Below are positions 1 to 11,308 of a stretch of DNA of 11,308 nt, one piece after another. The position numbers and the translations under genes were made by a program. Below the pieces are notes generated by a model. It ran no database searches and was not told where the DNA came from. It saw nothing but the letters and a program-made list of their open reading frames with translations. The DNA comes from Verrucomicrobiia bacterium (GTDB lineage: Bacteria > Verrucomicrobiota > Verrucomicrobiia > Opitutales > Opitutaceae): NCBI GenBank assembly GCA_030424825.1, contig JAUHWE010000087.1:1-11308 (forward strand), given 5' to 3'. Positions within the stretch are counted from its first letter, which is position 1. Each line of letters opens with the position of its first letter.

Positions 1-1436
1 AGGGGCTGACTTATGACTTCGCTCCCATCGCCAATGCGCTCAGCGCGTCTTCCGATGGCTCCATAAAAAACGTCGACTTCTCGGATCGCCGCTTGATCGC
101 GATGAAGTATGGGAAGCTTCCCCATATTCAGATCCACGAAGTCGAGATAACCGGCCCCCTTTATGAAAGCTGGCCCCCTCCGCCCCAGAGAGCCCTGCTC
201 GGGAATGCCCCTTTTTCTGCGGATCGCGTAAAAGAGCTCCTCACCCAATTTTCCTCAAGCGCCTACCGACGACCCGTCGAGCCAACGGAAATCGACCGAC
301 TCATGGAATTCTACTCCCGGCGCATCGAAGAGGGAGCAACTGCTTTCGCCGCCTACAAGGACGCCCTCAAGCGGATCCTCTGCTCGCCTTCCTTTCTCTA
401 TCTCCACGAGCCCAGCGATTCGGGGCAATCATTGGACGCTTACGCCTTGGCCTCTCGACTTTCCTACTTCCTATGGTCGTCCATTCCCGACCAAGCAATA
501 CTCCAGCTTGCTGCGAACGGTAGTATTAAAAATTCGGATATACTGAAAAATGAAGTGAAGCGCATGCTGAGCGACCCGAAAGCTCAAGCGTTTTACGACA
601 GCTTTACCGACAGCATTCTCACCTTGAAGGACCTTGGCACACAACCGCCCGACCGAAAAGCTTTCCCCCTCTACTACGCTCGAAACCTAAAAGAGCACAT
701 GCGAGCCGAGACGGCACACTTCACGAGGTATCTATTTGAAAAGAACCTGCCTTTCACACGGCTAATCGACGCAGATTTCACGTTTATCAACGGTCCCCTT
801 GCCGAACTCTACGGCTATCCTGACATCAGTGGAATGCAGTTCAGGAAAATTAGAACTCCCGATATTCGCAGGTCTGGCATTCTCGGTCACGCCTCGATCC
901 TTACGGTTACGGCCAATGGGATCGATACGTCACCCGTCGTTCGTGGCGTTTGGATGCTGGAGAATATCCTCGGCACACCGCCCTCGCCCCCTCCTCCCGA
1001 TGTCGAACCATTCGATCCTGATACGCGGGGGGCGACTTCGATTCGCCATCAGCTCGAAAAGCACCGCGAGAATCCGACCTGCTACGATTGCCATCGAAAG
1101 ATCGACCCCATGGGCTTCGCCTTCGAGTCCTTTGACGCGATTGGACAATGGAGAGACAGCTATGCGAAAAACATTCCCGTAGACGCTTCTGGAAAAATGC
1201 CGGACGGTTCTGAATTTAGCAATATCGTTGAATTCAAAAACGTCCTGCTGCAACGAGAGTCACAAATTGGGAGAGCGCTCACTTCAAAACTCCTTGCCTA
1301 CGCCACCGGGCGACGCATGGAACCAGCAGACCGCCCTGCGATCGACGCCATCGTCGAGGAACTCGATAGTCGAGGCAACGGGCTCTACGATCTCGTCGAG
1401 CTCATCGTGCTGAGCCCGACGTTTCAGAGCATGTGA
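1..1436 (+). CDS. DUF1592-family putative c-type cytochrome protein, C-terminal part (5' truncated)
   Basis: The reading frame (codons from base 3) is open through the left edge, so the start lies outside the window. The TTG at 93 and ATG at 102 are internal: residues encoded upstream (GLTYDFAPIANAL...) join smoothly to the ITGPLYESWPPP segment typical of the family. Domain order fits the large planctomycete/verrucomicrobial proteins. Numbered from the TTG at 93, a DUF1595-like segment spans about residues 45-105 (SAYRRPVEPTEIDRL), DUF1592 about 115-240 (ASRLSYFLWSSIPD), DUF1588 about 260-355 and DUF1585 about 370-447 (GRALTSKLLAYATGRRMEP). DUF1588 carries C330-Y-D-C333-H334, a CxxCH motif that could bind covalent heme c; this implies export, but the N-terminus is not visible. 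Biochemical function is unknown. It converges with the Gfo/Idh/MocA gene. Family assignment is firm; the cytochrome role is inferred. Confidence 0.9.
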   Translation, partial: GLTYDFAPIANALSASSDGSIKNVDFSDRRLIAMKYGKLPHIQIHEVEITGPLYESWPPPPQRALLGNAPFSADRVKELLTQFSSSAYRRPVEPTEIDRLMEFYSRRIEEGATAFAAYKDALKRILCSPSFLYLHEPSDSGQSLDAYALASRLSYFLWSSIPDQAILQLAANGSIKNSDILKNEVKRMLSDPKAQAFYDSFTDSILTLKDLGTQPPDRKAFPLYYARNLKEHMRAETAHFTRYLFEKNLPFTRLIDADFTFINGPLAELYGYPDISGMQFRKIRTPDIRRSGILGHASILTVTANGIDTSPVVRGVWMLENILGTPPSPPPPDVEPFDPDTRGATSIRHQLEKHRENPTCYDCHRKIDPMGFAFESFDAIGQWRDSYAKNIPVDASGKMPDGSEFSNIVEFKNVLLQRESQIGRALTSKLLAYATGRRMEPADRPAIDAIVEELDSRGNGLYDLVELIVLSPTFQSM

Positions 1437-1501
1437 CAACCCTCGGAACGAATTAAGGAAGCTTGCAGCGACCGCATCCACCCAATCAATACCTAACCAA
1501 C

Positions 1502-1548
1502 GCGGCGTGGCGCAAGCGCCAGCCCTACGGTCACTGAACAAACGTAGG
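1502..1548 (+). repeat. REP-like palindromic repeat, copy A
   Basis: This GC-rich unit lies in the 115-base gap between two convergent genes. Its core at 1508-1521 is a hairpin, TGGCGC-AA-GCGCCA. It is followed by CCCTACGGTC, and CCTACG (1524-1529) can pair with CGTAGG (1543-1548). The 31 bases 1502-1532 align with two further copies near 10616-10699, one on each strand. It may end or protect the two convergent transcripts. No neighbouring transposase is visible. Confidence 0.7.
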
Positions 1549-1551
1549 CCC

Positions 1552-2925
1552 TTACCTCAATTTCCAGCCGCCACGAATGGGGCGACTAAGCATCTTGTTG
1601 GCCGCGTCATCGTTGATCACGCGTTCTCGCTTGGGATCCCATTCGAGGGACTCGCGACCGAGCCGGATAGCGATATTGGCCAAGTGACAAATGGAAATAG
1701 AGCGATGGCTTGCTTCGATCGGCGCCGCGGTACGCTTTCGGTTTTCGATTCCGTCTAGGAAATCCCCCACATGATTCGTGCTCTTGTAAACGCGAATTTC
1801 ACTGTCCTGGATTCTTTCCCGACGCAATTCGTAGGGGTTCATTTTGATCTCTCCTCGCTTCACGAAGATGCTCTTGTCGCCTTCTCCCTCAAACAATATG
1901 CCTTGGGGATTCTCGGACGTATCCGTCACGATCATTCTCACTCCACTGGCATAGGTGCATTCGAAGTGGAACTTGGGAGCGGTATTATAAAGAGCACTAC
2001 TATTCGGAAGCTCTGCCTTGATGTTATCGATCTTAATAGGACCACTTTCATCCATATCCATTGCCCATTGGGCGATATCGACATGGTGAGCACCCCAGTC
2101 AGTGATCATGCCACCCGAGTAGTCAAAATTATGACGCCAATTGAGCGGTAAAAGAGCCGGACGATAGTCACGATGCGGAGCGGGCCCTTCCCAAAGGTCA
2201 TAATTCAACCCATCGGGTATCGGTTCCGCTGCTTGGCGATCACTCATCTGGTTCCAGTCTGAATGCCCTCCAGGCAAACCGATTCGGATCGTTTTCAGCT
2301 TACCGATACGCTCGTTGCGAACGAACTCGACGGCTTCCCGGAAGTACGAATCGGAACGCTGCTGGCTGCCCGTCTGCCAAGTGACTTTGTTTCGATTCAC
2401 CGCTTGGACCATTTTGCGACCCTCGTCTACAGTCACCGCCAGAGGCTTCTGTCCGTAGATATGCTTTTTGCGATTCGCGCAGTAAACGGCCAATACCGCG
2501 TGCCAATGATCCGGAGTGGAAATATTGACCGCGTCGACATCCTCGTTGTCTAGCAAGTCACGAAAGTCCTCATAAGCCCGGCAACCGCGATAGTGAGTGC
2601 GTCCTTCAGCCTGGGCATAGTACTCGTTTACAATCTGCATTCCGACAAGACGTCCCCCTTCCTTTTCTCCAGAGTAGCCATAATTTCCCGACTTCCGGTT
2701 AGGATCAGCCATGGCGATAATCTGAACCCGGTCGTCCCTGAGGAATCCGGTGACCGTGCTGTGAGCGATTGTACCGAAACCGAAACAAGCCACATTGATC
2801 CGATTCGACGGCGCAGTGCGACCCCCTAATCCCAAAGCGCTCGCGGGAATGATAGTGGGCACAAAGATACCGGCGGCAGAAGCAGCGAGGAAATTGCGGC
2901 GAGACAGGGTTTTTTTAACTTTCAT
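1552..2925 (-). CDS. Tat-exported Gfo/Idh/MocA family oxidoreductase
   Basis: This is a 457-aa NAD(P)-dependent oxidoreductase of the Gfo/Idh/MocA family, members of which usually act on sugars or polyols. I chose the ATG at 2925 because it places a twin-arginine signal at the very N-terminus (SRRNFLAASAAG, arginines 9-10). The frame stays open to 3018, but that adds 31 residues ahead of the signal; an ATG at 2940 is the other option. The Rossmann motif GFGTIA is at about 49-54 and an acidic residue at the end of strand 2 (MADPN) at about 74. The usual EKP motif reads QKP (about 159-161), a variant seen in exported members. DWGAHHVDIAQW at about 276-287 is the conserved C-terminal-domain segment. 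The protein ends in the typical RPIRGGWKLR. No strong ribosome binding site precedes the start. Substrate is unknown, and there are no sugar-catabolic neighbours in view. Confidence 0.92.
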   Translation of the reverse strand: MKVKKTLSRRNFLAASAAGIFVPTIIPASALGLGGRTAPSNRINVACFGFGTIAHSTVTGFLRDDRVQIIAMADPNRKSGNYGYSGEKEGGRLVGMQIVNEYYAQAEGRTHYRGCRAYEDFRDLLDNEDVDAVNISTPDHWHAVLAVYCANRKKHIYGQKPLAVTVDEGRKMVQAVNRNKVTWQTGSQQRSDSYFREAVEFVRNERIGKLKTIRIGLPGGHSDWNQMSDRQAAEPIPDGLNYDLWEGPAPHRDYRPALLPLNWRHNFDYSGGMITDWGAHHVDIAQWAMDMDESGPIKIDNIKAELPNSSALYNTAPKFHFECTYASGVRMIVTDTSENPQGILFEGEGDKSIFVKRGEIKMNPYELRRERIQDSEIRVYKSTNHVGDFLDGIENRKRTAAPIEASHRSISICHLANIAIRLGRESLEWDPKRERVINDDAANKMLSRPIRGGWKLR

Positions 2926-3160
2926 ATTGGCTGATAACATAGGTTGGAACGAAATCGGTTTTCTACTCTCAAGTCGAAAGTGAAAATCAAGAATCTGGGT
3001 TTGCCAATCCGCAAACACAACCGAGCTCTTATAAATGTGCCCAATTGAAGATGGGATTCAATCGATCCTCATGCAATCGAACTATCTGGTCATTCCTACG
3101 GTTACCGAGATGAAAGTGGGCATTGCGAAAACAGATTCAGCTAAACCCTACCCTAGGCGA

Positions 3161-3178
3161 TTAGGAATGTTCTCCTAA
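3161..3178. promoter_or_regulatory. Perfect 6-bp inverted repeat upstream of the ars promoter
   Basis: TTAGGA (3161-3166) and TCCTAA (3173-3178) form a perfect dyad around a 6-base centre, ending 13 bases before the TTGACA box of the ars promoter. The position suits an upstream operator or activator site. It differs in sequence from the arsR-proximal dyad at 3198-3221, so a second regulator is possible. No function is demonstrated. Confidence 0.35.
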
Positions 3179-3191
3179 AATGAAAATTCCA

Positions 3192-3220
3192 TTGACAGCA
3201 TATGCCCATTTTTGCATATG
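3192..3220 (+). promoter_or_regulatory. Predicted promoter of the ars operon
   Basis: TTGACA at 3192-3197 is a consensus -35 box. A 17-base spacer leads to CATATG at 3215-3220, a weak -10 match. Transcription would then start near 3226-3228, at or next to the ATG at 3227, giving a leaderless or nearly leaderless arsR message. The ATG at 3218 would lie inside the -10 box. The ArsR-type dyad fills the spacer and -10, as expected for a promoter repressed by steric block. Confidence 0.55.
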
Positions 3221-3221
3221 C
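3198..3221. promoter_or_regulatory. Predicted ArsR operator (twin GCATATGC dyad)
   Basis: Two identical copies of GCATATGC (3198-3205 and 3214-3221) are separated by 8 bases, CCATTTTT. Each octamer is itself palindromic, so the pair is both a direct and an inverted repeat, with centres 16 bp apart. From memory, the CATATGC...TTTTT... layout resembles the E. coli/R773 ArsR-protected sequence. It sits directly on the predicted -35/-10 region just before arsR, consistent with autorepression relieved by arsenite or antimonite. Confidence 0.65.
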
Positions 3222-3226
3222 AAATC

Positions 3227-3592
3227 ATGGAAATAATTCAGGTCTACAAATGCTTTTGCGACCTTCAGCGGTTACGCATTCTAAACCTCTTAAAAGAGGG
3301 ACCGTTGTGCGTGTGCCATTTGGTTGAAATACTGGATTCCGAACAGGTCAAAATTTCAAAGCAGCTACGCTACATGAAGGAGCAGGGAATGCTTGAAGAT
3401 GAACGTGTCGCGCAGTGGAAAGTTTACCGCCTTGCCGAAATCGACCACCCCCTGCTGCAGCAAAACCTGAAATGCCTGCAAGACTGTTATGGCGAGGAAA
3501 TCGATTTTGACGAAGACAACAAAAAGCGGGCTGAGATAACCATTCGAATGCAGCAAGAAGATGCCGCCTGCGCCCAAGCCATTAAAATCTAG
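3227..3592 (+). CDS. arsR: ArsR-family metalloid-responsive transcriptional repressor
   Basis: This is a winged-helix ArsR/SmtB regulator of 121 aa from the ATG at 3227. In-frame ATG 3218 and TTG 3212 are alternatives, but both fall inside the predicted -10/operator. The helix-turn-helix is visible in SEQVKISKQLRYMKEQGML, followed by the wing (WKVYRL). The PLCVCHL motif gives Cys28 and Cys30, matching the CVC of the classic ELCVCDLC arsenite site of R773 ArsR; the third cysteine of that site is Val here. An extra CFC pair (Cys9, Cys11) precedes the first helix, and the C-terminal third has three more cysteines (CLQDC and AAC). The inducer site may therefore be built differently from R773. It is the first gene of the ars operon, 9 bases before arsC, and probably represses its own promoter. 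Family and arsenic role are well supported by context. Confidence 0.93.
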   Translation: MEIIQVYKCFCDLQRLRILNLLKEGPLCVCHLVEILDSEQVKISKQLRYMKEQGMLEDERVAQWKVYRLAEIDHPLLQQNLKCLQDCYGEEIDFDEDNKKRAEITIRMQQEDAACAQAIKI

Positions 3593-3601
3593 ATAATCAT
3601 C

Positions 3602-4045
3602 ATGTCCAAAATTAAAGTGCTAATTCTTTGTACTGGAAATTCATGCCGCAGCCATATGGCTGAGGGAATATTGAGAAACGCTGCCGGCGATCTCTTCGAA
3701 GTCTCGAGTGCGGGATCAAATCCAGCCGGCTATGTTCATCCTAATGCCATTGAGGCTTTAGATGAAATCGGGATCGATATTTCTAAACACACATCCAAAC
3801 ACCTCGATCAATTTCTAGACGCTGGTATCGATACCGTAATTACGGTTTGCGATGACGCAAACGAAGCCTGTCCGATTTTTCCAGGAAACGTGAACCGCTA
3901 CCATTGGGGCTTCGAAGACCCACCGAAAGCCACTAGGAAGGGAGAATCCGAAAGGGATGCTTTCCGACGCATACGAGATGAAATCCGAAAAGTTTTCGAG
4001 GCCTACGCAAGTGGCTATCGTCAAGCAGTTGATCAGAACACTTAA
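3602..4045 (+). CDS. arsC: Arsenate reductase, thioredoxin-coupled (low-molecular-weight phosphatase fold)
   Basis: This cytoplasmic enzyme should reduce As(V) to As(III) for efflux. It has 147 aa, against about 131 for the well-studied S. aureus pI258 ArsC. The N-terminal P-loop is C10-TGNSC-R16-S, the CX5R nucleophile loop of the LMW-phosphatase fold. The redox relay cysteines are Cys83 and Cys90 ([10 protein letters not shown]), and Asp106 (GFEDPPKA) is the expected general acid. These match pI258 Cys10, Cys82, Cys89, Arg16 and Asp105. The complete Cys triad argues for a thioredoxin-dependent reductase rather than a plain protein tyrosine phosphatase. It starts 9 bases after arsR, so the two are co-transcribed. 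The C-terminus is a charged helical extension. Confidence 0.95.
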
Positions 4046-4066
4046 ACGTGAGAGGAAAATTAGATT

Positions 4067-4243
4067 ATGAAAACAGAAGAAACAGCCAACGAAACAAAGC
4101 CAGAAACCAAAGATAAGCCCGGCTTCTTTAAGAGAATCGTCGACAAAGTGGACACAGCGATGAAGGCCAAAGCTGAAGAAAAGTCACAACAGAGTAGCTG
4201 CTGCGGCTCAGGGGATGGCGACAAGGGCGGCAAATGCTGTTAA
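4067..4243 (+). CDS. Small cysteine-tailed protein of the ars operon (58 aa), unrecognised
   Basis: An ATG at 4067 is preceded by a GAGAGG-type ribosome binding site at about 4050-4055 and opens a 58-codon frame ending with TAA at 4241-4243. The first ~18 residues are Lys/Glu/Thr-rich and look disordered. Residues ~18-40 ([20 protein letters not shown]) should form a basic amphipathic helix. The tail is Ser/Gly/Asp/Lys-rich with two vicinal pairs, Cys45-Cys46 and Cys57-Cys58, the latter at the very C-terminus. There is no signal peptide or membrane segment. Its last 10 bases overlap the permease start (ATG 4234) in another frame, so translation of the two is probably coupled. Vicinal thiols bind trivalent arsenic and soft metals well, so a metalloid-binding or delivery role beside the permease is plausible. 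That function is inference; I know no characterised family for it. Confidence 0.8.
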
Positions 4244-5187
4244 AGTTAGCAGACCTATTAATCTACGAATGGTTGGGTCTCGATCCGGAGACACGCTCTG
4301 GCGGGGCGATCCATTTCTTTGTCTACGACTCGATCAAAATCTTCCTGCTGCTCGCCTCGATGATTTTTGCAATCGGGGTCATCCGCACGTTTCTGGCAGA
4401 GGACAAGCTGAAGCGTTGGATGAGTGCCGGCGGTCTTTGGGGTAACCTTGTCGCCGCCCTCTTTGGAGCCATAACGCCATTTTGCTCCTGCTCTTCGATC
4501 CCCATTTTCATCAGCCTCCTGAAGGCGGGTGTCCCGCTGGGAGTGACCTTCTCTTTTCTCATCACCTCGCCAATTATCAATGAGTATCTGGTGATTCTGA
4601 TGGTCAGTGAATTTGGGTTTCCCGTCACCTTTGCCTACGTAGCAAGCGGGCTAGCAATCGGGACGATTGCTGGAGCGATCTTGGGACGTATGAAATTGGA
4701 TCGCTTGCTAGAGAAAGACATTACGTCTGTGGCAACACCGAGTGAAGGAATGGTCAAACACACCTTTACTTCCCGTATTCGGTTTGGCTATCAAGAAGCC
4801 CTAGATGTAATCCGACAAATCTGGCTTTGGGTGCTAGTCGGAGTCGCCATTGGCGCATTCATACATAATTATGTGCCGCAGGAAAGCATCCATCGTTTGA
4901 TAGAAGCTACAGGAATTTTCTCGGTGCCACTCGCAACCATCTTAGGGGTGCCAATGTATGGCAGTTGCGCTGCGATTGTTCCGGTAGCCGTAGTGCTTTT
5001 TGAAAAGGGCATTCCGCTAGGGACGGCACTCGCTTTTATGATGGCCATGGCGGCGCTGAGCTTGCCCGAAGCCATAATGCTTCGCCGTACGATGCGGCTG
5101 GCGCTTATCGCTCTTTATTTTGGCATCACTTCGCTCGCCATAATTGCAACCGGCTATTTGCTCAACGCCTTGGCCCCACTCCTTTAG
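4234..5187 (+). CDS. arsP: ArsP/DUF318-family permease
   Basis: This inner-membrane permease has 317 aa and about eight hydrophobic segments, with a basic/acidic cytoplasmic loop at about 152-185. The family signature [15 protein letters not shown] is at 79-92 with Cys84 and Cys86, followed by TSPIINEY (111-118). The second half repeats the pattern with [15 protein letters not shown] (238-252, Cys245) and LPEAIM. ArsP homologues export trivalent organoarsenicals such as methylarsenite, and other family members are linked to different metals, so the substrate is uncertain. The ATG at 4234 lies inside the preceding small ORF, giving a 10-base overlap and probable translational coupling. arsC and arsR lie upstream and acr3 downstream, which supports an arsenical role. 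No arsM methylase is in view to supply methylated arsenic. Confidence 0.88.
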
Positions 5188-5388
5188 TCCTATCTCTAAA
5201 AGCGCTAATAGGATATTTCATCAAGGTGTATGCAAAGACTGACTACCACGGAATCCTTTTCTCCTAATGGCCCAAGGGCACGAATGGCACAAGGGAAGCC
5301 CATGCCTTTAGGTGCGTTACCGGAATTCGCGAAGTGAGATCAGGATCCTTACTGATACTTTTCTTTAAAACATTAAATTGAGAGAATT
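5188..5388. other. Intergenic spacer between the permease gene and acr3
   Basis: This 201-base gap breaks the otherwise tight operon. I see no convincing gene or hairpin-plus-T-run terminator. It holds a 10-base near-direct repeat (GGCCCAAGGG 5269-5278, GGCACAAGGG 5286-5295) and a short dyad, ATCAG (5339-5343) with CTGAT (5352-5356). A weak promoter for acr3 is possible: TTACTG at 5349-5354, then ATTAAA at 5372-5377 with 17-base spacing. A good ribosome binding site (GAGAG, about 5380-5384) precedes acr3. Confidence 0.4.
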
Positions 5389-6573
5389 ATGAACAACGAA
5401 GCTTGTCCCGCCAATGAGCGGAGAATGACGAACGTATTTGAACGCTATCTCACCGTCTGGGTCGGTTTATGCATCGTGGGCGGCGTATTGCTGGGAGCGG
5501 TGGCGCCAGGATTCGCCAAAGCGCTCGACGGCATGTCGATTAACGTAAACGGCGCTCCTGTCGTTTCCATTCCGATCGCCATTTGCCTGTTTTTCATGAT
5601 GTATCCTATAATGGTGAAGATCGACTTCACCAAGGTTATCAAGGCCGGTAAAAGCGGCAAGCCCGTGTTGCTAACCCTAATAATCAATTGGGGCATTAAG
5701 CCGTTTACGATGTACGCCATCGGCTTTTTGTTTCTCGGGGTGCTGCTCAGGGGTTTTATCGGAACAGACGCCGTCGATTTGGTAAAGATGCCGTTTGGCC
5801 TTGATCTGCCGGTGGGAGCCGAACGCGGCACGGGAACGGTGGTCTTGCATGAAGGTGTCAAAATGCTTCAAGTTCCGCTATGGCGCAGCTACTTTGCCGG
5901 ATGCATCCTTCTGGGGATCGCTCCCTGTACGGCCATGGTGCTCGTGTGGGGATACCTCTCTCGCGGTAATGATGGACTGACCTTAGTCATGGTGGCCATC
6001 AATTCTCTGACCATGCTGGTGCTTTACGGCGTCCTCGGTGGGTTTCTGCTTGGTGTGGGAAAACTGCCGGTCCCCTGGCAGGCACTACTGTTGTCGGTAG
6101 GCGTTTACGTGGCGCTTCCCCTAGTCGCAGGGTACCTCTCGAGACGTTGGATCATCGGGTGCAAAGGCGAGGTATGGTTTGAGAAAAAGTTTCTCCACAT
6201 TCTGACCCCCATTACCATCAGCGCGCTACTTTTGACCTTGGTTCTGCTCTTCAGCTTTAAAGGAGAGGTCATTCTCGCCAATCCACTAACCATACTTTGG
6301 ATCTCTATCCCGCTATTTCTCCAGACGGTCTTGGTTTTCGCATTGGGCTATGGAGCTGCTATCTTCCTGAAATTTAAATACGAAGATGCCGCTCCAGCCG
6401 CTTTGATCGGCGCCTCCAATCACTTTGAAGTCGCTATCGCCACTTCGGTGATGCTGTTTGGCCTTTCCTCCGGAGCCGCACTGGCAACTGTCGTTGGTGT
6501 GCTAATCGAAGTACCCGTAATGCTGATGCTGGTGGGTATCTGTAAAAAAACTACCGGCTGGTTTCAGGCATAA
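5389..6573 (+). CDS. acr3: ACR3-family arsenite efflux transporter
   Basis: This inner-membrane carrier should export As(III), and possibly Sb(III), using the proton motive force. It has 394 aa and about ten hydrophobic segments. The conserved thiol is Cys180 in [17 protein letters not shown], and the conserved glutamate is Glu347 in [12 protein letters not shown]; both are required in studied ACR3 proteins. A second conserved acidic motif, [12 protein letters not shown], follows. It is longer than compact ACR3 proteins of about 350 aa because of a polar segment at about 123-165, between FLGVLLRGF and LWRSYFAG. I recall related long forms with a segment here, so this is probably a subfamily trait. 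The ATG at 5389 has a well-placed GAGAG site; an in-frame ATG at 5425 is the alternative. It is probably co-regulated with arsR-arsC-arsP, though the 201-base gap allows its own promoter. Confidence 0.95.
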
Positions 6574-6621
6574 TAGCCATTGGAATAACAGCGACATAGA
6601 AATTCGCACGCAGAGGAAACC

Positions 6622-7533
6622 TTAATACGGGCGGTCTCCCGCAATGGTCGATCGAAGCATTTCGCGGCGATACCCATTATAGTCATTCAAGGCGAAATGC
6701 ATCACGCTCCGGTTATCCCAGAACGCGACGGATCCTCGTTGCCAACGAAATCGACAGGTGAAGGCTTCTTGACTCGCATGGCTGAACAGGAATTTCAGGA
6801 GCGGTTCGCTCTCGGCCCCGGTCCATCCCTTGAACCGTAGCGTGAACGTTCCATTTACGAAAAGGCCTTTGCGACCGGTTTCAGGATGCGTGCGAACAAC
6901 GGGATGCTCTACCTCGATCAGCGCCTTATCGCTGGTTTCCACTTGCATGTTCTTCCAGTTCGACTTCGAACGCCCTTGTGGGCCAAACGGGCCTTCCGCA
7001 GAATGGACCGCGGTGAGTCCATCGAGCATTTTCTTCATCCCAGGTGAAAGCGTTTCGTAGGCCAGGTATTGATTGGCAAACAGAGTATCACCGCCAAACG
7101 GCGGTACGTCCACAGCATAGAGCACCGAACCCAGCGCTGGCTGTTCCATGTGGGTGACGTCAGAATGCCAAACACCACCGAAATTCATGCCTTCCTCGTC
7201 CGCTTCACGCACCAGCCGAATGAGTTCTGGATAGCCTTCCATCCCTTTGACGAAATCGTGCTCATCCAATTCGCCAAACTGACGCGAAAATGCGATTTGC
7301 TGAGCGGGCTCCAATTTCTGGTCTCGAAAGAAAATCACCAAATGGTCCAGCAAGGCCTGCCTCAAGTCCGCTACAACCTCTTCGCTGAGCGGTTTCGAGA
7401 TATCGACCCCGCTGATTTCGGCCCCGAGGGCTCCGGAAACGAGATGGGCTTCAAAATTTGTATACTGTGTCCGTCGATTGAACGACCAACTGGTGCGGCT
7501 TTGATCCGTTGTTTGCGTAGAACTCTGTACCAT
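6622..7533 (-). CDS. TauD/TfdA-family Fe(II)/2-oxoglutarate-dependent dioxygenase
   Basis: This 303-aa cytoplasmic dioxygenase couples 2-oxoglutarate decarboxylation to substrate hydroxylation. The iron triad is His123-x-Asp125 (WHSDVTH) and His279 (MHFALNDY). Arg290 sits 11 residues after the distal His, as TauD Arg266 does for 2-oxoglutarate, and Arg294 matches the TauD substrate arginine Arg270. GGDTLFANQYLAYETLS and HPVVRTHPETGRKGLFVN are typical family segments. The position of TauD Asn95, which contacts taurine, appears to be Gly here, so taurine itself is doubtful; other sulfonates, alkyl sulfates or carboxylates are options. It begins 25 bases after the hydrolase gene on the same strand and probably ends a sulfatase-hydrolase-dioxygenase operon. 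It converges on acr3 with a 48-base gap. The family is certain; the substrate is not. Confidence 0.92.
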   Translation of the reverse strand: MVQSSTQTTDQSRTSWSFNRRTQYTNFEAHLVSGALGAEISGVDISKPLSEEVVADLRQALLDHLVIFFRDQKLEPAQQIAFSRQFGELDEHDFVKGMEGYPELIRLVREADEEGMNFGGVWHSDVTHMEQPALGSVLYAVDVPPFGGDTLFANQYLAYETLSPGMKKMLDGLTAVHSAEGPFGPQGRSKSNWKNMQVETSDKALIEVEHPVVRTHPETGRKGLFVNGTFTLRFKGWTGAESEPLLKFLFSHASQEAFTCRFRWQRGSVAFWDNRSVMHFALNDYNGYRREMLRSTIAGDRPY

Positions 7534-7558
7534 GATAAATGAGGTTTTCTTTTGAAGG

Positions 7559-9016
7559 TTAATGATTGGGGAATCTTAAATAGGGCCCTGAAATGGTTAG
7601 CGGCAACCCATTCTCAATGTGCGTGTGTACCGTCACAAAATCAAGCCGTTTTGGCTTTTTCGGGAAAGCCAGTTTTGCGCGGTAATGCCCATCACCAACG
7701 GAACGGAGAGGAGCTTGTTCCCAAGTATCGTACTGAGATGCCAGCGTACCGGGTTCGCTCGTGTCGATGGCCCACCAGATCTGGTTTTCTTCAGGCTCAA
7801 TGCCTTCTTCAAACCGCGCCTTCACAACCAAGGTCCGTGCCGCAGCATTCCATTCAGTTTCAATTTTGGGAGGAAAGAGAAATCTTCTGTCTTGAAAATA
7901 ATGATACCTTGCAAAACTCATCAAATTGTCATCCACCTCCCGAAGCGTGGTCACGCGGCGCGTAAATCCAGCCGTGCCCGGCCCCCCATGTTGGCCGCCC
8001 GGAACGATGTAGACCGGAAAATCGGGAAAACGCTTCCCCAACTCCAATAACCCGGGAGTCACGTTATCGTTCGTTCCGACATTAAAGAAGTAATCCAGTC
8101 CTCGCTCCTGGACCTGCGGCAAGTAGTTCACGATACGGGCAAAATCCCTCACCTTGTTTTCGATTTGAGCAATCTCCTTTTTCGACCATCCCGCTCCTCG
8201 GGCCTGCTCCACTGTAATCCGTGTATTGCCCCAACGAGCGGCACGGTCTAGTAGGGCCTCCTTGATCGACTGATCCAAGCCAAGTTTTCCCGCATCCAGA
8301 TCCGCATAGAATCGCTTGTCCGCCTCAATTACGGACCGAGGCTCTGTCCCTTGCACAAAGACCCCTCCCGGGTTGCCTATAGGTGGAGCGACCACTGGGA
8401 GAATTGCGGTGAAACGGTCGTCGTGAATTCCGGCCACAATGGAACCGACTCCTCGCTTCGATCCCCCTGTAGCCAGGACTTTCTCCGGACGAAAATAGTC
8501 GCTCTCAGCGATCGCCGCGGTTAAGCCACGCATCTGACTCATCCCCCAAATCCATCCGGCTGAATAACGTACCCGTTTCGTATCCAGTAATTGCTGGCGC
8601 ATTCCTAGATGCAACTGGCCCAATGGATTCATCCCCTCGATCGTTCCCATTCCGACAAGGACTACCCCTACCCCGTATTCCTTGAGCAGGGTCCGAGCAA
8701 CCCCGTTCGGCGTAGCCACTTTCAGATTCAAGCCCATGTTCATGAGTAACACATTGCGGCAAGGCGGCCCGTTGACTGGAACGTTCAAGGTGACTGGTAT
8801 CCGTACTTTCTGCCCCGTCCACCACTCGCATACCGTGATTTCAATGAGCTTTTGTCGAATGGATGCATCCTGCTGGGACAGTTGCCAGTCGCTCAGAACT
8901 TTGGTCTCAAGCGTCGATGCGTCACGAATGGCATGGAGATCAAAAAGATCGTTTTCAACGGATCCATAAAGCGAAATCGCAAGAAGGAAAGCAATTGGGC
9001 TAATTATAAACTTCAT
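7559..9016 (-). CDS. Secreted alpha/beta-hydrolase (PhoPQ-activated protein/acetylxylan-esterase-like)
   Basis: I place the start at the ATG at 9016 (485 aa), because it opens a classic signal peptide (MKFIISPIAFLLAISLYGS) and lies 7 bases after the upstream sulfatase stop. The frame is open to 9085, but that would overlap the sulfatase and bury the signal. The nucleophile elbow is GGSKRG, with Ser186. Asp317 (VGTNDNVTP) and His343 (GGQHGG) are good candidates for the rest of the triad. The SKRG elbow resembles PhoPQ-activated pathogenicity-related proteins and some large bacterial esterases. After about residue 380 a separate beta-rich domain begins (PPKIETEWNAAARTLVVKA...). It should be an exported esterase or related hydrolase, perhaps removing acyl groups from the polymer whose sulfates the neighbouring sulfatase removes. 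The hydrolase fold is firm; substrate and exact family are less certain. Confidence 0.82.
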   Translation of the reverse strand: MKFIISPIAFLLAISLYGSVENDLFDLHAIRDASTLETKVLSDWQLSQQDASIRQKLIEITVCEWWTGQKVRIPVTLNVPVNGPPCRNVLLMNMGLNLKVATPNGVARTLLKEYGVGVVLVGMGTIEGMNPLGQLHLGMRQQLLDTKRVRYSAGWIWGMSQMRGLTAAIAESDYFRPEKVLATGGSKRGVGSIVAGIHDDRFTAILPVVAPPIGNPGGVFVQGTEPRSVIEADKRFYADLDAGKLGLDQSIKEALLDRAARWGNTRITVEQARGAGWSKKEIAQIENKVRDFARIVNYLPQVQERGLDYFFNVGTNDNVTPGLLELGKRFPDFPVYIVPGGQHGGPGTAGFTRRVTTLREVDDNLMSFARYHYFQDRRFLFPPKIETEWNAAARTLVVKARFEEGIEPEENQIWWAIDTSEPGTLASQYDTWEQAPLRSVGDGHYRAKLAFPKKPKRLDFVTVHTHIENGLPLTISGPYLRFPNH

Positions 9017-9023
9017 GCAAACT

Positions 9024-10412
9024 CTACTTAATTCTTGCCGCAAGCTGATCAGGCAACGAATCCTCTGTATCCGCTTTATGGGCATCTAGCATTTTCATCA
9101 GCCGTTTCACAATGTCCGGATGCGTGTCCGCCACGTCATAAGCTTCGGAAATATCCGTCTCCAAATGGTAGAGCTCCGGGCCATCCATGGGAGCTTCTCG
9201 CCCGTAGTTGATGGGCTCTCGTTGCTTCACATGCAGCTTCCACGGACCCGATCGCACCGCGTGCAGCTCCGCTCGCGCCCAATAGTAGAACGTTCGTCGC
9301 GGGCTTTCCGCTTCACCCGACAAAACACGTGAAAGATCATAGCCATCCAGTTTGCGGCGAGCCGGCAGTTTGGCGCCCGCAAGGGCCGCGAAGGTAGGGA
9401 GCAAGTCGAGTGTCGAGCCCATACCAGTGACCACTCCCGGTTTCACCCGTCCCGGCCCCCAGAAAATGGTCGGCACCCGCTGTCCACCTTCGAAGGTCGT
9501 CCCCTTACCCGCTCTTAAAGGACCTGCGGACCCTCCATGTGTTTTAAAGGCCAGCCAAGGACCGTTGTCGGTAGTGAAAACAACGATGGTGTCTTTCTCG
9601 ATGCCTTCGTTGCGTATTGTTTCCAGGATCCGACCGACGCCCCAGTCAATTTCCTCCAACACATCTCCGTAAAGCCCTCGCAAGCTGCGTCCCCGAAAAG
9701 GCTCGGACACGAACAAGGGAATGTGGGGCAGCGAATGGGCGAGATAGAGAAAGAAAGGCTGGTCGCGATTGTCCTTTATGTACTCGACCGCTCTTTCCGT
9801 GCACCGTTCAGTAATAGTGTTCTGATCCGCGGGGCGCTCAATGACTTTGTCGTTCTCCAACAGCGGCACATTGTAGTCGTTAATGTCCGGGTAGTAGTTT
9901 GGATCGACTGCGTTTTGCCTGTAATTAGGACTCCCTTGCACTTTGTCCATATCGTTTGAATACGGGATGCCGTAATAGGAATCGAAGCCCTGCTTCATGG
10001 GAAGATACTGGGGCAAATGACCAAGATGCCACTTTCCTATCGCGGCGGTTGCGTAGTGCTTCTGCTTCAGGATCTCGGCGATCGTATTCTCACTTGCAGG
10101 CAAGCCCCCCGCAGAATCCGGAAATAGTACCACTCGTTTCGCCGACGTCATTCCGTTCCGAATGGGATAACGCCCGGTTAGCAGGGCAGCTCGACTCGGC
10201 GTGCACACCGGGTCCGCCACATAGAACTGAGTCCACTTCTGGCCTTGGGCCGCCATGCGGTCCAGATTAGGCGTCTTGATGGTTGGGTTGCCAAAGCACC
10301 CCAGGTCGCCATAGCCGAGATCGTCGCAAAAGATGACGACAAAATTGGGAGACCGGCCCTCAAGGCCAATTGGAGTCAAAATAAGGAATAAGAAGGCGAG
10401 AAACCTGTGCAT
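9024..10412 (-). CDS. Secreted formylglycine-dependent sulfatase (S1 type)
   Basis: This 462-aa sulfatase hydrolyses a sulfate ester, probably outside the cytoplasm. The ATG at 10412 gives a signal peptide at residues 1-19 (MHRFLAFLFLILTPIGLEG). The formylglycine motif is C70-TPSR-AALLTGR, matured by a separate enzyme not in this window. The metal and active-site residues of the family are all visible: Asp30-Asp31 (FCDDLGYGD), Arg74, Lys127 and His129 (GKWHLGH), His230 (LPHIP), Asp282-Asn283 (FTTDNGPW) and Lys303 (GKGTTFEGG). The pattern resembles the N-acetylgalactosamine-6-sulfatase/arylsulfatase A-like branch, but the true substrate is unknown. It is the first gene of the minus-strand sulfatase-hydrolase-dioxygenase cluster, 7 bases ahead of the hydrolase start. 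Its promoter should lie in 10413-10560. Confidence 0.95.
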   Translation of the reverse strand: MHRFLAFLFLILTPIGLEGRSPNFVVIFCDDLGYGDLGCFGNPTIKTPNLDRMAAQGQKWTQFYVADPVCTPSRAALLTGRYPIRNGMTSAKRVVLFPDSAGGLPASENTIAEILKQKHYATAAIGKWHLGHLPQYLPMKQGFDSYYGIPYSNDMDKVQGSPNYRQNAVDPNYYPDINDYNVPLLENDKVIERPADQNTITERCTERAVEYIKDNRDQPFFLYLAHSLPHIPLFVSEPFRGRSLRGLYGDVLEEIDWGVGRILETIRNEGIEKDTIVVFTTDNGPWLAFKTHGGSAGPLRAGKGTTFEGGQRVPTIFWGPGRVKPGVVTGMGSTLDLLPTFAALAGAKLPARRKLDGYDLSRVLSGEAESPRRTFYYWARAELHAVRSGPWKLHVKQREPINYGREAPMDGPELYHLETDISEAYDVADTHPDIVKRLMKMLDAHKADTEDSLPDQLAARIK

Positions 10413-10478
10413 AGCGAGAGGGCTTTTGGTTGGGTCAAGAAAATGGATATAGGAGTAAAAGAAATCCGCTCAACAACG

Positions 10479-10493
10479 GACGTTTTCAACGTC
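10479..10493. promoter_or_regulatory. Perfect 6-bp dyad in the sulfatase operon leader
   Basis: GACGTT (10479-10484) and AACGTC (10488-10493) form a perfect inverted repeat around a 3-base centre, 67 bases before the sulfatase start on the minus strand. The position fits an operator. Half-sites of this type occur in several regulator families, so no regulator can be named. A hairpin in the 5' leader is the alternative. Confidence 0.35.
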
Positions 10494-10559
10494 GCATATC
10501 TAACCGTAACTACAATTACTAAATACCTTAACTAAGACAGGTTTTGGACAATCAACTCT

Positions 10560-10580
10560 AGGTAGGTCGTCGCCCTACCT
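10560..10580. repeat. Inverted repeat (7-bp stem, 7-base loop)
   Basis: AGGTAGG at 10560-10566 pairs perfectly with CCTACCT at 10574-10580 across the loop TCGTCGC. The CCTACC motif recalls the CCCTAC end of the nearby REP-like units, so this may be a partial copy. There is no T-run, so it is not a standard terminator. Confidence 0.5.
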
Positions 10581-10598
10581 TAAGGCAATCTCGCAAAG

Positions 10599-10618
10599 TT
10601 ACCACACACTAGTGGTAA
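10599..10618. repeat. Inverted repeat (7-bp stem, 6-base loop)
   Basis: TTACCAC at 10599-10605 pairs perfectly with GTGGTAA at 10612-10618 around ACACTA. It also contains the 8-bp palindrome CACTAGTG (10607-10614). It abuts REP-like copy B and lies downstream of the minus-strand sulfatase end at 10773, where a transcript-end structure would be expected. No T-tract follows on either strand. Confidence 0.5.
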
Positions 10619-10645
10619 GGCTGGCGCTTGCGCCATGCCGCCGTG
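10616..10645 (-). repeat. REP-like palindromic repeat, copy B
   Basis: Read on the minus strand, this unit begins GCGGCATGGCGCAAGCGCC and matches copy A (1502-1532) almost exactly through its core hairpin TGGCGC-AA-GCGCCA. It diverges just after the AGCC that follows the hairpin. It lies opposite to copy C, 23 bases away, forming a paired inverted arrangement like bacterial interspersed mosaic elements. Confidence 0.7.
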
Positions 10646-10668
10646 CAGGAGGTTCTTGATTAAGCGAC

Positions 10669-10699
10669 GCGGCACAGCGCGAGCGCTGGCCCTACGATC
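10669..10699 (+). repeat. REP-like palindromic repeat, copy C
   Basis: This 31-base unit aligns without gaps to copy A at 1502-1532, with 24 identical positions. Four of the seven differences are two compensating pairs in the stem: TGGCGC/GCGCCA in copy A becomes CAGCGC/GCGCTG here. Both copies share the end CCCTACGrTC. The conserved pairing despite changed bases indicates that the hairpin itself is under selection or is being copied by a mobile-element system. Confidence 0.72.
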
Positions 10700-10772
10700 A
10701 AACCGTTGATTGTTCGAAAGGTTGGCCAGATAATACAGTTGGCCCAGCTGTACTGCCCTACCATCAAAAATC

Positions 10773-11308
10773 CTAGTTTCCCGCCAGTCTTCCAACCGGA
10801 CGACGGTTTGCACCCTCTCGTTCCCCATCACCCAGATCCTGACGGGCCTTCTCCGCTAGCGCTTCCAGCTCACGAGCCACTTCCGGATAATGGGCTACCA
10901 GATTCCTCGTTTCACCCACATCCGTTTCCAAGTGGAAAAGAGACTTTTCGATCGAACGCTTTTCAAACTGGCCATGGATCCCGTCTACTCCGGGAGGTCC
11001 AGGTACCGAGTAGGTATGAGGAAAGACGAGCTTCCACGGCCCCTTGCGGACGGCTCGCAAATTTCTTCCCCCATAGTAGTAGAGGGTCTCGCGAATAGCC
11101 GATTTCGGCTCCTCACCCATAAGCAGTGGTCGAATGTCTTTTCCATCGATAATCCGGTTGGCGGGCAACTCGGCTCCGGCTAGCGCTGCGACCGTGGGAA
11201 GCAGATCCATCGTCGCAGTCAATGCGTCACAGTCGCTACCCGCTGGAATCGTCCCCGGCCATCGCATGACGCATGGCACACGAAAGCCGCCTTCGAACTG
11301 CGTCCCTT
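10773..11308 (-). CDS. Sulfatase, C-terminal part (5' truncated by the right edge)
   Basis: The frame is open through the right edge. Its first visible residues, KGTQFEGGFRVP, are the conserved sulfatase segment carrying the active-site lysine (equivalent to KGTTFEGGQRVP in the complete sulfatase here). The GTG at 11279 and the ATG at 11267 are therefore internal. About 178 residues remain: the TATMDLLPTVAALAGAELP segment, the C-terminal subdomain with LRAVRKGPWKL and LFHLETDVGETRNL, and the terminal helix ending ARQDLGD...RRPVGRLAGN. The formylglycine motif lies outside the window, so intactness and subfamily cannot be judged. It lies on the same strand upstream of the second sulfatase, but a 360-base hairpin-rich spacer separates them, so co-transcription is uncertain. 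Confidence 0.92.
   Translation of the reverse strand, partial: GTQFEGGFRVPCVMRWPGTIPAGSDCDALTATMDLLPTVAALAGAELPANRIIDGKDIRPLLMGEEPKSAIRETLYYYGGRNLRAVRKGPWKLVFPHTYSVPGPPGVDGIHGQFEKRSIEKSLFHLETDVGETRNLVAHYPEVARELEALAEKARQDLGDGEREGANRRPVGRLAGN

Follow-up and report, generated by a model that had tools for sequence, protein, structure and literature searches.

A conserved small protein with two Cys-Cys pairs, encoded beside one branch of PF03773 permeases, as a candidate thiol partner in ars operons

The stretch of 11,308 nucleotides analysed here (the window) carries an ars operon in which a 58-codon open reading frame with a cysteine-rich tail lies between an arsenate reductase gene and a permease gene, and it raises the question of whether such a short ORF is a genuine gene and, if so, what its product could do there. 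All the genes concerned lie on the + strand. Specifically, an ArsR/SmtB-family repressor gene (3212–3592; NF033788, 66.8 bits, cut-off 55; PF01022, 41.3 bits, cut-off 22) is followed by a gene for a thioredoxin-type arsenate reductase, ArsC, with the LMW-phosphatase fold (3602–4045; PF01451, 80.7 bits, cut-off 23.2), which scores 130 bits against TIGR02691, under the equivalog cut-off of 174. The small gene (4067–4243) comes next, then a 317-residue permease of the PF03773 (ArsP_1) group with a TPFCSCS motif (4234–5187; 221.9 bits, cut-off 32.3) and an ACR3 arsenite efflux transporter gene (5389–6573; TIGR00832, 368 bits, cut-off 283). The profile matches to ArsC and PF03773 thus bear out the location given in the original prediction. 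Translation likewise agrees with the two cysteine pairs described there, at residues 45–46 (codons 4199–4204) and 57–58 (codons 4235–4240), the second at the extreme C-terminus; the protein has no CxxC motif and no N-terminal cysteine. The ribosome-binding site is plausible on sequence reading, as a GAGGA at 4052–4056 located 10 nt 5' of the ATG.

A search with the single protein returned three near relatives besides the window ORF. A profile built from 9 sequences reached 215 proteins at E 10, and the best 120 of these 215 all matched at E 1.3e-15 or better. Among these best 120, the protein ends in Cys-Cys in every case (KCC in 118, RCC in 2), the inner CC is present in 120/120 and exactly four cysteines are found in 107; some relatives carry an extra N-terminal CC or CxC. 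We aligned 45 distinct proteins, drawn from 48 loci: 42 have CC as the inner pair, two (L120 and L207) have CxC, and one (L208) has lost the pair by deletion. The terminal CC is kept in 43, L203 having a single Cys and L208 being truncated. Pooled Nei-Gojobori estimates over 17 pairs of 75–99.9% identity, which share sequences and are not independent, gave dN/dS values of 0.11 for the helix described below, 0.09 for the linker with the inner CC, 0.35 for the N-terminus and 0.18 for the gene minus its last codons, pointing to purifying selection. A chance ORF is ruled out by the conserved family of homologues and by the low dN/dS. From these comparisons of genomes, we conclude that the ORF is a genuine gene, one of a conserved family without a name.

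In the collections searched, the family occurs in bacteria of the Opitutales and their relatives. Among 372 genomes of the host's order, apparently Opitutales, 46 places in 43 genomes matched at E 2.5e-8 or better, including one decayed copy, after 5 of 51 places with E values from 7e-4 to 9e-3 had been dropped (G577, G607, G695, G610 and the second place in G561). A sample of 387 genomes from the phylum gave 31 places, of which 17 (E 0.0066 and up) were dropped before counting; the 14 that match clearly are spread over 12 genomes, all of the same order. Searching named genomes with a DNA pattern of the tail gave 57 stretches. A family member is present in 29 of them, and the labels of all 29 name groups of Verrucomicrobiota (such as Opitutia, Opitutales, Opitutaceae, Puniceicoccaceae and Cerasicoccus). 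One further stretch from this search, L120 ('bacterium isolate bin_182'), holds a variant with a CGC inner pair, overlapping a branch permease. Because the pattern requires KGGKCC by construction, its loci were kept out of the counts of tail conservation, save for the variant L120 among the 45 distinct proteins. A viral collection gave one weak match, at locus L020, which was inspected for CC-containing ORFs only.

The original prediction had called the protein unannotatable, which is too strong, as relatives already stand in several database records under the name 'hypothetical protein'. Its statement that no characterised family has this layout holds for Pfam and NCBIfam, where no family exceeds its cut-off for the window protein or its relatives and none of 42 family members matches any Pfam family at E 0.01. 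Two sub-threshold candidates were set aside, namely NF047525 (LIMLP_04285), matched by 10 of the 42 members with a best E of 0.0014 (cut-off 100 bits), and PF02754, at 14.8 bits (cut-off 20.6). In the open literature searched, which lies outside the primary ArsP and ArsEFG papers, the twin-CC protein is undescribed as far as the available portions of text extend, and the available portions of PMC4435449, PMC2963123, PMC9751042, PMC4562236, PMC9144182 and PMC6205960 make no mention of it. The gene thus adds an unnamed conserved family to the annotation of ars operons.

As regards structure, AlphaFold2 (mean pLDDT 66.6) predicts a single helix at residues 20–42 (codons 4124–4192; pLDDT about 80), the rest of the protein being coil of low confidence. 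The helix is basic and amphipathic, as had been read from the letters of the sequence, and in 39 of the 45 distinct homologues its hydrophobic moment ranks within the highest 5% of shuffles. By eye, and with no claim of homology, it resembles the helix of FtsY, whose role is membrane targeting, in being short, basic and amphipathic with paired hydrophobics first; the host genome's own PF00448 protein (L235) begins MLSLFKKFKEGLSKS.

The most consistent companion of the gene is the permease. When the 372 genomes were searched with the window permease, relatives appeared at 61% identity or more, followed by a gap down to 43%. Forty-eight fetched pieces hold a permease of this closer branch, two of them being parts of one gene in G599, and the small gene lies directly upstream of the permease in 44 of the 48. 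The other four (L178, L206, L211 and L212) are at contig ends, with about 100 nt or less before the permease start, or begin inside the permease. Where the permease of a genome has 43% identity or less, no match to the small gene was found at E 0.01.

Three small genes have no permease behind them. In L208 (G102:C78), arsR is followed by a stub reduced to the helix and by an arsC starting at the stub's stop codon, the permease and the Cys tail being gone as if lost by one deletion; this joint absence counts in favour of a link between the two. In G480, the small gene (L191) and the permease (L211) stand on two contigs, with the same 29 bases found, in opposite orientation, at the end of each; the two genes were apparently separated by an insertion or a repeat. 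The third, L207 (G518:C134), has an intact CC tail and, where its genus relative L202 has the permease, an opposite-strand major-facilitator gene (PF07690) downstream; no permease was found in the G518 genome at E 1e-20. This copy speaks against strict pairing. At the level of gene content and order, the pairing with one PF03773 branch is near-obligate. At one further locus, L205 (G593:C48), the permease and ArsC matches come in pieces, suggesting frameshifts or assembly errors.

The permeases that accompany the small gene are a distinct group in themselves. In a tree of 70 tips, the 43 sequences of the branch group together as a single clade (support 0.947, branch length 0.51). The cysteines of the CSC motif, C84 and C86 (codons 4483–4491 in the window), are present in 45/45 ungapped branch sequences, and the motif is common to the relatives too. 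A third cysteine, C245 (codon 4966–4968), is specific to the branch: it is found in 46/46 ungapped sequences (48 distinct, 2 gapped), whereas the position is Ala in 19/19 phylum relatives at 40–44% identity and Ala or Ile in 8/8 plasmid relatives. This deduplicated count replaces that of an earlier redundant alignment, in which C245 stood in 73 of 78 rows with 5 gapped. The residue is also present in 120/120 among the database matches listed, all of them 75% identical or more and including the window protein itself. In the predicted model of the permease (pLDDT 80, pTM 0.77), C84/C86 and C245 start two half-helices at similar positions in the two halves of the protein, and the three cysteines may meet in one site. 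No protein of known structure is related to the permease by sequence, and a search by structure yielded nothing at E 0.001; because the best match reached only E 5.9e-2, we make no claim as to its fold.

PF03773 permeases occur widely, and most of the relatives that we examined stand beside a small thioredoxin-like protein. We compared 19 phylum relatives, the best-scoring of 54 listed below the branch, and 8 plasmid relatives chosen for variety from 20 listed, there being 957 matching records. A thioredoxin-like gene with a GCxxC motif lies within about 1.5 kb of the permease in 14 of the 19 phylum relatives; among the examples tested, four match PF13192 and two match TIGR00412 ('MTH895/ArsE family'). 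The stretches examined for the other five (L215, L217, L222, L231 and L233) hold no ArsE-like gene, so such a partner is not universal. On the plasmids, which span Pseudomonadota, Bacteroidota, Chloroflexota, Fusobacteriota and Bacillota, a 'thioredoxin family protein' adjoins the permease in 8/8 cases, all of them over the TIGR00412 cut-off, and lies downstream of it in six. In one of these loci (L239, a Prevotella nigrescens plasmid) the gene sits between ArsG and the PF03773 permease, in a series annotated as ArsF, ArsG, thioredoxin family protein, permease, ArsC and ACR3. The mention of a redox-active disulfide protein 2 in ars operons, in the available part of PMC2963123, may be noted here.

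The same script applied to 51 loci of the twin-CC family (3.3–11.5 kb each, three without permease) found an ArsE-like gene beside none of them. Conversely, the twin-CC profile found nothing convincing in the 19 phylum and 8 plasmid loci (best E 0.017), and the two kinds of gene never occur together in the loci examined. Both are genes for a small dithiol protein adjacent or close to an ArsP_1 permease; the ArsE/MTH895-type proteins (TIGR00412, PF13192), however, are a thioredoxin-type family with GCxxC and are encoded downstream of the permease in six of the 8 plasmid loci, whereas the window gene lies upstream of it and lacks CxxC. The window protein matches neither TIGR00412 nor PF13192, and none of 42 family members matches TIGR00412. 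Since an ArsE-like gene stands beside most of the relatives and beside none of the 51 family loci, one permease branch seems to have exchanged its ArsE-like partner for an unrelated thiol peptide.

The original prediction had proposed a metalloid chaperone, a donor to the permease or a small scavenger. The donor fits best, given the pairing, the Cys pairs, C245 and the lack of an ArsE-like partner, while the gene's tracking of one permease, and not of ars operons generally, makes a plain scavenger less likely. The reading that we favour, with a confidence only slightly past the midpoint, is that the twin-CC protein would be a small thiol protein dedicated to the neighbouring permease as its partner, passing trivalent arsenic to it; we favour it because of the branch pairing, the conserved Cys pairs, the branch-specific C245 of the permease and the absent ArsE-like gene. 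In such a mechanism, the basic amphipathic helix would lie against the membrane on its cytoplasmic side, next to the permease. The disordered tail would bind As(III), possibly organo-As(III) or Sb(III), via its Cys pairs, and thiol exchange would then deliver the metalloid to a site in the permease made up of C84, C86 and C245. Such a third cysteine would suit a ligand held by three thiols, such as inorganic As(III), and C245 could shift the preference reported for Campylobacter ArsP, which is for trivalent organoarsenicals and not inorganic arsenite. A bolder version, to which we give clearly less credence, is that a membrane-resting, mostly disordered carrier replaced the ArsE-type partner jointly with C245, and that an organoarsenical-type permease might thereby have become a three-thiol arsenite/antimonite exporter.

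Known systems offer partial parallels. According to the part of PMC6205960 available, Campylobacter jejuni ArsP exports trivalent organoarsenicals and not inorganic arsenite. Compared by its description in the available parts of PMC4435449 and PMC6205960, it is assigned by name to the same permease group as the neighbour in the window, with a C(S/T)C motif, and differs in that the window branch has the extra C245. ArsD, a metallochaperone and trans-acting repressor, is also a small ars protein with vicinal Cys pairs, but it is about twice as long as the window protein, serves the ArsA ATPase and has its chaperone site at Cys12/13/18. Neither Pfam nor NCBIfam has an ArsD model that hits the window protein at E 10. 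In the window, the ORFs from ArsR to ACR3 include none of the size of ArsA. In R773 ArsD, as described in the available part of PMC4562236, the C-terminal pairs Cys112–113 and Cys119–120 are predicted to be regulatory and the chaperone site is N-terminal, so that the resemblance of the tails is a lead and not a sign of membership. In the MerA/MerP/MerT system, paired cysteines relay a soft metal to a protein; the metal there is mercury and the sequences are unrelated to the twin-CC protein, so this is an analogy only.

What sets the branch apart is that a non-homologous thiol peptide in ArsE's place coincides with one extra cysteine in the permease. In the literature searched we found no description of the role of an ArsE-like protein with a PF03773 permease. 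A comparison of the two arrangements would allow a direct test of whether such permeases depend on a thiol donor in the cytosol, and of whether having three cysteines or two decides between inorganic and methylated arsenic.

The alternative that survives best, although we consider it unlikely, is that the peptide acts, in the manner of ArsE-type proteins, as a redox partner, a dithiol reductant for ArsC, for arsenicals or for the permease cysteines, instead of a carrier. It does occupy the place held beside related permeases by a thioredoxin-fold dithiol protein, and an ArsC homologue is near 26 of 47 copies. Nevertheless, the window protein, with no CxxC, no thioredoxin match and a predicted structure of helix plus coil, does not look like such a reductant, and the gene tracks the permease more than it tracks ArsC: in 19 of the 47 loci the stretch examined, in which some contigs end early, holds the permease without an ArsC homologue (12 with ArsR, 7 with neither).

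The assumption that the substrate is arsenic has its own competitor, in which the pair exports another soft metal or a thiol compound and the arsenic setting is secondary. Three loci speak for it (L195–L197, in G464, G055 and G208), having an identical small protein and near-identical permeases. They adjoin a Cation_efflux gene for a cation-diffusion-type transporter, with a P-II gene near and an OEP (outer-membrane efflux) gene downstream, so the substrate there could be another soft metal. Each of these genomes has a second copy of the small gene, with an ArsR homologue near it in G055 and G208, not in G464. In all, 8 of the 47 loci, these three among them, lack ArsR and ArsC homologues nearby, seven having the permease only and one none of the four query genes, some contigs ending early, and the window permease also scores against SaoE (114 of 325 bits) and the SO_0444 Cu/Zn exporter (104 of 300 bits), far below these NCBIfam equivalog cut-offs. 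Against this stand the ArsR and/or ArsC homologues near 39 of the 47 loci. We regard a different substrate as quite improbable; given the eight loci, arsenic is the probable substrate of the pair and should be called no more than that.

Somewhat less probable still is a metallothionein-like thiol buffer that scavenges trivalent arsenic in general. Four cysteines in 58 residues, the additional N-terminal CC or CxC of some relatives and the persistence of the L207 copy without a permease would all suit a buffer, but such a protein would be expected neither to pair with one permease branch nor to conserve a helix of low dN/dS, nor to stay at just four cysteines in most of the members listed.

The gene arrangement complicates the reading of tail conservation. 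The last codons of the small gene, AAATGCTGTTAA, overlap the permease start, ATGCTGTTAA (ATG at 4234), by 10 nt, a feature absent from the original prediction, so that the codons of the C-terminal Cys pair fall within the overlap, and the KGG codons just before it, AAGGGCGG (4223–4230), also read as a probable ribosome-binding site of the permease. Conservation of the CC tail is, because of this overlap, ambiguous when taken alone. In 28 of 44 loci, a possible start codon of the permease falls within the end of the small gene. In 14 others (L166, L168, L171, L176, L177, L179, L180, L181, L185, L186, L187, L189, L204 and L205), an in-frame stop places the start of the permease frame after the small gene, and all 14, representing 13 distinct proteins, end in KCC. 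A further five loci, L188, L192–L194 and L200, count as 'apart' only by alignment start; they were left out of the 14, since in them the permease frame runs open into the small gene. Across the larger set of 17 loci that are 'apart' by this criterion, synonymous changes are seen in the tail codons and no Cys is lost. The retention of KCC in 14/14 loci without overlap, together with these synonymous changes, indicates that selection at the protein level maintains the tail; the notion that the tail is a mere by-product of the permease start is rejected as sole cause by the same 14 loci, and the overlap may still be a constraint on codons elsewhere. That the ORF is a leader whose translation mainly delivers ribosomes to the overlapping permease start, the peptide itself mattering little, is in keeping with the frequent overlap and the probable internal ribosome-binding site, but is very improbable, as KCC is kept where there is no overlap, L207 retains the gene although no permease follows it, the helix and inner CC, which lie outside the overlap, have a dN/dS of about 0.1, and neither the free variation of the peptide nor the dependence on overlap or position that would mark a leader was found.

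Finally, the host of the window deserves a remark. Its assembly consists of 811 contigs and is 89% complete and 5.5% contaminated. In the genome search that covered this genus, 13 of 19 places (E 0.013 and up) were dropped before counting. Ten genomes of the same genus lack the small gene, and the nearest permease in the tree comes from another family of the host's order (G452/L163). These two observations make it possible that the operon reached the host genome by horizontal transfer or that the contig was misbinned, a question that leaves the findings on the family unaffected. Downstream of the ars genes, the window also carries on the – strand a sulfatase gene (PF00884, 9024–10412) and the C-terminal part of a second sulfatase (PF14707, 10773–11279).
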